Assembly: GCF_029167365.1 (NCBI RefSeq)
Contig: NZ_JARFNM010000001.1
Coordinates: forward strand, 1,294,001 to 1,358,000
Reading direction: 5' to 3'
DNA: 64,000 nucleotides
Origin: Amygdalobacter nucleatus
Lineage (GTDB): Bacteria; Bacillota; Clostridia; Saccharofermentanales; Fastidiosipilaceae
Below the pieces are notes generated by a model, which saw nothing but the letters and a program-made list of their open reading frames with translations, searched no databases and had not been told where the DNA came from. This document shows, piece after piece, positions 1-64,000 of the stretch. The stretch's first letter is position 1. Each line of letters begins with the position of its first letter. Made by a program: the position numbers and the translations under genes.

Positions 1-1667
1 AAATAGAAAAGAGGTCCATCAGGTTATTCTTAATTGGTGTACCTGTTAAAGCTATTTTCATTCGGCCTTTCAAAGCTTTGACGGCTCTTGTTTGTTGAGT
101 ATTTATATTTTTGATTGCCTGCGCTTCGTCAAGGATTACGACATCCCATTTTTGGTCTAATAATTTTGCTTCTCGTTTCAATAATTCATAGCTTGTCAGA
201 GTAATATATTCACCAATTTCTCGATTTTTCGCATGATAAGTAACAAATGGTGCGCTTGGAGCAAACTTTTTCAATTCTTCTTCCCAGTTAGCCAGCAATG
301 AAATTGGCAGCTCAATTAATACTTTGTCTGCTTTTTGATAGTAACGCAAATTCTCTAAGTAAGCTATTATCTGTACAGTTTTGCCTAGACCCATATCGTC
401 AACTAAAATTACACCCATGTTTAGCTTGTCCATTGCAAGTAACCATTTGTAACCTGCTAATTGATATGGCCTAAGTTCAGCCTTTACACTAAGGGGCAAG
501 TCAAATGTTTTGTCTTTTTCCCGTAGTTTCTTAATGGCTTGTTGAAATAATTTTAATATACTTCTAAATCAAAGAACTTTTGACCTTTTCTAGCTAATTT
601 AAGTGTTTCCATCAACGTCAAGCCGTCACTTGTTTCAGCTTCTAGTTCTTCAGATTAGGCAAGTAGATCTTTTAGCTTTTCGTGATTTATCTCAACCCAA
701 TTGCCCTTGCATAATCTAAGCCCCTCACTATATTTTAGGAATTCTTTGAGTTCTTTTTTGCTGAGCTTAAGGCCATCATACATAATCTCTGGTTGGAAAG
801 CTAATAAACTATCTTGGCCAAATTTAGAGGCTGCTTGGACTTTCATCTGTAAGCTGCTATTTTTCTTATTTTTAGCCCACCAGTTAGGTATCTTGACTAG
901 TATGCCAGCTTTAGCATAAAGTTCCAGTTCCTTTAAGAATTGATATGCTTCAGTTTGTGTAAAATAAATAGTTTGAAAGAGTTCACCGCTATGTAAAAGT
1001 TGCTTAATCAGGCTAGATTCTTTTTCTAGTTTGGCAATCGAACTGATTAATTCTAATATTTTCTTTTGCTCATTCCGATATTTGGTTAAGGCATGAGCAA
1101 GCGGATAATGATGGATTTGGCCAGCTTCTAGTTCACTATAGCTAGCCATGAAGGCAAAAGGATATTTAGAATTATTTTTTGTTTCAGCCAAATGAAAAAA
1201 TATACGCTCAGGCGTTGTAAATTAAAGTTGTTTTTCACGGTAATATTCGCTGACTGATTTAGCATAGGTGCCCATTGCTTGTTGGAATTGAGACGTTAAT
1301 TTGGCAAATTGTAAATCTAGCCACTCTTTAACCAAAATATCCTTATAGATAGAGCTATGTCGCCCTGCCAAAGTACACTCTCTAAATCTGCTTCCGTATA
1401 TGTAAATTCCGCTTTTTCGCGCAAAAACTCAATATCGCGTGTCGCACACATATGTTTGTAAAAGAACATACTCAAGCGCATAAACAACTGCTCACTCAAT
1501 TGAGTAGACTGGATAACTTCTCTACATTGCCACGGCATTTCATACCAAGCTTGGTATTTATCTGCTTGCCAGGCAACTAGCTCGTTTTCTTCACCTAGAT
1601 ATTGAAAACTTGTTTTGGTTATGATGAATTCGATGGTCGTATTCCCCTGCATCCTGTAATTACGCAT
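1..1667 (-). pseudogene. SNF2-family DEAD/DEAH helicase, decayed and cut by window edge
   Basis: Read on the minus strand, this is a SNF2/RapA-like ATPase that would remodel or translocate on DNA. The helicase core near 1-560 shows the Walker A motif DDMGLGKT (about 390-415) and the DEAQ box in VVILDEAQA (about 125-150), plus TGTPIKN near the left edge. Upstream, the fragment at 655-1191 has the SNF2-associated region, including IPNWWAKNKK and GNWVEINHEKL, and 1317-1667 is a plausible N-terminal piece. The frame is broken several times: a TAA at 655-657 inside conserved sequence, another stop near 570, a stop at about 1224 just before PERIFFHL, and a shift near 1317. Several independent lesions make a pseudogene far more likely than one sequencing error. 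The C-terminal helicase half lies outside the window. Confidence 0.85.
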
Positions 1668-2032
1668 AGGCGTTAAAAAGTGCGCCTAAGACATTGTTTT
1701 TGCATGATAGCAAATTTGAAGGCTATGTACAATATGCCGGCGTACATATTCAATTGCTTAAGCTGGTTATTTTGAGTGATGTTGTTTCATTTCTATTTAA
1801 TCTTGAATATGCTAAAACGTAACTGACAGCGAGGTTGTTGCCTCTCTGTTAGCTACTCTTTATTTAGCTTTTTGATCTCTAGCCTTAGCTTTTCAATCTC
1901 TAGCTTTTTGAGTTGGACTTGCTGATAAAGTCCATAAGCTTTTTTGATTGATAGAACTGAGGCTATTATTTTCTCTAATAGGATGTCCCTCGCTTAAGCT
2001 AGGGGCATTTACCACTACAATAACGTTCTTTA
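1668..2032. other. Intergenic stretch between helicase remnant and CRISPR array
   Basis: No complete gene is visible. On the minus strand a 46-codon open frame (1853-1993) lacks an ATG and reads as a charged coiled-coil tail (LKKLEIEKLRLEIKKLNKE, then stop). It could be the 3' end of a lost gene. Otherwise this is the leader-distal flank of the CRISPR array, with no further repeat-like sequence that I can see. Confidence 0.4.
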
Positions 2033-2464
2033 GTTTTAGTCCTATTCAAAACTACATACCTCTAAAACTTGCGCGCACCAACATGCAAAACGGTTAGCGT
2101 TTTAGTCCTATTCAAAACTACATACCTCTAAAACTCGCCCGTCCGCTGTGCTTTGCTTTATACAGTTTTAGTCCTATTCAAAACTACATACCTCTAAAAC
2201 CAGCGCAACTACTTCGTTATTAGCTAGTGAGTTTTAGTCCTATTCAAAACTACATACCTCTAAAACCAGCGCAACTACTTCGTTATTAGCTAGTGAGTTT
2301 TAGTCCTATTCAAAACTACATACCTCTAAAACGCTTTTGGCGGCGGTGACTATGTGGCAAGTGTTTTAGTCCTATTCAAAACTACATACCTCTAAAACTA
2401 CAGGTAGTGCTGATACAGTGCTTAATTTGTTTTAGTCCTATTCAAAACTACATACCTCTAAAAC
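2033..2464 (-). CRISPR. Type II-A CRISPR array, 7 repeats and 6 spacers
   Basis: Seven identical 36-bp repeats begin at 2033, 2099, 2165, 2231, 2297, 2363 and 2429, separated by six spacers of exactly 30 bp. On the plus strand each repeat starts GTTTTAGTCCTATTC and ends TACCTCTAAAAC. Its reverse complement starts GTTTTAGAGGTATG, the usual orientation of type II-A crRNA repeats, so the array is read leftward, co-oriented with csn2-cas2-cas1-cas9. The leader end is therefore at 2464 and the newest spacer is expected at 2399-2428. Spacers 2201-2230 and 2267-2296 are identical. I did not recognise the source of any spacer. Confidence 0.98.
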
Positions 2465-2551
2465 TGTTTCTTAACAGGTATGCAAAGATTTCAAGGTACG
2501 TGTATATTATAACTCATTATTAAATCTAATTCATTTTTATTAGAAATGTCT
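2465..2551 (-). promoter_or_regulatory. CRISPR leader
   Basis: This AT-rich 87-bp stretch lies between the csn2 stop and the first repeat in the reading direction. It is the expected leader, carrying the array promoter and the site where Cas1-Cas2-Csn2-Cas9 insert new spacers. On the minus strand it ends ...CCTGTTAAGAAACA directly against the repeat. I see no clear -35/-10 pair, so the promoter position is not assigned. Confidence 0.6.
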
Positions 2552-3229
2552 CTAATATTCGCAAATATCAGGCTTAATTTCATAAAAATAATAATCTGCA
2601 TCCATGCATAACTGATCCACGCCTTCAACTTTATGCGTTTCCAAACATAAGATATCAATTCCACTTAGAGAAACATATTCCTCAAGTTTAATAATCTCAG
2701 ATTCACTCAAGTAAGACAAAGCATTAACTAATATTAATAATTTCTGCTTTCCTAAATAATTACTTACTTGGACAATTGATAATATTTTTTCAAAGATTGA
2801 ATCTGCTTGACTCTCACATCTTATTTTTAGACTCGAAAGATATTTATCTAGTTGAAATTCATCTAAACTTAAATTAAGCTCATGATCAACTAACTCTTCG
2901 CATAATAAATCATACAAATCAAATAAAAGTTTTTCGATTTTAGTTTTTCTTTCATACGCTTGATTTAATTGATCCAACAAATCACTAACTACGCGTTTAT
3001 GTAAAACATTCGAATTTAAATCATAAGCTAAAATATCTGTTATTAACTGTAACTCACTAACCTTTACTTCAGACATATCATCATAATATAGTCTAATATC
3101 TCCATCTTCTTCATATTGATAGAGCTTCTCAACCAATGTTGCAAAAGCGTGATGATCCTCCATAACAAGCACTGTCATATTTTCAATAACTAGAGGTTTA
3201 TCAAGCAAATGAAAATTGAGATTAATCAT
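2552..3229 (-). CDS. csn2: CRISPR-associated protein Csn2 (type II-A)
   Basis: Csn2 forms a tetrameric ring that slides on double-stranded DNA ends and is needed with Cas1, Cas2 and Cas9 for spacer acquisition in type II-A systems. The N-terminus [13 protein letters not shown] and the middle part ([29 protein letters not shown]) resemble the short Streptococcus pyogenes-type Csn2, and the length of about 225 aa fits that subgroup. An upstream GTG would give three more residues. I chose the ATG at 3229 because AGGTG lies a few bases upstream and the protein then starts as in the family. The start overlaps the cas2 end by 8 bp, which suggests translational coupling. Confidence 0.93.
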
Positions 3230-3557
3230 CATTGTCACCTAATATTACTACCCGTTTGTCGCTATTAGCCACACTCATATCCGCATTACCGCACAAATAA
3301 ATCATGCGCGCAAATTGTTTTTCCGTAACAGTCAAAATTGTTACATAGCCAGTTGGTGGCTTATTCCATTTAATCCGCTTGATTAAGCTATCTTTTACTG
3401 TATCATTGAGAAATATTTTGCTATAGATTGAAAATTGATGCATCAAAAATCCTTCTTTGAGCAAAAATTTACGAAATTCTCGATAAGCTTTTCGTTCAGT
3501 AGCTGTTGTCGTCGGTAAATCAAACATAATTAGTATTCTCATAAACCTATAGCTCAT
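3222..3557 (-). CDS. cas2: CRISPR-associated endonuclease Cas2
   Basis: Cas2 is the structural partner of Cas1 in the integrase that inserts new spacers. The sequence [16 protein letters not shown] has the beta-strand and conserved Asp (MFDLP) of Cas2, followed by [14 protein letters not shown] and the motif [16 protein letters not shown] typical of type II Cas2. At about 111 aa it has normal length. The start at 3557 (MSYRFM) matches the usual type II-A N-terminus; it overlaps the cas1 end by 11 bp, and csn2 begins within its end. The tight overlaps indicate one operon, cas9-cas1-cas2-csn2. Confidence 0.95.
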
Positions 3558-4419
3558 ATCTAAACTCATCAATTTCAGTAATTTCTCGATTCAAAGCACG
3601 AATTATCCTACGCACGTAATCACTAATGATATTAGTTAAATAAGCATTTTTGTCATGATACTTGTAAGTGCGATTAAAAATATCCAAAATTCTCCGCTTA
3701 ATATAAACGAATGATTCATGCCTATTCTCATAAACTATTTGGTCAACCAGCACACGAAATGGCTCCATCAAGTCACTTGCAAAATTAAACTGGTTAAATT
3801 GATTACAGTGATTTATACCTAATTGCGTAATACAACCATTTACTGCGATCTCTCTTGCTACCATACTAAGTAAAATACTATAGCCATAATTTAAGCCAGC
3901 ATTAATATCCGTTAATTCACGTCTATGAAAATCTGCTCCGAACAAGCTTTTGAAATACATTTTCGCAATTTGTGCTTCGGTATTAACTGGATCGCTTACA
4001 TTTACGTTAAGTATCAAGTCGTCAATAGCCTCTACTTTAGTTAATAAGTCATTACTCTTAAGCAAGGCGGACTGATTCGTCATTTTCTGTAAAAGTATTT
4101 GCTGTAAAACTTTGTCTTTGATTTCATTGTCCCACAATATCTGCTTTTCCAATTGCGCTGCACTATCATATCTTGAATATAATGCACTCAAATTAGCAAT
4201 CGGCAGCGCTTTGTCATCACAAAATATAACTGCAATTTTTTCATCAATCAATCTTTTAATGAGCATCGTTGTCATAGTAATCATTGTGTTTTCAAGTATC
4301 AGTACATCAATTTCAGATAAATGAATTTGTTCCATTTTATCTGCACTTTGAAAGAGCAAATGATTATTGCGATAACTCAACTTTGAATGACAATTTACAA
4401 CTAATGTCCGCCAAGCCAT
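3547..4419 (-). CDS. cas1: CRISPR-associated endonuclease Cas1 (type II)
   Basis: Cas1 is the catalytic subunit of the spacer integrase. The protein (290 aa from the ATG at 4419) begins [20 protein letters not shown], the standard type II Cas1 start, and carries [22 protein letters not shown], the LGINH segment and [10 protein letters not shown], which bring the metal-binding Glu/His residues of the family. A longer frame from a GTG at 4428 is open, but MAWR is preceded by GGGTGAG at good spacing. It starts 17 bp after the cas9 stop and overlaps cas2. Confidence 0.97.
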
Positions 4420-4436
4420 AATACTCACCCATTTAA

Positions 4437-7400
4437 TTATTGATTATATTTGTACCTACTTTCACGCAATCCGCTTAATGACTGGAAAATAATAACAGGC
4501 TCCTTTTTCTCATTTATACTTTGGTATCTTATGCGATTTATTTCTAGCCCACTAAACTTAAATACGCAAGCAGATTTAGAATCCACTAAATGTAATAAGC
4601 TCAATAAAGCTTTGCCAATCTCAGCATAAATTTTTATTTTATTATCATCTTGGCATAAACTCTCCCGTAATTTATGATATTCTTCGCTAATTTTAGAGCT
4701 AACAATTTTTGGCGGCTCAGAATATTTATCTATAAATTTCATCATATGCTCAAATAATTTATCAAACTTTGCTTCTATATTATTCGTATTTTTGATAACT
4801 TTAGTCATTTCTTTTATACCAAAATCGTGTTTCTGCCATTCCTGTAAATGATGAAGTAAAGCCATCATATTCCTAGGTAAAAGCAACTGATTTGCTCTTA
4901 CAAGTTCACACCTTTTTCCTGTCACGCCTGTAAGATATCTACGCTTTCCATCTTCATATTCAAGTAAAGTATATTTAAGTAACTTTTGTACCAACTTAGG
5001 TTCATCGAAGCCCTTAGCTTCAAGATATGTAACTGGATCTTGTTCAAATTTCTGTCTATCAACAATTGGTACTCCAATTAACTTGCGTTTTAATTTACTC
5101 TTAGCTTTATAATCAAATAATATGAAATACGCATTATTTACATTAGTAAATCCTCCGTACTGTTCAGTATTTTGCAAGACTTTTACCGATGATTTAAGCG
5201 ATCTAGTACTACTTCCGCCATTTACCTTATTCTTTTGAATTGTTTCATTATAAAATTCACCACTTGCAGTTTCTGGATGTTTAACTATATTTACGCGGCA
5301 CTTATCTAGTGTCCGTTCAACTACAAACAAACAATTAAACTGCGTATTTCCAAAGTAATCCATAATACCATTACTGTTGTTAAAACCGTTTTTCTTATAC
5401 TTACTATAAGCTCCATATTTTAGCAAATCACTCAGATAGGCATTTTTATTTAACGTATTTGCAATAACTGCATTTAAGTACGCATCATGAGCATGGTGCA
5501 TATCATTAAGCTCACGAACCTTATAAAAGCCGAATGTTTCGCGGAATTGATGACATAAACTGGCACGTGGTAAAAGTATATTTACTTTATCATTTGGATC
5601 AGAAATTAACCCATTAAACTTATTATCCAAATATCGAGCTACAAATTTTGTAATTTGTCTTGTTTCAACTAATTGACGCATAATAAAGCCTGCTTTGTCA
5701 GCTTCTGTAAATTCAGTTTTCATCAAATTGGTATATTTCTCCAAACTTATTTTATCTTGTTGCAATAATACACGCCAAAATCCGCACTGATTTTCAATGA
5801 TATTATGATCTAGCGCACCAGTTCGCTTATCCATATTCATTTTTTTAGCCGTCAATACTTTATTGTCTAGTGAATCATCATATTTGAAACTCTTAGGAAT
5901 AATATGATCAATATCATACGAATGGAGCTCTGACAAGTTTATTTCCTTGCCAGTATACATATCCCTGCCGTTCTGTAAAAAATAAAGGTAAAGAGCATCA
6001 TTTGCCAATGCTTTTTTATTTTTTTCGTATGTCTTCAACACTCTATATAAATCTTCTAGAGCAGCATCTTTTTTTAACATTTTCTCCAATTTCGAATATC
6101 TTGTATCTGCAATTTTTCCCTTTTCACCATCTTCCCTTGGCATTTCAATGACAATATTTTTAGGTAGATATCCCATTATCTCGACTAATTCATCAACTAA
6201 TCTAATTGTCAAACGGATGCCACGTCTTATGCTCGGACTAACATATAAATCATCTAAGAATTCATCTAGTGATAGGTCTTCCAAATGTGTATTCTGTTCA
6301 CGATCAATTTGCCCTTTAAATGCCAAACGTGAATCATTAACAAGTTGCATTAGATTACGATTGGGATTATTTCGACCGTAATAAGCTTCCTTATCATCTT
6401 CAATCAAATAATCCAAAATAGTCTTACAATTTTTATCACGAATACCGTTAATCAATTTAGCTGAAACATTACCAAAGCCTTTATAATGCTTAGTACTTAA
6501 CACCTTAGCCAATTTCTCAGCAGAAAGTGAGAACTTATTTATCAAATCTTTGTTTTGACACAATAGTTCTTTTAATCGTACCAAGCGAATATCCTTATCT
6601 TCAAAAATTGTCAAAATGCTTATTATATCTTCACACAACGGTTTTCCTTCTTCGTCAGCAATTAATTGCTCCATGCCATTAATCTTTTTAAGATCATGAT
6701 ATGTTGAATATTTTGCATTAAATTTAGCTTTTATACCTATAATTTCAGTTTCTTTCACTTTCTCTTTTAATTTACATACATTATTTAGGCATTTACATAA
6801 ATCTGTTTTCGTTACTTCTCTTTTGGTTTTAAACAGCTTTTCAAATATGTTTAACTTCTCTTCTGATGAAAAATTGTTTTTTTTACCTGTTGAATCTATA
6901 TATGCAACTTTGGTCAGTTCGTTAAAAATACAATATTCTTGATACAATAAACTAGCTTTGGGTAGTACACGCTCATTGGGTAAGTAAACGTCCTTACCAA
7001 TCAACCGTTCCATAAATTTTTCAGCTGTTTTATGTTTATCAACTACTCCGTCAAAATTGGTTGGCGTAATTTTTTGTACTTGACCTTCTTTTCGTACAAG
7101 CCATGCAAATCTACTGTACTTTTTATTAACAAGCGGTCCTACATAATAAGGTATACGGAAACTTAACAATTGCAGCAATTCATCTTTATGCTCATTAAGA
7201 AAAGGATAAAATTTAGCCTGTTTGTCCAAAATTGCTTCCATTTCTTGTCTCTGAATTTGATTAGGAATACTTGCATTATCAGTTGACCTTAAATTCTTAA
7301 GGAAGCAAGATTTATTCACTCTTTCTTCTATGGATGTTATCATTTTCAAAATATCGTTTATTTGCTTATCTTCAGCCTCTGTATTTTTATCCTCTAGAAT

Positions 7401-8645
7401 CTTTTTCATGTCCTTTAGTTGCTTCTTCAAAGCTTGCTCATGCGTTATTTTTTTATTTATCCCATTCAACTTGCCTTCTTTTTTATCTACTTTCTTTCTA
7501 AAAGAATCAATATCATCCGCTGTAAGTATTATCATTTCTAAATCTTTACAACCATTAGAGCGCTTAAACTTATTGAACTCTTTAATCAATTTTTTATATG
7601 CTTTAAGATCTTTTTCGTGTTGATTGTACAAACTAACCATATTACTGGATAATTTTGCTGGACTATCTATATTAAGATCAACTAATCTATTAAACATGAT
7701 ATAGTCATATGCTTTACGACACGCAAGTAGCAAATTAGCAATATTTTCATTGCCAGACTGAATAACATCAATAACATCCACGTAATCATCACTCTTAAAG
7801 GAAATAAATAATTCAGAATCTAACTCCGAAGCAAATTTATTAGCTTTAACAGTATGTCCGCAAATTATCTTACAACAATTGCTGAACAAATCATTTTTCT
7901 TTTTATTTTGCTCTTTAAATATGACATGTTCATCGGCAAAGTTCTCTAGTCCTTGCTCAATTTCAGAAATATCTTCATTTTTTATAATGCTATTAAGACT
8001 TTGTTTGTCTACTTCTTCAAATTCCAAATCAACATCTTCAGCGTTAATAGTCATACATAATTCAACGACCTCTTCATAAATACCTGCAAAATCATTTTTT
8101 AGGTCATCAATATTGCCTTCAAATAAAAAGTTTCCTCTACTCTTTAATATGTGTGCTAATGCTAAATAAACTAAACGAATATCCTGTTTCTTTGATGATT
8201 CAATCAAATCTTTACGCAAATGATAAATAGTCGGATATCTACGATAATAATCTTTTTCTTCCTTCTCAGTATCGAATATCTGATATTTACCGTACTTCTT
8301 GTCCTTAGGGTTTAAAAAGCTCTCATTCAGCTTATCAAAGAAATTTGGTGCTTTATCATTAATTATTTCAGAAAAAATTTGCTTTAACCTATCTAGTCTA
8401 TATTTTCTCCGTCTAAGTCTTCGTCTAAGTCCACGTTTACTTCTAGCATCGGCTGCTGATGTAGTCTTATCTGAGTTACCACTATACAATAAGCTACCCC
8501 AAAGATCACGTTTAACAGATTTCTTATCTGTATTTCCCTTAATTGTCATATTACGCTTTAATAATTTTAAATTATCATCAATTATCGCCCAGCCAACTGA
8601 ATTCGTGCCGATATCTAAACCAATCGTGTAATCTTTTTTTGCCAT
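4437..8645 (-). CDS. cas9: CRISPR RNA-guided endonuclease Cas9 (type II-A)
   Basis: Cas9 uses a crRNA:tracrRNA pair to cut both strands of matching DNA. Starting at the ATG at 8645 (AGGAG eight bases upstream) it has 1402 aa, slightly larger than S. pyogenes Cas9. RuvC-I is YTIGLDIGTNSVGWA with Asp11; an Arg-rich bridge helix follows (KRGLRRRLRRRKYRLDRL); RuvC-II is NIVIEMPRE with Glu834; the HNH domain has YDIDHIIPKSF with His914 and the conserved downstream Asn residues (SLDNKVLTAKKMN); RuvC-III is HHAHDAYLNA with Asp1054. All nuclease residues are present, so the enzyme looks active. The C-terminus has NRIRYQS with Arg1371 and Arg1373, aligned with the two PAM-reading arginines of S. pyogenes Cas9. 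First gene of the cas operon. Confidence 0.98.
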   Translation of the reverse strand: MAKKDYTIGLDIGTNSVGWAIIDDNLKLLKRNMTIKGNTDKKSVKRDLWGSLLYSGNSDKTTSAADARSKRGLRRRLRRRKYRLDRLKQIFSEIINDKAPNFFDKLNESFLNPKDKKYGKYQIFDTEKEEKDYYRRYPTIYHLRKDLIESSKKQDIRLVYLALAHILKSRGNFLFEGNIDDLKNDFAGIYEEVVELCMTINAEDVDLEFEEVDKQSLNSIIKNEDISEIEQGLENFADEHVIFKEQNKKKNDLFSNCCKIICGHTVKANKFASELDSELFISFKSDDYVDVIDVIQSGNENIANLLLACRKAYDYIMFNRLVDLNIDSPAKLSSNMVSLYNQHEKDLKAYKKLIKEFNKFKRSNGCKDLEMIILTADDIDSFRKKVDKKEGKLNGINKKITHEQALKKQLKDMKKILEDKNTEAEDKQINDILKMITSIEERVNKSCFLKNLRSTDNASIPNQIQRQEMEAILDKQAKFYPFLNEHKDELLQLLSFRIPYYVGPLVNKKYSRFAWLVRKEGQVQKITPTNFDGVVDKHKTAEKFMERLIGKDVYLPNERVLPKASLLYQEYCIFNELTKVAYIDSTGKKNNFSSEEKLNIFEKLFKTKREVTKTDLCKCLNNVCKLKEKVKETEIIGIKAKFNAKYSTYHDLKKINGMEQLIADEEGKPLCEDIISILTIFEDKDIRLVRLKELLCQNKDLINKFSLSAEKLAKVLSTKHYKGFGNVSAKLINGIRDKNCKTILDYLIEDDKEAYYGRNNPNRNLMQLVNDSRLAFKGQIDREQNTHLEDLSLDEFLDDLYVSPSIRRGIRLTIRLVDELVEIMGYLPKNIVIEMPREDGEKGKIADTRYSKLEKMLKKDAALEDLYRVLKTYEKNKKALANDALYLYFLQNGRDMYTGKEINLSELHSYDIDHIIPKSFKYDDSLDNKVLTAKKMNMDKRTGALDHNIIENQCGFWRVLLQQDKISLEKYTNLMKTEFTEADKAGFIMRQLVETRQITKFVARYLDNKFNGLISDPNDKVNILLPRASLCHQFRETFGFYKVRELNDMHHAHDAYLNAVIANTLNKNAYLSDLLKYGAYSKYKKNGFNNSNGIMDYFGNTQFNCLFVVERTLDKCRVNIVKHPETASGEFYNETIQKNKVNGGSSTRSLKSSVKVLQNTEQYGGFTNVNNAYFILFDYKAKSKLKRKLIGVPIVDRQKFEQDPVTYLEAKGFDEPKLVQKLLKYTLLEYEDGKRRYLTGVTGKRCELVRANQLLLPRNMMALLHHLQEWQKHDFGIKEMTKVIKNTNNIEAKFDKLFEHMMKFIDKYSEPPKIVSSKISEEYHKLRESLCQDDNKIKIYAEIGKALLSLLHLVDSKSACVFKFSGLEINRIRYQSINEKKEPVIIFQSLSGLRESRYKYNQ

Positions 8646-8661
8646 ACTCACAACTCCTAAC

Positions 8662-8700
8662 TAGTAATAGTTATGATTATATGTTACACTATTGGTAACC
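8662..8700 (-). promoter_or_regulatory. cas9 promoter with an inverted repeat
   Basis: Reading leftward, TATAAT (plus-strand 8676-8681) is a good -10 box 31 bases upstream of the cas9 ATG, with only a weak -35 match. Overlapping the spacer is a perfect inverted repeat, GTTAC (8683-8687) and GTAAC (8695-8699), seven bases apart. In the opposite direction TGTTACACT could serve as an extended -10 box for the tracrRNA. A shared regulator could act here; this is inference. Confidence 0.45.
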
Positions 8701-8812
8701 TAAAGCAAATCAAAATACTTTAGTCCTATTCAAAACTATATACCGAATTAAAATAAGGTATATCCGTAAACAACTGGTTCATCCAGTGGGCGCTGGTTCG
8801 GCGCCATTTTTA
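8697..8812 (+). ncRNA. tracrRNA
   Basis: The anti-repeat at 8719-8744 matches the plus-strand CRISPR repeat at 25 of 26 positions; the one difference makes a G-U pair with the crRNA. It is followed by GAATTAAAATAAGG, giving the lower stem (UAAAAU against GUUUUA), the GA/GAAU bulge and a nexus GGTATATCC like S. pyogenes. Hairpin ACTGG-TTCAT-CCAGT (8773-8787) comes next, then a terminator hairpin GGCGC...GCGCC (about 8789-8805) with a T-rich end. The 5' end is not certain; 8697 is inferred from a possible extended -10 box. It is divergent from cas9. Confidence 0.93.
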
Positions 8813-8840
8813 TTTTCTAATTTAATTAAATAAAACCAAT

Positions 8841-9074
8841 TCAAACTATGTTTCTCTGCCTAAATACTTGAGGACTTACATTAAATGTTTGCTTAAAAAC
8901 GCGCGAAAAATAAAGCGCATTTGCATAACCAACTTCCTTCGCAATATCTTTAATTAGCCAGTCAGTTCCCAATAACAACTCCCTAGCTTTTTCCATACGC
9001 AAATTAGTTATATATTCCATAGGATTTACATTTGTGTATTGTTTAAATAACTGACTGAAATAAGATCTACTCAA
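8841..9074 (-). pseudogene. AraC-type regulator, C-terminal DNA-binding fragment only
   Basis: The 77-aa frame has the second part of an AraC/XylS DNA-binding domain: SYFSQLFKQYTNVNPMEYITNLRMEKARELL, a linker helix and the second helix-turn-helix IKDIAKEVGYANALYFSRVFKQTFNVSP. The first part of the first HTH and any ligand-binding domain are absent. The only start is a TTG overlapping the end of the GntR gene. AraC proteins normally have at least about 100 residues of DNA-binding domain plus a sensor, so this is most likely a remnant joined to the GntR gene by deletion. A short translationally coupled protein cannot be excluded. Confidence 0.7.
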
Positions 9075-9724
9075 ATTTGATGCCCCCTATCTGGCACAAA
9101 ACTCATAATATATTCAGAAGCATGTTGTAAATGTTCCTTTACACGGCTATAAATCAAAGTATTATCACGGCTACGCATCGCACTTACAATCGCCTGATGC
9201 TCACGCACAGCTAATTCACGGCGCTCAGAATTTTGTTCAAAAGACATTGTTCTAAAATGTTGCAAGTATTCCTGAATCCCATCCTGTAGCAATCTAAGCC
9301 TCGGCATAGCGCAGAATTGATTAATTCTGGCATTAAATTTGCTTGATAATTTGTAAAGCTGATGATAATCATTCGGATTATTTTGAATAGCGGCCAAAGC
9401 ATCAGAATTAATCTTATCCAATTCAGCAAAATCAGCTTCTGTCATTTTGGCTGCCGCCTCACAAGCAGCTAATGATTCCAAAGCAATTCTGATTTTGAAA
9501 ATTTCTTGAATATCTTCTTTCGTCACAACCTTGATGAAATAGCCCCAATTTTTGCTATAGTCAAGCAAGCCTTCATCATAAATAGCTTGCAAGGCACGGT
9601 GAACTGGCGTGCGCGACACAAACAAGTCATCAGCAATCTTCTTTTCATTCAGCCGCATACCAATCGGCCAAGCACCGCTAATAATCTTGCTTCTGATTTG
9701 GACATATATACTATCTGACAACAA
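9071..9724 (-). CDS. GntR-family regulator with FCD ligand domain
   Basis: The N-terminal winged helix (IYVQIRSKIISGAWPIGMRLNEKKIADDLFVSRTPVHRALQAIYDEGLL) is typical GntR, and the C-terminal all-helical FCD domain (KIRIALESLAACEAAA ... AVREHQAIVSAMRSRD ... VKEHLQHA) is the FadR/ExuR/UxuR type that binds organic acids. At 217 aa the length is normal. The start is a TTG without a clear ribosome site, so the exact N-terminus is doubtful and the gene may have lost its own start. UxuR and ExuR, which control hexuronate genes, belong to this class, and a hexuronate cluster lies nearby; a link is only suggested by position. It sits between two broken regulator genes. Confidence 0.75.
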   Translation of the reverse strand: MLSDSIYVQIRSKIISGAWPIGMRLNEKKIADDLFVSRTPVHRALQAIYDEGLLDYSKNWGYFIKVVTKEDIQEIFKIRIALESLAACEAAAKMTEADFAELDKINSDALAAIQNNPNDYHQLYKLSSKFNARINQFCAMPRLRLLQDGIQEYLQHFRTMSFEQNSERRELAVREHQAIVSAMRSRDNTLIYSRVKEHLQHASEYIMSFVPDRGHQI

Positions 9725-9725
9725 A

Positions 9726-10102
9726 TCATTTTTTGTGTTGCTTTACGGTACATCGTGCCTTAACTCTTGAGGCCAACTCTTTAGCATCAAAAGGCTTTGT
9801 GACGTAATCATCTGCCCCTAATTCAATCCGCTTATTTTATTAAGACGTGTATCTAAAGCCGTCAAGATTATGACAGGCAAAGTTGGATTGATTGTTTTCA
9901 ATTGCTCTAATACATCATATCCGCTCTTGTCAGGTAGCATAAGATCAAGCAGCACGATATCTACTGGATTGTTATTAAATTGCACTAACGCTTCTTCAGC
10001 AGTTTCTGCCCCGATCGTATCATATCCCTCATTTCGTAAGGCACGAAAAATAAGATGCAAAATATCACTTTCATCATCTACAACCAAAACTAGATTTTTT
10101 AC
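9726..10102 (-). pseudogene. Response regulator receiver domain, frameshifted remnant
   Basis: The frame from about 10100 encodes LVLVVDDESDILHLIFRALRNEGYDT...DIVLLDLMLPDKSGYDVLEQL...[15 protein letters not shown], a clear CheY-like receiver with the acidic pair (DD) and phospho-acceptor Asp in LLDLMLP. Near 9830 the frame breaks. The expected continuation [23 protein letters not shown], with the conserved Lys of TKPF, continues in another frame and ends at 9726. No DNA-binding output domain follows and no ATG is present at the 5' end, so the gene looks truncated at both ends as well as shifted. No partner kinase is nearby. Confidence 0.85.
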
Positions 10103-10241
10103 CTCGTGTTGCTTTCTTTAAGATCAGAATATACATACTTATGTATAGCTATAACTCTTCGGTTAAGTATAATCTAAAAAAACATCTTCAGTAAGTATGA
10201 TAACTAAGTTTTATCTCATAATCAAAAATTCGACATCGACG

Positions 10242-10391
10242 TACATCGCAAAAGATGTCAACAAAATTTCTAATCCGTATACGTCCATGGCCTATACACG
10301 CTAACTCTAATACACAAAGAACTCGTAATCGCAAAAAAGCCTCGCTCACGCTAGCAAGGCTTGGCATAAACGAGACCCAGAAAACAAGTTA
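10242..10391. repeat. 150-bp direct repeat, copy A (left edge of uronate block)
   Basis: This 150-bp unit is 145/150 identical, without gaps, to 28665-28814 and in the same orientation. Inside it are ACATC-GCAAAA-GATGT, a GTATA/TATAC pair, and a 10-bp stem AAGCCTCGCT...AGCAAGGCTT (about 10336-10362) that on the minus strand is followed by Ts and can act as a terminator. The unit starts 17 bp after the MBL-fold gene in the reading direction. Homology extends well beyond the terminator, so this is a true duplicated sequence and not just two similar terminators. Confidence 0.92.
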
Positions 10392-10407
10392 CCTAAATAG
10401 AAACAAA

Positions 10408-11142
10408 TCACAAACATACCCATGAATTTACATCTGCTAAATTTGTATCCTTAAAAATTTTAATTGCTGTTTTTTTAATATGGAGCTTCACATTATCTCC
10501 TACTGGTAAATGACACAATAATAATTTTTTGGCATTTGTTTTTTTAGCCAAGGTGGCGGCATCCCCAGCTGTCGAATGTCCGCCATCAATAAGTTTTTCA
10601 CGCTCGAGATCTGTCCCACCTGCTTCATGAATCAATACATCCGCATCCATAAAACTCTGAGGAGCATATGCAAATGGTCTTGTATCAGAAGTATATACTA
10701 GTTTCTTACCAGCATATCTAAAGACATAGGAACGCGAGTATTCAGTATGATTGCTCTTTACTGCTTCAACAAATATGTCTCCTATTTTTAATTCATCATC
10801 ATTATTAATGGCAATTGGAAATATGTCTTTTTTACCTCTAATACCAAAAATATCAATCAAATTATTTACAATTTCATTCATGCCTATATGGCAATAAATA
10901 TTCAACTGTCGCTTTCTCTTCATTAACCACATTTGATGTAATAAAGAAGGAAGAGCATAAAGATGATCAATATGTTCGTGCGTAAACAATACAGCATCCA
11001 CATCAAAATCTACAGCTTCAGCTATATTTACAGATGTATCTATAAGCAAATGTGTTCCATCAGAACCGATTAGCAATGAGGTATTGCCGCTTTTTACTTC
11101 TTGAAGCGAATTATTAACACCTAGAAATTTATACTTCAGCAT
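10408..11142 (-). CDS. MBL-fold metal-dependent hydrolase (RNase Z/PhnP-like)
   Basis: A metallo-beta-lactamase-fold enzyme of 244 aa. The metal-binding motif THEHIDH (His55, His57, Asp59, His60) is followed by SNHTEYSRSY, the Asp ligand in YTSDTRPF and a late His in LLLCHLP. This arrangement fits the RNase Z/PhnP branch, whose members cleave phosphodiesters (tRNA 3' trailers, cyclic ribose phosphates). It lacks the RNase Z exosite arm, so tRNA processing is unlikely. It overlaps the TctA gene by 7 bp and is the last gene of a nine-gene run that also encodes two transporters and two HAD phosphatases; a role in opening a phosphodiester-containing substrate is possible but inferred. Confidence 0.7.
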   Translation of the reverse strand: MLKYKFLGVNNSLQEVKSGNTSLLIGSDGTHLLIDTSVNIAEAVDFDVDAVLFTHEHIDHLYALPSLLHQMWLMKRKRQLNIYCHIGMNEIVNNLIDIFGIRGKKDIFPIAINNDDELKIGDIFVEAVKSNHTEYSRSYVFRYAGKKLVYTSDTRPFAYAPQSFMDADVLIHEAGGTDLEREKLIDGGHSTAGDAATLAKKTNAKKLLLCHLPVGDNVKLHIKKTAIKIFKDTNLADVNSWVCL

Positions 11143-12656
11143 TTTTTAGCCTTTCTATTTTTTATGGCAGTTGAAACTATTACAAAAATAACAAGTGCTA
11201 TAAAAAGCATACATATCGGTGAAGTATAAAATCTTTCAAATGTACCGCCGCCTAATTTAATACCTTTTCTAAATTGTTCTTCAAACATCTTTCCTAAAAT
11301 CAAGCCTAAAACTATTGGTGCAATTGGATAGTCATTAATTTTCAAATAATAGCCAAAAATACCCATAACCAATGATGTTCCTAGGAAATAAACTCCTTTA
11401 GATACTGATGAACCAGCTAATGCATATGGTCCCACAAAAGAAAGAATCAATACAATTGGCATCAATACGCTCTGAGAAATCAATAATACCTTTGGATATA
11501 TTCTTATTCCTGCAAATTGAAAAACGCCCATAAAAATATTAGATATTAACAAAGTAACAAAAATGGAATAAACAAGCGGCATATTTTGTGAAAACAAAGA
11601 GAAACCAGGGGTAACACCGTTTATTAACAAAGCACCAATAAGGACAGCTGTGGCAGAATCGCCTGGTATACCCAAGCTAAGAGCTGGTATTAGCGCACCA
11701 CCTGTAACGGCGTTATTGGCAACTTCAGGTGCGAACACTCCCTCAAGACATCCTGTACCAGGCATATCTAATTTACCTTTGCTTTTTGCACAAATTCCCT
11801 GTGCAGCATTTCTACTCATAAATACAGCTATTGACGCACCTGTCCCAGGTACGGCACCAATCAATGTACCTATGCCCAATGAAGATAAAATTATTTTCCA
11901 CATCGAAGTTATTTTCTTAAATGGAGGTATGACTTTACCTATGTCTGTACATACTTCTTTTTTCTCATTTTTAACTATATTTTTAATTTCAAAAAACACC
12001 TGGCTAACACCGTATAACCCAATCAATACAGAAGTCATATCCAAGCCACTAGCAAGAGGTGTTTTACTCAAAAGCGTAGTAAAAGGAATTCTTAAGGCTC
12101 CTGACATAGGATCAGGTCCTAAGAAAGCAAGCACAAACCCAACAGCACCCATAAGCAAACCTTTTAACAAACTCTTGCCTGAAACAGCTGCAATAATTAT
12201 GATACCAACAAGTGACAAAGTACATTTTTCTGCAGGTCCAAAAGCAAGTGTCATTTTGGCAACTAATGGACTAAAGAAAATCAAGAAAATTTCGGAACCC
12301 AATCCACCTATAACCGAAGCAATAATTACTCCACCCAAAGCCTGTCCCGCAAGACCTTTTTTGGTCATTAGTAAACCATCCTCAACAGTAGCGATGGCAT
12401 TAGGATTGCCAGGAATTCCTAACAATACAGCTGGTATTGAAGCGCCGCATACAGCGCCACAATAAACTGCCAATAACAATCCAATTCCTGTGGCTGTATC
12501 CAGCTGGTAAGAAATTGGAATGACCAATGCGATACCCATTGTTGCCGTCAACCCGGGAAGTGCGCCAAGAATAATCCCTAAAACAGATCCAAATGCACAC
12601 CATAAAAATGTCGACAAATGTAAAACTAAGTTTAGTCCCTCTACAAATTCATTCAT
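11136..12656 (-). CDS. Tripartite tricarboxylate transporter, large permease (TctA family)
   Basis: A 506-aa membrane protein with the TctA signature: an N-terminal repeat with LGALPGLTATMGIALVIPISY and a second copy of the loop in IGAVPGTGASIAVF, surrounded by about 12 hydrophobic segments, and GALIPALSLGIPGDSATAVLIGALL. TctA is the main channel of the TTT secondary transporters, which import carboxylates with help of a binding protein. It lies directly after tctB (11 bp) and overlaps the MBL-fold gene. In a cluster for uronate breakdown, a sugar acid or other carboxylate is the likely cargo; the sequence does not fix it. Confidence 0.92.
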   Translation of the reverse strand: MNEFVEGLNLVLHLSTFLWCAFGSVLGIILGALPGLTATMGIALVIPISYQLDTATGIGLLLAVYCGAVCGASIPAVLLGIPGNPNAIATVEDGLLMTKKGLAGQALGGVIIASVIGGLGSEIFLIFFSPLVAKMTLAFGPAEKCTLSLVGIIIIAAVSGKSLLKGLLMGAVGFVLAFLGPDPMSGALRIPFTTLLSKTPLASGLDMTSVLIGLYGVSQVFFEIKNIVKNEKKEVCTDIGKVIPPFKKITSMWKIILSSLGIGTLIGAVPGTGASIAVFMSRNAAQGICAKSKGKLDMPGTGCLEGVFAPEVANNAVTGGALIPALSLGIPGDSATAVLIGALLINGVTPGFSLFSQNMPLVYSIFVTLLISNIFMGVFQFAGIRIYPKVLLISQSVLMPIVLILSFVGPYALAGSSVSKGVYFLGTSLVMGIFGYYLKINDYPIAPIVLGLILGKMFEEQFRKGIKLGGGTFERFYTSPICMLFIALVIFVIVSTAIKNRKAKKC

Positions 12657-12666
12657 CGTTTAACTC

Positions 12667-13383
12667 CTAAAAGTTCAAAATCCCAACTGCTAAATTTACG
12701 TTAAAGAACTGTTTAAATACAACATAAATAACTAAAACACAAGTAAACGTAATCAATAATGATTTAGATACAACATAATAGCCACGATTATTAATCATTT
12801 TGCATATAGTAGCTTTTACAATTAAAGTAAATGCAAAAACAAATAGCAACGAAATAACAGCTTGTATCGAGCCATTAGCAAAAATGATAGGGATACAACC
12901 GACTCGTGTCAGTCTAAAAATCAGCCTAGTCAAACTTCTCATCAACACATAGACTACCGATGTACTTAATGTCGTTGCAACAATTCCGTATAAAAATTGC
13001 CTATAATTCGTTTGCTCTAATGTTGTATATAAATGTTCAAGAATATAAAGTAGCATGGCTGTACAAATAATAAAACCAATATACCTTAGGCTAAACACAT
13101 ATAGTACAGTTGATATAATCGTTATAGAAAAATACTTTCTAGTTAACGCATCATTCTGTATAGATGAAATGCGTTCCCGCCAAGCAACCCAGCCAAAGCC
13201 AAGACACATAAACATAGCCATAATCAGCGGCAAAATTTTCCCACCAGGATCTCCGCCTACAGCATCAGCAGCTAAAACCGTATCCTTACTGGTAATAACA
13301 TATAGCAAATATGCAACAGACAGTAAGCAAGCAACTAAAGGAAAACTTAACTTTAATTTCACAATACACCTCTTAATATACAC
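12667..13383 (-). CDS. Tripartite tricarboxylate transporter, small permease (TctB family)
   Basis: A 238-aa integral membrane protein placed between the TctC-type binding protein and the TctA permease. It starts with a hydrophobic helix (LSFPLVACLLSVAYLLYVITS), followed by GGDPGGKILPLIMAMFMCLGFGWVAW, which matches the usual TctB opening (a first helix, a short extracellular stretch, a second helix). TctB proteins normally have four helices and about 150-170 aa; this one is longer, with extra hydrophobic segments in the C-terminal half. Identification rests on both the N-terminal pattern and the gene order. Confidence 0.8.
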   Translation of the reverse strand: MYIKRCIVKLKLSFPLVACLLSVAYLLYVITSKDTVLAADAVGGDPGGKILPLIMAMFMCLGFGWVAWRERISSIQNDALTRKYFSITIISTVLYVFSLRYIGFIICTAMLLYILEHLYTTLEQTNYRQFLYGIVATTLSTSVVYVLMRSLTRLIFRLTRVGCIPIIFANGSIQAVISLLFVFAFTLIVKATICKMINNRGYYVVSKSLLITFTCVLVIYVVFKQFFNVNLAVGILNF

Positions 13384-13397
13384 ACATGATTAGCTCT

Positions 13398-14393
13398 CTA
13401 TTTAGCGTACACACCTTTCGCTAATCCTGTTGATTTAATAATTGGCTTCAGTGATTCAACTAATTTATCATTAAACAACTTAAACTCATTTAATTTACTA
13501 AACTCATCAAGTAAACCTTGCTCAGACATGAACTTTTGAAATTTTTCAGTCTTATATGCTTTTTCGATAATATCTGCCAAATACTGTTTAACATTATCAT
13601 TTACTCCTTGTGGTACACAAATACCTCTAAAGCAGCCACTCGGAATATCCAACTTTTCATAACCAGCCTCTGCCAAATTAGGTACATCTGATAATTCTTT
13701 AATTACAGAATGACCTTTGCCAAAAAATACTAATGGTCTCAATCCCTCAAGATTAGCTATAACCTCAGATTGTGAAAAAATACCAGCATCACAATGTCCA
13801 CCCAATACAGCAGGTATAAGTTCCGCTCCGCCATTAAATGCTACAACATTAAATGGTGTATCTAACACATTATTAAGTCCATAAGCTACAATACCTGTCG
13901 TTGCTGTAGCGCCAGCATTTCCCAAAGTTAGTTGTCCTTTTTTCTCTTGAGCTGCTTTAATCAAATCCGCTAAGCTTCCATAATTTGATTGCTTATTCAC
14001 AGCTAATACAAATGGTTCAACATTCAAGCCAGCAATATAATCTAACTTATTAAATCCTTCTGTATATCCTGTCATTGTTCCACACGCAACATATGTACCA
14101 TACATAAGTAAAGTATATCCGTCAGCTTCCGAATCAATGACCTGATTGGTACCAGTTCCTGTTGAACCACCAGTCACATTTTCAACAATTATATTGCTTT
14201 TGCCAGATACTTCTTTCATAGCTTCTACTAAAGCTCTAGCCTGTGTATCAGTTCCGCCACCTGCAGACTGAGGAACTATCAATGTTATTGTTTTTTCCGG
14301 ATCTGGAAACTCACTACTACTTGAACTTTTACTACATGCAGTTAAACTGCACAGTAAGCTAGCAGTTAAAATTAAAGATATAACTTTTTTCAT
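13398..14393 (-). CDS. Tripartite tricarboxylate transporter binding lipoprotein (TctC/Bug family)
   Basis: A membrane-anchored substrate-binding protein for the adjacent TctBA permease. From the ATG at 14393 (GGGAG upstream) it begins MKKVISLILTASLLCSLTAC with a lipobox cysteine at residue 20 and a Ser-rich linker. The mature part carries the Bug/TctC signature: ITLIVPQSAGGGTDTQARAL at the N-terminus, then NVTGGSTGTGTNQV and LTLGNAGATATTG in the ligand loop region. Bug proteins bind carboxylates or amides. In-frame sequence upstream of the ATG (to 14414) is open but has no good ribosome site. Confidence 0.93.
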   Translation of the reverse strand: MKKVISLILTASLLCSLTACSKSSSSSEFPDPEKTITLIVPQSAGGGTDTQARALVEAMKEVSGKSNIIVENVTGGSTGTGTNQVIDSEADGYTLLMYGTYVACGTMTGYTEGFNKLDYIAGLNVEPFVLAVNKQSNYGSLADLIKAAQEKKGQLTLGNAGATATTGIVAYGLNNVLDTPFNVVAFNGGAELIPAVLGGHCDAGIFSQSEVIANLEGLRPLVFFGKGHSVIKELSDVPNLAEAGYEKLDIPSGCFRGICVPQGVNDNVKQYLADIIEKAYKTEKFQKFMSEQGLLDEFSKLNEFKLFNDKLVESLKPIIKSTGLAKGVYAK

Positions 14394-14429
14394 AATTATT
14401 CTCCCTATAAGCAATAAATATAAATATTT

Positions 14430-16082
14430 TTACAAACTAATATCGTCCGATTTTGTCAGACTAAAGAACAATAAAATGGAAACAATCATTGTCACGGTCA
14501 AAATTGTTGAAAGAGCAGCCGCTGTACCATAACCACCTCTACTAATTTCTTGAAAAATAGTTACAGTCATGGTCTGTGTTTTACCCGTATACAACATCAA
14601 AGTTGACGACAATTCATTCAAAATAGTAATCCACGATAAGATCGCACCAGAAACTATGCCTGGAATCATTACCTGCATCGTAATATTAAAGAATGTGGAC
14701 ATAGGCCCATAGCCCAAACTTGCAGATGCCTCGTCAATATTAGGATTAATTTGTCTTAGTATAGCTGCACTTGATCGCACGGTATAAGGCATTCTTCTAA
14801 TTATGTAAGAGATGATGATTATCGTTGCAGTTCCTGATAATACGATCGATCCCTTGTTATAACTCATAAGCAAAAGTAAACCAAAAATTGTACCCGGTAT
14901 AACGTATGGAAACATGATAAACGTATCAAGTATCTTAGACAAAATTCCTGGTTTTCTTACAGTAAGATAAGCAAATAATGTTCCTAAAATTACTACAACA
15001 ATGATAGCGATTATACCAAACTTGAATGTATTGGTAATAGAGAACAAGGATTTGGTAAAAACTGTTATATAACTATTCAAGCTATAACCTTCAGCCCACA
15101 TAACACCCTTTGTGTTTCTAAACGAAATAAAAATAATATAGATCTGCGGTAAAATAGCAATAAACGCAACAGTATAAACATAAAGGTGAGCCAAAATATT
15201 TGCTATACCTTTCAATTGTTTTGGTTGAGGAGGATTAAGTGTACTCATAGTATAATTTTTTCGATTAGAGATATATTGCTGAATACCAAAAACAATCGCT
15301 GCTATGAAAATCATTACCATGGCTACAGCAGATGCGAAAAATGCATTAGCTCCTGTCTCACTAACATACTCTTGATAAACAATAACAGGTAACGTCATAT
15401 ATCCTTCACCGATTAAGCGTGGTGTACCATAGTCAGCAAAAGCACGTAAAAACACAATCGTTGCACCCGCTAAAATTGTTGGCATAACTAAAGGTAAATT
15501 AACTTTAAATACCTTATGTAAGCCATGGTAACCCAAACTCTCGGCAGCTTCTCCAAGTGAAGCATCAATTTTCTTTAAAGCTCCTTTTGTATACATATAG
15601 ATATAAGGGAATAACTTCGTCACAAATACTAGTAAAATACCACCAAATCCATATATATTAGGCATACCAATGCCAAAGTTTCTTTCCAAGAATTGAGTAA
15701 CTTCACCAGAACGGCCAAACATCAATATCCAGGAATAAGCGCCTAAGAAAGGAGGTGATAACATAGATATAATGACGATTATATTGACCAATTTATTCGC
15801 CTTAATTTTGAACATCGTAGTTATATAGGCTAATGGAACACCAACCAAAATAACTATTATCATAGCCGCTGTCACAACTTTAACACTATTTAATAAAGCT
15901 CCGACATAATACGGCTTCGTAATAAACCTAACAAAGTTATCTAGTGAAATAGAACCAGTTTCAGCTGAAGTTAACGCATAAATCATCATTCTAATGATAG
16001 GTATAACCAAAAACATTCCGAAGAAGATCAACGAAAACAATCCAACCAAGGTCCAGAAATCAATCCTAAGCTTGTTTTTCAT
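14430..16082 (-). CDS. ABC transporter permease, fused two-domain (FbpB/AfuB type)
   Basis: A 550-aa permease with two homologous halves, each with a BPD_transp_1 domain. EAA-type coupling loops appear as LGEAAESLGYHGLHKVFKVNLPLVMPTI (first half) and IDEASASLGYGPMSTFFNITMQVMIPGI (second half). Fused permeases of this length are typical of the ferric-ion, 2-aminoethylphosphonate and hexose-phosphate (AfuB) importers. The gene overlaps the ATPase gene by 17 bp and follows the binding protein and ATPase in the same direction. Substrate cannot be read from the permease alone; see the AfuABC comment under findings. Confidence 0.88.
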   Translation of the reverse strand: MKNKLRIDFWTLVGLFSLIFFGMFLVIPIIRMMIYALTSAETGSISLDNFVRFITKPYYVGALLNSVKVVTAAMIIVILVGVPLAYITTMFKIKANKLVNIIVIISMLSPPFLGAYSWILMFGRSGEVTQFLERNFGIGMPNIYGFGGILLVFVTKLFPYIYMYTKGALKKIDASLGEAAESLGYHGLHKVFKVNLPLVMPTILAGATIVFLRAFADYGTPRLIGEGYMTLPVIVYQEYVSETGANAFFASAVAMVMIFIAAIVFGIQQYISNRKNYTMSTLNPPQPKQLKGIANILAHLYVYTVAFIAILPQIYIIFISFRNTKGVMWAEGYSLNSYITVFTKSLFSITNTFKFGIIAIIVVVILGTLFAYLTVRKPGILSKILDTFIMFPYVIPGTIFGLLLLMSYNKGSIVLSGTATIIIISYIIRRMPYTVRSSAAILRQINPNIDEASASLGYGPMSTFFNITMQVMIPGIVSGAILSWITILNELSSTLMLYTGKTQTMTVTIFQEISRGGYGTAAALSTILTVTMIVSILLFFSLTKSDDISL

Positions 16083-17181
16083 TTGCTCCTCCTAAAATTA
16101 AAGTGGTTAGTGTCGATTGATCAAATAAATTAATCTTCGTTCGCTTCAAATCTAAATATATTTCCTCGCCCACATCATAAACATGCTCTAAGGAACTTAT
16201 ATCAATCGTCATCTCTATGTCATGAGAAATTCCTACATCTAAAACATACTGCATATACTTGCCTAAGAAGCGCTTAACAACAATTTTAGCATGCATACAT
16301 TGATCTGAATTATTACGGATAATGAATTCTTCTGGACGTACATACACCAAAACTTTTTTGCCAACTTTGCATTGTACAACATTAGAAATCTCTGTCACTA
16401 AACCTGTTTCTAATTTAACAGTTGCAACATTATTATCGTAAGCAATAACCTCAGCATCAAAACTATTACTCTGACCAATAAAATTAGCAACAAAAGTGTT
16501 ATATGGTCGTGTATATATCGTTGTTGGACTAGCAACTTGTTGAATCACACCTTTTTTCATTACAGCGATACGATCAGATACAGATAAAGCTTCCTCTTGA
16601 TCATGTGTAACATAAACTGTAGTTATACCTATCTTCTTTTGTATATCAGAAATAGCCTCACGCATCTCTACTCTTAACTTAGCATCAAGATTTGATAATG
16701 GCTCATCCATAAGCAATACTTGTGGATTAACCACAATAGCTCTTGCTAATGCAACTCGTTGTTGCTGACCTCCAGACAATTTATTTGGGTAACGATCTTG
16801 ATACTGTTCAATTTGCACGACCTTCATGATTTTTTGAACACGGCTTTTGATTTCTTCCTTACTTAAGTTCTTATTCTTTAAACCATACTCAATATTCTGA
16901 TATACTGTCATATTTGGGAAGATAGCATAATTTTGAAAAACCATGCCAAAGTTACGCTTATAAACAGGCAAATCATTAATAACTTTATCATCAAACGAAA
17001 TTGTTCCATCTTCTACTGTATTAAAGCCCGCTATCATTCTTAGCAAAGTCGTTTTGCCACAACCTGATGGTCCAAGTAAGGTAAACAATTCACCTGCTTT
17101 GATAGATAAAGACAAATTTGGTATTACCACATTGTCTTCATATTTTTTCATAACATCCTTAATCTGAATTGCAACAGCCAT
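16066..17181 (-). CDS. ABC transporter ATP-binding protein (FbpC/PotA type)
   Basis: The 371-aa ATPase drives the permease encoded next to it. The nucleotide-binding domain has Walker A LLGPSGCGKTT, the Q-loop in VFQNYAIFPNMT, signature LSGGQQQRVALARAI, Walker B VLLMDEPLSNLDAKL and the switch His in YVTHDQEEAL. A C-terminal TOBE-type regulatory part (from about residue 240) includes KVLVYVRPEEFIIR. This two-part layout is normal for the MalK/PotA/FbpC group. It starts 70 bp after the binding-protein stop, across a strong hairpin, and its end overlaps the permease start. Confidence 0.92.
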   Translation of the reverse strand: MAVAIQIKDVMKKYEDNVVIPNLSLSIKAGELFTLLGPSGCGKTTLLRMIAGFNTVEDGTISFDDKVINDLPVYKRNFGMVFQNYAIFPNMTVYQNIEYGLKNKNLSKEEIKSRVQKIMKVVQIEQYQDRYPNKLSGGQQQRVALARAIVVNPQVLLMDEPLSNLDAKLRVEMREAISDIQKKIGITTVYVTHDQEEALSVSDRIAVMKKGVIQQVASPTTIYTRPYNTFVANFIGQSNSFDAEVIAYDNNVATVKLETGLVTEISNVVQCKVGKKVLVYVRPEEFIIRNNSDQCMHAKIVVKRFLGKYMQYVLDVGISHDIEMTIDISSLEHVYDVGEEIYLDLKRTKINLFDQSTLTTLILGGANEKQA

Positions 17182-17208
17182 CTATTCATCTACCCTTTCT
17201 CTTAAACT

Positions 17209-17239
17209 AACAGCTTATTCCTATAAGGAATAAGCTGTT
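17209..17239 (-). terminator. Intercistronic hairpin between binding protein and ATPase genes
   Basis: A perfect 13-bp stem, AACAGCTTATTCC and GGAATAAGCTGTT, closed by a 5-base loop. It lies 13 bp after the binding-protein stop. No T-run follows on the minus strand (it reads AGTTTAAG), so it is more likely an RNA-stabilising or partial attenuation structure that keeps binding-protein mRNA more abundant than that of the membrane parts. Confidence 0.7.
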
Positions 17240-17251
17240 GAGTTATGCTAA

Positions 17252-18322
17252 TCATTTAGCATCTACAACAATTGCTTGGAACTTAGCCTTAACTTCCTTT
17301 GATTTAACATTAGGATAAGCAACTGCTTTTAGCTCCTCTGTTTTTAGCCTTCCCTTAGTTGTCAATTCGACATCTTTTCTCACTGGACGTGTATTTACAA
17401 CTTTTTCAGTAATTGATTGGCATTCTTTAGAAACAACAAAATCAATAAATTTCTTAGCATTTTCTGAATTTTTACCATTTTTAATCAAAGCAATATTACT
17501 TGTACGTAATGTAACACCTTCTTTAGGATAAACAGCATACACATCCGCTCCTTGATTCATGTAAGAAATAGTCTTATCCTCATTACAAATACCTACAGGA
17601 TACTCCCCTTCTACAACAGACTTATATGCACCTGAAGATCCAGAAGAAAACTTATGATCCAAGTTAGCTACAAACTTGCTAACATAATCATATCCACTGT
17701 TCACATCATCACCTGTTTTCATTGCGGCTAACATATTAACAACAGCTTCTAAAGCAGACCCTGAATCAGCCGGATTAGCAAAAGCTATTTTTCCTTTTAA
17801 CTTTTCGTCAAGTAATGAAGCCCAACCATCTACTTCAACACCTAAATCTTTTATCAACTTCTTATTAACAATAATTGAATTGACTGTAATATATGTAGGT
17901 GTGTATAAATTACCTTCTGGTATAAACTCGCTATGAATATTCTCAAGTTCGCTACTCTTATAGGGTTCTAAGCACTCTTTAATACTATTGTATATAGTGG
18001 CACCACCACCCATCATAACATCACCGTATGGAGCATCTTTTTCAGCCTTTATACGGCTTGCCATTTCACCAGTACCAGCACTAACAATTTCAACTTTTAT
18101 ATTAGGATATTTTTTATTAAACTCTCCAACAACACACTCATATTCTGCTGCACTTGTTGATGTGTACAAAACTAAACTATCCTTCGAACCATTAGCAGCT
18201 TCGGAACCTTTAGTTTGGCCTTTCTCATTCCCCTTATTAGTTGCAGTATTACATGCAACTAATGAAAAACTCATAAAAACAGCTAAGCCAGATGAAATGA
18301 CTCGCTTTAAGTTCTTTTTCAT
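17252..18322 (-). CDS. ABC transporter solute-binding lipoprotein (FbpA/AfuA type)
   Basis: A 356-aa binding protein with signal MKKNLKRVISSGLAVFMSFSLVAC (lipobox Cys24), a short polar linker and an SBP_bac-type two-lobed domain: LVLYTSTSAAEYECVVGEFNKKYP at the start and GDVMMGGGATIYNSI further on. The family contains ferric, 2-aminoethylphosphonate and hexose-phosphate (AfuA) binders. The Tyr pair that ferric-binding members use near the C-terminus is not evident, so iron transport is not supported. It is the first transporter gene after the two HAD phosphatases and is followed by a hairpin, the ATPase and the permease. Confidence 0.88.
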   Translation of the reverse strand: MKKNLKRVISSGLAVFMSFSLVACNTATNKGNEKGQTKGSEAANGSKDSLVLYTSTSAAEYECVVGEFNKKYPNIKVEIVSAGTGEMASRIKAEKDAPYGDVMMGGGATIYNSIKECLEPYKSSELENIHSEFIPEGNLYTPTYITVNSIIVNKKLIKDLGVEVDGWASLLDEKLKGKIAFANPADSGSALEAVVNMLAAMKTGDDVNSGYDYVSKFVANLDHKFSSGSSGAYKSVVEGEYPVGICNEDKTISYMNQGADVYAVYPKEGVTLRTSNIALIKNGKNSENAKKFIDFVVSKECQSITEKVVNTRPVRKDVELTTKGRLKTEELKAVAYPNVKSKEVKAKFQAIVVDAK

Positions 18323-18389
18323 AAAACCCTCCCTTTTATTTATTAACTAGACTTTCTGACTAATTAACAAAATTGCAAATTAATAGCTA

Positions 18390-19262
18390 CTAAATCGTTG
18401 GCCATGGTAAAACATCAGGTAATGCATTTTCAAAATCAACTAATATATTCTGATAATAGCTATCTAGATATTTACCATTTAAGAAAACATTCAACGTTTC
18501 GTTATAAAAGCATTTCCACGAATCAACTTCTTTTCCTGGACAAATCGGATAAAAATTAGCTTTACTTGCCATTGCGGCAACTTTATCTCCCCATGCATCA
18601 CCAATCATCAAAATATTTTCAGGATTATACACTTTGCTCAACTGGCTAATACACTCTTTCTTTGTACCTGCATCCTGCCCACATAACAAAGTAACATATT
18701 GCAACAAATTATGTTCTGTCCACTCTCTTTCCAATGCATCAGTTGCTGTAGCAGAAACAATCACAATATCTGCTTTTTGGCTTGCTTTAGCTAAAGACTC
18801 CCTCGCAAAAGGAAAAGGCGGGATATTGTAAACCATTTCTTTTATTCTTTGGTTACAATTAATTGACCACTCATAAGCTCTTTGCATAACCGGATCGCTC
18901 TTACCTAATTCTGCTAAAACACTGTTATTAACAGTCTTACCACTAGAAACCAAAGCCTCGAAGGAAGCAATATCTGGATACTGAAAGTCATATCCAATCA
19001 AATCAGCTCTATGCTTTAGCCAACAAAATGTTTTACATAATTCTATAAAGCGAGACTGTCCACGATATATAGAATATAAATTGCCGAATTCCCATACTTC
19101 ACGTACGTACTTACTAATAGCCTGTAATCCCCATGTTTGGATTGTCGCCGGACAAAAGCATTCTTTATGCTTTATCTCCATCGTATCAAACATACAGCCA
19201 TCGGAATCAACACAAATTAAAAAATTATGTTTTGCTTGGTAATCATCAAATGTCTTATACAT
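18390..19262 (-). CDS. HAD-superfamily hydrolase
   Basis: A 290-aa HAD enzyme. Motif I is CVDSDGCMFD (nucleophile Asp19, general acid Asp21), motif II the Ser in VIVSATATD, motif III a Lys in GTKKECI and motif IV MIGDAWGDKVAA, so a complete phosphatase-type active site is present. A large helical cap insert lies between motifs I and II (about residues 27-165), bigger than in simple phosphoglycolate phosphatases. It is 67 bp upstream of the binding-protein gene and 38 bp after a Cof-type phosphatase. Its place beside a phospho-compound-type transporter suggests it removes phosphate from an imported substrate; this is inference. Confidence 0.8.
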   Translation of the reverse strand: MYKTFDDYQAKHNFLICVDSDGCMFDTMEIKHKECFCPATIQTWGLQAISKYVREVWEFGNLYSIYRGQSRFIELCKTFCWLKHRADLIGYDFQYPDIASFEALVSSGKTVNNSVLAELGKSDPVMQRAYEWSINCNQRIKEMVYNIPPFPFARESLAKASQKADIVIVSATATDALEREWTEHNLLQYVTLLCGQDAGTKKECISQLSKVYNPENILMIGDAWGDKVAAMASKANFYPICPGKEVDSWKCFYNETLNVFLNGKYLDSYYQNILVDFENALPDVLPWPTI

Positions 19263-19300
19263 ATATTCGCCTCTAGTTAAGAATCAAATCCATTAACCTA

Positions 19301-20173
19301 TCAATCTAAAATAAACTTTTCAATAGCCAAAGCTACTCCATTATCTTGATTACTTGCTGTAACATAATCAGATATTTTCTTAACCTCATCACTTGCATTT
19401 CCAACAGCTACACCTAGTTTAGATTTTCTGAGTAAATCACTATCTAACTCACTATCGCCAATGCTCATAACATCTGCAAAACTGATTCCCAATCTCTCGA
19501 ATAGGACTTCAAGGGCCTGCGCTCTGTCCAATCTTGATGGAAAGCATTGAATATCTGGTGCTTTACTGCCAAAAATTCTTGCAAACCCTAAACCTTCTAT
19601 TTGTTTTTTCAATGACATAAATCTATCTGGTTTAATATCGTAAAAATTCAGTTTCTCGATTCCATAACCATTTTTAGAAAAATATTCTGCTAAATTAGCT
19701 TGTGCAATTGGACGTTTAGCGCCGACGTACCATACATGATGCGGAGGTACCTTAAAATCATAAACATGACTTGCAACATCTGCCTCTAAAAATATTTTCC
19801 CTTCGGCCGCAATTTCGCAATAAATGCCTTCACCTTCAAATAGTTTCATAATTGTTGAAGACTCATCTGGTGTAAAAGTAAACTGATAAATAATTTCATC
19901 ATTAAGTCGGTCAATTACGCGCGCACCATTAGATGTTACCCAATACCTAATATCCTTTATTTCATCAATTTGCGGAGGAAACATGTCAGCATTTCTTCCT
20001 GTAGATGGAATAATAATAATCCCACTATCTACGCAACGTTTTATTGCTTCGATATTTTTAAGTGAAATAAAAACCTGATCGTTTTGAAGTAAAGTTCCAT
20101 CAAAATCAAGTAAAATAGCTTTAATCCCGTAACGATTCATTATAGACAGCTCCTCCGTAGCCAGCATTCGCAT
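19301..20173 (-). CDS. Cof-type HAD-IIB sugar phosphatase
   Basis: HAD subfamily IIB protein with motif I LLDFDGTLLQND, motif II Thr in IIPSTGRNADM and motif IV SIGDSELDSDLLRKSKLGVAVGNAS, all normal for Cof/YbiV-type phosphatases acting on sugar phosphates or FMN/PLP-like compounds. The length (about 280-290 aa) is usual. Later in-frame ATGs exist; the start before ILLDFDGT (around 20140, MNRYGIKAILLDFDGTL) may be the true one. First gene of the transporter operon read from the promoter at 20216-20244. Confidence 0.85.
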   Translation of the reverse strand: MRMLATEELSIMNRYGIKAILLDFDGTLLQNDQVFISLKNIEAIKRCVDSGIIIIPSTGRNADMFPPQIDEIKDIRYWVTSNGARVIDRLNDEIIYQFTFTPDESSTIMKLFEGEGIYCEIAAEGKIFLEADVASHVYDFKVPPHHVWYVGAKRPIAQANLAEYFSKNGYGIEKLNFYDIKPDRFMSLKKQIEGLGFARIFGSKAPDIQCFPSRLDRAQALEVLFERLGISFADVMSIGDSELDSDLLRKSKLGVAVGNASDEVKKISDYVTASNQDNGVALAIEKFILD

Positions 20174-20215
20174 ATGTTATTTATTTATAGATAAAGTGTT
20201 ATGCTTTATGCACGT

Positions 20216-20244
20216 ATCTTAGCAATTATTTTGGAACGTGTCAA
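20216..20244 (-). promoter_or_regulatory. Sigma-A-type promoter of the HAD/transporter operon
   Basis: On the minus strand TTGACA (plus 20239-20244) and TAAGAT (plus 20216-20221) are separated by exactly 17 bases and point at the gene starting at 20173. Just downstream, ATAAAG (20191-20196) and CTTTAT (20204-20209) form an inverted repeat with a 7-base gap, placed where a repressor would block transcription. Nine genes down to 10408 follow in the same direction without a clear terminator before copy A of the long repeat. Confidence 0.75.
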
Positions 20245-20354
20245 TAAATTGTTTATTATTTCTCACTTAATCGTCGATTAGCAGATTTTTCTTGTCATTA
20301 TGCACAAAATTAATTCAATATAGATATTCTAAGTTCAATGTAAAATTCAATAAA

Positions 20355-20391
20355 GAAAAATAGCAATCTTACCAAATGATAAGATTGCTAT
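20355..20391 (-). terminator. Rho-independent terminator after the IclR gene
   Basis: ATAGCAATCTTA and TAAGATTGCTAT (20360-20391) form a 12-bp stem with an 8-base loop; on the minus strand it is followed by TTTTTC. It ends the transcript coming from uxaC-uxuB-uxuA-IclR. Confidence 0.85.
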
Positions 20392-20417
20392 GAAATTGAC
20401 TATTCTAAATGCTTAAT

Positions 20418-21173
20418 CTAAATTAAGCCAAGCCCTCGCGATATTTCATTGGACGTTCGTAAAAGTGACAACGCATAACGATGATACGCTTGCTCTGGCA
20501 AACGACTAGACAGAGAGGAAATGCTTATAGCCGCGCAAATATGTCGTTTGGCATCGTATATTGGTACCCCGATACAAGTTATTCCCGCTTCATTTTCTTC
20601 TATATCAAAAGCATATCCTCTTTTACGGCTAAGATCTATTTCAGTTAAAAAATCATCAAGTGTTAAAATTGTATTCTTTGTCCTCGCAACAATATTCATT
20701 GTGCTCCACAACGCTTTAATCTCCTTATCGCTGGTATTAAACAATATCGCCTTGCCAACGGCAGTACAATAAAGAGGTGCTGTACTACCGATTTTAGAGC
20801 CCATTAAAGCCGTATTTGAGTCAGAATTTTTCTTATCAACATATACTATCTCATTGCCATTCCTAATTACTAAATGTACAACTTCACCTATCTTTTCGGC
20901 TAGTTGTGCTAAAAAAGGATGTGCAACATCTTCTAATCTTGTATTCGCAAAATACTTCGCTCCTAACGCGTAAAGCTTAACTCCAAGATGATATCTTCCA
21001 TCTTCTAACTGCTCTACATAATTATTCTCAACTAAAGAACTCGTAAGACGATATACTGTGCTTTTATGCAAATTAGTAATTTTACCAATTTCAGAAATTC
21101 CAATGCCCTTCTCATGCACTGCTATAGTCTCTAAAATAGATAATGCACGATCAAGGGACTGCACGTTACTCAT
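20418..21173 (-). CDS. IclR-family transcriptional regulator (KdgR-like)
   Basis: A 251-aa regulator. The N-terminal winged HTH (SLDRALSILETIAVHEKGIGISEIGKITNLHKSTVYRLTSSLVENNYVEQ) and the C-terminal effector domain (LGAKYFANTRLEDVAHPFLAQLAEKIGEVVHLVIRNGNEIVYVDKK...GSTAPLYCTAVGKAIL...GYAFDIEENEAGITCIGVPIYD) are classic IclR. KdgR, the regulator of ketodeoxygluconate metabolism, is of this family. It lies 78 bp downstream of uxuA in the same direction and is followed by a terminator, so it is probably co-transcribed with the uronate genes. Likely ligands are KDG or a uronate intermediate; its likely DNA sites are the GTTTCA elements near 25.5 kb. Confidence 0.88.
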   Translation of the reverse strand: MSNVQSLDRALSILETIAVHEKGIGISEIGKITNLHKSTVYRLTSSLVENNYVEQLEDGRYHLGVKLYALGAKYFANTRLEDVAHPFLAQLAEKIGEVVHLVIRNGNEIVYVDKKNSDSNTALMGSKIGSTAPLYCTAVGKAILFNTSDKEIKALWSTMNIVARTKNTILTLDDFLTEIDLSRKRGYAFDIEENEAGITCIGVPIYDAKRHICAAISISSLSSRLPEQAYHRYALSLLRTSNEISRGLGLI

Positions 21174-21251
21174 TTAGACTCACCTTTTCGTCAAACATAA
21201 TAATTATCACCACATACTATAGTCCTACATTTAAAATAAAATTTCAATTAA

Positions 21252-22340
21252 CTAATTAACTTTTAATCTTTCGTCTTTAGTCTTATATAGAGCTTCGCGT
21301 AATCCATCCAAATATACAAGCCCCAAAGCTCTGTCATACAAGCCATACCCTGCACGACCCTTTTCTCCCCAAATCATCCTGCCATGATCTGGTCTAATAT
21401 ATCCGTCAAAATTATTATCCACCAACACCTTCATAATAGAATATATATCTAACGAACCAGCATCTGTACTATGTGCAGATTCGTAAAATTTATGCTCACC
21501 CTCAAATTTTATGTTTCTAACATGAAGTGCACTTATTCTGTTTCTCTTAACAAAATATTCCACTATTTCAGGCACATTATTTTTAGGATCTGATCCAATG
21601 GATCCCGTACATAAGCATAAAGTATTACTTGGCGAATCTACCATATTTACTATTCTTGATAATTGCTCAAAATTATGAGTTATACGAGGTATTCCAAAAA
21701 TAGGCCAAGCTGGATCATCCGGATGGACTGCTAGACGAATTCCAACTTCTTCACATGTTGGAATAACTGCCTCAAGAAAATATTTGTAATTAGCAAACAG
21801 TTGTTCTTCTGTTACATTGCGATATTGCTCAATAACATCGTTAAGTTTAGAAAGTCTATCTGGCTCCCACCCAGGCAAAGTCAAGTCACCAGCCCCTGAT
21901 AAAATTTTCTGAGCAAAGTCACTTGGGCTCACACCTATCAAATCCTTCTCGTCATAAGATAATGTATTTGAACCATCCGGTAATTCATAAGCTAAATCAG
22001 TTTTAACCCAATCAAACACAGGCATAAAATTGTAAATAACAACTTTAACCCCGCATTCTGCAACATTACGTATAGATTGTTTGAAATTTTCTATATATTT
22101 ATCTCTTGTCGGAAGACCTAATTTAATGTCTTCATGAACATTAATTGACTCAATAACCTCATATTCAAGTCCAACGTTATGAACTTTATCAACCATTTTC
22201 TTAAAAAAGTCTTTATCCCACACCTCACCAGCGGCAAATTCATCATGCATTCCCATTATACCTGAGCACCCAGGTATCTGTTTTATAAATGGCAAAGTAA
22301 TTGGATCATTATTTCCATACCATCTTATTGTAAATTTCAT
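21252..22340 (-). CDS. uxuA: D-mannonate dehydratase
   Basis: UxuA converts D-mannonate to 2-keto-3-deoxygluconate. From the ATG at 22340 (AAAGGAG five bases upstream) the protein starts MKFTIRWYGNNDPITL, with the family GIMGMHDEFAAGEVW segment. A TIM-barrel metal site is indicated by AVHPDDPAWPIFGIPRI, LCLCTGSIGSDP, ALHVRNIK and YIRPDHGRMIWGE. About 362 aa, close to the usual length. It follows uxuB by 18 bp and precedes the IclR gene; together with uxaC and uxuB it completes the route from glucuronate to KDG. Confidence 0.96.
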   Translation of the reverse strand: MKFTIRWYGNNDPITLPFIKQIPGCSGIMGMHDEFAAGEVWDKDFFKKMVDKVHNVGLEYEVIESINVHEDIKLGLPTRDKYIENFKQSIRNVAECGVKVVIYNFMPVFDWVKTDLAYELPDGSNTLSYDEKDLIGVSPSDFAQKILSGAGDLTLPGWEPDRLSKLNDVIEQYRNVTEEQLFANYKYFLEAVIPTCEEVGIRLAVHPDDPAWPIFGIPRITHNFEQLSRIVNMVDSPSNTLCLCTGSIGSDPKNNVPEIVEYFVKRNRISALHVRNIKFEGEHKFYESAHSTDAGSLDIYSIMKVLVDNNFDGYIRPDHGRMIWGEKGRAGYGLYDRALGLVYLDGLREALYKTKDERLKVN

Positions 22341-22373
22341 AAAATCTCCTTTCAATTAATAAAACGTAAACAT

Positions 22374-23957
22374 CTATTTTGTATACTTTTCCAATGTGCG
22401 ACGTACAGAACCTTTTCCCTGACACATCTCACTAAAATAGCGCAAAACATTTTCAGCTAAACCTATTGAATTAAGATTCACACCAAAATATTTCTCATTT
22501 GAAAGTAAATCGATTATTTTATCATCAACAATGGCTCGTTCATAACTTTGCTCCGATAGACTTTCTTGCAATTCTTCAATGCAAGGATCAGGACTTGGCG
22601 TAAATTCACATCCATTATCATCGACAGCTAAAAGATACCTTAACCAACCAGCTAATACAATAGGTATATATCGTAATTTAGTCACGTCTTTTCCCAGCGC
22701 GATATAAGTATTGATAGTTTTCCCGAATCTAATACTTATCTTCATAGAGGTATCTGTCGCTATACGTTGCGGACTATCTGGTAAATAAGGATTAGCAAAT
22801 CGCTTATTAATTACTTCATCAACAAATTTTACAGGATCAATTACAATAGGATCTTCTACTACCGGTAACGCTTCATCATATGCAAGCCTTTTTATTAGCT
22901 TTACCAACACAGGATCGTTCATTTCCTGCCATATTTTATCATAGCCCAATAAAGAGCCATAGACAGCTAATGTAGTGTGTAACGGATTTAGGCAAGCTGT
23001 AACTTTCATAGTTTCAATCTTCTCTACGGTTGCCCTATCAACTAAAAACACTCCTGCCTTGCTGAAATCTGGTCGTCCGTTTGCAAACTTATCTTCTATT
23101 GCTAAATATTCAGCCTCTTCAGAATTTACGAATTTTGAGCAAATAGCTCCATTACATAATTTAAAAGGTCCAACATCTTCAAAACCAATCGTTTGTAAAT
23201 AATTAGCAACATTAGGATCTGGCCCTGGCGTAATTTTATCAATCATTGTCCATGGATACGTAACCCATTTATCATCATTAAGATAATCTAAGAATTCTCT
23301 TTCTAATTTTCCTCTAGCTACGTACTCTTCGGCGATACGCAAAATAGCTTTTTTTAGAATTGATCCATTTTTTGAAAGATTATCTAAGCTAAGCAAAGTA
23401 ACAGGTAACTTAGCCAAATAGCGTTCGTATAAAAATCCCACACTTGCAACCATAACATGACTAGAGATACAAGGATCATTATCGAGCGCAGATTTTACAA
23501 CATCCGATAATTCTCCCTTTGAATTGTAAATGTCATACCCCTTTTCAGTAATTGTATAGCTTATTATTTGCAAACTAGGCTTCCTGAAAATTTCCTTTAC
23601 TCGTTCTGGGCGCAAAGTCATTTTAACTACTTCAGCAATATTCGCTATAATCTCACTACTGAAATTACCATCGTTTGCTAATGTAACTGACACAGCTAAA
23701 TTGTCATTAGGTTCATATACTGTATCTAACATCTCATAATCACGGCCCTGTATGACATTAACGCCACGATCAAAAGCTGAACAATTCACCAAATCCTGCG
23801 CAATACGTGCAATATATCCTCGAAATATATTACCAGCACCAAACGCTACCCATTTAGGATCTTTTATTGTCTCAGCACGTAATTTTCTAACATCAAACTT
23901 TGGAGAACGATCAACAATATTCAAAATTTGTTCTAAAAGATCTAACTTTAGTTGCAT
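22374..23957 (-). CDS. uxuB: D-fructuronate reductase (mannitol dehydrogenase family)
   Basis: A polyol-specific long-chain dehydrogenase that reduces fructuronate to mannonate with NADH. The N-terminal nucleotide-binding start is WVAFGAGNIFRGYIARIA; the catalytic segment KVTACLNPLHTTLAVYG has the Lys, Asn and His spaced as in the family (K-x5-N-x2-H). The length of 527 aa is slightly above E. coli UxuB. The ATG at 23957 overlaps the uxaC end by 10 bp, indicating coupled translation. Mannitol or tagaturonate as the substrate cannot be ruled out, but the adjacent uxuA favours fructuronate. Confidence 0.92.
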   Translation of the reverse strand: MQLKLDLLEQILNIVDRSPKFDVRKLRAETIKDPKWVAFGAGNIFRGYIARIAQDLVNCSAFDRGVNVIQGRDYEMLDTVYEPNDNLAVSVTLANDGNFSSEIIANIAEVVKMTLRPERVKEIFRKPSLQIISYTITEKGYDIYNSKGELSDVVKSALDNDPCISSHVMVASVGFLYERYLAKLPVTLLSLDNLSKNGSILKKAILRIAEEYVARGKLEREFLDYLNDDKWVTYPWTMIDKITPGPDPNVANYLQTIGFEDVGPFKLCNGAICSKFVNSEEAEYLAIEDKFANGRPDFSKAGVFLVDRATVEKIETMKVTACLNPLHTTLAVYGSLLGYDKIWQEMNDPVLVKLIKRLAYDEALPVVEDPIVIDPVKFVDEVINKRFANPYLPDSPQRIATDTSMKISIRFGKTINTYIALGKDVTKLRYIPIVLAGWLRYLLAVDDNGCEFTPSPDPCIEELQESLSEQSYERAIVDDKIIDLLSNEKYFGVNLNSIGLAENVLRYFSEMCQGKGSVRRTLEKYTK

Positions 23958-25357
23958 TCATTTTCCTCCCCGCAAAAATAAGCTTTTGCATTGTTATAAC
24001 AGACATTTTTTATCATTTTAGCTAGTAATTGCTCATCATTAGGTATTTCCTTAGTTTCTACCAAAATGCCTAGCCAATTACATAAAACTCGCCTGAAGTA
24101 CTCATGACGAGTATATGACATAAAGCTCCTAGAATCTGTTACCATTCCTACGAAACGTCCTAATAAGCCTAAGTTCGCCATTGATTTAATCTGCTGTACA
24201 ATGCCATCTTTTTGGTCATAGAACCACCATGCTGCCCCTGTTATAACACGAACTGGAACACCCTCTTTAGGGAAATTACCCATAAGGCTTGCCATCACGT
24301 CATTATTGTTAGAATTAAGATTATACACAATAGTTTTAGGCAAACAATCTTGACTATTTAGCTCATCCATAAACCTATTCAAGTTAACAGCACAGGCAAA
24401 ATCCCCCATTGAATCAAAGCCACTGTCTGGTCCAAGTCGTTTATACATAACACTATTATTATTTCGCAAGGCACCGACATGCATTTGCATTGTCCAATTA
24501 TATTTTGTATATAACTTAGCTAATTCACAATTTATAAAGCTCTTAAAACAGATTAATTCCTCCCTGCTAAGCTGCTCACCGCGTATACACTTAGCAAAAA
24601 TATTCTGCGCTTTTTCACTATCACATGGCGAATAAGTAAACTCCTCAAATCCGTGATCTGCTAAATTTGATCCATGTTTTGAAAAATAAATAATCCTCTG
24701 TTCAAGCGCACTCATATAAGTGTTAATATTATCTATCTTTAAACCTGTAACTCCTTCAAGCTTAGAAAGCCAATTCAAATAATTTTTTGCTTCAGGCTTA
24801 AAAGACAGGTCCGCACGAAAGCAAGGAAAAACCTTTACCCCAAAGCTTTTATCATCTTTCAAAAGATTGTGATATCTCAAATCAGAAGTAGGATCATCTG
24901 TTGTGCCAATATGTGTAACATTAGCTTTTCTTATAAAATCTCGTGAGCCAAAATTTTCTAGTGCTTTATTAGCTACTTCCCATACCATTGGAGCTGTTTC
25001 AGATGTTAGAAGGCAGTCTATGTTAAAATATCTTTTTAGTTCCAAATGAGCCCATTGATAAAGTGGATTGGCAACCGCATATTGCAACGTATCTACAAAG
25101 GCTAAAAATTTTTCGTAATCAGAAGCATCTCCTGTAATATAGCGTTCCTCTACTCCATTTATCCTCATAGCACGCCATTTATAATGGTCGCCTCCAAGCC
25201 AAATTTCAGTTAGATTAGCGTACTTATGATTTTCATATATCTCTTTCGGATCCAAATGGCAATGGAAATCAAATATTGGCATATTCTTTGCATAACTCTC
25301 ATAAAGTTTCTGACCAAACTTGTTAGGTATTAAAAAATCATCTGATATATAACTCAT
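23948..25357 (-). CDS. uxaC: Glucuronate/galacturonate isomerase
   Basis: UxaC isomerises D-glucuronate to fructuronate, or galacturonate to tagaturonate. From the ATG at 25357 (CGGGAG upstream) the product is about 469 aa. It has MPIFDFHCHLDPKEIYENHKY with the metal-binding His residues, EIWLGGDHYKWRAMR, MQMHVGALRNNNS and VTDSRSFMSYTRHEYFRRVLC, all typical of the uronate isomerase amidohydrolase fold. An upstream in-frame start exists at 25390, but the Shine-Dalgarno supports 25357. First gene of uxaC-uxuB-uxuA-IclR, divergent from the KDPG aldolase. Confidence 0.96.
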   Translation of the reverse strand: MSYISDDFLIPNKFGQKLYESYAKNMPIFDFHCHLDPKEIYENHKYANLTEIWLGGDHYKWRAMRINGVEERYITGDASDYEKFLAFVDTLQYAVANPLYQWAHLELKRYFNIDCLLTSETAPMVWEVANKALENFGSRDFIRKANVTHIGTTDDPTSDLRYHNLLKDDKSFGVKVFPCFRADLSFKPEAKNYLNWLSKLEGVTGLKIDNINTYMSALEQRIIYFSKHGSNLADHGFEEFTYSPCDSEKAQNIFAKCIRGEQLSREELICFKSFINCELAKLYTKYNWTMQMHVGALRNNNSVMYKRLGPDSGFDSMGDFACAVNLNRFMDELNSQDCLPKTIVYNLNSNNNDVMASLMGNFPKEGVPVRVITGAAWWFYDQKDGIVQQIKSMANLGLLGRFVGMVTDSRSFMSYTRHEYFRRVLCNWLGILVETKEIPNDEQLLAKMIKNVCYNNAKAYFCGEENECN

Positions 25358-25518
25358 AATCAGCTCCCGAACTAAATTTATAACAAACAAAGTTTTGATG
25401 TTATCACATCTTCAGTCAAAAAGCTGAATTTATGACTCAACAACAAACTACAAGTATGTATCAGCAATCTGCTTTTAAATTAAATGTAAAAGCAATAACA
25501 TCGAGCATCGCACACTAC

Positions 25519-25704
25519 GTTTCACATTCCAAAACCAAGTTTCATATTTGCTGATTATACTCAAACAAACGATATTATTCAAGTATAATTTGGTTATTTT
25601 TCATTAAAAGAATCTGTTTTCTACTTAATCTGGACGCATTTGTTTCATCATATAAAACCTTGTTTCATTTCCATTGCGTAAACTCATCACCAAGTATATA
25701 CTTG
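25519..25704. promoter_or_regulatory. Divergent control region: two paired GTTTCA elements and a palindrome
   Basis: GTTTCA occurs at 25519, 25539, 25642 and 25662, i.e. twice as a pair exactly 20 bp apart. Both pairs share the core GTTTCA-N(3-4)-AT-...-AAAACC-NN-GTTTCAT, so a roughly 28-bp element is present twice. TTGTTTCATT resembles one half of the KdgR box of enterobacteria, and an IclR (KdgR-like) gene is in the cluster. In addition CAAGTATATACTTG (25691-25704) is a perfect 14-bp palindrome next to the eda promoter. The region separates uxaC (minus) from eda (plus). Confidence 0.65.
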
Positions 25705-25740
25705 CATTATTCTATTTTGCATAAAGTATAGGAGTGTATT

Positions 25741-26379
25741 ATGTCTGTTCTTCAACAGTTAAATAATGTCGGTATAGTTCCAGTAGTTGTATTAGATTCT
25801 GCAGAGTCTGCTCTTCCCCTTGCTAGAGCACTACTAGCTGGCGGAATTAACGTAATGGAAATTACATGTCGCTCAAATGCAGCTTATGATTCAATTAAAT
25901 CAGTCTCTAATAATTGTCCCGAAATGATTGTTGGTGCTGGAACGATTATAAATTCAGAACAATGTATGTCAGTAATTGCAGCTGGTGCTAAGTTCATCGT
26001 TTCTCCAGGACTTAATAAAGATATCGTAAAGTGCGCACAAGAATTATCTGTTGACGTAATTCCTGGTGCCGTTACGCCTACTGAAATTATGCAAGCTTTA
26101 AATCTCGGTTTAAAAACAGTTAAATTTTTTCCAGCAGAAACTTTTGGTGGCGTAACAGCAATCAAATCACTAGCAGCACCATTTGCTAATGTCAGTTTCA
26201 TGCCCACAGGCGGAATAAACGAATCTAATTTACAAAATTACCTTTCTTGTAAGAATATAATAGCAGTTGGCGGCTCATGGATATGTGACAAAAAACTATT
26301 AGCAAAAACAGATTTCTCAACCATTACAAGCTTGGCTCAAAAAGCCGTAAATGTATGTAGTAAATTTAGATCTATTTAA
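25741..26379 (+). CDS. eda: KDPG/KHG aldolase
   Basis: A class I aldolase that splits 2-keto-3-deoxy-6-phosphogluconate into pyruvate and glyceraldehyde-3-phosphate. The 212-aa protein has GIVPVVVLDSAESALPLARALLAGGINVMEITCRS with the catalytic Glu, VGAGTIINSEQ, VIPGAVTPTEIMQAL, the Schiff-base Lys in TVKFFPAETFGG, and FMPTGGINESNLQNYL. AGGAG lies seven bases before the ATG. It is transcribed away from uxaC and ends in a hairpin shared with the convergent LacI-type gene. It takes the KDG made by UxuA only after phosphorylation by a KDG kinase, which is not found in this window. Confidence 0.96.
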   Translation: MSVLQQLNNVGIVPVVVLDSAESALPLARALLAGGINVMEITCRSNAAYDSIKSVSNNCPEMIVGAGTIINSEQCMSVIAAGAKFIVSPGLNKDIVKCAQELSVDVIPGAVTPTEIMQALNLGLKTVKFFPAETFGGVTAIKSLAAPFANVSFMPTGGINESNLQNYLSCKNIIAVGGSWICDKKLLAKTDFSTITSLAQKAVNVCSKFRSI

Positions 26380-26384
26380 CCTAA

Positions 26385-26421
26385 AATAGGCAATAATATC
26401 CCAAAGATTTTATTGCCTATT
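26385..26421. terminator. Bidirectional terminator between eda and the LacI fusion gene
   Basis: AATAGGCAATAA (26385-26396) pairs perfectly with TTATTGCCTATT (26410-26421) across a 13-base loop. It starts 5 bp after the eda stop and includes the stop codon region of the convergent LacI-type gene. Confidence 0.75.
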
Positions 26422-28590
26422 AAACGATTTTAGATACAAATCTTGCAAATCCAACTGAGTTAATTTAAGTGCCTCTTCAGGAGTTTCCTGTAGTTTTTTC
26501 ACTCGCATTAAATGGCTACCTAAAATTGTTTCAAAATCAGCCTCACTAATCATTTGTGGTTTCTTACAGGCGATTGTTGGTCTTATTCCCAACTTAAAAT
26601 TATTACGCATATAAATAAGCCATGGATAGCAATCCAGTATTTCTCGCTGTTCATAAACAATTTTACAAGCTGAACTAGATCCTAACTCAACAAGCTCGCT
26701 TGCTATGCTTGGAGAACAAGCCCAATCTATAAATTTGTAAGCTGCTGCTTTGTTAGAAGAAAACCTGTTTATAGCTAACGAACCACCTCCCAAAAGCGGT
26801 TTAGCACCTGGAATAGTTGCAGCAGCTATTTCTAAATTGATTTTACTCTGAGCCTTTCTAATAAAGTTTGATGCATGATTACTAAAAACAATAGTTGTAG
26901 CTGTTTGCCCTTGCATGAAATTCTCTGTTATTTCCGACCAGTTTTGCACAGATTCATTTCCACTATAAGCATCAAAAGCTATAAAATCTTTAAGGCACTT
27001 CAAAACATCAGTATTTTGCAAATTCAAAAGGCCTCTAGCATCGTAATTTAAATTACAATCAGACAATAAACGTGGCAAAAAATAAGTTGTAATCGATGAC
27101 TCCTGTTTAGGCGACAACGTTGTACCAAATTTAACTGGCGAATGTGCTCTTTCCTTATGCGAAAAAAATCTACATATTTCTGTAAATTCAGAAAAATTTT
27201 TAGGTATTTGTAAAGGATGACCAGTAGTTTCTAAAAATGCTCTTTGTTCACGCATATCAGCAAATAAATCGCTTTGAAAAAAAAGCATTTGAACAGCAAT
27301 ATCAAAAGGTAGCCCATAAATGCTGCCGCTTACATTATAGTAAGCTTCTGGTAAATCAATATAATCTGCAAACCTTTTGCTACAACAAGCTTCTATCTCT
27401 GTCAAGCAGGCAAAATATTTTGGTGCTAAATAAGAAAATTCAGATGGATCTACTCTACATATATCCCATGCATTTTTCTCAATTATATATTTGCGAATAT
27501 CCTTTGCACTTAAAAGATTAATCTCAACATCAATATTATATTTCTGTTTAAATTTTGGCAAAAGATGTCCAAGAGCTCTTACGCCTGGTGTACTGTGCGC
27601 AATAAGTTGTAATTTCGTACTCTCGTGTTGCACAATTGTTGCCGACTGCATGTAGTTATAATAACTACTTTCCAAATAATTAACATTGGATGATAGCAAC
27701 GAGCCTCCAGTAATTTTACTAGCAGCAACATATCCTAGCTTGCAATAATTGAGGCAAGCACAATTGTAATATGGATTTTGGCATGGTCTTAAACTGCTTA
27801 TAGTATATATTTCAGGAATATTTTTTGTAGCTACATATATATCCCTTATTTTATCGGCCAAAAATTCACTACTTGTTATTATCGCTTTGTAGTTGATTGG
27901 ACTATTAAATATTTCATAGCAAGCTGACGATAAATTACCTTGTTTATTTTCATAAATATTAGATTCTGAAATATTTAATTCTTCTTTCAACGCCTGACAG
28001 TATATTTTTTGCTCAGGTATATCACTGCTTTCAGTAATAACAGCAATTTCAGGATCTGAAAATCTCTTCAATTTTATATACTTTGCAAAGTTCCGTGCTA
28101 TATCAGCGAAATCAAAGCTTAATGAACAACTATTGGGCAAATTACTACTTCTCTCCAAAAAAATAGTAGAAATATTATTTTTTTCCAGATCACCATATAA
28201 ACTTAAATCAGGATTCAATGAAGTCACGGCTAAAAGCCACTCAGCACGTAACGAAATTATCTTTTTCAACGCAGCTCTCTCAATATATAGCATCTCGTTA
28301 GTTAAAAATAATCTCACTTTATAATTATTTTCTTCGGCAAATGCATTTATTCCAGAATACAGATCTGCATACTTTGCCTCTGAAATATTAGGCAAAATTA
28401 CTGCAAGTATTTTAGTTTTTCCTTCTCTCAAAGAACTTGCTTTCTCATTAATAACATAACCCATTTGCGAAGCTATTTCTTCTACTAATTTAATTTTCGC
28501 ATAACTGACGTTCCCACGTTTATTAAGAACATTAGAAACAGTACCATGAGAAACACCTGCAGCTTCAGCTATATCTTTGATTGTCGCCAT
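26410..28590 (-). CDS. LacI-type regulator fused to a solute-binding-protein domain
   Basis: A 726-aa three-part protein. Residues 1-55 are a LacI HTH with hinge (MATIKDIAEAAGVSHGTVSN...LREGKTKILAVILPN). Residues about 58-320 look like a diverged periplasmic-binding-fold effector domain, as in LacI/CcpA. From about residue 325 a second, larger binding fold follows: KLQLIAHSTPGVRALGHLLPKFKQKYNIDVEINLLSAKDIRKYI... SGSIYGLPFDIAVQMLFFQ... GGGSLAINRFSSNKAAAYKFIDWACSP, which resembles an extracellular sugar-binding protein of ABC importers. There is no signal peptide or membrane helix, so the whole protein should be cytoplasmic. Standard LacI proteins end near 340 aa. It lies convergent to eda, just inside repeat copy B; control of the uronate or transporter genes by a sugar acid or oligosaccharide is inferred. 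Confidence 0.85.
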   Translation of the reverse strand: MATIKDIAEAAGVSHGTVSNVLNKRGNVSYAKIKLVEEIASQMGYVINEKASSLREGKTKILAVILPNISEAKYADLYSGINAFAEENNYKVRLFLTNEMLYIERAALKKIISLRAEWLLAVTSLNPDLSLYGDLEKNNISTIFLERSSNLPNSCSLSFDFADIARNFAKYIKLKRFSDPEIAVITESSDIPEQKIYCQALKEELNISESNIYENKQGNLSSACYEIFNSPINYKAIITSSEFLADKIRDIYVATKNIPEIYTISSLRPCQNPYYNCACLNYCKLGYVAASKITGGSLLSSNVNYLESSYYNYMQSATIVQHESTKLQLIAHSTPGVRALGHLLPKFKQKYNIDVEINLLSAKDIRKYIIEKNAWDICRVDPSEFSYLAPKYFACLTEIEACCSKRFADYIDLPEAYYNVSGSIYGLPFDIAVQMLFFQSDLFADMREQRAFLETTGHPLQIPKNFSEFTEICRFFSHKERAHSPVKFGTTLSPKQESSITTYFLPRLLSDCNLNYDARGLLNLQNTDVLKCLKDFIAFDAYSGNESVQNWSEITENFMQGQTATTIVFSNHASNFIRKAQSKINLEIAAATIPGAKPLLGGGSLAINRFSSNKAAAYKFIDWACSPSIASELVELGSSSACKIVYEQREILDCYPWLIYMRNNFKLGIRPTIACKKPQMISEADFETILGSHLMRVKKLQETPEEALKLTQLDLQDLYLKSFNRQ

Positions 28591-28664
28591 TAGTTTAATC
28601 CTTAAAATTCATTGAACCACTGTGTATGATATCATGCATTGTTTATATCTGCAATATTTCGCCA

Positions 28665-28814
28665 TACATCGCAAAAGATGTCCACAAAATTTCTAGTCCG
28701 TATACGTCCATGGCCTATACACGCTAACTCTAATATACAAAGAACTCGTAATCGCTAAAAAGCCTCGCTCACGCTAGCAAGGCTTAGCATAAACGAGACC
28801 CAGAAAACAAGTTA
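28665..28814. repeat. 150-bp direct repeat, copy B (right edge of uronate block)
   Basis: Same length and orientation as 10242-10391 with five substitutions and no gaps. It lies between the LacI fusion gene start and the lsrF stop, 12 bp downstream of lsrF in the reading direction. Its AAGCCTTGCTA...GAGCGAGGCTTTTTA stem on the minus strand can terminate the lsr operon. The two copies are 18,423 bp apart. Confidence 0.92.
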
Positions 28815-28825
28815 ACTTATTAAAT

Positions 28826-29698
28826 TTAATGTGTCATATAGTACTCATAAGCGGCTTCATCTGTGTAACCCTCATGTACTATCAATCCTATTGCTTTAGC
28901 CATTGTACGTGGTTTCTCGCTTTGGAAAATATTACGTCCCATATCAAGGCCATGTGCACCCTCAGATATAGCCTTATAAGCTAATATCAAAGCTTCCTTC
29001 TCAGGCAATTTTTTACCTCCAGCTACTACAATCGGCACAGGGCAAGCTGCTACAACTTCATCAAAATTGTCACAATAATATGTCTTAATAATATTTGCGC
29101 CTAATTCAGCTAGCATACGTGTTGCTAATTTAAAGAAACGTGATGTTCTTTCCATCTGCTTACCAACCGCTACAACGCCCATAACAGGAATTGAGTAACG
29201 TTGGCCCAAATTTACGCACTTAGATAAATTATCTAGGCTACTTAATTGACCATCAGCTCCAATAAAAGTTTGAACAGCTAGGCAATCAGCATTCATTCGT
29301 ATAGCATCTTCAATATCTACTGCTACCACTTCATGTGAAAGGTCATCGTTTAAGATTGAAGAGCCAGAAGTAACACGTAAGGCAATTGAATTAGTGAAAG
29401 CTGGCGAAACACAAGAACGTAAAGCCCCACGTGTGCCCATGAAAACATCAACTGCATCTTGTAACTCTGGAATTAATAAATCTAAGCGTTCCAAGCCTGA
29501 TGTTGAGCCCATGAAATAGCCATGATCAAAAGCAAACATCACTGTATTTTTGCTCTTAGGATTGAAAATACGAGCAAGATGCTTTTGCATACCCCAATCT
29601 AACGCATTTGCACCCTTCACAAAGAAAGGTTTGTTATTAGCAAAAGCCTGATCAAGATGATAATTTTTTGCAACTTTTAGTCCTTCTGTATCTGCCAT
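28826..29698 (-). CDS. lsrF: 3-hydroxy-5-phosphonooxypentane-2,4-dione thiolase (AI-2 degradation)
   Basis: LsrF transfers an acetyl group from processed phospho-AI-2 to CoA. The 290-aa protein follows E. coli LsrF closely: ALDWGMQKHLARIFNPKSKNTVMFAFDHGYF, GLERLDLLIPEL, ELGANIIKTYYC with the catalytic Lys, VVAGGKKLPEKEALILAYKAI and HGLDMGRNIFQSEKP. It belongs to the DeoC/FbaB class I aldolase family. It is the last gene of the lsr transporter operon, 76 bp after lsrB across a hairpin, and is followed by copy B of the long repeat. A plain FbaB-type aldolase is possible but the operon argues for LsrF. Confidence 0.93.
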   Translation of the reverse strand: MADTEGLKVAKNYHLDQAFANNKPFFVKGANALDWGMQKHLARIFNPKSKNTVMFAFDHGYFMGSTSGLERLDLLIPELQDAVDVFMGTRGALRSCVSPAFTNSIALRVTSGSSILNDDLSHEVVAVDIEDAIRMNADCLAVQTFIGADGQLSSLDNLSKCVNLGQRYSIPVMGVVAVGKQMERTSRFFKLATRMLAELGANIIKTYYCDNFDEVVAACPVPIVVAGGKKLPEKEALILAYKAISEGAHGLDMGRNIFQSEKPRTMAKAIGLIVHEGYTDEAAYEYYMTH

Positions 29699-29705
29699 TT
29701 TTCCT

Positions 29706-29750
29706 CCTTGTTAAAAAGCCCACCCACGTAAGATGGGCCTATTTTTTTAC
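29706..29750 (-). terminator. Hairpin between lsrB and lsrF
   Basis: On the minus strand GCCCATCTTACGTGGGTGGGC forms a short GC-rich stem followed by TTTTTAAC, directly before the lsrF ribosome site (AAGGAGG). It likely reduces read-through from the abundant binding-protein message into lsrF; a T-run is present on both strands. Confidence 0.6.
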
Positions 29751-29774
29751 TTAACTAATCAGATAGCACAACAA

Positions 29775-30944
29775 TTAGAAATTGTACTTATCTACATTCT
29801 CCTTATTAAACACAGCACGTTCAGGCAAAAGAACGACACCATTATTCTTATCAGCTGTCTTGTCATCTGGTACTAAACAATTGTTTGGCATAACCTCGAC
29901 TTCGCCGATGCCTGGAACATTAATCTTGTCACCTACTTTTACTTCGTTGCCAGCTGACAAATAAGCAGCCATGTAACAACCTAAAGCACCTTGAATTTCA
30001 CAATCCCAAAGTCCCCATTGCTCAATGACATCAGCCTTGCAATAGTCACGAATTGAATTTGGAGAAGCAAAGCCTGTGATAGTAATATCTTTTTTAGTCT
30101 TCTTAGCATTTTGTGCAGCTTTACATTGACCTGGCAAAGCAGTTGAATCGTTACAGATAATTAGGTCGACATCAGGATGAGCTTCCAAGATAGATGCACC
30201 AATACTTACGGCCTTTTCAGCATCTTGCTCAGAATAATAGTTGTCTGGAGCAATATTTTCCCAATTTGGGAAATTCTTCTTAATATAAGCTTCGCCAGCT
30301 ACCTGCCATGAGTTTTGGTCAGAAACTGTTGCTTGTGAATAATGCCAACAATACTTAATTTTATCTTTCTTAGGATCCTTACCACGCTTTTGCAAAGAAT
30401 CAGCACCCATATCAGCTAACATCTTGCCAAGCAATTCAGGCGTACCTTGTGAAACCATCAACGTACGAGCAGAGGACGAAACATCTGAGTCCCATGTAAC
30501 TACTGTTAAACCTTTTGATGTAGCCTCTTTCAGAGCAGCATCCAAACCAGTCGAGTCAACAGATGATACGCAAATAGCATCCGCACCTGTTGCAATCGCA
30601 TTGTTAATGACCTGAACCTGGTCAGCAACACTTGCATTTGAACTTCCTTGATAATCAACAGTAAATCCCCATTCTTTTGAGAATCGTTGAGCACCATTGT
30701 TAGCTGATTCAAAGAATGCATTACCCGTCAATTTAGGTACGAATACAACCGTCTTCCCCTTAATATCTTTGACGTCTTTTTGACCACCTGCAGCCTTCTC
30801 TGCATTCTCCGTCTTCTCTGCCTTTGTCTCAGCAGCTTCTGAATTCTTTTTTTCCGACTGCTTAGGTTGATTTTGTTGCTTCGAACATCCAACGAATGAC
30901 AAAGCCAAGACCAAACTTAACCCAACTGACAACAGCTTTTTCAT
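29775..30944 (-). CDS. lsrB: Autoinducer-2 binding lipoprotein
   Basis: LsrB binds extracellular AI-2 and delivers it to the LsrACD importer. The signal MKKLLSVGLSLVLALSFVGC has the lipobox Cys20, followed by a Lys/Glu-rich linker. The mature part matches E. coli LsrB along its length: VVFVPKLTGNAFFESANNGAQRF, VVTWDSDVSSSARTLMVSQGTP, ATVSDQNSW, GFASPNSIRDY, QWGLWDCEIQGAL, NVPGIGEVEV and the end NGVVLLPERAVFNKENVDKYNF. Residues that contact AI-2 (Lys in PKL, Asp in WDSD, DQ in SDQN, Pro in ALP) are present. A rhamnose or ribose binder is less likely given lsrF, lsrK and lsrR around it. Confidence 0.94.
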   Translation of the reverse strand: MKKLLSVGLSLVLALSFVGCSKQQNQPKQSEKKNSEAAETKAEKTENAEKAAGGQKDVKDIKGKTVVFVPKLTGNAFFESANNGAQRFSKEWGFTVDYQGSSNASVADQVQVINNAIATGADAICVSSVDSTGLDAALKEATSKGLTVVTWDSDVSSSARTLMVSQGTPELLGKMLADMGADSLQKRGKDPKKDKIKYCWHYSQATVSDQNSWQVAGEAYIKKNFPNWENIAPDNYYSEQDAEKAVSIGASILEAHPDVDLIICNDSTALPGQCKAAQNAKKTKKDITITGFASPNSIRDYCKADVIEQWGLWDCEIQGALGCYMAAYLSAGNEVKVGDKINVPGIGEVEVMPNNCLVPDDKTADKNNGVVLLPERAVFNKENVDKYNF

Positions 30945-30956
30945 ATAAAACCTCCT

Positions 30957-31958
30957 CTAATTATTAGCTTTCCTAGCTAAATAATTTCCCAACTTAAATT
31001 TAGTTCTGTTACTAAAAACAGAACGTCCAACAATGATTACCAATAGAAGTAAACCTAGTGGTATATCCAAATATTGGCTATTAACCTTAAAACATAGCGG
31101 TAATCCAAACCGCATCAAGCCGATAATCACAGACGCTAAAGCTGTACCTATTACGCTACCTTTACCACCACTACTTAAAGTTCCGCCTAACACAACAGAA
31201 GTAATAATTGGCAGAGTAAATGTAGCACCAATATCACTCTTACTTGTACCGATATAAGAAGTTAAAATAATGCCAGCAATTGCCGCACTAACAGCTGATA
31301 AAACGTATGTCAGCAAAATAATCCGATTTGTATTTATACCTGATAACCTAGCGGCATTCTCATTAACACCAACCAAAAACACCTTTCGGCCAAATTTTGT
31401 TTTTTCCAAAAGCACATATAAAATTGCCGTCAAGAAAGCAAATATTATCAATTGACTAGGGATTACACCAAACAGCCTAAACTTACTCAACATTAGAAAC
31501 GACTCTGGGAAGCCACTAATGCCTTTGTAGCTAGCCGTCTTAGATAAATTGGAAATAGAAAGTGCTACGCCTGAATAAAGGAAGCTACCTCCTAAAGTTA
31601 TAATCATTGCCTGAACTTTGACATATCCGATAAAAAAGCCAGAAATAGCGCCACAGATAGCTGAAAATGCAACGGCAAACAAGCAAGCAACCCAAATGTT
31701 AAAGCCAAAATCTTGCCAGAATACGCCAATCGTAATTGAAGCCAAGCCAACTAATGATCCAACTTGAATATCAATGCCACCCGTAATCATAACCAGTGTT
31801 ACGAATAAAGAAATAATGCAAATTGAAATAATATCATTGACACTGCTCAACAGTATACGAGGCATCAAAAACTTTGGATTAGCCATACCGAATATCACAA
31901 ATTCAGCTGCTATAATCACTAGTAAAAATAATTCCCAACGTTTAAATTTACTATTCAT
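30957..31958 (-). CDS. lsrD: AI-2 import system permease LsrD
   Basis: A 333-aa permease of the BPD_transp_2 (RbsC-like) family with about 8-10 hydrophobic helices. The family signature is seen in ITGGIDIQVGSLVGLASIT, the coupling region in KTKFGRKVFLVGVNENAARLSGINTNRI, and ILTSYIGTSKSDIGATFTLPIITSVVLGGTLSSGGKGSVIGT. It starts inside the lsrC stop (TAATG, one shared base) and is followed by lsrB after 12 bp. Assigned lsrD by order (A-C-D-B) as in enteric lsr operons. Confidence 0.9.
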   Translation of the reverse strand: MNSKFKRWELFLLVIIAAEFVIFGMANPKFLMPRILLSSVNDIISICIISLFVTLVMITGGIDIQVGSLVGLASITIGVFWQDFGFNIWVACLFAVAFSAICGAISGFFIGYVKVQAMIITLGGSFLYSGVALSISNLSKTASYKGISGFPESFLMLSKFRLFGVIPSQLIIFAFLTAILYVLLEKTKFGRKVFLVGVNENAARLSGINTNRIILLTYVLSAVSAAIAGIILTSYIGTSKSDIGATFTLPIITSVVLGGTLSSGGKGSVIGTALASVIIGLMRFGLPLCFKVNSQYLDIPLGLLLLVIIVGRSVFSNRTKFKLGNYLARKANN

Positions 31959-32971
31959 TAATGCTTAACCTCCGATTGACTTTTTTCTGCATGTTCTACA
32001 AGAATTTTCTGCTTATAGCATTTCAATAAATGTGCAGAACGTTTTTGCAACAAAGCATCTGCTACGACTAGGGTAATCAATAAAATACCAGTTATTGTAT
32101 TATCGTAATTGGATGACAAACCAATAAATACCAATATTCTGTTGATAGACGACATGATAACAGCACCAATGGCCACACCCAAAAGCGTTCCCTGGCCACC
32201 TACAAGACTTGCACCACCAATCACACAAGCTGCAATAGCTTTCATTTCATAACCATTTCCTGCTAATGGTGTGATAAAACCAATACGGGACGAATAGCAT
32301 ACGCCTGCAATTGCAGCCAAGACTCCACAAAGAACATATGAAATTAATTTGACTCTTTTTGCTTTTATACCGACTAACATAGCGCCGTTATAATTATCTC
32401 CAACAGCAATGAAGCTCCTACCTTTTTCGGTCTTTTTGACATAAAAATCTAAAATTAAGACAATTAACAACGTTACTGTATAAAATGCGGTTAACTCAGA
32501 TATAAGTTTAAATTGTGAGAGGCCTGTGAAATATGCTGGTAAATTTTCAACCCATGAACCATGCGTATATACATAGATCAAGCCACGACAAATACCATTA
32601 GTTGCTAACGTTAAAATTAGCGAAGGTATCTTTAAATAAGAAACGCAATAACCATTAATGTAGCCAACAATTATACCTATCAGCACAGCACTCAATAACG
32701 CTATAATCAGATTATAACCATCTCTTAGCAAGCTGCTACTCACAGCCGCTGCTAGGCCCAAAACCGCACCAATAGATACATCAATCTCACCTGTAAAAAT
32801 AACAAAAGCAATACCAACTGCTAAAAGTGTAAATACAACACTATCATTGAAGCAATTAAGCAAACTAGTCGTAGCTAAAAAGTCTGGATTAACCATACCA
32901 ACGACTGCAAACAGCAAAATCAAACAAGCTAAGCTACGAATTTCTTTGAAAGATTTGATTTTCTTTAACAC
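31958..32971 (-). CDS. lsrC: AI-2 import system permease LsrC
   Basis: A second RbsC-like permease (337 aa). It has FTGEIDVSIGAVLGLAAAVSSSLL, EKGRSFIAVGDNYNGAMLVGIKAKRVKLISYVLCGVLAAIAG and NGYEMKAIAACVIGGASLVGGQGTLLGVAIGA, the standard motifs of sugar and AI-2 permeases. I chose a GTG start at 32971 because AGGGAGG lies at good spacing before VLKKIKSFKE; the longer frame to 33007 begins with TTG inside lsrA. It would pair with LsrD to form the membrane channel. Confidence 0.9.
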   Translation of the reverse strand: MLKKIKSFKEIRSLACLILLFAVVGMVNPDFLATTSLLNCFNDSVVFTLLAVGIAFVIFTGEIDVSIGAVLGLAAAVSSSLLRDGYNLIIALLSAVLIGIIVGYINGYCVSYLKIPSLILTLATNGICRGLIYVYTHGSWVENLPAYFTGLSQFKLISELTAFYTVTLLIVLILDFYVKKTEKGRSFIAVGDNYNGAMLVGIKAKRVKLISYVLCGVLAAIAGVCYSSRIGFITPLAGNGYEMKAIAACVIGGASLVGGQGTLLGVAIGAVIMSSINRILVFIGLSSNYDNTITGILLITLVVADALLQKRSAHLLKCYKQKILVEHAEKSQSEVKH

Positions 32972-32984
32972 AGCTACGCCCTCC

Positions 32985-34514
32985 CTAATCAACACCAAAT
33001 GAGGCAATCATCAATTTTTCTTGACCAATTTCATCACGTTGATACTCAGAATGTAATTGGCCTTGACAAATAACAACCGCTCTTGTAGACAGTGAAACTA
33101 TTTCTTCCATATCTGAAGAAATTAAGATAATAGCTACACCTGATTTTTTAAGTTCACTTATAATTCGATAAATATCAGCACGTGCAGCAGCATCAATACC
33201 TCTAGTAGGCTCATCAAGAATGATAACTTTCGGCTTTGTAGACAAAGCACGAGCCAGCATTATCTTTTGCTGATTACCACCTGATAAATTGCCTACTTCT
33301 TGCTCGATACTATCGGTCTTGATTCTAAATTTTTCAACATATTCCTCCGTCGTTTGCTTCTCAGATTTCTTATCAATAAAGTAATTATTTTTTTGTGTAC
33401 GGCAAATCAAAAGTGCAGAACACAAATTATTTACTACTGAGCGAATTTTAAATAGTCCATGCACGCTTCTATCCTCAGTTACATAATTAATGCCCGAACG
33501 AACTATTTCTTTAGTTGGTAAATTGGTAATATCTTTACCAGCCAAAATAGCCTTTCCACCAAGAGCTTTTTGCAAGCCGAAAATAGTGGTAGCCAATTCT
33601 GTTCGACCAGCACCAACAACGCCAGCGATTCCCAATATTTCGCCCTCATATATATCTAAATTAATTTTATAAAATCCATACCCACTGTAATCTATAAGTC
33701 TGAGCACCGGCTCACCTTTTCGCTCAGGATTGCCTCCTGTACCCACTAACTTACCATCTTTTTCCTCCGCCTTAGCTTCATCATCTCTAGTAGCATTATC
33801 TGGTAACAATCCCCTAATTAAATCTTGCTCCGTAAATTCAGTTACTTTACCAGAAATCGTAATTATGCCATCACGCATAATTGCAATATTGTCAGCAACT
33901 CGAAAAATCTCACCCATACGGTGTGTAATATAAATTAACGCTTTGCCTTCTTTTTTTAATTCATCAATAATTTTATAAAGCGTTTCCACTTCATCAAATG
34001 TCAAAGCACCTGTCGGTTCATCTAAAATCAAAACACCAGCATTACGCAACAGCGCCCTTAAAAGTTCAACAATTTGTTGTTGCGCCACAGATATGCCTTG
34101 AGCCAAGCTCTTCATATCTAAGTCCCATTTATATTTTTTCAACAAATCATTCAACTTTTTGCTAAGCTCAGCACGGTCGCCTGGAATACCAATCAATACA
34201 TTCTCTTCAATCGTCATGTGTGGAAAAAGTAATGGCTCCTGTGGAACCATATAAATGCCTGAATTTAACGACTCACTCACCGAATTCAAACGCATATCCT
34301 TACCATCAACCTGCACTGAGCCTTGATCAGCCTTATATAAGCCCATAATAATTTTTACAAGTGTAGATTTTCCCGCTCCATTACCGCCTATTAGAGCCAA
34401 TGCCTCGCCAGCTTTAACGCTCAGTCCAATGCCTTTTAAGACTTTATTAGTGCCAAACGACTTGTAAATGCCTTCTACCTTTAGCATCACTTTAGAATCA
34501 CTATTCTCTTCCAT
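32985..34514 (-). CDS. lsrA: AI-2 import ATP-binding protein LsrA
   Basis: A 509-aa ATPase with two fused nucleotide-binding domains. The first has Walker A IGGNGAGKSTLVKI, a VAQQQIVELLRAL signature region and Walker B VLILDEPTGAL; the second has a degenerate P-loop (GVVGAGRTELATTIFG), signature LSGGNQQKIMLARAL and Walker B VIILDEPTRGIDAAARADIY. This layout is that of RbsA/MglA/LsrA sugar importers. First gene of the minus-strand lsr operon, 250 bp from lsrR with a strong promoter between them. Confidence 0.92.
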   Translation of the reverse strand: MEENSDSKVMLKVEGIYKSFGTNKVLKGIGLSVKAGEALALIGGNGAGKSTLVKIIMGLYKADQGSVQVDGKDMRLNSVSESLNSGIYMVPQEPLLFPHMTIEENVLIGIPGDRAELSKKLNDLLKKYKWDLDMKSLAQGISVAQQQIVELLRALLRNAGVLILDEPTGALTFDEVETLYKIIDELKKEGKALIYITHRMGEIFRVADNIAIMRDGIITISGKVTEFTEQDLIRGLLPDNATRDDEAKAEEKDGKLVGTGGNPERKGEPVLRLIDYSGYGFYKINLDIYEGEILGIAGVVGAGRTELATTIFGLQKALGGKAILAGKDITNLPTKEIVRSGINYVTEDRSVHGLFKIRSVVNNLCSALLICRTQKNNYFIDKKSEKQTTEEYVEKFRIKTDSIEQEVGNLSGGNQQKIMLARALSTKPKVIILDEPTRGIDAAARADIYRIISELKKSGVAIILISSDMEEIVSLSTRAVVICQGQLHSEYQRDEIGQEKLMIASFGVD

Positions 34515-34568
34515 CTTTTCCGTCCCTAAATGCGATATTTGTTTAGTGCCTTAACATTTGTTAATAGA

Positions 34569-34597
34569 ATAATATATCTCAGCGTTCAAATTGTCAA
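34569..34597 (-). promoter_or_regulatory. Promoter of the lsrACDBF operon
   Basis: On the minus strand TTGACA (plus 34592-34597) and TATTAT (plus 34569-34574) are exactly 17 bases apart, about 60 bp before the lsrA start. Near-consensus sigma-A promoter, a likely target of LsrR repression. Confidence 0.85.
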
Positions 34598-34705
34598 GGA
34601 TATTAATTGTTATTCCACAACTTTTTTGACACATTAGACTAATTTTCATATTTTTTTATGCATAATCGAAACTGCTTTAATTACATTTGTTTGCATACTC
34701 AACAT

Positions 34706-34734
34706 TTGACACAACTTTCAATATTAATTATAAT
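34706..34734 (+). promoter_or_regulatory. Promoter of lsrR-lsrK-cupin
   Basis: TTGACA (34706-34711) and TATAAT (34729-34734), both perfect, with a 17-base spacer, about 30 bp before the lsrR start. A second TTGACACA at 34626-34633 repeats the -35 octamer 80 bp upstream and may be a second promoter or an operator half. The lsrR ATG has only a weak ribosome site (GGCGG), which would keep repressor levels low. Confidence 0.88.
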
Positions 34735-34764
34735 TAACTCATCTTAAGTAACGGCGGTCTACAT

Positions 34765-35688
34765 ATGGAAGAAAATAAATTCATGTCCTTTGACGAAATA
34801 ATCATGACAAAAGTAGCTTGGTATTACTATATTGAAGGATTAACTCAGCAAGTAATTGCTGAAAGATTAGGCATTCCAAGAGTAAAGGTCGTTAAAATTT
34901 TGGAACAAGCCCGAAATTACGGTATTGTGCAATTCAGTTTTTGGCCTAATAATACTAAACGTATGCAATTGGAACAAGATATCATTAACCAATATGGTTT
35001 AGATGATATTTTAATCATCCCAACACCTTATAAGCCCAATCAAATTAATGAAAGTATTGCTCGTGCAGCTTCAATGTATATTTTTAATCGTTTACCTAGT
35101 GACGGTTATATCAACATAGGTTACGGTGACACTCCTAGTAAGGTACTAAATAATTTAGCAAGTATGAGTGAAAAGGCTTTAACTTGTATATCGTTAACAG
35201 GTGGCGTGAATTACTATTTACCAGATATTCGCTCCACAATTTTCAATGCAAAATTGCATTTGATTCCAGCACCACTTGTAATTTCTACCGAAGAGATGGC
35301 ACATGCAATTAAACAAGAGAATTCAATTCAAACTATCAATCGAATGATTAAATTTTCAGGTTTATCTGTCGTCGGTATAGGCGCAATGAATGCCGAAGCA
35401 ACTATCCTAAAATCAAATATTTTAAATAGAGATGACTTTACCATGTTAGAAAGACAAGGAGCCGTAGGCGATTTGCTCTGTCACTTTATTGATTCAGAAG
35501 GTAAAACCGTTGATTCAACTATTGACAAGCGATTGATTTCAACACCTTTATCTGAATTAAAATCTCTTAGCAACGTAATAGGTGTAGCTGGAGGTACGGA
35601 AAAAGTTGAAGCAATTAAAGCCGTTTTAAAAGGCCACTACATCAACGTTCTGATAACAGATGATGAAACAGCACAACAATTAGTTTAG
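34765..35688 (+). CDS. lsrR: LsrR-like transcriptional repressor (SorC/DeoR family)
   Basis: LsrR represses lsr genes until bound by phospho-AI-2. The 307-aa protein has an N-terminal HTH (MTKVAWYYYIEGLTQQVIAERLGIPRVKVVKILEQARNYGIVQF) and a SorC sugar-phosphate-binding domain (PSDGYINIGYGDTPSKVLNNL, TCISLTGGVNYYL, VVGIGAMNAEAT, DLLCHFIDSEGKTVDSTIDKRLIS, NVIGVAGGTEKVEAIKAVLKG). SorC proteins share this order. It heads the plus-strand operon with lsrK and the cupin gene, divergent from lsrA, the same arrangement as in enteric bacteria. Confidence 0.93.
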   Translation: MEENKFMSFDEIIMTKVAWYYYIEGLTQQVIAERLGIPRVKVVKILEQARNYGIVQFSFWPNNTKRMQLEQDIINQYGLDDILIIPTPYKPNQINESIARAASMYIFNRLPSDGYINIGYGDTPSKVLNNLASMSEKALTCISLTGGVNYYLPDIRSTIFNAKLHLIPAPLVISTEEMAHAIKQENSIQTINRMIKFSGLSVVGIGAMNAEATILKSNILNRDDFTMLERQGAVGDLLCHFIDSEGKTVDSTIDKRLISTPLSELKSLSNVIGVAGGTEKVEAIKAVLKGHYINVLITDDETAQQLV

Positions 35689-35699
35689 GAGGCAAAATA

Positions 35700-37283
35700 A
35701 TGAAATATTTAATGGCGCTCGATGCCGGTACTGGCAGCATTCGTTCTGTCATTTTTGATGAAAACGGGCAACAAATAGCAGTAGCCCAAACAGAATGGAC
35801 TCATCTAGAGGATCCTAGATTTCCGAACAGCATGAACTTCGATTATCATAAGAATTGGGATTTATGCAGAAACTGCATTCGGCAAGCTTTGCAAAAATCA
35901 AATATTGATCCAGCAGATTTATGCGCCATTTCGACTACTTGCATGCGTGAAGGCATAATAATTTACAACAAGAATGGCGAAGAAATTTGGGCTTGTGCAA
36001 ATGTCGATGCTAGAAGCGAAGAAGTGGCTGCTAAATTAGTATTAGATAATCCAGAGCTACAAAAAGCCGTGTATAAATCAAGTGGACAAACTTATGCCCT
36101 ATCAGCCATTCCTCGCCTACTTTTTATAAAAGAAAAGCAACCAGAAATTTATCAACAGATGGCCAAAATCGGTATGTTCAACGATTGGATGATTTACAAA
36201 TTAACAGGTCAATTAATCATCGAACCCAGCAACGGTTCCACTCTTGGTTTAATAAATTTGCAAACTCGTCAATGGGACTACGATATCATCAAAAAATTTG
36301 GTATTCCAACTAATTGTTTACCTGAAATTAAAGAACCAGGCACAGTTGTAGGTAATATTAAAGCTGATTTAGCTCACGATTTAGGTTTAGATGTTAACAC
36401 CAAAGTTATAATCGGTGGAGGTGATGCACAATTAGGATGTTTAGGTGTGGGCGCTTGTAAGGTCGGTTCTGCCATCGTGTTAGGTGGTAGTTTCTGGCAA
36501 TACGAATATAATACTAATTCAGCTCATACTGATTCAGATGCTAAAATACGCATGAATTGCTATATAACACCTAACTTGTGGCAATATGAAGCAATTGCTT
36601 TTCAGCCAGGTATGATCCTTAAGTGGTTTAAGAACGCCTTTGCTTTTCCTTTTGAAGCATTAGCCAAGCAAAATAATGAATCTATTTATTCTTACTTAGA
36701 AAATGGTGCCGTTAAGGTTCCTGCTGGTTCAAACGGTATGTTAGGCATTTTCTCCGACGAAATGAATTTCATCGCTTGGCGCCATGCTGCTTGTTCATTC
36801 ATCGATTTTAAAGCTGATGCTGCAAAATATAATATATTTACATTCTATCGTGCTTTGCTCGAGAATGCTTGCATGGTTACACGAGGACATATCAACGCTG
36901 TTGCTTCTTTAACTGGGCAAAAGCCAAATGAACTTATTTTTGCTAATGGCGCAAGTCAAAGTGATCTTTGTTGTCAAATTTTGGCAGATGTTACCAATCT
37001 ACCTGTAAAAAGGCCAATTGTTAAAGAAGCTACCGCACTCGGTGCCGCAATCTTAGCTTGCTATGGTTGTGGCTTATACAACGATCTCAATGCTTGTTGT
37101 GAGCACTTAGTACAATTTGAAAAAACATTCTATCCGCAAACAGAAAACATCAAAACATATGACAAGTTATATTCAAAGTGGCGTAAAGTCTACGCTACAG
37201 AGTTAGATTTAAGTGACAAAGGAATAACAAATTATATGTGGTGTGCCCCTGGCGCCAATCAGGCTATTAATCAAAATTCATAA
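35700..37283 (+). CDS. lsrK: Autoinducer-2 kinase
   Basis: An FGGY-family kinase that phosphorylates AI-2 after entry. The 527-aa protein has the N-terminal phosphate-binding motif LMALDAGTGSIRSVIFDENG, the family segment ISTTCMREGIIIYNKNGEEIWACANVDARS, IGMFNDWMIYKLTGQ, the ATP-binding part IIGGGDAQLGCLGVGACKVGSAIVLGG and the C-terminal FANGASQSDLCCQILADVTNLPVKRPIVKEATALGAAILA. AI-2 kinases start with this pattern; a xylulokinase-type function is less likely next to lsrR. Eleven bases separate it from lsrR, with AGGAGG upstream. Confidence 0.94.
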   Translation: MKYLMALDAGTGSIRSVIFDENGQQIAVAQTEWTHLEDPRFPNSMNFDYHKNWDLCRNCIRQALQKSNIDPADLCAISTTCMREGIIIYNKNGEEIWACANVDARSEEVAAKLVLDNPELQKAVYKSSGQTYALSAIPRLLFIKEKQPEIYQQMAKIGMFNDWMIYKLTGQLIIEPSNGSTLGLINLQTRQWDYDIIKKFGIPTNCLPEIKEPGTVVGNIKADLAHDLGLDVNTKVIIGGGDAQLGCLGVGACKVGSAIVLGGSFWQYEYNTNSAHTDSDAKIRMNCYITPNLWQYEAIAFQPGMILKWFKNAFAFPFEALAKQNNESIYSYLENGAVKVPAGSNGMLGIFSDEMNFIAWRHAACSFIDFKADAAKYNIFTFYRALLENACMVTRGHINAVASLTGQKPNELIFANGASQSDLCCQILADVTNLPVKRPIVKEATALGAAILACYGCGLYNDLNACCEHLVQFEKTFYPQTENIKTYDKLYSKWRKVYATELDLSDKGITNYMWCAPGANQAINQNS

Positions 37284-37307
37284 AAATAAAGCAACGAGGA
37301 GATAAAA

Positions 37308-37667
37308 ATGTTTAAACTAAATGAAACCGAAAAAGAATATCGCTTCAACAATGAAGGAGGCCCAAAATATTTAATGAAAGGGCCTAGAATGAAATTTGCA
37401 ATTGTGCGGTTTCGTCCTGGAGAAGACTTTCCTGCTCATTATCATGAGCAAATGGAGGAAAATTTTTATATTATGGAAGGAGAAATTGACATCTACATCA
37501 ATGGCCATCTAAACCACCTGACTAAAGGTGACTTTATCCATGTCGAACCAGGCGAAGTACATTATTGTATCAATCGCAGTTCCAGCCCAATGCGTATGGT
37601 TTCAACGCTAGCTCCATACAAGGAAGTAGATAAAGTTGAAGTGCCAGATTATCCCACCTACGACTAA
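37308..37667 (+). CDS. Small cupin-domain protein in the lsr operon
   Basis: A 119-aa single-domain cupin with the metal-binding motifs FPAHYHEQMEENFYIMEGEIDIYING (two His and a Glu) and EPGEVHYCINRS (third His). It starts 24 bp after lsrK with GAGGAG upstream, so it is co-transcribed. In enteric lsr loci this place is taken by lsrG, a ferredoxin-like-fold isomerase that converts phospho-DPD for LsrF; no LsrG-like gene is seen here. Small cupins include sugar-phosphate isomerases, so a role in that step is reasonable but untested. Confidence 0.85.
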   Translation: MFKLNETEKEYRFNNEGGPKYLMKGPRMKFAIVRFRPGEDFPAHYHEQMEENFYIMEGEIDIYINGHLNHLTKGDFIHVEPGEVHYCINRSSSPMRMVSTLAPYKEVDKVEVPDYPTYD

Positions 37668-37870
37668 GATTTTTGCATAAGGTCCATGCGGAGTATATCA
37701 GAACAGGCTACCTCTAAGCGAGATCTAGCCATACTGATTGCCCCGCGTTTTTTGCACTTGAATATAAGCGCCGCCTAGCTTTGCTTTTCCAAGCTTCTCG
37801 TTTTTCTACTAACCAAAACACAATTATGCAAGGCTCTATCCTTTTAATCATGCCAAATGTAGCTAAGCGC

Positions 37871-38656
37871 CTAAATAATCTCCAACTTTCTTAAAGCATT
37901 GAAGATGCCATCTTCGCGCGGTGATGAAGTTACTAAATCAGCTGCCTCTTTCACAATCTCTGGCGCGCCAGCCATCGCTACGCCGATTTTGGCAGTCTTC
38001 AGCATGCCCATATCGTTGTTACCATCGCCAAAGGCAATACAGTTATCCGAGCTGATGTTTAAATGCGCACAAACTTGTTGCATCGCCCTTTCTTTGCCAC
38101 TATTTTTGGCAATAATATCGATACCTGTTTGGTGCCAGCGCAAACTCTTAGATTTGGTCAATTCCTGCATCAGTCTTTTTTCTTGCGCTGCATCGACAAA
38201 AACTATTGCTTGCAGAATTTTCCGCCTCGCAATGTCATAGAAAAGCTGAATTTTCGGAACAGAAGCGCCGATATACGACTGACCAGCAACCATTGCTTCG
38301 TCAACAAAGTTGCATGTATAATCCTTCTCTTCCAACAAAATGCAACTAGCTGGCTCATTTTTGCAAAACATCTCCAGCTTTGAGAGATCTTGAGGATCTA
38401 TCGCGTTTTCAATAATTTTCTTGCCATCCATGAAGCCCAATTGACCATTTAGATACACATAGCCATCAAAGCTAAGTCCGTTCAACATGCCTTCTTTGGC
38501 AATCTCATCAGGATGGCGACCTGTACAAACCACCGTCTTTATTCCTTTAGCTTGCAAAGATTGAAGCGCTTCTTTCGTACTCTCTGCGTAATAATGCGTG
38601 CCTTTCTCGATTAAAGTTCCATCGATGTCAAAAAAGGCTGCTTTAATTTCACTCAT
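37871..38656 (-). CDS. Cof-type HAD-IIB phosphatase
   Basis: A 261-aa HAD-IIB hydrolase starting MSEIKAAFFDIDGTLIEKG (motif I, nucleophile and acid Asp), with VVCTGRHPDEI (motif II), GKERAMQQVCAHLNI (motif III Lys) and AFGDGNNDMGMLKTAKIGVAMAGAPE (motif IV). This is the general sugar-phosphate/FMN phosphatase group. The start at 38656 is supported by GGGAG five bases upstream; a longer frame to 38671 overlaps the preceding small ORF. It is convergent to the lsrRK operon. Confidence 0.9.
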   Translation of the reverse strand: MSEIKAAFFDIDGTLIEKGTHYYAESTKEALQSLQAKGIKTVVCTGRHPDEIAKEGMLNGLSFDGYVYLNGQLGFMDGKKIIENAIDPQDLSKLEMFCKNEPASCILLEEKDYTCNFVDEAMVAGQSYIGASVPKIQLFYDIARRKILQAIVFVDAAQEKRLMQELTKSKSLRWHQTGIDIIAKNSGKERAMQQVCAHLNISSDNCIAFGDGNNDMGMLKTAKIGVAMAGAPEIVKEAADLVTSSPREDGIFNALRKLEII

Positions 38657-38667
38657 ATTTTCTCCCA

Positions 38668-38925
38668 TCACCTAATCTGCTTAACTCTAAAATAAAGTTC
38701 AGCCCACCACTTAAAGGCAGGCTGTTGCAAGACGTCTATTATAACACGTTCCATAATGGCACTTAAAATTTCGCTCATGTCAAAAATGGCACTAATTAAC
38801 TCAGCTAAAACGCTTGCTAAAGTCAAAGCAGACACTAAGCCAAAAGCGAGTACAATTGTGCAAAACAAACGTAACGCAAGGTATCCAGGCCCAAAATTGC
38901 TTAATTTCCCGACATTCGCAGCCAT
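38668..38925 (-). CDS. Small possible membrane protein, unknown
   Basis: An 85-aa open frame starting at an ATG at 38925 and ending 12 bp before the HAD start. It has a hydrophobic segment (YLALRLFCTIVLAFGLVSALTLASVLAELISAIF) that could span the membrane once or twice, and a basic C-terminus. No ribosome site is clear and no family is recognised. The close spacing to the following gene favours translation, but open frames also exist on the other strand. Low confidence. Confidence 0.35.
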   Translation of the reverse strand: MAANVGKLSNFGPGYLALRLFCTIVLAFGLVSALTLASVLAELISAIFDMSEILSAIMERVIIDVLQQPAFKWWAELYFRVKQIR

Positions 38926-38973
38926 ATCGACCGCTTACACTAACAAATTGTATTTGCTTTTGCTACCATTTTG

Positions 38974-39012
38974 CGTCCATTTTTCGTTCGCGCGCGAACG
39001 TAAATGCGGACG
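38974..39012. repeat. 39-bp imperfect palindrome with GC-rich core
   Basis: The core CGTTCGCGCGCGAACG (38985-39000) is a perfect 16-bp palindrome, and the arms continue as CGTCC...GGACG (38974 and 39012) with small mismatches. It is strikingly GC-rich for this AT-rich intergenic region. It could be an operator or a stem structure; it does not match the CGAAC-N4-GTTCG orientation of a Gram-positive LexA box. Confidence 0.7.
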
Positions 39013-39140
39013 ATTAGCTTTTCGTTCATAAAAGCATGCGTACGATTATTCGTTAAGTTGTCTTAAGAATTGGCTGTTATTCTCTAAAGCTGCACAGCTT
39101 ATATAGCTTTCTAATTTAAAAGCACTATGTTTAGCAGCAT

Positions 39141-39170
39141 AAAAAACTAGCTCAGACTAATCTGAGCTAG
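39141..39170 (-). terminator. Terminator of the VWA surface protein gene
   Basis: CTAGCTCAGA (39147-39156) and TCTGAGCTAG (39161-39170) form a 10-bp stem with a 4-base loop; on the minus strand a run of six Ts follows. Confidence 0.9.
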
Positions 39171-39198
39171 CTTTAATCGCCTTATATTAGTAAGCAAA

Positions 39199-40917
39199 TT
39201 AATGTTTGCGCTTATTAGCTATCATACCAGCAACTAGTAATACGACTAAACCTAATTCACTAGAAACACCTGCAAGTTCACCTGTCTTAGCAACTTTACC
39301 TACCTTAGGTTCTTCTACTTCAGTTACAACTGGCTCAGTCGGATCACTTGCTACATATGGAATCACATCTGGCTTAGCTGGTTCTGGCTCTGGGCATGGT
39401 TTTGGACATGGGCGACTTACACTGTAATCTACTTCTGGTGATTTAAACACAAACTGTCCATGAGGTTTATTATTTCCGTCTACAGCCTTTAAAACAGCGC
39501 TCTCATTTGTAGCTAGCTTATGTGTACCTGCTTCTGTCGGCAAATTGCTATCCTTATCTAACTTAACGCTGTATTTCAATGAAGCATATGTTTGAGGTGT
39601 AAGCGCAGTGTTCAATGTCAAGGTAATGGATTCATTATCTCCTGGCATATATTTCAATGTCGCTTTATCGCCAAATTTGTACTCGTTTTCTTTGCCATCG
39701 ATTTTTTCGGCGTTAAAAGTATCTTGACCAATCTGTAAACTAATATTCTTAGGATTATTTACAAAGTTAAAGTGCTTGCCAATTGTATCAACTAAAGTTG
39801 AGCCTTTGTCGACAATTTGAAGAACAGATCTTTGGAGATAGTCAGGGTCAAAAGTCTGTATATCACTATTATCAGAGCGATTTAAATACTGTAAGAAGCA
39901 CTTGCCTATGCCTGTTGCATTCGCATTATCAGCGAAAACGTGAAGATTATAATCTTCATTTTTCATATCTTGCCAAGTTTCATCGGCGCGTTTGAATGCT
40001 ACCCATAAATTGCTTGGCATTTTCATAACATCTTCACTAGGTGCTATATTCGGATCATTAGAATGTGGCATTTCTGGTGTATCGGGGTCAATATTTATAT
40101 TAGCTTCATCCTTGTGGAATACTCCGTCATATTTACTATATTCAACATCATCCTTGTAATGATTCATATACTTAGCAAAATTAGTCGCATTCTCTTGAAT
40201 TGAGTTATACGTATATTCTTTTCCATCATCCTTAAAAAGGACTTTTGTCATTGCCTGATCGTTCTGCCCAATTCCGAAACGCGCGGACCAATCGTAAAGA
40301 GTTCCTGCATTTGTACCAAACGTTCTAGTATACCCCACACTTGGGTCATCATTTTTGCAATACAAATACGTTAAGCCATCGCTAATCAACACAACATGCT
40401 TATTCTGCGGCAAAACGCCCTGATCCTCATCAAGCAGCCGTTTTGCTTCTAGAAGACCAGCATGAATATTAGTTCCTCCACTTTTCTTCTCATTTAAATA
40501 TTCTATCAATGTATCATAATTTTCGCTTATATCTAACAGCTTTGACTTCTCAGCTATCCGATTAAACTTAACAACGCCAACTTTTACCTTTAAGCCTTTT
40601 TTTGTAACTTGATCCCTAACATTATTTAAAAACTCTATAGATTTTTCAACTGAAACACCTGAAGAAGATTTATCAATGACAAAAACTACATCGCTAGCCA
40701 TCACATCTTCTTTGCCTGGGAATTTAAGTTCAATCTGAACTTCATCGTTCTTATCAAGCTGTGTAGCTACTGTTGTTTTGGACATTTTCTCAAGATACTC
40801 TGCATCAGAACTTGCCCCAGCAGAATCTTCAGCATAAGCGAGCGTACTTCCGAACAAGCTTAACGCTGTCAGCAAAACAGTCAGCTTAGCTGCATACTTA
40901 CCAACTATTTTTTTCAT
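39199..40917 (-). CDS. VWA-domain surface protein with sortase-type C-terminus
   Basis: A secreted 572-aa protein: signal peptide MKKIVGKYAAKLTVLLTALSLFGSTLAYA, then a von Willebrand A domain with MIDAS residues in VVFVIDKSSSG, the Thr of SGGTNIHAGLL and LISDGL. A region with Ig-like or Cna-B-like beta character (about 370-500) precedes a Pro/Glu-rich wall-spanning stretch (KPCPEPEPAKPDVIP). The C-terminus is VGKVAKTGE, a hydrophobic helix (SSELGLVVLLVAGMIA) and NKRKH. The position of the sortase motif is right, but it reads VAKTG and not LPXTG. Such proteins often act as adhesins or pilus tips. Single gene with its own terminator. Confidence 0.85.
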   Translation of the reverse strand: MKKIVGKYAAKLTVLLTALSLFGSTLAYAEDSAGASSDAEYLEKMSKTTVATQLDKNDEVQIELKFPGKEDVMASDVVFVIDKSSSGVSVEKSIEFLNNVRDQVTKKGLKVKVGVVKFNRIAEKSKLLDISENYDTLIEYLNEKKSGGTNIHAGLLEAKRLLDEDQGVLPQNKHVVLISDGLTYLYCKNDDPSVGYTRTFGTNAGTLYDWSARFGIGQNDQAMTKVLFKDDGKEYTYNSIQENATNFAKYMNHYKDDVEYSKYDGVFHKDEANINIDPDTPEMPHSNDPNIAPSEDVMKMPSNLWVAFKRADETWQDMKNEDYNLHVFADNANATGIGKCFLQYLNRSDNSDIQTFDPDYLQRSVLQIVDKGSTLVDTIGKHFNFVNNPKNISLQIGQDTFNAEKIDGKENEYKFGDKATLKYMPGDNESITLTLNTALTPQTYASLKYSVKLDKDSNLPTEAGTHKLATNESAVLKAVDGNNKPHGQFVFKSPEVDYSVSRPCPKPCPEPEPAKPDVIPYVASDPTEPVVTEVEEPKVGKVAKTGELAGVSSELGLVVLLVAGMIANKRKH

Positions 40918-41164
40918 TTTAGTTACCCCTTACAGTTAGCCTCAGGCTAACTCAATTTTTCCTAAGATTAGTTGATAAATAATATACGTATTGCGCTGAC
41001 TAATATTAATTCACACTTTTCTCACTACCCCCTCTTGTTTGTCACAATTGCATCACATTTATCAAATTTTGCTCACGTTAAAAACGTTAGCGCACCAATT
41101 CTCAAGCTTTTACACGCTATAAGTAGTCAATCAAATAAACTCTATAAGTTCTAAATAAGCTGCT

Positions 41165-41275
41165 TCCAGCAAAAAGGAAGGTGCATAGAAAAAGGGGGTA
41201 TAGCACCTTCCTCGCAAATAAAGAAGCTAACAGTAATAAATTACTGCGCTGATATAAGCTTATAATAGTATAGAT
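41165..41275 (-). ncRNA. Possible small RNA with a C-rich terminator loop
   Basis: A stand-alone hairpin (GGAAGGTGC 41176-41184 and GCACCTTCC 41203-41211) followed on the minus strand by TTTTTG lies about 250 bp from both neighbours. Its loop reads TATACCCCCTTTTTCTAT on the minus strand. Upstream are a second perfect hairpin, CAGTAAT-AA-ATTACTG (41231-41246), and a TATACT box (plus 41267-41272), but no good -35. C-rich loops in Gram-positive small RNAs often pair with ribosome sites. Existence of the transcript is inferred. Confidence 0.35.
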
Positions 41276-41451
41276 TCACTAATTTTGCACGCTTTTATCC
41301 ATATTTAAGCATCAAATTAAATTATTTAATCCTTTTTGATTGATTAGTCGTCAAAAATCCACATCGTTATCGCTATTACATAAGCTACCGTACCAACGCA
41401 TCTAGCGCCCAATCATCAAATTTCTAACTTTCGAAGCTCACCACCAACCAA

Positions 41452-41479
41452 AAAAGCTGCCTACAGCAATGTAGACAGC
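41452..41479 (-). terminator. Terminator of the pyrophosphatase gene
   Basis: On the minus strand GGCTGTCTACA-TTGC-TGTAGGCAGC forms a stem with one G-T pair and is followed by TTTTTT, 42 bp after the ppa stop. Confidence 0.85.
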
Positions 41480-41520
41480 CTTTAGTAACTCACTAACTTA
41501 TTAAGTGAATCGAAGCCAAA

Positions 41521-42099
41521 TTACAAGCCAGCCTGCTTCTTCATCTCAGCTTTTTCAGCCTCAGAGCATTTGCCACGAAAGTGTACCTGATAGCGCTCAA
41601 TGCTTTCTAAAATGATTTGCTTAGCAACATCTACGCCCATCGCCTCACTCGTCGTAGTAGATTTATGCTCTAGATTCTTATAAACTTCGAAGAAATGAAT
41701 AATCTCACTTGCCACGTGACTTGGCACTTCACTAATATCCCGATACTGCGAATAGTTCGGATCATGATCTGGCACTGCAATGATTTTATCATCCACTTCG
41801 TCCTGATCAATCATGCGAATCACACCAATTGGATGGCAATCAACCATGATCATTGGGTGTAACTTGACCTGGCTCAAGATTAACACGTCCAACGGATCGC
41901 CATCATTAGCATAAGTCAAAGGAATAAAGCCATAATTAGCTGGATAGTGCGTAGAGGTGAAAAGAACACGATCCAAGCGCAACAAGCCTGTTTTCTTATC
42001 CAATTCGTACTTATTCTTGGAACCATAAGGAATCTCAACAATTGCCACAAACGCATTAGGTTTAACCTTGCTTGCTTCAATGTCATGCCAAATATTCAT
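41521..42099 (-). CDS. ppa: Family I inorganic pyrophosphatase
   Basis: Hydrolyses pyrophosphate from biosynthetic reactions. The 192-aa soluble enzyme has FVAIVEIPYGSKNKYELDKKTGLLRLDRVLFTSTHYPANYGFIP, the metal-binding signature DGDPLDVLIL, GVIRMIDQDEVDDKIIAVPDHDPNY and a C-terminal Lys-rich helix, all as in bacterial family I PPases. Many Clostridia use family II enzymes, so this is a useful marker. Monocistronic, with a terminator downstream. Confidence 0.95.
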   Translation of the reverse strand: MNIWHDIEASKVKPNAFVAIVEIPYGSKNKYELDKKTGLLRLDRVLFTSTHYPANYGFIPLTYANDGDPLDVLILSQVKLHPMIMVDCHPIGVIRMIDQDEVDDKIIAVPDHDPNYSQYRDISEVPSHVASEIIHFFEVYKNLEHKSTTTSEAMGVDVAKQIILESIERYQVHFRGKCSEAEKAEMKKQAGL

Positions 42100-42220
42100 A
42101 TAAGCTACTCCTTCTCAGGCTTTGCTAACTTGGCACACGCCAAGTCAACAACTCGCCTTGTGCTTTGCCCTCATTTTAGCACATCTCAGGCACAGCATAA
42201 TGTAAACAAAGCTTAATTTA

Positions 42221-42742
42221 TTAGCGTCGCACCCGCTCATAGCGCACATAACGATACTGTAAATTAGTTTCCGTATCAAGCATGTAATCTGTACACTCTG
42301 TCTTTATGAAACTTAACCTAAAGTCTGGGAAATAAGTATCAGCCTCTTGGAAAGCATGATCAATCTCAGTTAATTCCAAAGCCGTTGCAAAAGGTAAAAG
42401 CTGAGCATACACAGATGCACCGCCGATGCCAAAGTTCACCAGTTTATCATCGCAACTAGCTAAATACGTTTCTAACTCAGCCAAAGAATGACAAACCTGA
42501 CAAGGCCGTTCAGCCTCACTAGCTACAACAAAATCAGCTGGGGCCAAAATCACGTTTTCCCGCCCTTTTAGCGGCTTTGCGTTAGGAAAAGTCAATAACG
42601 TATTTTTGCCATATATCACGCGCTGGCCCAGTGTAAGCTCCTTAAAATGCTTTAAGTCGGACTTAATCCTCACCAAAAGTTCGCCCTTGTAACCGATAGC
42701 CAAATTCTTATCAATCGCTGCCACCAATGTCAAATTTTCCAT
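42221..42742 (-). CDS. folA: Dihydrofolate reductase
   Basis: Reduces dihydrofolate to tetrahydrofolate, replacing what thymidylate synthase uses. MENLTLVAAIDKNLAIGYKGELLVRIKSDLKHFKELTLGQRVIYGKNTLLTFPNAKPLKGRENVIL has the DHFR N-terminus, and FGIGGASVYAQLLPFATALELTEIDHAFQEADTYFPDF the NADPH-binding and C-terminal part. The usual Trp in the WxxxxDLKHF loop is VRIKSDLKHF here. I start at the ATG at 42742, which has GAGGTG just upstream; the thyA stop lies inside this ribosome site, so the two genes are translationally coupled. Confidence 0.94.
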   Translation of the reverse strand: MENLTLVAAIDKNLAIGYKGELLVRIKSDLKHFKELTLGQRVIYGKNTLLTFPNAKPLKGRENVILAPADFVVASEAERPCQVCHSLAELETYLASCDDKLVNFGIGGASVYAQLLPFATALELTEIDHAFQEADTYFPDFRLSFIKTECTDYMLDTETNLQYRYVRYERVRR

Positions 42743-42750
42743 TTCACACC

Positions 42751-43593
42751 TCAAACAGCAACCGGAATACCCTTAATTTGTGGGTTATGCTGATAATCCT
42801 CTAATTGAAAGCTACTGACTTGAAAGTCATCAAACGACTTAACATCAGGATCAATTAAAAGCTTAGGCGCTTTGAAGGTTGGACGTTTGATCAATTCATC
42901 CACAATCGGGATATGGCGATCGTAAATATGCGCATCAGCAATCACGTGTACAAGCTCGCCTACTTCCAAATTGGCATCGATAGCTAACATGTGCAACAAA
43001 ATTGCATACTGTACAACATTCCAGTTGTTAGCCACCAAGACATCGTTCGAGCGTTGATGCAAAATACCACAGAGCTTATTTCCTACCACGTTGAAAGTCA
43101 TAGAATAAGCGCATGGATATAGATGCATCTCGTTAAGGTCGTTAAAGTCATAGATGCTCGTCAAAATACGGCGTGATTGAGGATTGTGCTTCAAATCGTA
43201 ACGCACTTTCTCTACCTGCGTCATTCTGCCTTCTGGCCAATCGTATTTCTTCGCTAATTGATAGCCGTAAGCTTTACCGATGCTACCTGTTTCATCAGCC
43301 CAAGCATCCCAAATGTGTGAATGTAAGTCATGCACATTGTTCGAGCAGCGTTGCCAAATCCACAATAATTCGTCAATGCAATTTTTGAAAGGAATTGGGC
43401 GCAATGTTAAAGCAGGAAATTCTTTACTGAGATCGTAACGATTGACAACGGCAAACGCCTTTTTGGTGTAAGCGCTGCTACCATCATCAGCCCATTTAGG
43501 TCTAACCTTGGCATTAAGATCCATATGGCCTTCGTCCAAAATCTTTTTACATGTTTCAATAAACAAGTCATCTGCATGTGCCATGCACGCCAC
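42751..43593 (-). CDS. thyA: Thymidylate synthase
   Basis: Makes dTMP from dUMP using methylene-tetrahydrofolate. The 280-aa protein has the catalytic Cys in MHLYPCAYSMTFNV, followed by the QRSNDVLVANNWNVVQYA segment that binds phosphate and dUMP, and DAHIYDRHI near the end. The sequence around the Cys (CAYS, with no His after the Cys) differs from E. coli ThyA (CH) and belongs to the variant branch found in Bacillus-type ThyA. In-frame Mets near the start (MACMAHADD) leave the exact start open. Operon thyA-folA. Confidence 0.93.
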   Translation of the reverse strand: MACMAHADDLFIETCKKILDEGHMDLNAKVRPKWADDGSSAYTKKAFAVVNRYDLSKEFPALTLRPIPFKNCIDELLWIWQRCSNNVHDLHSHIWDAWADETGSIGKAYGYQLAKKYDWPEGRMTQVEKVRYDLKHNPQSRRILTSIYDFNDLNEMHLYPCAYSMTFNVVGNKLCGILHQRSNDVLVANNWNVVQYAILLHMLAIDANLEVGELVHVIADAHIYDRHIPIVDELIKRPTFKAPKLLIDPDVKSFDDFQVSSFQLEDYQHNPQIKGIPVAV

Positions 43594-43680
43594 CTTCTTT
43601 CATATCTAATCTACTTCTATCTTTTTATAATACCATGCAATTTAAGCCTAAAATATAATCTAGCGATAAAATAAACATTA

Positions 43681-43705
43681 AAAAAGCTAGCCTCTTGGCT
43701 AGCTT
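43681..43705 (-). terminator. Terminator of the DUF1846 gene
   Basis: AAGCTAGCC-AAGA-GGCTAGCTT on the minus strand, a 9-bp perfect stem followed by TTTT, 5 bp after the stop. Confidence 0.9.
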
Positions 43706-43709
43706 CTTA

Positions 43710-45191
43710 TCAGTGATATAACTTCTTCGTTCTGAACTTCGGTTCATTCGTCACATTCAAGCCCAATTTATGCAAAACATTCTGATCCATATTGCCTAGA
43801 ATAACGGTGGAATGTGCTTCGCAATTTTTCAAATTAGCTAATTGCTGTAAAGCGACATGGCTCAAAGGGTTAGTTGTGGCTGAAATTGCTAAAGCAATCA
43901 GAACCTCGTCCAAATGCAACATCGGATTGTTATTACCTAAGCTCTTAATCTTGAGCTCTGTTACTGGCGCAATGATATGTGGCGAAATTAACGGAATGTT
44001 ATCGTCAATCTTACCTAAGACTTTCAAGGCATTAAGTAAGCAAGCAGCTGGTGCATCCAACAAGCTCGTTCTACGGCCTGTTACAATCGTACCATCTTGT
44101 AATTCAATTGCCATAGCATTGGTATTGGCGCTGGCAGCCTTATCATTGGCCACTTTCACAACTTTACGTGTTTCCAAGCTTGTATCAGCTTGAGAAATCA
44201 GTAACTCAATCTTGTCCAAAGCGCTAGGTGGCAAAGAGCCTGCTTTGACTAATTGCAAGGTTTTGTAGTAACGGCGCACGATTTCTTCACGGCCAGCTTC
44301 TTTACACAACTCATCATTGATGATGCAATTACCTACTTGGTTTACACCCATGTCAGTTGGTGAGTTGTAAGGGCAGTTACCAGAAATACGCTCCATCATA
44401 GCTTTTAGGACAGGGAAAATCTCAACATCACGATTGTAATTGATGGTTGTCACGCCATAAGCTTCTAGGTGGAATGGGTCGATCATGTTGACATCGTTCA
44501 AGTCAACTGTGGCTGCCTCATAAGCCAAATTAACAGGATGCTTCAAAGGCAAATTCCAAACAGGGAATGTCTCAAACTTCGCATAACCTGCTTTGACGCC
44601 GTGCTTAAACTCTTGATAAAGCTGAGACAAACAAGTTGCCATCTTGCCTGAACCTGGGCCAGGAGCTGTAACAACAACTAATGGACGGCTTGTTTCAATG
44701 TACTCATTTCTGCCATAGCCATCTTCGCTGACGATGTGTTTAAGGTTGTTAGGATAACCTTCAATTTTGTAATGGACATAAGATTTCACGCCCAACTTGT
44801 TCAATTGTTCGCGGAACTTAACGCTAGCTGGATGGTTCTCAAATTGCGTAATAACGACAGAACCAACATAAAGGCCAACAGCTCGATAAGCATCGATCAA
44901 GCGCAAAACTTCCAAATCATAAGTTATGCCCAAATCGCCACGAATCTTTTTCTTCTCAATATCTGCTGCGTTGATAGCAACGATGACCTCAGCTTGATCT
45001 TTCAATTTCAGTAACATCTGCAACTTACTATCTGGTTGAAAGCCTGGTAAAACGCGAGCTGCATGTTCGTCGTCGAACAATTTACCACCAAATTCCAAAT
45101 ACAACTTGTTGTCGAATTTGCTAATTCTTTCGCGAATATAAGCAGATTGTAACTCTAAGTATTTCTGATTATCAAAAGCTATGCCGTGCAT
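43710..45191 (-). CDS. DUF1846 family protein
   Basis: A 493-aa cytosolic protein of unknown function found in many Firmicutes. The start GIAFDNQKYLELQSAYIRERISKFDNKLYLEFGGKLFDDEHAARVLPGFQPDSK and the middle YNSPTDMGVNQVGNCIINDELC are strongly conserved in this family. A P-loop-like motif VVTAPGPGSGKMATCLSQLYQE (about residue 165) suggests nucleotide binding, and ALKVLGKIDDNIPLISPHIIAPV is another family block. Single gene between mfd and thyA, with its own terminator. No pathway can be assigned. Confidence 0.9.
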   Translation of the reverse strand: MHGIAFDNQKYLELQSAYIRERISKFDNKLYLEFGGKLFDDEHAARVLPGFQPDSKLQMLLKLKDQAEVIVAINAADIEKKKIRGDLGITYDLEVLRLIDAYRAVGLYVGSVVITQFENHPASVKFREQLNKLGVKSYVHYKIEGYPNNLKHIVSEDGYGRNEYIETSRPLVVVTAPGPGSGKMATCLSQLYQEFKHGVKAGYAKFETFPVWNLPLKHPVNLAYEAATVDLNDVNMIDPFHLEAYGVTTINYNRDVEIFPVLKAMMERISGNCPYNSPTDMGVNQVGNCIINDELCKEAGREEIVRRYYKTLQLVKAGSLPPSALDKIELLISQADTSLETRKVVKVANDKAASANTNAMAIELQDGTIVTGRRTSLLDAPAACLLNALKVLGKIDDNIPLISPHIIAPVTELKIKSLGNNNPMLHLDEVLIALAISATTNPLSHVALQQLANLKNCEAHSTVILGNMDQNVLHKLGLNVTNEPKFRTKKLYH

Positions 45192-45345
45192 CTTTTTTCA
45201 TCCCCTTGCTAATATTTATTTAAGATTATCTCTTACAAACACAAGTAGCTATCTTAACAAAAATCAGCGGCCATTACAATTTAGCAAGCGACAAAATAGC
45301 CCTAATTCTAGGGATATTCAGCAAATTTTTGTAATTTCTCCTTAT

Positions 45346-48300
45346 TCACGCGTGTTCAAGCGTTCTGACCAACAAATTCTTTAATAAGCGCAAACGCTCT
45401 CTTTCGCTAAGTTGCTTCGCAACCACAATTTCAAGCATCGGTGGCTCACTAGCTAAAAAATGCAAATCCCGTTTCAGTTTGTCATCATTTAGCAACTTGC
45501 TGAGCTTCTGCATATCTAACGGGCGATTAGCTTTGAATTTAAGCTCCAGACGCCTCGGCAGACTGTTTAATTCGCTCACGCCTAATTTAGTAAGCGCACT
45601 TCTAACATAAGCTATATCAAGCAAGTTCTCGATATTCGGGCTCAAATTACCGAAACGGTCAATAATTTCATCACTTAAATCGACATAGTCAAAGTAACTT
45701 TTGAGTTGGCTGATACGGCGATAAAGCTCGATGCGCTCACTCTCCAAGCTGACTAATTCACGTTCGATATAAGCATTCAATTTCAAGTTGATTTGACACT
45801 TATGACTGTTTAGGTATGCCTGATTAGCTTCGTCTAACTCATTCTTCGCATCTAACAATTTGCGCTGACTTTGAGTTTGTTCGGAAGAAGTATCAGTAAC
45901 TTGCAAGTCACGAATCTTTTCCGCCTGTCTCTGCTTAGCTAGCTGTAACTCCTCATCTAGCATTCTGCAATACATATCATAGCCAACAGCTGCAATCTGC
46001 CCGTGCTGTTCCGCACCGATCAAATTGCCAGCACCACGAACTTCCAAGTCTTGCAAGGCAATTTTCAAGCCAGAACCTAATTCTGTAAATTCAGCAATTG
46101 CTTTGATTCTTTTTCTCGCTTCTTCTGTCAAAATACGATCTGGTTGGTAAGTGATATAGGCATAGGCTTGGCGATTAGAGCGTCCGACACGGCCTTTCAG
46201 CTGATACAATTGCGCTAAGCCTAGTTGATCAGCATTCGTGATAATCAAGGTATTCACATTTGGCATATCAATGCCCGATTCAATAATGGTCGTGCAGAGC
46301 AAAACATCGCTCTCCTGATTCACAAAATTAAATATTTCTGTTTCTAGCTCTGTTTCATTCAGTTTGCCATGTGCAACGGCTATCTTAAGCTGAGGTAACA
46401 TAGCTTGTAATTCAGCTTGCTTTTTGTAGATAGTCTTAATGTTGTTATGGAGATAAAAGACCTGACCGCCTCTTGCTTTTTCTCTTAAAATAGCAGCTTT
46501 AATAAGTTCCGCATCATACTCCAAAACATAAGTTTTGACCGGTTTTCGATCAAGCGGCGCTTCTTGCAAAGTTGAAATTGACCGAATGCCAGATAAGGCC
46601 ATATGCAAAGTGCGTGGAATTGGTGTAGCTGACAAAGTTAGAACATCAACGGATGGATAGCGTTCTTTTAATTGCTCTTTATGATCCACGCCGAAGCGCT
46701 GCTCTTCATCCACAACCAGTAAGCCTATGTCATGAAACTTTACATCTTTGCTAAGCAAGCGGTGCGTACCAAAGACAATTTGGCAATCGCCACTTGTAAG
46801 TTCTTTTAAGACCCGTTTTTCTTGCAAAGGCGGACTGAATCGGCTCAACAAGCCGACATTAATCGGCCACTCTTTGACTCTCTCTAAAAAATTCTCATAA
46901 TGCTGTTCAACTAGCACTGTCGTAGGTGCAATGAAAGCCACCTGTTTGCCAGCTAAAATTGCTTTGAAGCAAGCTCTAAAGGCAACTTCCGTTTTGCCAA
47001 AGCCAACATCGCCACAGATGATTCTATCCATAACTATCGAACTTGCCATATCTTGTTCAACATCAGCCCAAGCTTGTAGTTGGTCGTTCGTTTCGACATA
47101 GGGGAAACTAGCGCTAAAAGCTTGCTCGGCACTCTCGAATTTAGGGAAACTGAAGCCTTTGATCTGGCGTCTTTTAGCGTAAAGGTCCAATAAATTGGTA
47201 GCAAGCTCCCTTATTTTAGCGCGTGAACGTTCCTTCAGCTTTTCCCAATCATGGCCCCCGAAATGCGACAATCTCGGTGCTGTGTCTTTGCTGCCTATAT
47301 ATTTTTGCAGCTGATCGACAGCTGACATTGGTAGATAAAGAACGTCTGATCCAGCGTATTCTATGTACAAATAGTCTGACTTAACACCAGCTGTTTCAAC
47401 CGTCTTTATGCCTCGATACAGGCCAATACCGTGTATTTCATGCACGACGCAATCGCCCTCATGCAAATCATTGAAAAAATCAATCATCTGCGTACGGTTT
47501 TTCTTCGTTAAATGGCCCTGTTTTTTGATTTGCCACTTCTGTAATAGCTCGTTCTGGCCAAAGAGCATAATTCTAGCTGCTGGATAGTTAAAGCCTTGTT
47601 TTAGCTCAGCTACTTTGACAATCCACGTAATTTCCGCACTTTCAGACAGATATGTTTGCAAGTCTTTGGCTTGTGCTTCAGTTGGCGCAAAGGCATAAAA
47701 TTGATACTGCTCGGCACGATAGCTCTCCAAATTTGCAATTTTATCAATTAGCGTCTTGTTTTTCTCACCAATTTTCAAGCTTTCAGCTTCTCGCCCACTT
47801 ATACTCAACGTCTCAGCTTCAGCAAAGCCATTGTTCGCTGTCTGGAAGCATGCCAAATTCACAAGCTGAGTTTGCTTGTTCAGCAGAGCCAATATCTCAT
47901 CACTGCTATGCATCTGCTCAATTTTTAGAGGAATACTTTTGCCCTGTTCCAACCAGATAGCACTATCCAAAGCTAACTGTTTGCCATAAGCAGCCATACT
48001 TTTCGTAACGCTAATTAATTCGTCGACCAGTAAAACAGCTTTAAGTTGTTCAAGGTAGGCAAAGAAGTTATTATCCTCTTTGTAAATAAGCGGTAGATAA
48101 GCTTCCAGGCTCGGGAAATAAACACGCTCGCTGATTTTGGCTATATCGCTATTTAGAAGTTCAATTTGTTTCTCTAATTGCTGAATGCTAGTAGCTTTGG
48201 CCTTTTCAAGCTTGCGCAAAATTTGCACTTTTCGTTTGTAACTAGCAAGTTCCGTTTCCAGGCGCTTGTATAATGACTGCCAATCTGTTTCTTGTAGGCA

Positions 48301-49020
48301 CAAGCTTTTTACAGGCAAGATTTGGCAACTATTCAGCTGTTCACAGGCTCTAGCATTGGCTAATTGGTAATACTTGATCTGGTCAATCTCAATGTCAAAG
48401 AATGAAAGACGCAAGCCCAAATCTCGGCTATATGTGTCAGTTGTAATTAAATCGATAATATCGCCACGCTTAGCAAACTCGCCTGCCACACTTGGCAAAC
48501 TAACTTGTTTGAAGCCTAATTTGACTAATTCTTTCGCCAAATCAGTCGGACTAATAGTTTGGCCAACTTCCAAATTTAACGCTAAATCCTTTAAGGCGCT
48601 AGGTGGCAAAATCGGGTCAAATAAAGCTTGTCCGTTTACAAGTATAATAACTTGCTCTTTTTTAGCTTTCACTTGCAATAAAGCATTCAAGCTTGCAATC
48701 TGTTGCCAGCTATCTTCCTGACTTACGCTATCTACTGTGCCATAATTAATTGTGCGTGGCTGAAAGGTAATAAGTTTGTCAGCTGGCCAATATGTAGCTA
48801 AGCCCGCCTGCCAAGTTTGCACGGCAAATTCGCTATCCAACAAGATAGCCAATGTCCGTTTGCCTTGCTTGGCAAGTGCAGCTACGAGATAATATTTTTG
48901 CGTTTCAAACAAACCATTTAGGTTGAAACGAGCTGCTTTATCTGTCTTGCAAGCATTTAACAATTTGACAAAATTAGAGTCATTGCCCGCCTGGGCTAAT
49001 AATTCTTGCATTTCATCCAT
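45346..49020 (-). CDS. mfd: Transcription-repair coupling factor
   Basis: Mfd removes RNA polymerase stalled at DNA damage and recruits UvrA. The 1224-aa protein has the UvrB-like N-terminal part (SLPSVAGEFAKRGDIIDLI), the RNA-polymerase-interacting domain (HEGDCVVHEIHGIGLYRGI...YLYIEYAGSDVLYLPMSAVDQLQKYIGS), translocase motifs (Walker A GDVGFGKTEVAFRA, DEEQ box VVDEEQRFGV, TLSATPIPRTLHMAL, QLKGRVGRSNRQAYAY) and a C-terminal TRCF domain. Length is normal. It starts about 150 bp after pth in the conserved Firmicutes order glmU-pth-mfd. Confidence 0.97.
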   Translation of the reverse strand: MDEMQELLAQAGNDSNFVKLLNACKTDKAARFNLNGLFETQKYYLVAALAKQGKRTLAILLDSEFAVQTWQAGLATYWPADKLITFQPRTINYGTVDSVSQEDSWQQIASLNALLQVKAKKEQVIILVNGQALFDPILPPSALKDLALNLEVGQTISPTDLAKELVKLGFKQVSLPSVAGEFAKRGDIIDLITTDTYSRDLGLRLSFFDIEIDQIKYYQLANARACEQLNSCQILPVKSLCLQETDWQSLYKRLETELASYKRKVQILRKLEKAKATSIQQLEKQIELLNSDIAKISERVYFPSLEAYLPLIYKEDNNFFAYLEQLKAVLLVDELISVTKSMAAYGKQLALDSAIWLEQGKSIPLKIEQMHSSDEILALLNKQTQLVNLACFQTANNGFAEAETLSISGREAESLKIGEKNKTLIDKIANLESYRAEQYQFYAFAPTEAQAKDLQTYLSESAEITWIVKVAELKQGFNYPAARIMLFGQNELLQKWQIKKQGHLTKKNRTQMIDFFNDLHEGDCVVHEIHGIGLYRGIKTVETAGVKSDYLYIEYAGSDVLYLPMSAVDQLQKYIGSKDTAPRLSHFGGHDWEKLKERSRAKIRELATNLLDLYAKRRQIKGFSFPKFESAEQAFSASFPYVETNDQLQAWADVEQDMASSIVMDRIICGDVGFGKTEVAFRACFKAILAGKQVAFIAPTTVLVEQHYENFLERVKEWPINVGLLSRFSPPLQEKRVLKELTSGDCQIVFGTHRLLSKDVKFHDIGLLVVDEEQRFGVDHKEQLKERYPSVDVLTLSATPIPRTLHMALSGIRSISTLQEAPLDRKPVKTYVLEYDAELIKAAILREKARGGQVFYLHNNIKTIYKKQAELQAMLPQLKIAVAHGKLNETELETEIFNFVNQESDVLLCTTIIESGIDMPNVNTLIITNADQLGLAQLYQLKGRVGRSNRQAYAYITYQPDRILTEEARKRIKAIAEFTELGSGLKIALQDLEVRGAGNLIGAEQHGQIAAVGYDMYCRMLDEELQLAKQRQAEKIRDLQVTDTSSEQTQSQRKLLDAKNELDEANQAYLNSHKCQINLKLNAYIERELVSLESERIELYRRISQLKSYFDYVDLSDEIIDRFGNLSPNIENLLDIAYVRSALTKLGVSELNSLPRRLELKFKANRPLDMQKLSKLLNDDKLKRDLHFLASEPPMLEIVVAKQLSERERLRLLKNLLVRTLEHA

Positions 49021-49169
49021 AATCTACTCTGACTTAATACCTTCTTCGCCTTAATGCCTTCTTCTGAAAATTGGCCCTTAACCTAATCTTCATCTGTCTA
49101 ACTTAATTGTTTAACTAATCCTGTCTGCTATTTTTCTACTTCCATTTACAGCTTGATTGCTTTTGTCTG

Positions 49170-49844
49170 CTATTTGGCTTCTTCAGTTTGCTGTATGGAA
49201 GCTTCAATTTGCTGCTTGGTTGCTTTGGCCTGCAATTTGGCTTGGCGTTCAGCTAACTTTGCTAAAGTGCTGGCATTTTGGCTATGCAAAACATTGACCG
49301 CCTGTTTGGCATTGCTCTTGCCCATAGCCTGCACAAATGTCTGTATGCGTTTCGCTAAAGCCGGCAAAGCCTGTTGTTTTTGGCTTGGAATTTTGCTCAA
49401 AACGAAGTCAACTATGCTGTATTGTTCAGGAATAGGACCAGCTCCGATTCGTAAGCGCGGGAAATTAGTCGACTTCACGTGTTGAACAATCGACTTCATA
49501 CCGTTATGTGTGCCAGCGCCACCTTTGTCTCGATAACGCAAGTCGCCAAACGGTAGTTCAAAATCATCATACAAAACTAAAAGCTGTTCTGGCTCTAGCT
49601 TGAAATAATCTAGGCAAGCTTTGACCGCTTCACCTGAATTGTTCATGTATGTAACTGGCTTTAACAAATAAAACTGTTCATCGCCCAGCCTGAATTTCTG
49701 AAAATAGCCTTTGAATTTGATAGTGCTAAAGCTTAGCTTATATTCCTCAGCCAAGCTATCTAACATAATAAAGCCCAAGTTGTGCCATGTAAGTTCATAT
49801 TCACGCCCTACATTGCCTAACCCGACGATTAAATGTTCTGTCAT
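49170..49844 (-). CDS. pth: Peptidyl-tRNA hydrolase
   Basis: Frees tRNA from peptidyl-tRNA that drops off ribosomes. LIVGLGNVGREYELTWHNLGFIMLDSLA contains the catalytic His and Asn; YLLKPVTYMNNSGEAV, LYDDFELPFGDLRYRDKGGAGTHNGMKSI and FPRLRIGAGPIP are the other family blocks. The product is 224 aa, about 30 longer than usual, with an Ala/Gln/Lys-rich helical tail (LAERQAKLQAKATKQQIEASIQQTEE). The start overlaps the glmU stop (ATGA), indicating coupled translation. Confidence 0.95.
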   Translation of the reverse strand: MTEHLIVGLGNVGREYELTWHNLGFIMLDSLAEEYKLSFSTIKFKGYFQKFRLGDEQFYLLKPVTYMNNSGEAVKACLDYFKLEPEQLLVLYDDFELPFGDLRYRDKGGAGTHNGMKSIVQHVKSTNFPRLRIGAGPIPEQYSIVDFVLSKIPSQKQQALPALAKRIQTFVQAMGKSNAKQAVNVLHSQNASTLAKLAERQAKLQAKATKQQIEASIQQTEEAK

Positions 49845-51142
49845 TTCTGTTTATTCCTAATATTCTCTTTCTCGCGCCGTTCTTCCTGTTTTTGGCTCAA
49901 ATGATTTCTTAAAACGGTGCCACTTTTATATTCTTGCATTTTTTCCGACTTAATGTAAGTCAATGATACATGGTCGTTAACTAGATTTTGCGCTTGCAGC
50001 TCTGAATTTTGCACAAGTGAGAAGCTGTCAACCTGGCAATCATCGCCAAGTACCGACTGTCTAATTTCTGTAAAAGCGCCAATTCTGTTGTCCTGACCTA
50101 GTTTGCACTCAGTTAGAACTGCTCGTTCAACTTTGGTATTAGCTCCAATTATAGCTGATTTCAATGTACTAAACGGTCCTATTTCACAGTTCGTGCTAAT
50201 CTGACAGCCATCCAAAAGCACAACGTTAGGCCCAACGACTGTATCAGCGCCAATTCTAACATCATAGTCAATTTGGCAGGTATCTGGATCAACGATTGTC
50301 ACACCTCTCAGCATGTGATAATCACAGATACGCTGGTTCATAATATAGATTACATCATCCAACTCCGCTCTAGTTTTAACACCTAAAACTTCCAGCGAAT
50401 AAGCTTCAACTGTTTCAACTTTTTGGCCATCAGCTAATAACAATTTGATAATATCGCTCAATTCATAAGGTCGATCATTGCCGAGTTTAGCGCCAATTTT
50501 GCCTAATGCGGACAACAATAAGCTTGTGTCAAAGCAATAAATGCCGCTTGAAACTTCAACTAAGTCGTTACGCATTCTAGGTGTCAAATTACGGCTACGA
50601 CTAAAGAAGCCACCACTTTCAGTGAAGAAATCAACTGATTGATTAAATTTCGGGGCTGATTTCAAATCGCAAACTTCGCCGTTACTATCACGGCAAACTT
50701 CTTCATATGTCAAATTGAGTTCTTTGGCTATATGAGCTGTTAGAAAAGCGCAAGCACATTTCGTTTCTTCAAAGCGTCTGACAAGCTTAACTAATGTCTG
50801 TGGACGAATCAATGGTATATCAGCTGGACAAACTAAAATTGCGCCATCAACGCCCTCCAAGAAACTTGCTGCTTTGGCCGTGGCATGACCTGTGCCAAGT
50901 GGGCGTTCCTGCAACATGTAAATCATGTTCTCGCCAACAGTTTTGCGAATTTCAGCTTGTTGATAACCAACGACATAAACCTGTTCGCTTGCGCCGGCTT
51001 GTTTCAACGCTTCTTTCACCCACAAAATCATCGGTCGACCAGCTACTTTTTGCAACAACTTGCTCGTCCTAGATTCCATACGGCTACTAGTACCAGCTGC
51101 CAACACGAAGGCTCCATTTAACATCGCTTGCACCTCTTTCAT
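49841..51142 (-). CDS. glmU: GlmU-like UDP-GlcNAc pyrophosphorylase, acetyltransferase half truncated
   Basis: GlmU makes UDP-GlcNAc for cell wall. The N-terminal uridylyltransferase is complete: AFVLAAGTSSRMESRTSKLLQKVAGRPMI, LQERPLGTGHA, ILVCPADIPLI, NDRPYELSDII. A left-handed beta-helix follows (GVTIVDPDTCQIDYDVRIGADTVVGPNVVLLDG, IGPFSTLK, IGAFTEIRQSVLGDD) but stops near residue 415, after NDHVSLTYIKSEKMQEYKSG. The NYDG motif, the following coils and most acetyltransferase residues of a 455-aa GlmU are missing. The tail is a charged Gln/Glu/Arg stretch. The protein overlaps pth, so no frameshift accounts for the loss. It should act as uridylyltransferase only. Confidence 0.88.
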   Translation of the reverse strand: MKEVQAMLNGAFVLAAGTSSRMESRTSKLLQKVAGRPMILWVKEALKQAGASEQVYVVGYQQAEIRKTVGENMIYMLQERPLGTGHATAKAASFLEGVDGAILVCPADIPLIRPQTLVKLVRRFEETKCACAFLTAHIAKELNLTYEEVCRDSNGEVCDLKSAPKFNQSVDFFTESGGFFSRSRNLTPRMRNDLVEVSSGIYCFDTSLLLSALGKIGAKLGNDRPYELSDIIKLLLADGQKVETVEAYSLEVLGVKTRAELDDVIYIMNQRICDYHMLRGVTIVDPDTCQIDYDVRIGADTVVGPNVVLLDGCQISTNCEIGPFSTLKSAIIGANTKVERAVLTECKLGQDNRIGAFTEIRQSVLGDDCQVDSFSLVQNSELQAQNLVNDHVSLTYIKSEKMQEYKSGTVLRNHLSQKQEERREKENIRNKQK

Positions 51143-51815
51143 GAGCTCTAGTTCAATGATAGGCGTATCAGCGCACTTTACGATTAAGATATTGTAAAAG
51201 TCTCTAAAACATTTAGGCCGTTAAAAGGCCAACTTAATAAGCTAAGTCTAAGCCCTTAATTTCAGGCACAGCTTAGCCTACTTCTTATATTTTTCAATGT
51301 CTAAGCTTCAGCCTGAACACCTTAATTTCAGCATAAATACCTTACAATCTAAGTTAATTATCCACATTACATTTTCTAAATTTAGTAATCTAAGCTTATG
51401 CCTGTATTTCGTCCAAAAAAGCCTATTAAAGCACGAAAATTGTCCACAATTCCACATCTTTTCGCTGTAAATGCAGTTTTAGGCGGCTGATTCATGACAA
51501 TCATGTTACTTTCCCGAGAGAATAAGCTAATTAAATTACAGCTTCATTACGTAAGCCTGCAGCAGATTGCGTTTTGTTACACACTTATCCACCTGATTGG
51601 ATCTGTTTCAGCTCAGCTAAAAGCTTATGCAGATTCTTTCCAGTTTAAATAAGTTGCCAAATATTTTATATAAACTTGTTTTGCCAAAATAACCATTTGC
51701 CATGGCTTCTATATGCCAATTCCTAGGCATTATTCGCAATTTAAGCTACTAATTTGAGTTTGCCTAATAAGTAGAGTACAATAAGGTGATTTTTCTAAAA
51801 TAAGGAAGTTAGGAA
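51143..51815. other. 673-bp intergenic region with DnaA-box-like sites
   Basis: Between divergent glmU and the phosphoglycerol transferase. It has a perfect TTATCCACA (51358-51366), a TTGTCCACA (51440-51448) and TTATCCACC (51585-51593), all on the plus strand and within 240 bp. No gene is visible. DnaA itself is not in the window. The rest looks like ordinary AT-rich sequence. Confidence 0.5.
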
Positions 51816-53339
51816 ATGAAAAAGACAACTTTTTTTAAGCAAATTTTACGCTATCTAGGCCTGATTATTTATTTGGGCATTCTAGTTTTAGGCTGTACGC
51901 CAATTTATATGGCTATGGTCTTTGGTAAAGTGGCCCCTGACGCACTGCTTATGCAATTTTTGTCGCCACAATCTGGCACACCTTTCGCCTATTATCTTAA
52001 ATATCTCTGTTTCAGTTTTTTACCGGCTTTAATCATTTGGCTGGCTACAATTTACGCTTGGAAAAAGGCTAAGCAACTCACAGCAAACAAGCAAAGAAAG
52101 GCGCATATCGCTATTTCTTGTGTAGCTGTTATATTGTGTGTGCTTTCTTGTTACAGCTTTGAAAGCTATACAGGTATCAGCCACTATGTCTACAGCCGTA
52201 TGCACGAAAACACTTTGATTGCTGATTACTACGTACCAACTAAAGAGGTTAAATTAAAATTCCCCGAAAAGAAACATAACCTCATCTATATCTGGTCTGA
52301 ATCGATGGAAGCTTCTTACCAAGATCCAGCTAACGGCGGTTGTATGAAAGAGAACTTAATTCCTGAGTTGACGAAATTAGCCAACGAAAATTACTCTTTC
52401 TCCCTAAACAACAAAGCTGGCGGCTTTATTCCAGTCCAAACAGCTACCTATACTTTAGGTTCAATGGTGGCTCAGATGAGCGGTTTACCTTGGATTACAC
52501 CATTTAGAGAGCCAAATGACACTCCTCCTGGTGCCTTTTTACCTGGTGCATGGAATTTGGGCGATATTTTAGAAAAAGTTGGTTACAAGAACGTCTTCTT
52601 GTCTGGCGCTTCTGCTAAATTTGGCCGTCAGGAAAACTGGTTCCTCCAACATGGTAATTATGAAGTTATTGACTTAAACACACTCCGCGAAACTGGTAAG
52701 GTGCCTAAAGATTACCTCAAGTTCTGGGGCGTAGAAGATCAGAAACTCTTTGGTTTTGCCAAAGAAAAGTTGACTGAGTTAGCTAAATCAGACCAACCAT
52801 TCAATTTGCAATTGGAACTCATGGATACACACGGTCCAGAAGGCTGGCCAACACCTGGTTACACTAGCGATAAGTATCCAGATGATAAATATGCCGAAGT
52901 GCTAGTCGGCGCTTCCAAGATGATCAACGAATTCATCGACTGGGTAAAAGAGCAGCCATTCTACAAAGACACAACCATCATCATTGTGGGTGACCACTTC
53001 ACAATGGCGCCTGATTATCACAAGCGTTATCTGCCAAATGAAAAGCCATCTGTCTACAACTGTATCATCAACCCGCTTTTAGCTGATATGGACAAGAGTA
53101 AGCTCAAATTGAAAAACCGTACAGCAGTTACGATGGATATGTTCCCAACTACCCTCGCTGCTTTGGGCGTTGAAATTGATGGTAACAAGTTGGCTCTCGG
53201 CACGAACTTATTCAGTCAGGAAGATACTTTGGCTGAGCAAATTGGCTTAGATAAGCTCAATGACGCCTTTAGACAAAATTCTAATTTCTATAATAAGAAT
53301 TTCTTGCATCCAGATTGGTTGAAAAAGCCAGAGCAATAA
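51816..53339 (+). CDS. Membrane phosphoglycerol transferase (OpgB/LtaS-like sulfatase fold)
   Basis: A 507-aa protein with three to four N-terminal membrane helices (YLGLIIYLGILVLGCTPIYMAMVF, YLCFSFLPALIIWLATIYAW, AHIAISCVAVILCVLSCYSF) and an extracellular alkaline-phosphatase-fold domain. Conserved pieces are LIYIWSESMEASYQDP (metal ligands), VQTATYTLGSMVAQMSGLPWITPF with the likely catalytic Thr, MDTHGPEGW and TIIIVGDHFTMAP. The block around the Thr is closer to E. coli OpgB (MdoB) than to LtaS. The family transfers phosphoglycerol from phosphatidylglycerol to glycans or lipoteichoic acid. Single gene with a terminator. Confidence 0.88.
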   Translation: MKKTTFFKQILRYLGLIIYLGILVLGCTPIYMAMVFGKVAPDALLMQFLSPQSGTPFAYYLKYLCFSFLPALIIWLATIYAWKKAKQLTANKQRKAHIAISCVAVILCVLSCYSFESYTGISHYVYSRMHENTLIADYYVPTKEVKLKFPEKKHNLIYIWSESMEASYQDPANGGCMKENLIPELTKLANENYSFSLNNKAGGFIPVQTATYTLGSMVAQMSGLPWITPFREPNDTPPGAFLPGAWNLGDILEKVGYKNVFLSGASAKFGRQENWFLQHGNYEVIDLNTLRETGKVPKDYLKFWGVEDQKLFGFAKEKLTELAKSDQPFNLQLELMDTHGPEGWPTPGYTSDKYPDDKYAEVLVGASKMINEFIDWVKEQPFYKDTTIIIVGDHFTMAPDYHKRYLPNEKPSVYNCIINPLLADMDKSKLKLKNRTAVTMDMFPTTLAALGVEIDGNKLALGTNLFSQEDTLAEQIGLDKLNDAFRQNSNFYNKNFLHPDWLKKPEQ

Positions 53340-53377
53340 CAGTTTGCTAATTAGCCTTATAACTGTAAAAATTAATT

Positions 53378-53405
53378 AGCCCGTACAATTGTACGGGCTT
53401 TGTTT
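53378..53405 (+). terminator. Terminator after the phosphoglycerol transferase gene
   Basis: AGCCCGTACAATTGTACGGGCT is a perfect hairpin (53378-53399) followed by TTTGTTTTG. It lies 38 bp after the stop and may also serve the converging minus-strand side. Confidence 0.92.
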
Positions 53406-53479
53406 TGCTTTTCGCTTAATTTCCTCGCTTTTCGCCTAATTATGCCATGTTTTTAGGCGATTATTCAAGAATTAGGCGA

Positions 53480-54913
53480 TTAATGTTTTACGTTGATTAA
53501 GCCCTCTGGCCGGCCTGTTTCGACCTTTTTCGCCATCAAATAAAGATAATCTGCATCATCCTCATGGCTGACTTGTAATTTACCCTCGACGTACAGCCAA
53601 TCCTTGTCTTTGTATTGGCTCACATTAAAGTGTTCAGGAAATCTAACTTCAAAGCCAGGCATACCATCATAGGCGCAGCAACCTGGACCATAGCGAATGA
53701 CGAAATAACGTGTTATTTGCTTAGCTTTGTCATATAGGCTAACAAATACACCCTCGTAGGCAATGGTCTGATTCAAATAATTTTTGTAATTTGCATAAAT
53801 TTCATTGGTTAAGAGCACAAATTGCTTCTCATAAATTGGCAAATAGTCGCTGCCATCTTCGGCCTTGCCCGTTGGCAGATGCTCAGTTCGAATACTATTT
53901 TGTTTGTCTGCCCCTAATTTACGTTCAAAATCTAATTCACCCTTAGCCGTATAAAATGGCGATTTAGCATTTTTGAACACATCAGCTAAGGCCTCTGTCT
54001 GCTTGGCCTTTTGGCAAGCGCTTAACAAACTTAAGCTAAAAAAAACAAGCCCAATAAAGATAGCTAAATGTTTATTAAACTTAACTTTTTTAGTAGCTAA
54101 CTTTTGTTTAATGACTATAACTAGTTTAACCAAAGCAAAAATTAAAGCATGCACCGTCACAATCGCTGCCCCTGATGGCAAATACAGCTGATACGAAATG
54201 AACAAGCCGAGATAAAAGCCCAATAATGCAACGAAAAGGCTGTAAATTTGCGCCTGTCTCTCTGTTTTGGCTAACTGTCTAGCGGTAAGTGGTGGTAAGA
54301 GTAAAAGCGCCGATAGAAGCAATGTTCCCATGATTTTTAAGCCAGCGGCTAATAAGAAACTTAACAGCATAGCAATTGCTAGATTTAACTTAACTGGTAA
54401 TAATTTGGCTGCTAAATAGAACTCAGCGTCCAGCTGCCAAGCAAAGAGATATGGCTTTAGCCAAAAATAAGCTGCTATAACGACCAAACACAAAGCAATT
54501 ATCACGAACATTTCGCCCTGTTCAATCACTAGCACTGAGCCAAACATAAAATTGCAAATATCTAACGTCATGCCCTGAGTGTAGGCAATCAAACAAATAC
54601 CTAAGGCTAGAGCGACATTACTTAAAAGTGCCAATAAGCTATCTGTCAGCAATTTTGTTCTTTCCCGCCGCTGAAAAACTTCATAGCTAGTTGCAGTAAC
54701 TAAGCCCAAACTAACTAAAATACTTGGTAACTGTGTAAGCGTGCCTAGCGCTACACCTAAAAAAGCTACATTCGCCAAACTTTGAGTAAGCAAAGCAAGC
54801 CGTTTGCTTAGCAAAATAGAGCCAACTAGCGCACAAGCAATGACAAGCAGGCTACCTGTTATAATGGCTCTTTTTACAAAGGGATACGCTAAAATTTGTA
54901 GAAAATCTATCAT
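53480..54913 (-). CDS. Metal ABC transporter permease fused to a lipoprotein-like domain
   Basis: The first ~270 residues are a ZnuB/MntB-type ABC-3 permease: RAIITGSLLVIACALVGSILLSKRLALLTQSLANVAFLGVALG, MGTLLLSALLLLPPLTARQLAKTERQAQIYSLFVALLGFYLG. Near residue 283-300 a further segment, LAIFIGLVFFSLSLLSAC, looks like a lipoprotein signal with Cys300. The remaining 177 residues are an extracytoplasmic domain with ITRYFVIRYGPGCCAYDGMPGFEVRFPEH and KDKDWLYVEGKLQ, similar in pattern to the DUF1980 (TIGR03943) domain that occurs in zinc-linked proteins. Normal permeases end near 280 aa. It overlaps the ATPase gene (ATGA). The fusion suggests the metal-handling domain works directly at the channel; a missed stop between two genes is not seen. 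Confidence 0.85.
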   Translation of the reverse strand: MIDFLQILAYPFVKRAIITGSLLVIACALVGSILLSKRLALLTQSLANVAFLGVALGTLTQLPSILVSLGLVTATSYEVFQRRERTKLLTDSLLALLSNVALALGICLIAYTQGMTLDICNFMFGSVLVIEQGEMFVIIALCLVVIAAYFWLKPYLFAWQLDAEFYLAAKLLPVKLNLAIAMLLSFLLAAGLKIMGTLLLSALLLLPPLTARQLAKTERQAQIYSLFVALLGFYLGLFISYQLYLPSGAAIVTVHALIFALVKLVIVIKQKLATKKVKFNKHLAIFIGLVFFSLSLLSACQKAKQTEALADVFKNAKSPFYTAKGELDFERKLGADKQNSIRTEHLPTGKAEDGSDYLPIYEKQFVLLTNEIYANYKNYLNQTIAYEGVFVSLYDKAKQITRYFVIRYGPGCCAYDGMPGFEVRFPEHFNVSQYKDKDWLYVEGKLQVSHEDDADYLYLMAKKVETGRPEGLINVKH

Positions 54914-55569
54914 TTCTTAACCTCGGTCAAAAGAGGAAAATGCAAGCAGGTGTAATCAGACCAAAGATTTTCTGGATCATGACTGATTTGAATTAGGCAA
55001 CTATTAGCGACAATATATTTGGCAAAAATGGCTGGTAATTTCTGAATCGTGGCTTGATCTAAGCTACTCCACGCTTCATCCATTAAATATAAATCAGCCT
55101 GGCCTAACAAAGCACGCACCAATAACAGCTTCTGTTTTTGGCCGAAAGATAAGGCGCTAACTGGCAGCTCCAAGCTTGTCTCTAACTTAAAATCATTAAC
55201 TAAGCTTGTGTAACGTTTAGCTAAATTAGCAAGCATGTTTGGTGCATTTAGCTTTAACTTGCTTTTATGTTTCTGCTGGCGCTTAATAAGTTCAATTGCG
55301 TTATTTAAAAATTCTTTGGCCGTATAAATGAAGCCGTCAGCTAACTGTAATTGCTGAGGGAGGTAGATCACGCTTTTAGCTTCCGAAATAAGTCTACCGC
55401 TTGTCAAAGTGCGCCTATTTGCAAGAATCTGTATCAATGTACTTTTGCCACTACCATTTTTGCCCCGCAAAATATAACGCCCACCTGCAACAAACTCATA
55501 GTTAAGTTCAGTAAAAATTGCCTTATGATTGTCGTTATATGTATAGCTCGCAGCTTCCAATTTAAGCAT
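54910..55569 (-). CDS. Metal ABC transporter ATP-binding protein (ZnuC-like)
   Basis: A small ABC ATPase (about 219 aa) with Walker A LRGKNGSGKSTLIQIL, the Q-loop region IYLPQQL, a degenerate signature VSALSFGQKQKLLLVRALL and Walker B LYLMDEAWSSLDQ. DEAW replaces the usual DEPF/DEPL, and the switch His is in IQISHDPENL. The start at 55569 (GGGGAG upstream) overlaps the end of the binding-protein gene by 8 bp; the longer frame to 55593 has no better support. It works with the neighbouring permease fusion and binding protein. Confidence 0.88.
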   Translation of the reverse strand: MLKLEAASYTYNDNHKAIFTELNYEFVAGGRYILRGKNGSGKSTLIQILANRRTLTSGRLISEAKSVIYLPQQLQLADGFIYTAKEFLNNAIELIKRQQKHKSKLKLNAPNMLANLAKRYTSLVNDFKLETSLELPVSALSFGQKQKLLLVRALLGQADLYLMDEAWSSLDQATIQKLPAIFAKYIVANSCLIQISHDPENLWSDYTCLHFPLLTEVKK

Positions 55570-56914
55570 CCAAGGCTCCCCTTTCCAAAACATAATCGTG
55601 TGTCGCTAAGTCCAATAAAGCCAAATTACTTTTTAAAAGTTCGAACAGCGTAAATGAGTTCTCTAACTCAACTTGGCTAACTGTGTGGCCTGTTCTAAAC
55701 AAAGCTATGTAGCGTTTGGCTAACTTTTTAGGCTCAGTTGAAGCTGCTGGCACTTCGTCTCTTTTCTCCTCCACTGACGTCTCAGGCTCTGACTCTACTG
55801 TTCCTGTCTCAGTTGACGCCTTTGACTCTCTTCCTAGCTCAATTGATGACTCTCGCGCTAGCTCTGTTTGGGAACGTTGAACGTTATGTTTGGACAAAGT
55901 CTTAAGATAAGCTTCAGCTTGTGTGGCTGTAATTTCAACTGTACTGTCTGTCAAAACCTGGGCTAATTTAGCTTGGCCAAATTCTGTGTAAAAAACTAGA
56001 CGAATGTCATTTTGAGAAACAAAGTCATGCAAATTCGTCAATGTCTGCAAATTAGGATCTAGCTGATGGCTGCAACTGTTAAAAGCCGCTTTGGCCTCCA
56101 AATTGTAGTCATGGCAGAGATAGCGCAAAGGAAAGCGATCAGCAAAAACTAAAGTTCGCTTGCTAGCTGTCTGAAAACAGTCTGTATACGCTTGATCTAG
56201 CGCTTGCCAATGCTGAAGCCAAGCCTCTAGCTGTTTGGTGAGATAGGTCTTAAAAGCAGGCAAATAATCTGGATAAATTTGCTGAACCTTGGCTATAAGC
56301 TGTTGGCCCAAAGCCTTTAATAAAGTAATTTGACGTTTGGTTGAAAGCCAAATATGAACATCCTTTATCGGAGCTTGGACAGCTTGTGCTTCTATACTTG
56401 TGGCTGTATCCTGGTCCAATAAATCCACATGTTCACTCAAAGTAAAAACGGTCAAATGTGCTTTGGCTGTCTCACTTAGGCTCTTTAATAGACGTGCAAA
56501 TTGCAAATCCAACTCTCCACCTACCATAAGTAACATGTCAGCTTGTTCTAAGCTTAAACTCGTTTGCACTGACGGTTCAAATGTGTGCGGATCTGAGCCA
56601 GCTTTGCTAAGTAATTCCAAGCTGAGCTTAAAGGGTAAATTGGGTTGTCCATGCTCAAGCTTTGAATCAGCTTTAATTTGCGTGAACAATAAAGTATTGG
56701 CTAAGTCATAAGCTGGGAAAGCAGTTGCAACTAGCTTTAGTTCTGGTTGTTTATCAGAGTGAGCTGAATTGTTCGCCAATTTGGGCGCATGATTCTCAGC
56801 TTTGCAAGCTGTAAGCAGCATAATTAAAGTTAAAAAGATAGCAAAAAATTGCTTGACAGCTTTGTGGCTAGCTACGGCCATGTGCTTAAATTGAGATATG
56901 GCTTGTTTAATCAA
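55562..56914 (-). CDS. Zinc/manganese-type solute-binding lipoprotein (ZnuA-like)
   Basis: A 450-aa cluster A-I binding protein. Signal with lipobox LLTAC (Cys37). Metal ligands are expected from GSDPHTFEPSVQTSLSLEQADMLLMVG (His), PIKDVHIWLSTKRQITLLKALGQ (His), CSHQLDPNLQT (His) and FYTEFGQAKLAQVL (Glu). The usual His-rich loop of ZnuA is absent. An unusual Ser/Glu-rich insert (SSIELGRESKASTETGTVESEPETSVEEKRDE, about 360-395) splits the last part of the domain. Downstream come the ATPase and permease; upstream, 22 bp away, a Fur-family gene, so the operon reads fur-znuA-znuC-znuB. Zinc is the most likely metal. Confidence 0.85.
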   Translation of the reverse strand: MIKQAISQFKHMAVASHKAVKQFFAIFLTLIMLLTACKAENHAPKLANNSAHSDKQPELKLVATAFPAYDLANTLLFTQIKADSKLEHGQPNLPFKLSLELLSKAGSDPHTFEPSVQTSLSLEQADMLLMVGGELDLQFARLLKSLSETAKAHLTVFTLSEHVDLLDQDTATSIEAQAVQAPIKDVHIWLSTKRQITLLKALGQQLIAKVQQIYPDYLPAFKTYLTKQLEAWLQHWQALDQAYTDCFQTASKRTLVFADRFPLRYLCHDYNLEAKAAFNSCSHQLDPNLQTLTNLHDFVSQNDIRLVFYTEFGQAKLAQVLTDSTVEITATQAEAYLKTLSKHNVQRSQTELARESSIELGRESKASTETGTVESEPETSVEEKRDEVPAASTEPKKLAKRYIALFRTGHTVSQVELENSFTLFELLKSNLALLDLATHDYVLERGALDA

Positions 56915-56936
56915 GTGCTTTGCACCTCATTAATGT

Positions 56937-57365
56937 TTAGCTTTGGCAAAATTTGCAGAGGCCATAGATGAAAGTCATCTCAAAATCGATCTGAAAGCCG
57001 TGTTCTTTGAAGATGTGTTGCATGATCTCTACTGTTTGGTCGCAGGTCATATGATCCAAGCGTCCGCAATTAATGCATTTCAGATGGAAATGGACGTCTT
57101 TCTCATCCTCCTCAAATACAAAGCGATAATAGGCTGATTTCTCGTTAGGCAAAAAGTATTTCTCAACTCTGCCCTCACGATACAAAGCTTCCAAATGGCG
57201 ATAACAAGTTGTCAGGCTAGCTACATAGCCCTTTTTCTGTAAAACAGCAGCTAATTGGGAGCTTGTTAATGGCTCTGTGTTCTTGCGTAAATAATTCAGG
57301 ATTGCCTCACGCTGTTTGGTTTTGTACTTAAAAACAGTCACGTCGATGCCTTCTTTTCTAGGCAT
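56937..57365 (-). CDS. Fur-family metalloregulator (Zur-like)
   Basis: A 142-aa Fur protein: N-terminal winged helix (KTKQREAILNYLRKNTEPLTSSQLAAVLQKKGYVASLTTCYRHLEALYREGRVEKY), then the regulatory site DVHFHLKCINCGRLDHMTCDQ and the structural zinc motif pair CINC and CKFC. The zinc-transporter operon directly follows, so it is most likely Zur, repressing uptake when zinc is sufficient. PerR and Fur are alternatives that the sequence does not exclude. The first codons (MPRKEGID) may be preceded or replaced by a GTG start at MTVFKYK. Confidence 0.88.
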   Translation of the reverse strand: MPRKEGIDVTVFKYKTKQREAILNYLRKNTEPLTSSQLAAVLQKKGYVASLTTCYRHLEALYREGRVEKYFLPNEKSAYYRFVFEEDEKDVHFHLKCINCGRLDHMTCDQTVEIMQHIFKEHGFQIDFEMTFIYGLCKFCQS

Positions 57366-57386
57366 AAAATATGTCAGTTATTAAGA

Positions 57387-57440
57387 AATGATCATTCATT
57401 CTTGCCACCAATTATAGCATCAATTGCATTGCAATTTCAA
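57387..57440 (-). promoter_or_regulatory. Promoter and palindromic operator of the fur-znu operon
   Basis: TTGAAA (plus 57435-57440) and TATAAT (plus 57411-57416), 18 bp apart on the minus strand, form a good promoter. The perfect palindrome AATGATCATT (57387-57396) lies between the -10 box and the fur start, where an autorepressor would bind. It is shorter than a full Fur/Zur box, so the assignment is tentative. Confidence 0.6.
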
Positions 57441-57489
57441 ATTTAGAATAATTTGTAAATATGTATTCAAGTGCTGCTGAATGTAACAA

Positions 57490-57511
57490 GAGCAGCCATA
57501 TACGGCTGCTC
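57490..57511 (-). terminator. Terminator of the beta-helix surface protein gene
   Basis: GAGCAGCC-ATATAC-GGCTGCTC forms an 8-bp stem, followed on the minus strand by TTG; 24 bp after the stop of the gene at 57536. Confidence 0.8.
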
Positions 57512-57535
57512 GGCTAGATTAAATTTAGTCACGAA

Positions 57536-60325
57536 TTAATGTTTACGCTTATAACTCAATGCACCTATTGCAAGGAAAGCCAAGCCTAATTGGCTAAGCA
57601 CTGCTGTAGTTTCACCTGTTTTAGCTACCCGACCAGGTTTGACTGGTTCAGATGGTATATAAGGTACAGGTGGAATTGATGGTGCTGGCGGAGTTGGTGG
57701 AGTTGGTGGGGTTGGCGGTGTTGGTACTGGCGGCTTGTCAGTTTTGCTATTTACTACTTCAATTTTGAACAATCTATTACCCTTTAGCACTTCTACTTTA
57801 ATATTTTTCACCTGTATCACTTGCTGATTATCTGCGCTAGCCAAATTAGCATCTTTACCAGTAAGCAACAATAAATTAGGTACCTTAATGTGGGTTGTAT
57901 CACCCTTAACTTCAAGGATAATATCATAATTTAATCGCCAAGGCTCTAAGCCTTTTGCGTTCTCTCCTTCATTGGCGTCATAATAGCTTACTTCAGCCTT
58001 AGCAGTATATATTGGTATGTTTTCAAATTTTGCTGTTCCTGACCATTGGGTAGCATTTTCAGTCATAGTCATTGTACTGCTTGCTAACTTGGTTCCATTA
58101 TTGTCTTTCAAAATGTAATTAACCTTGAAATCCTGCCACTTGCCTGTATTTGCATCAAACACTTTATATTCTGGATGTTCTTTATAATATTTTTCTGCGC
58201 TACCCTTACTTTCATCTGTAAAAAATTGTGGGCGGCTAAGTTCAAATGCTAATAATTTAACTTCGTTTGTCTTGCTAATCTTTATTTTATACTTTTCAGA
58301 ATTAAGTTCTTTTACATAGACCAATTTTTCAATATCTTGTCCATCAACCTGAGCTGGCAGATCTTCAAAGGTATGACTAAAATCATGCGCTTTGTCTAAA
58401 ATTGCTTTTTCAACCAACCAATCAAGCTCACCGTACTTTGCTCTTAACTCAATTTCTACATCTTCACTCTTTAAGCCATCTGCCCATATTTTGACAACTT
58501 TAATATTCTTACGTGGTTCATCTACACCCATATAAATCGTGCCATTAGAGCCAATTCCACCGCCACGGGTAGCTGATTTGTTACCGCTGATGATGACTTT
58601 AGCTAATTTTTTGACTTTCTCACTTACGACAGCATGCGAATTGAGTGCGATACTTTTGCCACTCGGCAACGTGCCTTTTAATTTATCATCGGGAAAAGGA
58701 TTACCGTCGGTATCATGCCAATCATATGGCGTACCACCCAACATACGCTTAGCTATGTCATATTTAGCTTCGCCGCTATGCAGACCATAATTTCTGGAAG
58801 AGAGCATATAGATGTCTTTAGCTTGCTTACCTTGAGCCTGATTGCCCGCTATGATACAGCCGTCCTTAATATACATATAGGGTTTGGAAACAGGGCAGGC
58901 TGCTAAACCAGAGCCTGTATCTGAAGCATGGTTATCAGTGATCAAAGCATTAGTTAAATGCAACTCGCCATTTTTGTTATAGTAGTCCTGGCCCTGAATT
59001 TTCATTACATCAGGTCCACCGTTCACATAAATACCGCCGCCACCAAACTCTTTCTGCGTTACACCTTTACCATCCATGCTGTTATTGATAATCATGCCGG
59101 CACTGATGTTGGCTTTTGCCATTTTACAGTTAACCATACCTGCCTGCACAAAGATACCGCCACCAGAAGCTCCAGCTGTATTGGCCTCGATCACACCACC
59201 GGTCATGGTCAAAGTATCATAACCGTCGCTCCATTGGTTTGAGCCAACACTGATGCCACCGCCAACTTCATCGGCGCGATTTTCTTTAATGACAGCATTA
59301 GCACCAAATTGCAGCTTAGAACCATTATAAAGTAACACACCGCCACCAGCGGAATAATACTGACCGTATGCTCTATCACGCACTAATTTGGCAAGATTAT
59401 TCTTAATAACGCCACCTGTCATTTGCATATTGGCTGTACCTAAATAAATGCCGCCGCCATAGGTAGCTTCATTATTTTGGATAGTACCGCCTGTCATGTT
59501 AACTGTACCTTTGTAAGCATATATAGCGCCGCCTGAACTTGCATTATTAGGATCTTTATCTTTAACTTGATTGTTCTGCAAAACACAGCCATCAACTATA
59601 TTGAGCGTACCACAAACACATACTAAGGATTTTTCAGCTACTACATTTTCACGATTGCCGTCAATAATAATATCTTTTAAGCTCGCTTCCGTGTTTGTTT
59701 CTACTTTGAATAAGTAGCCTTTATAATCAGGGGCACGATAAATTTGCGCCTTGCTACCGCTTAGGTTAATTTCGCCGCTGATTACAGTTTCGCTGTTTAC
59801 ATAGATTTTCGTTATATTCGGATTTGCTACTGCTAGCTCCCTAGCTTTTGAAAATGTTTTTACTTGTGTAGCCGAGCTTAATCCGTCATTATCATCGTCA
59901 CCATCTTTGCCACTCAAATAAATCGCCCTTAATGTAGTAACAGGTTTTACTTCCCTTAACTCGCTAACATTAGCTCTTGCTTCTAATGAAGCTTCAGTTT
60001 GCAGTTTTTCGGAGCTAGGTGTACTAGTCGTTGCAAGTTTAGCTTCTGTTTCTGGTGCTGTGGATTGCTCTCTATCCTCCACTGGCTTATCTGATTCAGC
60101 AAGTTCTTTCTCGCTAGCATTTTCCTGACTTATAGCCACTTTATCAGGTTCAGATTTACTTGCAACTCCCCTATTTACGTCATCTACAAGCTTTTCGTTA
60201 GCTTCTCCCCCCACTGAATTAGGGATAGAATCGTTCGTAGCTAATGCTTTAGGACTTAATAAACTACTCATACCTAAAGCTGAAACCATTAAAAGCGCTA
60301 AACAGTTACGTTTCAAATTTTTCAT
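57536..60325 (-). CDS. Large beta-helix surface protein with sortase-type C-terminus
   Basis: A 929-aa secreted protein. Signal MKNLKRNCLALLMVSALGMSSLLSPKALA, a Ser/Glu-rich low-complexity stretch (to about 130), then GKDGDDDNDGLSSATQVKTFSKARELA and repeated coils of a right-handed beta-helix (GGAIYAYKGTVNMTGGTIQNNEATYGGGIYLGT and similar, about 150-560), as in pectate-lyase-like adhesins. A Cna-B-like segment follows (VVKIWADGLKSEDVEIELR), then a Pro-rich wall span (PPTPPTPPTPPAP). The end is GRVAKTGE, a hydrophobic helix and SYKRKH, the same VAKTG-type signal as the VWA protein at 39.2 kb. Likely wall-anchored adhesin or polysaccharide binder; no catalytic residues recognised. Confidence 0.85.
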   Translation of the reverse strand: MKNLKRNCLALLMVSALGMSSLLSPKALATNDSIPNSVGGEANEKLVDDVNRGVASKSEPDKVAISQENASEKELAESDKPVEDREQSTAPETEAKLATTSTPSSEKLQTEASLEARANVSELREVKPVTTLRAIYLSGKDGDDDNDGLSSATQVKTFSKARELAVANPNITKIYVNSETVISGEINLSGSKAQIYRAPDYKGYLFKVETNTEASLKDIIIDGNRENVVAEKSLVCVCGTLNIVDGCVLQNNQVKDKDPNNASSGGAIYAYKGTVNMTGGTIQNNEATYGGGIYLGTANMQMTGGVIKNNLAKLVRDRAYGQYYSAGGGVLLYNGSKLQFGANAVIKENRADEVGGGISVGSNQWSDGYDTLTMTGGVIEANTAGASGGGIFVQAGMVNCKMAKANISAGMIINNSMDGKGVTQKEFGGGGIYVNGGPDVMKIQGQDYYNKNGELHLTNALITDNHASDTGSGLAACPVSKPYMYIKDGCIIAGNQAQGKQAKDIYMLSSRNYGLHSGEAKYDIAKRMLGGTPYDWHDTDGNPFPDDKLKGTLPSGKSIALNSHAVVSEKVKKLAKVIISGNKSATRGGGIGSNGTIYMGVDEPRKNIKVVKIWADGLKSEDVEIELRAKYGELDWLVEKAILDKAHDFSHTFEDLPAQVDGQDIEKLVYVKELNSEKYKIKISKTNEVKLLAFELSRPQFFTDESKGSAEKYYKEHPEYKVFDANTGKWQDFKVNYILKDNNGTKLASSTMTMTENATQWSGTAKFENIPIYTAKAEVSYYDANEGENAKGLEPWRLNYDIILEVKGDTTHIKVPNLLLLTGKDANLASADNQQVIQVKNIKVEVLKGNRLFKIEVVNSKTDKPPVPTPPTPPTPPTPPAPSIPPVPYIPSEPVKPGRVAKTGETTAVLSQLGLAFLAIGALSYKRKH

Positions 60326-60462
60326 TTCCAGCTCCTTTGCTTTATATCAGGTGTTTACACCTAGATACAAACGTATCCTATCCTACGTACGCAAAGCAAG
60401 CACAACAATATTAAGTATACAAGTCATTAAGCTAGAAATAAGCTAAAACACTCAGCAATTAG

Positions 60463-61884
60463 CTAAATAGCCCGGATCAAGGCCATCAGATACACAACGA
60501 CAATTAAAAGTGGCAAAACAAATTTGAAATAATATTCGCTCGCTTTAGGTATTTTTAGGCCACTACCCTGATTCACCTCAGCTCTGAAAGCAGCAAAGCC
60601 CATACCTAATTTGCTACAGCAAAAAGTCACATATAGAAGCGAACCTAAAGGCAAAATATTGGCGCTTACAATATAGTCCGTTGAGTCCATGACGTTATCG
60701 AATATGGCAAACGGCTTAAAGCCCTTCAAGACATTAAAGCCAAGAATATTTGGCACATTAAGTAACAAAAGCACGGCCAATGTCAATGCAATGCTTGTCC
60801 TCCTAGAACAATTCCATATATCTTTCACACAAGAAATAATGTTCTCAAATACAGCTAAAACCGTTGAAAGGGCAGCAAAAGTCATGAATAAGAAGAACAA
60901 AACGGCAAAATAGTTGCCATAAGGCATGGCCTGAAAAATTCTAGGCAAAGTAACGAAGACCAAATTCGGCCCTGCATCAGCACTAATATTAAACGTGAAA
61001 GCGGCTGGGAAAATTATTACACCAGCTAATAAAGCCACTATTGTATCTAAAATTCCAATTTGCATAGCCTCATGTAAGAGACTTTTTTCTTTGCCAATCC
61101 GACTAGCAAAAATAGCCATGGCAGATACACCCAAACTTAGGGTAAAAAAGGCCTGGTTCAAAGCAGCAAAGATCACTTTTACTAAGCCAACTTTATGTAA
61201 TTGCTCAAAATTTGGTAAGAGATAAAATTGCATAGCTTGTTTGGCTCCAGGCAAATTAAGACTAACTAGAGCTAACAGCAACAAAATCACGAACAACATG
61301 CTCATCATGACTTTGTTCAGCTTTTCTACACCTTTGTTGAAACCGAGGCTACAAATTAAAGCGCAAACAAACAGTATGATTGTGGTCCAGGTAAACATCT
61401 GAATTGGATCAGCTAACAGATTAGTGAAAGCTTGCGTTGGATCAAGTGCTGACGTATTTAACTGTAGAATTGGTCGAACAACGTCTTTACTATAATTAGC
61501 AACATAATCCAGCATCCAGCCAGCAATCATGGCGTAATAGCTCAACAAAAGTACACAACCAGTCAAAGCTAAATAGCCAACCCAAGGCCATTTATAAGTT
61601 GGTTTAGCTTGTAAGACTGTAAATGATTTTATACAAGTGCTTTGGCTCTTACGCCCAACGGCAAATTCGCACAACATCACAGGTAACCCGATAAGCACTA
61701 AGCAAAGTAAGTAAATGGCAACAAATATAGCTCCACCATTTTGATAAACCATGTATGGAAATCGCCAAATATTGCCCAAGCCAATTGCGCAACCTACGGC
61801 TAATAAAATAAATCCCAAACGTGATTGAAAATGTAAATGCTGTGTCTGCTTTTGCTCCTCGTTCACTCTTTTACCTACTTTCAT
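60463..61884 (-). CDS. Neurotransmitter:sodium symporter family transporter
   Basis: A 473-aa LeuT-fold Na+-coupled transporter with about 11 helices. The first helix has the family motif GFILLAVGCAIGLGNIWRFPYMVYQNGGAIF, with the unwound Na+/substrate site; helix 6-7 region has FTLSLGVSAMAIFASRIGK; AGVIIFPAAFTFNISADAGPNLVFVTLPRIFQAMPYGNYFAVLFFLFMTFAALSTVLAVFEN covers helices 7-8. Bacterial members import amino acids (Leu, Trp, Tyr). It may start at an ATG before the NEEQKQ stretch. Single gene, no linked pathway. Confidence 0.92.
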   Translation of the reverse strand: MKVGKRVNEEQKQTQHLHFQSRLGFILLAVGCAIGLGNIWRFPYMVYQNGGAIFVAIYLLCLVLIGLPVMLCEFAVGRKSQSTCIKSFTVLQAKPTYKWPWVGYLALTGCVLLLSYYAMIAGWMLDYVANYSKDVVRPILQLNTSALDPTQAFTNLLADPIQMFTWTTIILFVCALICSLGFNKGVEKLNKVMMSMLFVILLLLALVSLNLPGAKQAMQFYLLPNFEQLHKVGLVKVIFAALNQAFFTLSLGVSAMAIFASRIGKEKSLLHEAMQIGILDTIVALLAGVIIFPAAFTFNISADAGPNLVFVTLPRIFQAMPYGNYFAVLFFLFMTFAALSTVLAVFENIISCVKDIWNCSRRTSIALTLAVLLLLNVPNILGFNVLKGFKPFAIFDNVMDSTDYIVSANILPLGSLLYVTFCCSKLGMGFAAFRAEVNQGSGLKIPKASEYYFKFVLPLLIVVVYLMALIRAI

Positions 61885-62068
61885 CCAAGATATTAACTAG
61901 CATCAGCCAATAGTTCGCTATTGTAAGCGTAAGTGCAAGTTTTGTAAACTTCGTTTTACTTAAGGTGTAATTAATCAGTCTACTTACATATAATTAATCT
62001 ACTTGCTCACATGTAGTTAATCAGTGACTTTTTCTAACGATTTCTGAAGCGTTTCATTTAGCTTTTAG

Positions 62069-63399
62069 CTATTTTGACGTTAACTTGTAGCGTCTATTCT
62101 TACCTCTACCAACTTGCTCAATTACCCCTTTAGCTTGCATTGTTTTAAGTATGCGGCTAGAAGCAGATTGACTTATAGAAAGTGCATTATCTACATCACT
62201 TCGCTTAATTTCACCATACTTACTAAGTAACTCACATACAGATAGCTCTTGCTTATCTAATTGATTCTGTGCATAAGTAGGTGTTTTAGCATAAGTAGAT
62301 GTTCTAGCATAGCTAACTTGCAATTTGGGTAGAACAAGCTTAAAAGAATTAGGCCCTGCTATAATCTCTGGCTGCTTGGTTTGTCCTTTGTAAAGCTGCA
62401 AAATCTTACTTAAACCTGTACCGTAAGCCTCGATCAATTTCAAGCAGTAAAAAACATCTGCCAGTAATTTGTTGCGACAAATTGACATTCCAAGTAGCAC
62501 ATCTTCCATATGTATACCTGGCAAAAGTCCACCAATCGACACAAATTCAATCCAATTAGCATATATGCTGATCAACGTACTAGCACTATAAGCATAGTCA
62601 CGATGAACAATAACATTAAGCAAAGCTTCTCGAACAGCCTGTTCTGGGAAATCTCTATTGTCTTTTCGATATAAGCCAGAAAAAGAAGCTGCATTTCGGT
62701 TATTCAAATCAATGAACTCATAGCAATCTTTCAGTTGCTTAAGCAAAGAACCGCCAAAGTTACGCCGATTTTGAAAGTTTCTTTGATCATTGCCACCAAA
62801 AACAGCACATTTCAACGTATACGGACATTGATCTGAAAGTAACAAGGCTAAATTCGTATACATACCGTCTATATCTATCAAGCCTAAGCTATACATTTTC
62901 GCTTCCGTTATGGCTATTTGCTGCTTGAAAAATGTCGCTTCTAAGAATTGAAAACTAAGTTTTTGCTCTAAAGAACGAGAAGACTCAAACTTATCCCCAT
63001 CTGAAATTTTTATCATCTGCCTAATTTCTGCATATGATGCTTGAGCCGCTTCATTGCCCTGCCGCACATAAGCTCCAGCAGGCTTCAAGCCATATTTTGC
63101 CAAATAATAAGGTTTATTGCTCCCTCTTGAATTCCAATTTTTAGAACGTCTTTCGTTTGAATATTTAATTTCGTAAAGAAAACGAAACGCATAATATCTG
63201 GCTTAATTGCATCACTCAACATTGCCGAAATACGATTAGAAATTTCATCATAATTATCTATGCCACAAACCTCGCCTGAATCTGTCACACCAATATAAAT
63301 TGTTCCACCTTTATAATTGGAAAAAGCTATTACTTCTTTCTTTATAGCTTCTACATACTGTGCTTTGAGTTCAACGTCAGGGCTTTCAGCAAAATTCAT
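62069..63399 (-). pseudogene. AlbA_2-domain ATP-binding regulator, split by a frameshift
   Basis: Two adjacent frames make one protein. The upstream part (63085-63399) is an AlbA_2 domain: ESPDVELKAQYVEAIKKEVIAFSNYKGGTIYIGVTDSGEVCGI. The downstream part (62069-63103) begins in the same conserved block (the correct reading SNKPYYLAKYGLKPAGAYVRQGNEAAQAS lies in a frame shifted by one) and continues with the HATPase-like DNRDFPEQAVREALLNVIVHRDYA and a C-terminal winged helix (LSKYGEIKRSDVDNALSISQSASSRILKTMQAKGVI). Full-length relatives are RecG-related regulators of about 450 aa. A one-base loss near 63112 breaks it. The break could be a sequencing error, as the rest is intact. Confidence 0.85.
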
Positions 63400-63419
63400 A
63401 TTCCTTCCTCATCGCTTTC

Positions 63420-63480
63420 TAGTCGTTTATAGTCATTTTAGTCTTTATAGATAGTCATAATAGTCAATTTTGCTTGACTA
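63420..63480. repeat. TAGTC short repeats upstream of the AlbA_2 gene
   Basis: TAGTC starts at 63420, 63430, 63439, 63452 and 63461, with the complement GACTA at 63476-63480. Steps of 9-13 bp place most copies on one face of the helix, as in iteron-type or multi-site operators. The array directly precedes the start of the AlbA_2 gene (63399). Confidence 0.6.
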
Positions 63481-63608
63481 GCTAACTACACAAATACGAA
63501 AATTGTCATCACATATGAAACATATTTTTGTATTTGCACGTCTATTGCATTTACTGGACATAATAATTTTGCTAGCTTTTAATTAAAGATACAAAGGAGT
63601 TAAATCTA

Positions 63609-63884
63609 ATGGCAAACACAACTACTTTTAGTTTACGCATAGATCAAAATTTGAAGAAACAATCTGAGGCACTATATGGCGAATTAGGACTGAATTTGAC
63701 TGCTGCTATCAATGTCTTTTTGCGCCAATCTCTCCGCACTGGTGGTTTTCCCTTCCCAGTATGTCTTGAACAGCCTAATAAAACAACAATCGCTGCCCTT
63801 CAAGAAGCGGAACAAATTGTTAATGACCCTAATTACAAATACTACACAGATGTTGAATCTGCCCTACGAGATTTGAAAGCATGA
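63609..63884 (+). CDS. RelB/DinJ-family antitoxin, no partner seen
   Basis: A 91-aa protein with the ribbon-helix-helix start TTTFSLRIDQNLKKQSEALYGELGLNLTAAINVFLRQSLRTGGFPF, very typical of DinJ/RelB antitoxins that repress their own operon and bind a RelE/YafQ toxin. GGAG lies upstream of the ATG. After its stop comes a terminator hairpin and the tail of a permease on the other strand; no toxin gene follows, and none precedes it. An orphan antitoxin or remnant. Confidence 0.9.
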   Translation: MANTTTFSLRIDQNLKKQSEALYGELGLNLTAAINVFLRQSLRTGGFPFPVCLEQPNKTTIAALQEAEQIVNDPNYKYYTDVESALRDLKA

Positions 63885-63888
63885 AAAT

Positions 63889-63916
63889 GCCCTCTTTACT
63901 CTGTAGTAAAGAGGGC
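63889..63916 (+). terminator. Strong hairpin terminator after relB
   Basis: GCCCTCTTTACT-CTGT-AGTAAAGAGGGC is a perfect 12-bp stem, 5 bp after the relB stop. T-richness follows on the minus strand, so it may also stop transcription coming from the permease on the right. Confidence 0.88.
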
Positions 63917-63951
63917 GCATACAAATTTCTCTGTATCTATGAATTAACCAA

Positions 63952-64000
63952 TCAGCCCTTAACCGCACCAGACAAGACACCTTTGATGATGTACTTCTGA
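63952..64000 (-). CDS. Carbohydrate ABC transporter permease, C-terminal tail
   Basis: Only the last 15 residues are in the window: QKYIIKGVLSGAVKG and a TGA stop at 63952-63954. QKYIIKGxxxGAVKG is the usual end of MalG-type (CUT1) sugar permeases. The rest lies to the right of the window. Confidence 0.75.
   Translation of the reverse strand, partial: QKYIIKGVLSGAVKG

Follow-up and report, generated by a model that had tools for sequence, protein, structure and literature searches.

Autoinducer 2 (AI-2) is a signal widely shared among bacteria, and its destruction is known mainly from Escherichia coli and Salmonella. Phospho-DPD is isomerized by LsrG, which enables its cleavage with CoA by LsrF (PMC8016206), and LsrG is reported to act on phospho-AI-2 in Salmonella (PMC2561040). 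The E. coli genes (lsrRK-lsrACDBFG) form divergent lsrACDBF and lsrRK arms; in this species, and likewise in Klebsiella and Enterobacter, lsrG comes after lsrF, and lsrK has no small partner gene behind it. The alphaproteobacterial systems of the Sinorhizobium meliloti type have an lsrACDB/lsrR-lsrK layout with a small gene right after lsrK. This gene encodes an ABM-domain LsrG homolog (found directly after lsrK in Sinorhizobium, Alloyangia, Paracoccus, and Ensifer; the three that were scored reached 99 to 110 bits on the LsrG model), and a class II aldolase-like gene is present instead of lsrF.

Cupins have been connected with AI-2 in the literature that we searched. The RASTtk/PATRIC role "Cupin domain protein in autoinducer 2 (AI-2)-related operon" is printed for Bacillus sp. 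B87, a member of the Bacillus cereus group whose list contains lsrR, lsrK, lsrD, lsrC, lsrA, lsrB, lsrF, and the cupin, with no LsrG named (PMC8876208). This role is an annotation label that carries neither a function nor a survey, and it resembles the cupin described here by description only; the B. cereus group enters our study through this literature table, its sequences being absent from our genome sample. In yeast, the cupin Cff1p is required for formation of the AI-2 mimic MHF and is presumed to isomerize or epimerize a sugar (PMC8092285); it likewise ties a cupin to small AI-2-like compounds, but its role is to make a mimic, not to degrade phospho-AI-2. A full-text literature search, with most subscription papers outside its scope, returned no paper on the function of an lsr cupin. 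The association has thus been noticed already by annotators, while its function, its breadth, and its pattern relative to LsrG appear undescribed.

RESULTS

An eight-gene lsr locus in Amygdalobacter nucleatus

We studied a stretch of 64,000 nucleotides (the window) of the A. nucleatus assembly GCF_029167365.1 (contig NZ_JARFNM010000001.1, positions 1,294,001 to 1,358,000, forward strand), and all coordinates are positions within it. The lsr locus spans 28826 to 37667, and all eight genes were found on the strands named in the original prediction, lsrF, lsrB, lsrD, lsrC, and lsrA on one and lsrR, lsrK, and a gene for a 119-residue cupin on the other.

28826 to 29698, minus strand: lsrF, 3-hydroxy-5-phosphonooxypentane-2,4-dione thiolase (NF006081, 393 bits, above the cutoff of 297)
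29775 to 30944, minus strand: lsrB, AI-2-binding lipoprotein (NF011937, 326 bits; PDB 6dsp, 505 bits)
30957 to 31958, minus strand: lsrD, permease (NF011612 as top match, 250 bits)
31958 to 33007, minus strand: lsrC, permease (NF011961 as top match, 263 bits)
32985 to 34514, minus strand: lsrA, ATP-binding subunit (NF011967 as top match, 517 bits)
34515 to 34764, no strand: divergent promoter region (match to the sigma-70 consensus only)
34765 to 35688, plus strand: lsrR, transcriptional regulator (LsrR model NF011947 as top match, 224 bits, under the cutoff of 486; PF04198)
35700 to 37283, plus strand: lsrK, AI-2 kinase (NF008187, 686 bits, above the cutoff of 528)
37308 to 37667, plus strand: single-domain cupin of 119 residues, proposed LsrG stand-in (PF07883; membership in the post-lsrK subfamily; conserved residues; fold)

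The components of an Lsr system for AI-2 uptake and processing, LsrACD, LsrR, LsrK, and LsrF, are thus present in one divergent locus, which shares with the enteric system its genes, its lsrACDBF/lsrRK layout, and its kinase and thiolase families. It differs from that of E. coli in having no lsrG after lsrF and a cupin gene after lsrK, and in the absence of luxS. LsrK and LsrF exceed the curated NCBIfam cutoffs; for LsrA, LsrB, LsrC, LsrD, and LsrR the Lsr models rank first with scores under cutoffs that appear to have been set on enteric proteins. LsrB scores 505 bits against PDB 6dsp, a solved structure named "Autoinducer 2-binding protein LsrB." It had been claimed that LsrB keeps the AI-2 contact residues, and this holds in part: in the alignment K, D, D, Q, and P are retained at the positions that we take to be the contacts, and LPAA is replaced by LPGQ, a change that 6dsp also carries.

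By consensus match only, a perfect sigma-70 pair (34706 to 34734, plus strand) is predicted as the promoter of lsrR-lsrK-cupin, and an 11/12 pair (34597 to 34569, minus strand) as that of lsrA. The stop codon of lsrK and the start of the cupin gene are 24 bases apart, and the sequence preceding that start, AACGAGGAGATAAAA, contains a good ribosome-binding site. Two flanking genes were also noted. A gene for a Cof-type HAD hydrolase, which might act on phosphorylated by-products, adjoins the cupin gene (37871 to 38671, minus strand). On the other side, positions 26410 to 28590 (minus strand) encode a 726-residue protein that joins a LacI DNA-binding domain and an ABC solute-binding domain (SBP_bac) in one chain, adjoining genes for a glucuronate isomerase and a KDPG-aldolase-like protein.

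Residues and fold of the cupin

The protein matches Cupin_2 (PF07883) with 70 bits. The metal ligands H44, H46, E51, and H85 of its two cupin motifs (three His, one Glu) do not vary among 75 sequences, nor do E50, E83, N89, and the basic residues R12, K20, and K109; together with R27, the last three make up a set of four conserved basic residues, which could bind a phosphate group. Its AlphaFold model (pLDDT of 88; mean pLDDT of 91 to 98 per block of ten for residues 31 to 110) is all-beta, with cupins as the best fold matches. Compared with the LsrG family (NF007791), the protein has a cupin fold and no ABM ferredoxin-like fold, and it is not homologous to LsrG.

The best Foldseek matches include cupin phosphomannose isomerases of Thermococcus and KdgF, and quercetinases and TcmJ-like cyclases are also listed. 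The Thermococcus proteins (PDB 7zvm and 7zvy) rank at the top of the small cupins in the Foldseek and profile comparisons; they are sugar-phosphate isomerases by the name that their depositors gave, and they differ from the A. nucleatus protein in sequence (about 29% identity), in substrate, and in genomic setting. Together, this fold likeness and the invariant basic residues make a sugar-phosphate isomerase plausible. Cupins vary widely in function, and the fold matches leave the substrate unfixed.

LsrG and LuxS are absent

The claim that the locus has no ABM-domain LsrG was borne out, and no lsrG homolog turned up elsewhere: the ABM domain (PF03992) had no match in the lsr locus or anywhere in the A. 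nucleatus genome (1.61 Mb, 95.5% complete). In the same genome we looked for LuxS, as had been suggested, and found none, so that A. nucleatus is probably a consumer of AI-2 from neighboring species that makes none itself. It is in the minority in this respect: of 30 further genomes carrying a cupin-type locus, 24 possess LuxS.

Across 50 cupin-type genomes, none reached the family cutoff of the LsrG model (0/50). Weak generic ABM matches were found in seven of them, all at or below 37 bits on this model, against 99 to 110 bits for the lsr-linked alphaproteobacterial homologs and 194 bits for Salmonella LsrG; because genuine lsr-linked homologs score 99 to 194, these are most likely ordinary ABM proteins, and those of Lacrimispora and related genomes were rejected as LsrG. 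The one of these that we inspected lies among nitroreductases. An iterated LsrG profile drew in generic ABM proteins and was left unused.

The cupin gene is linked to lsrK across several phyla

The original prediction had called for a neighborhood survey of lsrK-cupin pairs lacking lsrG, and had named a lack of co-occurrence as the result that would count against it. When 84,980 species genomes were scanned with the A. nucleatus LsrK as the only query, disregarding the cupin, 80 loci were obtained, and in 72 of these the next gene after lsrK, on its strand and at a median distance of about 32 bases, encodes a cupin of the same subfamily. The subfamily is present in 77 of the 80 lsrK genomes, the five additional copies being at or near contig ends: one is cut off, with its start at the contig end (L099), and four are on other contigs near a contig end (L054, L094, L109, and L113), preceded by the tail of lsrK in three of the four. 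In the remaining three, all metagenome assembled (L059, L084, and L108), the cupin was not found; the contig of L059 stops soon after lsrK. The hosts are Clostridia, Bacilli, Spirochaetota, Fusobacteriota, and Gammaproteobacteria (Succinivibrionaceae and relatives), and the pairing is found in dozens of gut and oral bacteria of several phyla.

Against the A. nucleatus protein, the linked cupins score 130 to 182 bits and unlinked cupins in relatives at most 46 bits, a separation by which the lsrK-linked proteins are a dedicated subfamily. Searching in the other direction, with a cupin profile, we found the subfamily in one genome each among 398 of the phylum (A. nucleatus itself) and 300 Bacilli, and in 14 genomes among 195 Treponemataceae, and all 16 carry lsrK directly upstream; the roughly 890 genomes searched in this way contained no member of the subfamily without lsrK. 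Linkage is thus tight in both directions. With dozens of genomes sharing it, the arrangement is not due to chance. No copy of the cupin turned up when viral contigs were scanned.

All eight genes are present in 43 loci. In 11 loci (L043, L045, L064, L065, L079, L092, L095, L096, L102, L106, and L114) there are only lsrF, lsrK, and the cupin, with no LsrABCD in the stretch around the locus, which extends at least 9.5 kb on both sides in 5 of the 11. Since these loci keep lsrF, lsrK, and the cupin without a nearby transporter, the cupin belongs, judged by gene content, to the catabolic core and not to transport. The hosts of the transporter-less loci include termite-gut Treponema and some Lachnospiraceae. 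In another Lachnospiraceae genome (L141), lsrK, the cupin gene, and lsrF lie on one strand in this order, which is the proposed order of the reactions.

Some loci have unusual settings. Plasmid pMGB0747-1 of Lacticaseibacillus paracasei (L125), typed as conjugative by PLSDB and a vehicle for the spread of the lsr system, carries a whole lsr locus with the cupin, RbsD, and a Cof-type HAD hydrolase, the last adjoining lsrF. On a plasmid of Deinococcus psychrotolerans (L127), lsrK and the cupin gene lie beside an MFS transporter gene in a reduced form of the pathway, with no lsrF or lsrG within the 18 kb read. A divergent LsrK (L032, G413:C30), which scores 589 bits and so exceeds the cutoff, is also followed by a small cupin gene; its product is only about 20% identical and was rejected as a member of the subfamily, and it possibly represents a second recruitment of a cupin.

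Salmonella and Deinococcus

The Salmonella lsr locus shares with that of A. nucleatus a cupin of the same subfamily (41% identical), whose gene begins 14 bases after lsrK, and differs by the presence of lsrG. By its position this cupin is STM4071, which two Salmonella expression studies list together with lsr genes (PMC4804515 and PMC11000858). It keeps H44, H46, E51, H85, and N89 and has lost E50, H78, R27, and K109, which elsewhere are fixed or nearly so; because of these losses, the Salmonella cupin may be degenerate or changed. Beside lsrG in the Salmonella sequence used (L126, NZ_CP092913.1) there is an epimerase gene, probably lsrE. This sequence is labeled a plasmid yet contains pfkA and fieF and so looks like a piece of chromosome.

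In a tree of LsrK built by a quick method (no bootstrap, modest support, midpoint rooting, A. nucleatus on a long branch), cupin-only loci and LsrG-type loci form two branches, with Deinococcus on the LsrG side. Deinococcus has lsrK and the cupin with no LsrG in the region, and the Salmonella and Deinococcus cupins are sisters. The simplest reading, which we offer as a lead only, is that lsrK and the cupin may have been paired before the split in LsrK and that LsrG arrived later.

Origin of the locus in A. nucleatus

Horizontal transfer had been considered possible, and the evidence is divided. LsrK was found in none of 97 relatives of the same order, which makes transfer plausible; the locus was probably acquired, or has been widely lost in the order. 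Its composition, however, is not foreign (G+C content of 37.3%, compared with 36.9% for the window), and base composition and tetranucleotides give no sign of recent transfer at the locus; any transfer would therefore be not recent, or from a similar genome. The LsrK tree names no donor. The view that lsr loci are less well known in Clostridia-like bacteria needs correction: cupin-type loci are widespread in Clostridia, although in a small share of genomes.

DISCUSSION

Our results suggest that the A. nucleatus locus represents a second, widespread type of AI-2 uptake and degradation locus that looks functional. In the pathway that we propose, LsrACDB would import AI-2 and LsrK would phosphorylate it to phospho-DPD; the cupin would isomerize phospho-DPD to 3-hydroxy-5-phosphonooxypentane-2,4-dione, the step of LsrG in E. 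coli; and LsrF with CoA would convert this product to dihydroxyacetone phosphate and acetyl-CoA. What we observed is which genes are present, that LsrG is missing, that the cupin is tightly linked to lsrK across phyla, and that its metal site is intact; from this we infer the cupin reaction, which we judge to have a slightly better than even prospect of being the correct one and which is the most likely role. In the LsrG step a hydroxy-ketone undergoes a 1,2-shift, which formally resembles the isomerization of a sugar phosphate, and metal-dependent cupins perform sugar-phosphate isomerization via an enediol carbonyl shift. LsrF, which requires the isomerized substrate, is retained in cupin-type loci, and the metal site, the basic residues, the fold matches, and the part of Cff1p in making an AI-2 mimic add to the plausibility of the isomerase reading. 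The Deinococcus locus, which pairs lsrK and the cupin but showed no lsrF in the 18 kb read, and the variety of cupin functions speak against it.

Whether the cupin is a nonhomologous replacement of LsrG, as had been proposed, is a narrower matter. The lack of LsrG and the tight linkage to lsr genes agree with this proposal, but the two proteins are not strictly exclusive, since Salmonella carries both lsrG and the cupin, and a strict replacement is no more than possible. The description of the cupin as occupying the place of LsrG also fits only in part: in enterics lsrG follows lsrF, but the alphaproteobacterial LsrG homolog does occupy the slot after lsrK. We entertain tentatively, and as clearly less than probable, the reverse order of events, in which the cupin would be the original phospho-DPD isomerase, the ABM-type LsrG a later proteobacterial replacement, and the Salmonella cupin a relic.

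An alternative that we consider rather unlikely is that the cupin acts on phospho-DPD or a related species at a different step, such as opening a ring or mutarotation, exchange between epimers or hydrates, or disposal of a dead-end phosphate, and that LsrG is simply dispensable, the isomerization running slowly unaided or by another enzyme. KdgF-type cupins, which catalyze ring opening or tautomerization of small uronates, are among the close fold matches, and RbsD adjoins the cupin in the L. paracasei plasmid locus. Both genes are kept in one Salmonella locus, where STM4071 rises with the lsr genes (PMC4804515). Some isomerase would nevertheless still be expected ahead of LsrF where LsrG is missing, we saw no other conserved companion of lsrK and lsrF that could take this part, and the Salmonella cupin has diverged at otherwise invariant residues, all of which weigh against this alternative.

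It is improbable that the cupin is instead a regulator or a sink, binding phospho-AI-2 and tuning LsrR in the manner of the ligand-binding cupin domain of AraC-type proteins. Weak Pfam similarity to AraC_binding and the presence of lsrR in the same operon could be read in this way, but the cupin has no DNA-binding domain, loci in which neither lsrR nor a transporter could be found still have it alongside lsrK and lsrF, and the invariance of all of its metal ligands is not what a ligand sensor would be expected to need. That the cupin is a chance neighbor of lsrK, as the abundance of cupins and the 46 bits reached by unlinked ones might suggest, has a negligible probability and is refuted by the survey, in which the subfamily accompanies lsrK in 77 of 80 genomes and never occurs without it in the cupin-first searches.

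If the cupin is the isomerase, AI-2 degradation in many bacteria, among them gut Clostridia, oral and termite Treponema, Succinivibrio, and lactic acid bacteria, would use an enzyme that has never been assayed, and most bacteria with a cupin-type AI-2 locus may carry out the LsrG step with a cupin. Surveys relying on LsrG as their marker would then overlook such consumers of AI-2, and the cupin would offer a way to detect AI-2 quenching in the gut or to block it.
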